Positions 1 through 11,243 of a stretch of DNA of 11,243 bases are shown here, one piece after another (positions within the stretch are counted from its first letter, which is position 1; every line of letters starts with the position of its first letter). The DNA comes from Deltaproteobacteria bacterium RIFOXYA12_FULL_61_11 (GTDB lineage: Bacteria > Bdellovibrionota_F > JAHFAK01 > YA12-FULL-61-11), in NCBI GenBank assembly GCA_001799195.1, contig MGSU01000100.1:1092-12334 (forward strand), in the 5' to 3' direction. Position numbers and translations under genes: made by a program. The notes below the pieces were generated by a model. That model saw only the letters and a program-made list of their open reading frames with translations, did no database searches and was not told the origin of the DNA.

Positions 1-353
1 GCTCGGATTACGTGCTCTACTCCTACACCGAGGCGGGCTATGATCTCTCCGAGGCCGGGTTGGGTTCCCGCACCACGAGCGGTATGTTGGAAGCCTTTCG
101 CAGCAATGCCAACGGCGAGAACATCAGCTTCACTCCACAGGGCGGTACTACCGCACCGAAGGTCGGGGACATCGCCTTCCTCCAGGGGCATATCTCTATC
201 CTGACCGAGGTCACCGACACGTCGGTCATCTACACCCAATTCAATGCTCGGAACCACTATTCGGGGAAGCTCACCAAGCAGGGAAATAGCTATCAGCTCG
301 ACATTAGTTGGGGTGGCAAGGTCCTCGGGTGGGGCTTCTATTATCCGCGCTGA
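1..353 (+). CDS. NlpC/P60-like cell-wall peptidase, C-terminal part (5' end outside window)
   Basis: The reading frame is open from the first base, so the gene begins upstream; the GTG at position 12 is internal and not a believable start. The visible 116 residues begin SDYVLYSYTEAGYDL and continue to VGDIAFLQGHISILTEV, the pattern of NlpC/P60 papain-like peptidases: a catalytic Cys followed by a helix, then a GD-hydrophobic strand leading into the catalytic His (codon 189-191). Bases 1-2 are GC, so the codon cut by the window edge is xGC; if the missing base is T it is the expected catalytic Cys directly before SDYV. The family cleaves peptide stems of peptidoglycan in the envelope; substrate and signal peptide cannot be judged here. 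A CHAP amidase is the main alternative. The chain ends shortly after the domain (GWGFYYPR), so no C-terminal binding module follows. Confidence 0.6.
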   Translation, partial: SDYVLYSYTEAGYDLSEAGLGSRTTSGMLEAFRSNANGENISFTPQGGTTAPKVGDIAFLQGHISILTEVTDTSVIYTQFNARNHYSGKLTKQGNSYQLDISWGGKVLGWGFYYPR

Positions 354-404
354 TCGGTTGAGCACCCTGCCGTAGCCTCCTTCCCGCTAGCTCAATGCGA
401 CTCT

Positions 405-426
405 TGTCATCCCGTTGGGATGGACA
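405..426 (+). terminator. Hairpin downstream of the NlpC/P60-like gene, weak terminator candidate
   Basis: Starting 52 nt after the stop codon at 353, TGTCATCCC and GGGATGGACA can pair across a GTT loop, giving nine base pairs with one bulged G. No T-run follows, so intrinsic termination is doubtful; it could be a 3' RNA-stabilising stem. The rest of the 354-578 spacer, before the helicase gene, shows no gene and no convincing promoter: a TTGCAG at 540-545 has only a poor -10 partner. Confidence 0.25.
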
Positions 427-578
427 GGACCGATCGATATGGCTTTCGTGATCACCGCGTTGCGAGGTGTGGGAACGGCGGATAGAGATTGCCAACACCC
501 TTACGGAAAGAGTACAGCTCATCTCGCGTTTCGGCGACCTTGCAGTTGAGCCGGACAAGAGGTACGTGTGCACAGGTG

Positions 579-3305
579 ATGGATCGGGGTTCCCACGAGA
601 GCACGCCGGTGAGAACCATTGTCTGCCGGCTGACACCAAGTGGCCGCATCGACCTCCAGCCCGGATCGCTGGAGGACGGCCCCTATTTCTCGGACAAGAT
701 CGCGCAACGGATCGTCGAGGCCTTTTCCCTGGGTCGCGGCAACGGTGTGTTGCACCTGGGAGCTGCCGAACTTTCAACCGACCTCCCACCATCGCTGGCC
801 TACTGGCGTGATTTCGGTCGGACCTTCATCAGCCGGGTATGTGCTGCGCTCGACCCCACAGACGCGCATTCCTTCGTTCTTCCCGCTCCGGACGAGGACG
901 AGCTTGCGGGCTTCCTCCAGGCAGTTCCTCCCATGCAGGGCGCCGAAATGCTCGACGCCGCGCTCCTTGCAGCTATCTGGTCCGATACAGGTACTGCGCT
1001 TGCGAAGGTGGTCGAAGGACGCCCCGAGGGCGTCCAAGGGTACCTGCAACAGTACGGCTCGGTCTGGAATGTGGTCGGCCGGGTCTGTTTCCATCTCGCC
1101 GAAAATAAACGCGACCAAGAGTATCCTTTCGCCTTCCTCGCCACATACGTCCACAAGGTCACGAAAACGGCAAAACCCCAACACCTGCCGCTTGGCAACG
1201 CTCTTCGGGACTACGCCGGAGCAAAGAATCGCCAGAAACTTCTAGCTTTACTGGCGCCGCTGTCCCGAGCGGCAGAACAGAGTGTCTTCATCCGCGAGCT
1301 GGTTGAGGCCGGCGATATCTACCATCCGCTCTCCTGGACCCCCAAGGAGGCCTATCGTTTCCTGTGCGAGGTCGCGGTGTATGAGCAAGCCGGGCTGGTG
1401 GTGCGTATGCCCGACTGGTGGAGCACCAGAAACAGATCTCGGCCCAGGGTCTCGGTTTCCATGGGCAACCAGGCCCCTACTGCCCTTGGTATGCGTGCGT
1501 TGCTGGACTTCAACGTTGGCCTCACCCTGGACGGCGAGAAACTCATCGAGAGTGAGGTCGAGGCACTGCTCGCCTCCACGCAGGGGTTGGTCCTGATCAA
1601 GGGCAAGTGGGTCGAGGTCGATCGTGACAAGCTCTCCCAGGTGCTCGCGAAGTGGCGGGAGGTGCAGAGGAAGGCCCAGGACGGCGGGGTCAGCTTCGGT
1701 GAAGCCATGCACCTGCTTTCCGGTGCACACCTCGATAGCGAAGGTACTACCAAAGACCTGACTCGCCCCGAGTGGTCGGAGGTCATCGCCGGTAAGTGGC
1801 TCGATTCGAAACTCGAAGCGCTCAAGTCGCCCGAGGTGCGTGCAGGGATCGCGGCCAACGCTGGCCTCGAGGCTGAGCTCCGCCCGTATCAGCTACAGGG
1901 CGTGCAGTGGCTTTTACTCTTACGCAACCTGGAGCTTGGTGGCTGTCTAGCCGACGATATGGGCTTGGGTAAAACCATTCAGGTGCTCGGGGTCCTCAAT
2001 ATGAGCAGAAGTGCTCCAGGGGGAGGCACCGATCTCCTCGTCGTGCCGGCTTCGCTACTGGACAACTGGCGCCTCGAGTTCGAACGCTTCGCGCCCACCT
2101 TGCGGGTGCTCCTTGCCCACCCGTCGCGGATCCCCTCCTCGGAACTGCAACAACTCTCGAAGACGCAGGTCGAAGCCCACCACGCGGTGATCACCACCTA
2201 CGGCACGGCCACGCGCACGGCTTGGATGAAAGAATACACCTGGCGTTACCTCATCCTCGACGAAGCCCAGGCCATCAAGAACCCGACTGCCAAACAGACC
2301 AAGACGTTGAAAGCGATTCCCTCGCGATGGCGGCTGACCTTGACGGGCACTCCGGTGGAGAACCGCCTCGGAGATCTCTGGTCGATCTTCGATTTTCTCA
2401 ACCCAGGACTTCTTGGTTCAGCCAAGGCATTCAAAGAACTCTGTACTTCTATGGCAAAGAGTACACAGGGCTATGCCCCATTGCGTCGGCTGGTTCAGCC
2501 CTACATCCTGCGCCGGCTTAAAACAGATAGGAAGGTCATTGCGGATCTGCCCGACAAGACCGAGCTCACCGCCCACTGTTTGCTGACGAAGCGCCAGGCA
2601 GTTCTGTACCAACAGTCCGTCGAGGAGTTGAGGCAAGCCCTCGAGGAGCTCGAGGGCATTGAACGTCGAGGGGTGATCCTGGCCTTCCTGCTACGGTTCA
2701 AGCAAATCTGCAACCATCCGTCCCAATGGCTAGGTGACGGCGGCTACGCGCCGGAGGACAGCGGCAAGTTCTCTCGACTGCGCGAGCTGTGTGAGCCCAT
2801 TGCCGCACGCCAGGACAAGGTGCTGGTCTTTACCCAATTCCGCGAGATGACCGGGCCGCTGGCTGGTTTTCTGGCCGAGGTTTTTGGTCAGAGCGGCCTC
2901 GTACTGCACGGTGGTACGCCGGTGAAACAACGCCAGGGATTGGTCAGGAGTTTCCAAGAGGACGATCATGTGCCCTTCATGGTGCTCTCGCTCAAAGCAG
3001 GCGGGACCGGATTGAACTTGACCGCGGCATCCCATGTGATCCACTGCGACCGCTGGTGGAACCCGGCAGTGGAGAACCAGGCCACGGACCGTGCCTTTCG
3101 CATCGGGCAGAAGAAGAACGTGTTGGTTCATAAGTTTGTTTGTCGAGGTACGGTGGAAGAGCACATCGACGAACTGATCGCCGGCAAACAGAAGCTCTCG
3201 GACGAGATACTCGCGCAAGGAGCCGAAGCCTCGTTAACGGAGCTGAGCAACGAGGAACTGCTCGCGATGGTGACGTTGGATCTCAACAGTGCGCTGGAGG
3301 GCTAG
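579..3305 (+). CDS. SWI2/SNF2-family DEAD/DEAH-like ATPase (bacterial SNF2 with N-terminal SNF2-associated domain)
   Basis: A 908-residue superfamily 2 ATPase of the Snf2 type, which uses ATP to move along or remodel protein-bound double-stranded DNA. Order (numbered from ATG 579): an N-terminal region of about 290 residues with no motif I recognise; a segment around 290-410 (RALLDFNVGLTLDGEKLIES, then GKWVEVDRDKL) matching the DUF3670-type domain found before bacterial SNF2 cores; then the SNF2_N core with LRPYQLQGVQWL, Walker A DDMGLGKT (459-466), VVPASLLDNW, DEAQ box (561-564), TLTGTPVENRL; then the helicase C lobe with KVLVFTQF (about 746), GGTGLNL, and motif VI ATDRAFRIGQ (835-844). All motifs are intact, so the enzyme should be active. 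The frame extends to a TTG at 489, which has no clear ribosome-binding site. ATG 579 is used here; GTG 609 is a real alternative, with GAGAG 7 nt upstream and VRTIVCRLTPSGRID at its start resembling family N-termini. The SWIM protein gene follows after 46 nt, suggesting an operon. Confidence 0.95.
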   Translation: MDRGSHESTPVRTIVCRLTPSGRIDLQPGSLEDGPYFSDKIAQRIVEAFSLGRGNGVLHLGAAELSTDLPPSLAYWRDFGRTFISRVCAALDPTDAHSFVLPAPDEDELAGFLQAVPPMQGAEMLDAALLAAIWSDTGTALAKVVEGRPEGVQGYLQQYGSVWNVVGRVCFHLAENKRDQEYPFAFLATYVHKVTKTAKPQHLPLGNALRDYAGAKNRQKLLALLAPLSRAAEQSVFIRELVEAGDIYHPLSWTPKEAYRFLCEVAVYEQAGLVVRMPDWWSTRNRSRPRVSVSMGNQAPTALGMRALLDFNVGLTLDGEKLIESEVEALLASTQGLVLIKGKWVEVDRDKLSQVLAKWREVQRKAQDGGVSFGEAMHLLSGAHLDSEGTTKDLTRPEWSEVIAGKWLDSKLEALKSPEVRAGIAANAGLEAELRPYQLQGVQWLLLLRNLELGGCLADDMGLGKTIQVLGVLNMSRSAPGGGTDLLVVPASLLDNWRLEFERFAPTLRVLLAHPSRIPSSELQQLSKTQVEAHHAVITTYGTATRTAWMKEYTWRYLILDEAQAIKNPTAKQTKTLKAIPSRWRLTLTGTPVENRLGDLWSIFDFLNPGLLGSAKAFKELCTSMAKSTQGYAPLRRLVQPYILRRLKTDRKVIADLPDKTELTAHCLLTKRQAVLYQQSVEELRQALEELEGIERRGVILAFLLRFKQICNHPSQWLGDGGYAPEDSGKFSRLRELCEPIAARQDKVLVFTQFREMTGPLAGFLAEVFGQSGLVLHGGTPVKQRQGLVRSFQEDDHVPFMVLSLKAGGTGLNLTAASHVIHCDRWWNPAVENQATDRAFRIGQKKNVLVHKFVCRGTVEEHIDELIAGKQKLSDEILAQGAEASLTELSNEELLAMVTLDLNSALEG

Positions 3306-3351
3306 ACGGATGAGCCGGGCCCTGGCTTGTCGTCCAGCATGAGGTGAGTCC

Positions 3352-4257
3352 ATGAGTAGATACAACGACAATTACTGGCCGCCCTATGTCCCTGTCGCCG
3401 AGCGGCGTCGTCGGGCAGAGCAGAAGGTTGCCAAGCTGAAAAAAACCGGGCAGCAAGTCTCGCCGATCGAGATCGAGGGACGCAAGATCGCCAAGACTTT
3501 CTGGGGGGACGCCTGGTGCAAGAACCTCGAGGCCTACAGCGATTTCGCCAATCGTCTCCCCCGTGGCCGAACCTACGTGCGCAACGGCTCGGTGATCGAC
3601 CTGCAGCTAAGAGCAGGAGGTGTGTGCGCCTTGGTCAGTGGAAGCGAACTCTACACGGTGGACATTAGCATCAAGCCCTTGCCCAAACAGCAATGGGCAG
3701 AGATCACAAAACAATGTGCGGGTCAGATCGGCTCGCTCGTGGAGTTGCTCCGCGGCTCCATCTCCAAGGGCGTGATGGAGATCGTGACTCGCAAAGGAGA
3801 GGGGCTTTTCCCTTCCCCCCGTGAGATCAAGCTAAGCTGCTCTTGTCCCGACTGGGCTACCATGTGCAAGCACGTTGCCGCAACTCTCTATGGCGTTGGT
3901 GCGCGCCTCGATCATCAGCCCGAGCTGCTGTTCACGCTCCGGGGAGTCGATCCGGCCGAGCTGGTGGAGGCTGCCATGGCTCAGCCGACGAGGACGAGCC
4001 GGAAACCCAAGGGCCGCGTGCTCGACACCGATAAGCTATCGTCCATCTTCGGCGTCGATATCGCCCTGGATGGAGCGTCTTCGGACGACGCCGCGGTGCC
4101 CAGCAAGCCGGTCAAGAAACCTCGACGCACGGTCAAAGCCCCGGCGGTCCCGAAGACAGCTCCGACGAAGCACGCCGTCAAGAAGGCCCCGACGAAAAAG
4201 GTCACTCCCAAGAAAGCTGTCGTTAAGAAGAAGAGCGTCAAGAAAACTCGCACCTGA
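3352..4257 (+). CDS. SWIM zinc-finger protein with lysine-rich histone-H1-like tail
   Basis: A 301-residue protein. The SWIM finger CSCPDWATMCKH gives the C-x-C-x(n)-C-x-H zinc ligands C163, C165, C172 and H174. SWIM domains bind DNA or proteins; the family name comes from SWI2/SNF2 and MuDR, and in bacteria such proteins are often encoded beside an SNF2 ATPase, as here. The N-terminal half (FWGDAWCKNLEAYSDFANRL at 50-69) is the usual conserved region of these helicase neighbours. From about 251 to the end the chain becomes a low-complexity basic tail rich in Lys, Pro, Ala, Thr and Val: 17 Lys and 3 Arg in 51 residues and no acidic residue, like the C-terminal tail of histone H1. This most likely gives sequence-independent DNA binding (inference). 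The start is secure: GAGGTGA at 3341-3347 lies 4 nt before the ATG. The gene lies 46 nt after the helicase and is presumably cotranscribed. Confidence 0.9.
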   Translation: MSRYNDNYWPPYVPVAERRRRAEQKVAKLKKTGQQVSPIEIEGRKIAKTFWGDAWCKNLEAYSDFANRLPRGRTYVRNGSVIDLQLRAGGVCALVSGSELYTVDISIKPLPKQQWAEITKQCAGQIGSLVELLRGSISKGVMEIVTRKGEGLFPSPREIKLSCSCPDWATMCKHVAATLYGVGARLDHQPELLFTLRGVDPAELVEAAMAQPTRTSRKPKGRVLDTDKLSSIFGVDIALDGASSDDAAVPSKPVKKPRRTVKAPAVPKTAPTKHAVKKAPTKKVTPKKAVVKKKSVKKTRT

Positions 4258-4339
4258 CCTGCAATTGCATCATTGCGTGTCAATCCCGTTTCTCTGTGAT
4301 CTGAGCCTCGCTATCACCGCACCGGGAGGAAGAAGCTGC

Positions 4340-5950
4340 TCATCGTTCGTACGCACCGAGCTCTGGCCGAACTCCACTGGGGACTGTCGTTCCATCATAG
4401 TCCAGGGAGTGACCGAGGTCCTTCCCCACATCAATGGCCGGGCTGTCCGACCGGAGGTGGAAATCGAGCCCCGCGAGATCGACGAACCCCGGGTCCTTGC
4501 CTGACCATTCGTCGGACCCCGGAGTGATAGTCAGCGCTGCACCCCCAATGAAATAGTAGAGATTGTTGGTGTGGGTGAAGCCGACCTGGTTGGAAGCTCC
4601 GAACTTGACCTTTGAATAGATGATGTTGTTGGTCAGGGAAAGGGTGGTCGGTACGGCAGGGGACCAGATCCAGAACAGGTTGTCCTTGAGTCCGCTCAAC
4701 TCGACGATCGTGTTGTTCTCCAGCCTCAGGTCCTCGACCTTTGCACCGAAGCCGGTGGTACCGAGGTGGATCCCTGCTATTGAACCGTTATTGTAGGAGA
4801 CATTGTAGGAGACCAAGGTGTTCTTGAGCTCCTGACCTCCGCGACTCCCGAGTTCCATGAATCCGTTGCAGTCCTGGGCCCAGTTGTGATGGATGCTGTT
4901 GTCATTCATGCTCTGGTCGGTACTGTAGAACTCGATCGCTCCTCCGTCATAGCCGTAATCGTGGCTCGTGGCTTTGGCCCTGAGGATGCGATTGTAAGCA
5001 ATCTCGTTGCCCGAACTCCGGATGACCACACCGTTGGCCCCGAAATCGTCATCGCCACCCTCGGTGTCGACCACCATAACGCCGTCGTGGAAATAGCTGC
5101 CGGTCACCTTGTTGTTATTCCCCTTGATGACGACGGCTTGGCCTAGGGCGACGCCTTCGATATTGCGCAGGATATTGTGCTCGGCGCCTTTCTCGATAAA
5201 AATGCCGGCCTCCGAGGTGTCGCGCACGAGGAGGTCTTGGACGATTACGTAGTCCGCATCGAGGGTGATAGCCCTGTTCCAGGTTCCTCCCGGATTGCGA
5301 AAGACGGGGCGTTCCCCAACACCATATGCGCCGAGGATAATCGGCTCGAGTTCTGTTCCCGAGGTGCCGAGCTTGAGCGCGCCGGTCCAGGTATCTCCTC
5401 TGCGGAAGAGGATTTTGTCTCCAGGCTTCCAAGAAACGGTATTCACCTTCTGGAGGGTTTTCCATGCGCTTGTTTCATCGGTGCCATCGGCAGCATCGTC
5501 CCCTGCTGCCGAGAAATAGAAGCAATCATGCTCGCAGAGGATGGCTTCGGTGTCAGATGGTGGTAGTTCGTCTGGAACACTTGGTTGGGTGGGAGGGGGA
5601 AGCGGTTCGAGCGGAGGGTCGGGATCATGCTCCGGGAGGTCCCCGTCGGGTGGTTGGGGAGGCACGTCGATGGGTGGCTGTCCCCCTGTTTCGGTTGGGG
5701 GGACATGGTCTGGAGAAGAGTCGGCCGATTGTGCAGGGAGACCGACCTGCCCTGAGAGTCCGGTCGGCGTTGTTGGAGCGCACGAATAGGGACAGCTCGA
5801 GGGATCGGGTGATTGGTCTGATGCGATCGAGGACGGGCAGTTCGGAGCTTCACCGACCGTCAGACAATCCTGGGCACAGGAGAGAAGCCAACCCATGGCA
5901 GCAAGAGTCAGGGAGAGTGTGGAGGTGCACGAGATTCGGCAAGCCATCAT
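4340..5950 (-). CDS. Secreted right-handed parallel beta-helix lipoprotein
   Basis: A 536-residue envelope protein. The N-terminus has Arg5, a hydrophobic stretch and a lipobox LLSC with the acylated Cys at 25, so a lipoprotein exported by Sec is predicted; Ala after the Cys suggests the outer membrane. Residues about 60-135 form a Pro/Asp/Glu-rich spacer that would hold the domain away from the membrane. The beta-helix fold starts at FYFSAAGDDAADGTDETSAW (144-163), the usual opening of these proteins, followed by GDKILFRRGDTW and many N-rich rungs (NNKVTGSYF, NEIAYNRIL, LENNTIVELS, LTNNIIYS). The C-terminus (SPAIDVG ... GVRPELGAYER) is the common end of surface beta-helix proteins. Such folds often bind or cleave acidic polysaccharides, but no catalytic set can be assigned. 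Cysteines at 25, 29, 38, 53, 57, 139 and 143 leave room for disulfides. The start is ATGATG: GAGG lies 4 nt before the first ATG and 7 nt before the second (5947), so the second may be used. The gene converges on the SWIM gene, with 82 nt between them. Confidence 0.85.
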   Translation of the reverse strand: MMACRISCTSTLSLTLAAMGWLLSCAQDCLTVGEAPNCPSSIASDQSPDPSSCPYSCAPTTPTGLSGQVGLPAQSADSSPDHVPPTETGGQPPIDVPPQPPDGDLPEHDPDPPLEPLPPPTQPSVPDELPPSDTEAILCEHDCFYFSAAGDDAADGTDETSAWKTLQKVNTVSWKPGDKILFRRGDTWTGALKLGTSGTELEPIILGAYGVGERPVFRNPGGTWNRAITLDADYVIVQDLLVRDTSEAGIFIEKGAEHNILRNIEGVALGQAVVIKGNNNKVTGSYFHDGVMVVDTEGGDDDFGANGVVIRSSGNEIAYNRILRAKATSHDYGYDGGAIEFYSTDQSMNDNSIHHNWAQDCNGFMELGSRGGQELKNTLVSYNVSYNNGSIAGIHLGTTGFGAKVEDLRLENNTIVELSGLKDNLFWIWSPAVPTTLSLTNNIIYSKVKFGASNQVGFTHTNNLYYFIGGAALTITPGSDEWSGKDPGFVDLAGLDFHLRSDSPAIDVGKDLGHSLDYDGTTVPSGVRPELGAYER

Positions 5951-5982
5951 CTGGCCTCGAGAAGGCTATTCACAGGGGTCGG

Positions 5983-5988
5983 ACTATA
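5983..5988 (-). promoter_or_regulatory. Candidate -10 element of the beta-helix lipoprotein gene
   Basis: On the minus strand these bases read TATAGT, five of six matches to the sigma-70 -10 consensus. They lie 32 nt upstream of the ATG, which would give a leader of about 26-29 nt containing the GAGG ribosome-binding site. The hexamer 17 nt further upstream is GGCACC, a poor -35, so an activator or a different sigma factor may be needed. This is a motif judgement only. Confidence 0.3.
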
Positions 5989-6061
5989 GCATGTAGGAGG
6001 GTCGAGGTGCCATCCGAACCGGTAGCTTGGGGATTGGTTCCTACAGGGCCGGGAAAACAGG

Positions 6062-6090
6062 TTGTTCTGTGACGGCCCCCAGGGTATTCT
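6062..6090 (+). promoter_or_regulatory. Candidate promoter of the radical SAM gene, placed for a leaderless transcript
   Basis: TTGTTC (6062-6067) and TATTCT (6085-6090) are separated by exactly 17 nt, as in a sigma-70 promoter, with three and four of six consensus matches. Transcription would begin about 7 nt after the -10, at or next to the ATG at 6098. That would make the mRNA leaderless, and would fit the odd position of GGAGG directly against this ATG with no spacer, where it could not serve as a normal ribosome-binding site. Confidence 0.3.
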
Positions 6091-6097
6091 GTGGAGG

Positions 6098-7750
6098 ATG
6101 AGCGCACCTTCTCGACAGGATAGGGTCCACGACCTCGACGTCCCAACCTTTCTCGCCGCCGAGCCGGCCATGCACGATCGCTTGTGTCGCCGGTATGACC
6201 TCGAACTCCCGCGCCTGACGGCACTCGCGGGAATGAACCGCGAGGAGCGTGGAACAGGCCGGCGTTTTCGCCTGTTGCTCGTCCCGGAAAATCTTTTTCG
6301 GCTCGATGGACTGGTGCCTTCTCTTTGCCGCCTCCTCGGGTTGAGCTGTCCGAGCCCTTTTCCGGAACTGCGCCCAGCCCCCTTGATAACCCTCGCTACG
6401 CGCTTTCGCTTCCACCTGGTCGCTCTCCGAGAATGGTGTTCTGGGCTTGGCCTCGAGCTCGAGTGGGTCGACTTGGTGGGGGTAGGAGATCTGGTCGAGA
6501 CAATCCAACAACTGGCCGAGGCTTCTCCCTCAACCCGGATGCACTATGCGGAGGCCCAGATCTATGCCTCCAGCAGCCGCGAACCGGTGGAGGACCGCCT
6601 GCTGCGGTACCTGGGGATCCTCTGCGATGAGGTATTCATCGGTCCCTCGGTGCTGCACCTCGATCCGGCCAATGCCTGCAGCGCGAACTGCTTGTTTTGC
6701 GGCTACCACTCGCCCTTGATAGAGCGTAAGACGTGGCGATATCCCGGTTGGAGCGAGCAGCAGCTCGACATGGCGTTGTTCCCCGACCTCGTGAAGGATC
6801 TGAGGGAGCTGCATGTCGACCAGCACATTGCGGTTGCCGGGGAGGGAGAGCCTTGTTCTCATCCCCACGTGTTCGAGATGCTCCGCATGCTCACCGAACA
6901 GGGTCTGCGGGTCAGCCTGTACACCAATGCCCTGCGCCTGGACCGTGAACGCTTGTGCGCGTTGGTTGAGCTCGGCCTGGACCAGATGGTGCTCAATGTT
7001 TCAGCGGGTACCGCGGAGACCTACCAGAGGATACATCCCGGGGCTCCGCAGGGCTTTTTCTTGCAGTTGGGCAGGGATTTGACGGCGATGATGGCCCATC
7101 GGAGAGCGCGCGGGTTCACCCGAACCGAGCTCGTGCTCAAACAGGTCCTGACCACGCTGAATGTCCAAGAACTCCCGGCAATGGTCGAGCAGGCCTGTGC
7201 GATCGGCGCGGATGTGCTGTATGTCGAGCTGATGCACGACACCGGCAACTATACCCGCCACCTGAAAGTGGGACCGGACCGGCTGGTCGAGCTACGATCC
7301 ATGCTGGAAACGGCAGCTCGGCGCTGCCAAGAACACGGCATCGTTTTCTACGACCATCCGATGCTCCAGCTCGAGGCAATGCTGGCTGCCGAGAAAGGTT
7401 CAAGTGAGGCCGAGGCGACCTCGAGCAAGCAGCATCTCGCCATGGCGCGGGGGTGCTTTGCCGGATGGTTTTTCTCCCGAGTCTACTCGGACGGGCAGAT
7501 AGGGTTCTGTTGCCATCATCGCAAGCTCGGGACCTTGCGGCAGAACAGTTTTCGGGACCTCTGGTTCTCGCCCCGCTATCATCGTTTCCGGCTCGCCGCG
7601 AAGCGTTTCGATCCCGCGGAGAACGAACGTTGTGACAACGACCGCTGGCTGCTGGACGAGGATTGCGCCCGGTGCGGCAACTTCCACACCGGAGAGATCT
7701 ACTACCAGGACCTCCGGTTGCTCGGCCTGTTGAGGTACGTGCGGCGTTGA
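6098..7750 (+). CDS. Radical SAM protein with C-terminal SPASM-like iron-sulfur domain
   Basis: A 550-residue enzyme. The radical SAM cluster motif C-x3-C-x2-C is CSANCLFC (C194, C198, C201), preceded by a strand (VLHLDPAN). GEGEP (248-252) is the variant of the GGEP motif that contacts S-adenosylmethionine, and SLYTNALRL and LNVSAGTAETY are later barrel strands. The C-terminus carries C453, then DGQIGFCCHH (C471, C472), C512, C523 and C526 (CARC), the cysteine layout of SPASM or twitch domains that hold auxiliary 4Fe-4S clusters. These domains often mark peptide-modifying or small-molecule radical enzymes; no substrate can be named and no precursor peptide was found nearby. The first roughly 190 residues show no domain I recognise, an unusually long N-terminal extension. 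The start is taken as ATG 6098; a TTG at 6062 in frame would add 12 residues but lacks a ribosome-binding site. The gene is divergent from the beta-helix lipoprotein. Confidence 0.9.
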   Translation: MSAPSRQDRVHDLDVPTFLAAEPAMHDRLCRRYDLELPRLTALAGMNREERGTGRRFRLLLVPENLFRLDGLVPSLCRLLGLSCPSPFPELRPAPLITLATRFRFHLVALREWCSGLGLELEWVDLVGVGDLVETIQQLAEASPSTRMHYAEAQIYASSSREPVEDRLLRYLGILCDEVFIGPSVLHLDPANACSANCLFCGYHSPLIERKTWRYPGWSEQQLDMALFPDLVKDLRELHVDQHIAVAGEGEPCSHPHVFEMLRMLTEQGLRVSLYTNALRLDRERLCALVELGLDQMVLNVSAGTAETYQRIHPGAPQGFFLQLGRDLTAMMAHRRARGFTRTELVLKQVLTTLNVQELPAMVEQACAIGADVLYVELMHDTGNYTRHLKVGPDRLVELRSMLETAARRCQEHGIVFYDHPMLQLEAMLAAEKGSSEAEATSSKQHLAMARGCFAGWFFSRVYSDGQIGFCCHHRKLGTLRQNSFRDLWFSPRYHRFRLAAKRFDPAENERCDNDRWLLDEDCARCGNFHTGEIYYQDLRLLGLLRYVRR

Positions 7751-7792
7751 GTTCCTGAGGATACGCGATCGGCCGAGGGGTGTGTCGGTGTT

Positions 7793-7858
7793 GTCCCGGC
7801 CCTTACCGTTCCTTCTGGTACAACGGGGCCTGTTCCTGATCGCTATCGAGGAGAACGG
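7793..7858. repeat. Direct repeat copy A (displaced atpC 3' end)
   Basis: Aligns without gaps to 8961-9026 with 55 of 66 identical bases, including uninterrupted blocks of 16 and 17 bases. The period is 1168 bp. Copy A ends at the base before the ATG of the SGNH gene. Copy B contains the stop and last codons of the working atpC gene, so A is the displaced copy. Confidence 0.9.
7803..7858 (-). pseudogene. atpC: Decayed 3' fragment of atpC
   Basis: Read on the minus strand, this stretch encodes LLDSDQEQAPLYQKER and a TAA stop, against FLEVDQEQARLYQKEI and TAA at the end of the real atpC. Eleven of the 17 aligned codons are identical and six differ, all of them amino-acid changes (Ile to Arg, Arg to Pro, Val to Ser, Glu to Asp, Phe to Leu, Gly to Val); none is silent. 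No start or upstream epsilon sequence is present, so this is a non-functional remnant. It fills most of the 108-nt space between the radical SAM and SGNH genes and supplies the GAGGAG ribosome-binding site (7848-7853) of the SGNH gene. Confidence 0.85.
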
Positions 7859-8974
7859 ATGGGCAAGACGCTCCTCTTCGCCGTTTGCACGTTTGGTGTT
7901 CTCCTGGAAGTGCTCTCCCTGGCTTTCGTCTCGTGGTTCGATTACCGGATCGGGCTTGCTGTCCCCGATATCCACCAACCCTTCAGCAGTTTTTTCGTCG
8001 CCGACCGTCAACTCGGGTGGGACACACCCGGCCTCGTCCGGTCGAGCGAAAAGCTGGTGCCCGGCAAGCACTCTTGGGCGTCCTCATATGGAGATTCCTT
8101 TGTCTATTCGTCGGAAGTTCAAGAATCTATGAGTTGGCAAAACCAATTCCAGCGATTGACCGGCCAGGAAATCCTCAATTTTGGCGTGTGCGGCTATGGA
8201 ACCGACCAGGCCTTGCTCAAGCTCGAAAAGCTCTACACGCGCTTTCCGACACCGGTCGTGTTCTTCGGCCTGTTGCCGGACAATGCGCTGCGGAACGTGA
8301 GCGTCTTCAAAATGTTTTATTTTCGGCAGGATGGCGACCCCTATCTGAAACCCAGATTCATGCTCCACGAGGGTCACTTGGTGTTGTACCGCCCACCTGT
8401 CGGGTCCGCGTCGGACTATTCCTTGTTGCACGATATCGAGGTCGCCCGCTCCATTGCTGCACGGGATTACTGGTATCAACACATGCTCGAGGTTTTCGGT
8501 TTCGATCTCCTCACCGGCAGGGGGTTCCCCTACAGTCTTGAAAGTATCGAAATCCTGCTCGGAGCAATCCGGCGTTCCCGTCGCGCTGGAGAGGTCGGAC
8601 CGTTGTTACTCGACGAGACCTCCGAGGTCAGGCGTATACTGTTCCTCGTGCTCGAGAGATTCCTCGGGTTCGCCCGTAGGAAGCAGTTTACCCCTGTCAT
8701 CATCCTGAATTGTGCGCGCATCGATCTCGGTACCCCGTATCTGCACGTACTCTCGGATTTCCTGCGTGCCAACGAAGTTCCCTCTATCGATATGTGTCGC
8801 ATGCTGTCCCGAGAGGTCACCGACGGCACCTCGACAATGGACATGCTCTATCATGGGGAACACTATTCCGAGCGGAGTTATGGGGTTCTCGCTCGCGCCG
8901 TCGCAGCCCTTCTCGGTGATCGTTCGCTCGAGGTCCGGTGGGGGGGGGGAGAGCAGGCAGGTCCCGACCCTTAG
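7859..8974 (+). CDS. SGNH/GDSL-hydrolase-like protein with N-terminal membrane anchor
   Basis: A 371-residue protein. Residues 4-26 are hydrophobic with Lys3 before them, a signal anchor or uncleaved signal peptide that places the domain outside the cytoplasmic membrane. Block I is SSYGDSF with the likely nucleophile Ser80; block II is LNFGVCGYGTDQALL (106-120), very typical of one SGNH subfamily; a block III Asn is probably N142 in LLPDN. The C-terminal block is YHGEHYSERSY with His335, but the Asp expected three residues before that His is His332, so the catalytic dyad may be altered. Family members are esterases or acyl-transfer enzymes, often acting on glycans or lipids; no substrate can be assigned. 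The start is clear: GAGGAG ends 5 nt before the ATG. Past about residue 355 the sequence is low complexity, encoded by a run of ten G (8940-8949) and ending GPDP. The stop overlaps the atpC stop on the opposite strand. The gene is bracketed by direct repeats. Confidence 0.8.
   Translation: MGKTLLFAVCTFGVLLEVLSLAFVSWFDYRIGLAVPDIHQPFSSFFVADRQLGWDTPGLVRSSEKLVPGKHSWASSYGDSFVYSSEVQESMSWQNQFQRLTGQEILNFGVCGYGTDQALLKLEKLYTRFPTPVVFFGLLPDNALRNVSVFKMFYFRQDGDPYLKPRFMLHEGHLVLYRPPVGSASDYSLLHDIEVARSIAARDYWYQHMLEVFGFDLLTGRGFPYSLESIEILLGAIRRSRRAGEVGPLLLDETSEVRRILFLVLERFLGFARRKQFTPVIILNCARIDLGTPYLHVLSDFLRANEVPSIDMCRMLSREVTDGTSTMDMLYHGEHYSERSYGVLARAVAALLGDRSLEVRWGGGEQAGPDP
8940..8949 (+). repeat. Homopolymer of ten G near the 3' end of the SGNH gene
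   Basis: Ten consecutive G residues lie inside the coding region, encoding the end of Trp361 and Gly362-364. A one-base loss would replace the last residues and open the frame across the atpC antisense strand to about position 9089. It could vary by slippage or be a sequencing or assembly artefact. Confidence 0.8.
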
Positions 8975-9026
8975 ATTTCCTTCTGGTACAACCGGGCCTG
9001 TTCCTGATCGACCTCGAGGAAGCCGG
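8961..9026. repeat. Direct repeat copy B (resident atpC 3' end)
   Basis: Partner of 7793-7858, 55 of 66 bases identical in the same orientation. It covers the last 17 codons and stop of the intact atpC gene, 10 bases beyond its stop, and the final codons of the SGNH gene on the other strand. Because the atpC frame runs through it undisturbed, this is the functional copy. Confidence 0.9.
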
Positions 9027-9210
9027 CCCCAACCTCGATGCTCTGACGCTGACCGCCCTGGCGGATCTGGACGGAGCCGGGCACGGTGATGGAGAGCAGG
9101 CGGGCGTGGCCGGGTAGGACCCCGATCTCGCCCATTTCCGTGGGGAGCACCACCTCGTCGGCTTCCCCGGAGAACAGGACCCGGGTGGGGGAGACGATCT
9201 CGAACTTCAT
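8971..9210 (-). CDS. atpC: F1Fo ATP synthase epsilon subunit, short form
   Basis: 79 residues matching the N-terminal beta-sandwich of F1 epsilon: MKFEIVSPTRVLFSGEADEV, then LPTEMGEIGVLPGHARLL and a closing strand GAGFLEVDQEQARLY. This domain sits in the central stalk and couples gamma rotation to the Fo c-ring. The usual protein is about 130-140 residues, with a C-terminal helical hairpin that inhibits ATP hydrolysis; that part is entirely absent here, as in a few other bacteria with short epsilon. The start is firm: TGAGGTGA, which includes the atpD stop, supplies a ribosome-binding site a few nt before the ATG, and the gap to atpD is 9 nt, indicating translational coupling. The TAA stop shares bases with the TAG of the convergent SGNH gene, so no terminator fits between them. 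Confidence 0.93.
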   Translation of the reverse strand: MKFEIVSPTRVLFSGEADEVVLPTEMGEIGVLPGHARLLSITVPGSVQIRQGGQRQSIEVGAGFLEVDQEQARLYQKEI

Positions 9211-9219
9211 CGCGTCACC

Positions 9220-10689
<1,470 letters not shown>

Positions 10690-11243
10690 TCAGCCGGCAG
10701 CCTCGGCGCCGCTGATGATCTCGATCAGTTCCTTGGTGATCGCCGCCTGGCGGGAACGGTTGTAGTACAGAGTCAGGCGATCGATCATCTCCGCGCAGTT
10801 CTTGGTTGCGCTCTCCATGGCCGCCATACGGGCGGCATACTCCGCGGCCAAGCTCTCGGAAGAACAACGGTAGAGAGCCAGATAGGCATAGTAGGAGAGG
10901 AGTTGCCCCAGGACCCGTTCTTTGTCCGGCTCGTAGAGGTAGTCGACGCCTTGGCCCTCGTTCCCGGTTTCGAGCTGGAAGGGGTACAGGCGTACGTGTA
11001 CCGGCCGCTGGCTGACCACGGACCGAAATTCGTTGTACAGGAGTTCCACGCTGCGGTACGTGCCGTCGAGAAAGGATCGCTCGAAGGTTTCGAACAATTC
11101 GGTGAGGTCGCCCTTCTGGAGTCGGGACAAGTCGTAGTCGCCCACGGTCGGTCGGTTGGTGCGGCGGCAGAACTCGCGCGCCTTACGGCCGATGGTGAAG
11201 ACCTCGTAGGGTTCGTCGATGGAGGCGAAGAACGTGCGGGCGA
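10690..11243 (-). CDS. atpG: F1Fo ATP synthase gamma subunit, C-terminal part (5' end outside window)
   Basis: The frame is open to the right edge of the window, so about 184 residues of the usual 290 or so are seen; the GTG at 11143-11145 is internal. The upstream residues read ARTFFASIDEPYEVFTIGRK, matching the middle of gamma. The end, EYAARMAAMESATKNCAEMI followed by YYNRSRQAAITKELIEIISG, is the highly conserved C-terminal helix of gamma that forms the rotating shaft inside the alpha-beta ring. It is the first of three consecutive F1 genes (atpG-atpD-atpC) on this strand and is cotranscribed with them from a promoter beyond the window. Confidence 0.98.
   Translation of the reverse strand, partial: ARTFFASIDEPYEVFTIGRKAREFCRRTNRPTVGDYDLSRLQKGDLTELFETFERSFLDGTYRSVELLYNEFRSVVSQRPVHVRLYPFQLETGNEGQGVDYLYEPDKERVLGQLLSYYAYLALYRCSSESLAAEYAARMAAMESATKNCAEMIDRLTLYYNRSRQAAITKELIEIISGAEAAG

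Follow-up and report, generated by a model that had tools for sequence, protein, structure and literature searches.

Duplicated atpC 3′ end around a single SGNH-hydrolase gene in a bacterium of the Bdellovibrionota_F

Integrative elements use the 3′ ends of genes, among them tRNA genes, guaA, prfC and rlmH. Homology-facilitated illegitimate recombination in natural transformation has reportedly been described by de Vries and Wackernagel in 2002, Meier and Wackernagel in 2003 and Prudhomme et al. in 2002, and insertion with long target duplication is said to have been described in 2000 by Nobusato, Uchiyama, Ohashi and Kobayashi (Gene 259:99). For restriction-modification genes of H. pylori, insertion with long target duplication is illustrated in the part of PMC1643837 that cites Nobusato et al. 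2000; a passage of PMC3031569 speaks of “long and variable target duplications”, and one in PMC4978471 presents a restriction-modification cluster flanked by direct repeats. Small variable segments in bacterial species were mostly attributed to illegitimate recombination in PMC2884548, where homology-facilitated illegitimate recombination is discussed as well.

Here, we analyzed a window of 11,243 nt, i.e. the whole stretch of DNA under study (contig MGSU01000100.1, positions 1,092 to 12,334 of the forward strand, assembly GCA_001799195.1), from Deltaproteobacteria bacterium RIFOXYA12_FULL_61_11 (GTDB Bdellovibrionota_F; JAHFAK01; YA12-FULL-61-11). The genome comprises 4.64 Mb in 342 contigs with a completeness of 87%, so that gene absences are provisional. 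The locus can fairly be described as a gene-end duplication around one gene: two copies of the atpC end flank a gene for an SGNH/GDSL-type hydrolase.

Insertions with long target duplication place one or a few genes within a long direct repeat of host sequence, and no transposase or inverted repeats are recognised. The atpC locus is similar in both respects, as its insert is flanked by a target-derived repeat (60 bp, 52/60 identical, from the atpC end) and brings with it neither a transposase nor terminal inverted repeats. Unlike this locus with its SGNH hydrolase, the published cases are mainly restriction-modification genes, a cargo that is usual and not required, and were found by comparing two strains. 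We provisionally assign the locus to this class, whose defining feature is a related genome with an empty site. The nearest mechanism is homology-facilitated illegitimate recombination. To judge from how it works, integration with homology at one end and an illegitimate join at the other can leave foreign DNA next to a duplicated stretch of the target, and a gene for a ComEC homologue was found in the genome. However, the differences between the two copies do not look like allelic divergence, with all changed codons being non-synonymous. The locus shares with integrative elements at gene 3′ ends the intact host gene end and the second end copy beyond the insert, but it has a one-gene insert and lacks a recognised integrase, second site or related element. 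The variable segments of PMC2884548 resemble it as short gene-scale differences beside direct repeats, whereas most repeats there are shorter than 30 bp.

Overall, the repeat most likely dates from an old gene insertion or local DNA copying event and is a scar of a kind already described in bacteria; neither a new mobile element nor a new class of element is indicated.

The direct repeat and the atpC gene

On the plus strand, the locus reads radical SAM gene (stop at 7750), spacer of 42 bp (7751-7792), left repeat copy, SGNH gene (ATG at 7859) and right repeat copy within atpC. The left neighbour is a radical SAM/SPASM gene (6062..7750; PF04055 E 2e-12, PF13186 E 3.4e-9) on the plus strand, in the same direction as the SGNH gene; its open reading frame was read from a TTG, and the true start may be later.

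The core of the direct repeat consists of 60 bp (7793-7852 and 8961-9020), which align without gaps at 52/60 identical positions and have sharp ends. Local alignment gave a score of 80 (best of 500 shuffles: 32) and no homology beyond the 60-bp limits of either copy. The original prediction had placed the repeats at 7793-7858 and 8961-9026 with 55/66 identical bases. This count is right, although the final six bases agree at just 3/6 positions and do not belong to the homologous core. It had also noted correctly that the last base of the left span (7858) abuts the ATG of the SGNH gene, whose reading frame begins at 7859. A third copy of the 60-bp sequence is absent from the whole genome, where the next best match is 16 bp.

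Based on sequence comparison, the right copy (8961..9020, minus strand) comprises the last 15 codons of atpC, the stop codon and 10 bp downstream, and lies within an intact gene. The left copy (7793..7852, minus strand) is an orphaned piece of the same gene end (87% identical). It retains the atpC reading frame and stop, and 4/4 changed codons are non-synonymous. Because every changed codon is non-synonymous, the left copy looks non-functional; such a pattern is expected of a dead copy and not of two functional alleles. This bears out the earlier view of one true gene end and one decayed copy. The divergence between the copies amounts to 13% (95% interval 6-25%). The eight differences are clustered: twice, three neighbouring bases have changed (P 0.0008 if sites were independent), a pattern not explained by simple drift.

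Scans for further features of the repeat and its surroundings were negative: an RNA hairpin in the left copy was not significant (z -1.57), promoter and terminator scans gave no excess over shuffles, the tRNA scan revealed no tRNA, and the repeat scan detected no terminal inverted repeats at the insert ends. According to the list of open reading frames, the SGNH gene alone occupies the interval between the copies, and the window contains no recognisable gene for an integrase or another mobility function, in agreement with the original prediction.

The atpC gene itself (8971..9210, minus strand) encodes a short form of the F1 epsilon subunit of ATP synthase with 79 aa, as seen from its translation and a PF02823 match (E 1.5e-22). 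This match covers the beta-sandwich domain only, and the C-terminal helical domain is apparently missing. The comparison within the phylum covered two genomes in all, the analyzed one and a distant one. Since the latter also has a 79-aa epsilon subunit (L097:442-681), the short form is native and not caused by the duplication event. Downstream of atpC, that genome has a different gene in the same orientation. Searching genome contigs with atpC retrieved only epsilon subunits of 32-51% identity.

The SGNH/GDSL-type hydrolase gene between the copies

The bracketed segment (7853..8960, plus strand) spans 1108 bp and is nearly flush with one coding sequence, a gene (7859..8974, plus strand) for an SGNH/GDSL-type hydrolase of 371 aa with an N-terminal membrane anchor and the motifs GDSF, NFGxxGYG and a conserved H335. 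Pfam gave only a sub-threshold match for the single sequence (E 0.14). In an alignment of 13 sequences, G78, S80, N107 and H335 are invariant and D79 nearly so; a profile matches GDSL structures (best E 1.7e-5), and several of the aligned relatives match GDSL families. The predicted assignment to the SGNH/GDSL hydrolase superfamily therefore stands. An AlphaFold model calculated from the sequence alone, without an alignment, reached a mean pLDDT of 37 and was not used.

Relatives of the protein occur in 24/386 genomes, the analyzed one among them. None were detected among viral contigs, and the plasmids yielded one weak match on an archaeal plasmid. The gene is absent from the other genome of the phylum, a relative too far removed to count as an empty site. 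Paralogues and homologues of the radical SAM gene in this and other genomes have no adjacent SGNH relative on their short contigs, and an old pairing of the two genes was rejected on these grounds.

In terms of composition, the bracketed segment has a GC content of 0.569 (18th percentile of 1.1-kb windows) and the SGNH gene a codon score at the 32nd percentile, both relative to a genome sample; nothing in composition or codon usage marks the gene as foreign. Both of its ends involve the repeat. The left copy contributes GAGGA of the GAGGAG Shine-Dalgarno motif at the usual spacing, and when it was deleted in silico, no such motif remained at the usual spacing before the ATG. For this reason, the present 5′ end of the gene looks secondary. 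In the genome sample, 43% of ATG-started open reading frames carry a Shine-Dalgarno-like motif upstream, compared to a background of 14%. The right copy, read on the plus strand, supplies the final codons and the stop of the SGNH gene, so that its stop codon (8972-8974) overlaps that of atpC (8971-8973). As most homologues end about 10 residues earlier than the window protein, near the right junction, the last residues and the stop look acquired from the atpC end. The 3′ end of the gene also contains a run of 10 G (8940..8949, plus strand), 11 bp before the right copy. Just nine G/C runs of at least 10 occur in 1.72 Mb of this genome, and the tract could be phase-variable or reflect assembly uncertainty.

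Other bracketed loci in the genome and in control DNA

We surveyed 1.72 Mb (37%) of the same genome for two-copy direct repeats. At L197:16169-17588 (contig 291), a direct repeat of 48/49 bp (92% identical), which ends exactly at the TGA stop of a 55-codon gene, brackets a DUF4143/AAA_14 ATPase gene. The layout is the same as at the atpC locus; the sequence is unrelated. DUF4143 as a recurring bracketed cargo was considered and rejected, since no bracketing repeat surrounds any of the nine other DUF4143 genes in the genome. L258:9753-12441 (contig 53) has a 161-bp direct repeat (97.5%) around a 2.4-kb insert with a GC content of 0.48 (2nd percentile) versus 0.60; one reading frame in this insert is weakly similar to an IrrE-type peptidase, and a DDE transposase gene is located just outside. 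At L129:13905-15256 (contig 5), a 240-bp repeat (80%), which comprises the 3′ end of a gene for a REP-associated tyrosine transposase as well as sequence past this end, encloses a 0.9-kb insert with a GC content of 0.47 (2nd percentile). Several GCCGAGTCCGGC palindromes lie around an AT-rich OB-fold gene at this locus.

The remaining two loci are of a different kind or less clear. At L155:15896-17182 (contig 20), 73 bp from the interior of a 331-codon gene were copied to a position 1215 bp upstream of the original, with no inserted gene. Judged by eye, a 45-bp direct repeat (91%) at a contig edge, L257:15-752 (contig 52), lies in an apparent type I methylase C-terminal region and flanks a small HEPN-like reading frame. 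Thus, foreign-looking DNA between long direct repeats occurs in this genome (L258, L129), as does the copying of gene fragments free of cargo (L155). No shared ends among the bracketed loci were seen by eye in the junction listing.

As a control, 0.87 Mb of atp loci from other genomes contained one comparable repeat, and the repeat rate in the analyzed genome cannot be called special. Other genes between duplicated atpC ends, for which the original prediction had suggested a search, were not found with certainty in 80 related atpC loci. The sole case, in an unrelated genome, is doubtful: 91 bp of the atpC 3′ end are repeated perfectly 2861 bp downstream (L065:6281-6371 and 9142-9232), with a VapC-like reading frame in between, and this exact identity may be an assembly artefact. 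In addition, dispersed repeat families of 60-70 bp are present in many contigs of the analyzed genome (L139:1-62, L170:3-71, L174:1-70 and others), with some copies at contig ends; they are possibly miniature elements that break assembly.

Insertion, local copying and other explanations

The explanation which we rank highest, without granting it quite an even chance, is an old insertion at the atpC 3′ end with long target duplication, via one-sided recombination of incoming DNA. A segment now carrying only the SGNH gene would have inserted at the atpC 3′ end in an ancestor, whereby 60 bp of the target (the 15 last codons, the stop and 10 bp beyond) would have been duplicated, one copy per side. 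While atpC would have been kept intact, the far copy would have lost its function, drifted and, by chance or selection, come to serve the new gene as its Shine-Dalgarno region. The SGNH gene would accordingly be the newcomer, and its probable entry route would be one-sided homologous or illegitimate integration, with no site-specific recombinase involved. This account fits the sharp and unique repeat and the order of intact gene end, insert and orphan end; the dead-copy pattern of codon changes and the two ends of the SGNH gene point the same way, other bracketed inserts are present in the genome (L197, L258, L129), and no SGNH gene exists in the second genome of the phylum. Neither Ku nor reverse transcriptase was found in the analyzed genome at its 87% completeness. 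Retro-insertion, considered in view of the coding-sequence-only insert and the G tract near its 3′ end, was rejected as no reverse transcriptase was found in this 87% complete genome.

Several observations speak against insertion. Composition and codon usage of the SGNH gene are ordinary, and random insertion does not predict an insert of almost exactly one coding sequence, with 6 bp before the ATG and the stop within the right copy. Moreover, a gene fragment was copied at L155 with no gene inserted, the nine other DUF4143 genes are unbracketed, the differences between the copies are clustered beyond simple drift, and control DNA shows a repeat rate that is not clearly lower. A close rival, possible and yet in our view less probable than insertion, is local copying, with nothing mobile involved: the SGNH gene would already have lain convergently beside atpC, and template switching or repair synthesis would have placed a copy of 60 bp from across the SGNH/atpC boundary 6 bp ahead of the SGNH start. 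This is a smaller event than a 1.1-kb insertion, and the overlapping stops (TTAG) resemble those of long-settled convergent genes. It is likewise consistent with the ordinary composition, with L155 and with the similar repeat distances (1168, 1215 and 1371 bp). Yet the older arrangement, without the left copy, would have had no Shine-Dalgarno motif and hence poor translation, unless some bases have since been replaced, and the foreign-looking bracketed inserts at L258 and L129 are left unexplained. A tandem duplication, which the original prediction had also considered, would give an identical order of parts: the SGNH gene and the atpC end would have been doubled as a 1168-bp unit, and the outer SGNH copy would then have disappeared, which orphaned its atpC end. 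We consider it unlikely, given that it requires two events and the clean removal of a whole gene, with no trace left in the 42-bp spacer, and that the original upstream region would have belonged to the SGNH copy that was lost.

The original prediction had likened the locus to integrative elements, with the atpC 3′ end in the role of attachment site, and had considered a minimal one-gene cassette mobilised in trans or the scar of a larger element. Its anatomical part, i.e. insertion at the atpC 3′ end with an intact gene end and a displaced far copy, fits the locus and is what usually results at tRNA genes and other conserved gene ends; eight tyrosine recombinase genes are also located elsewhere in the genome. 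The integrative-element form is not supported, as the window has no recognised mobility gene, the insert has no terminal inverted repeats, the 60 bp have no third copy in the genome, and the 80 related atpC loci show no cargo between matching atpC ends apart from the doubtful case of L065. Because the repeat and the cargo of L197 are unrelated to those of the atpC locus, there appears to be no shared attachment sequence, and we regard this explanation as very improbable. Least credible of all is an assembly or binning artefact. An assembly of 342 contigs at 87% completeness might invite it, but copies that differ by 13% cannot have been produced by a k-mer join, and both lie within one contig of ordinary composition.

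If insertion is the correct explanation, the locus would represent a clear single-gene example of gene gain beside an essential operon, with the operon unbroken and no recognised mobile element; a host gene fragment would have been turned into the ribosome-binding region of the newcomer, and the divergence of about 13% would make it a dated scar. A broader conjecture, which we think improbable, is that single genes, foreign or local, are repeatedly acquired by this lineage at the ends of genes, with target duplications of 48-240 bp, through a process linked to RecA or replication that depends on neither integrases nor end-joining nor reverse transcriptase, and that new genes thereby gain translation signals from the duplicated host gene end.
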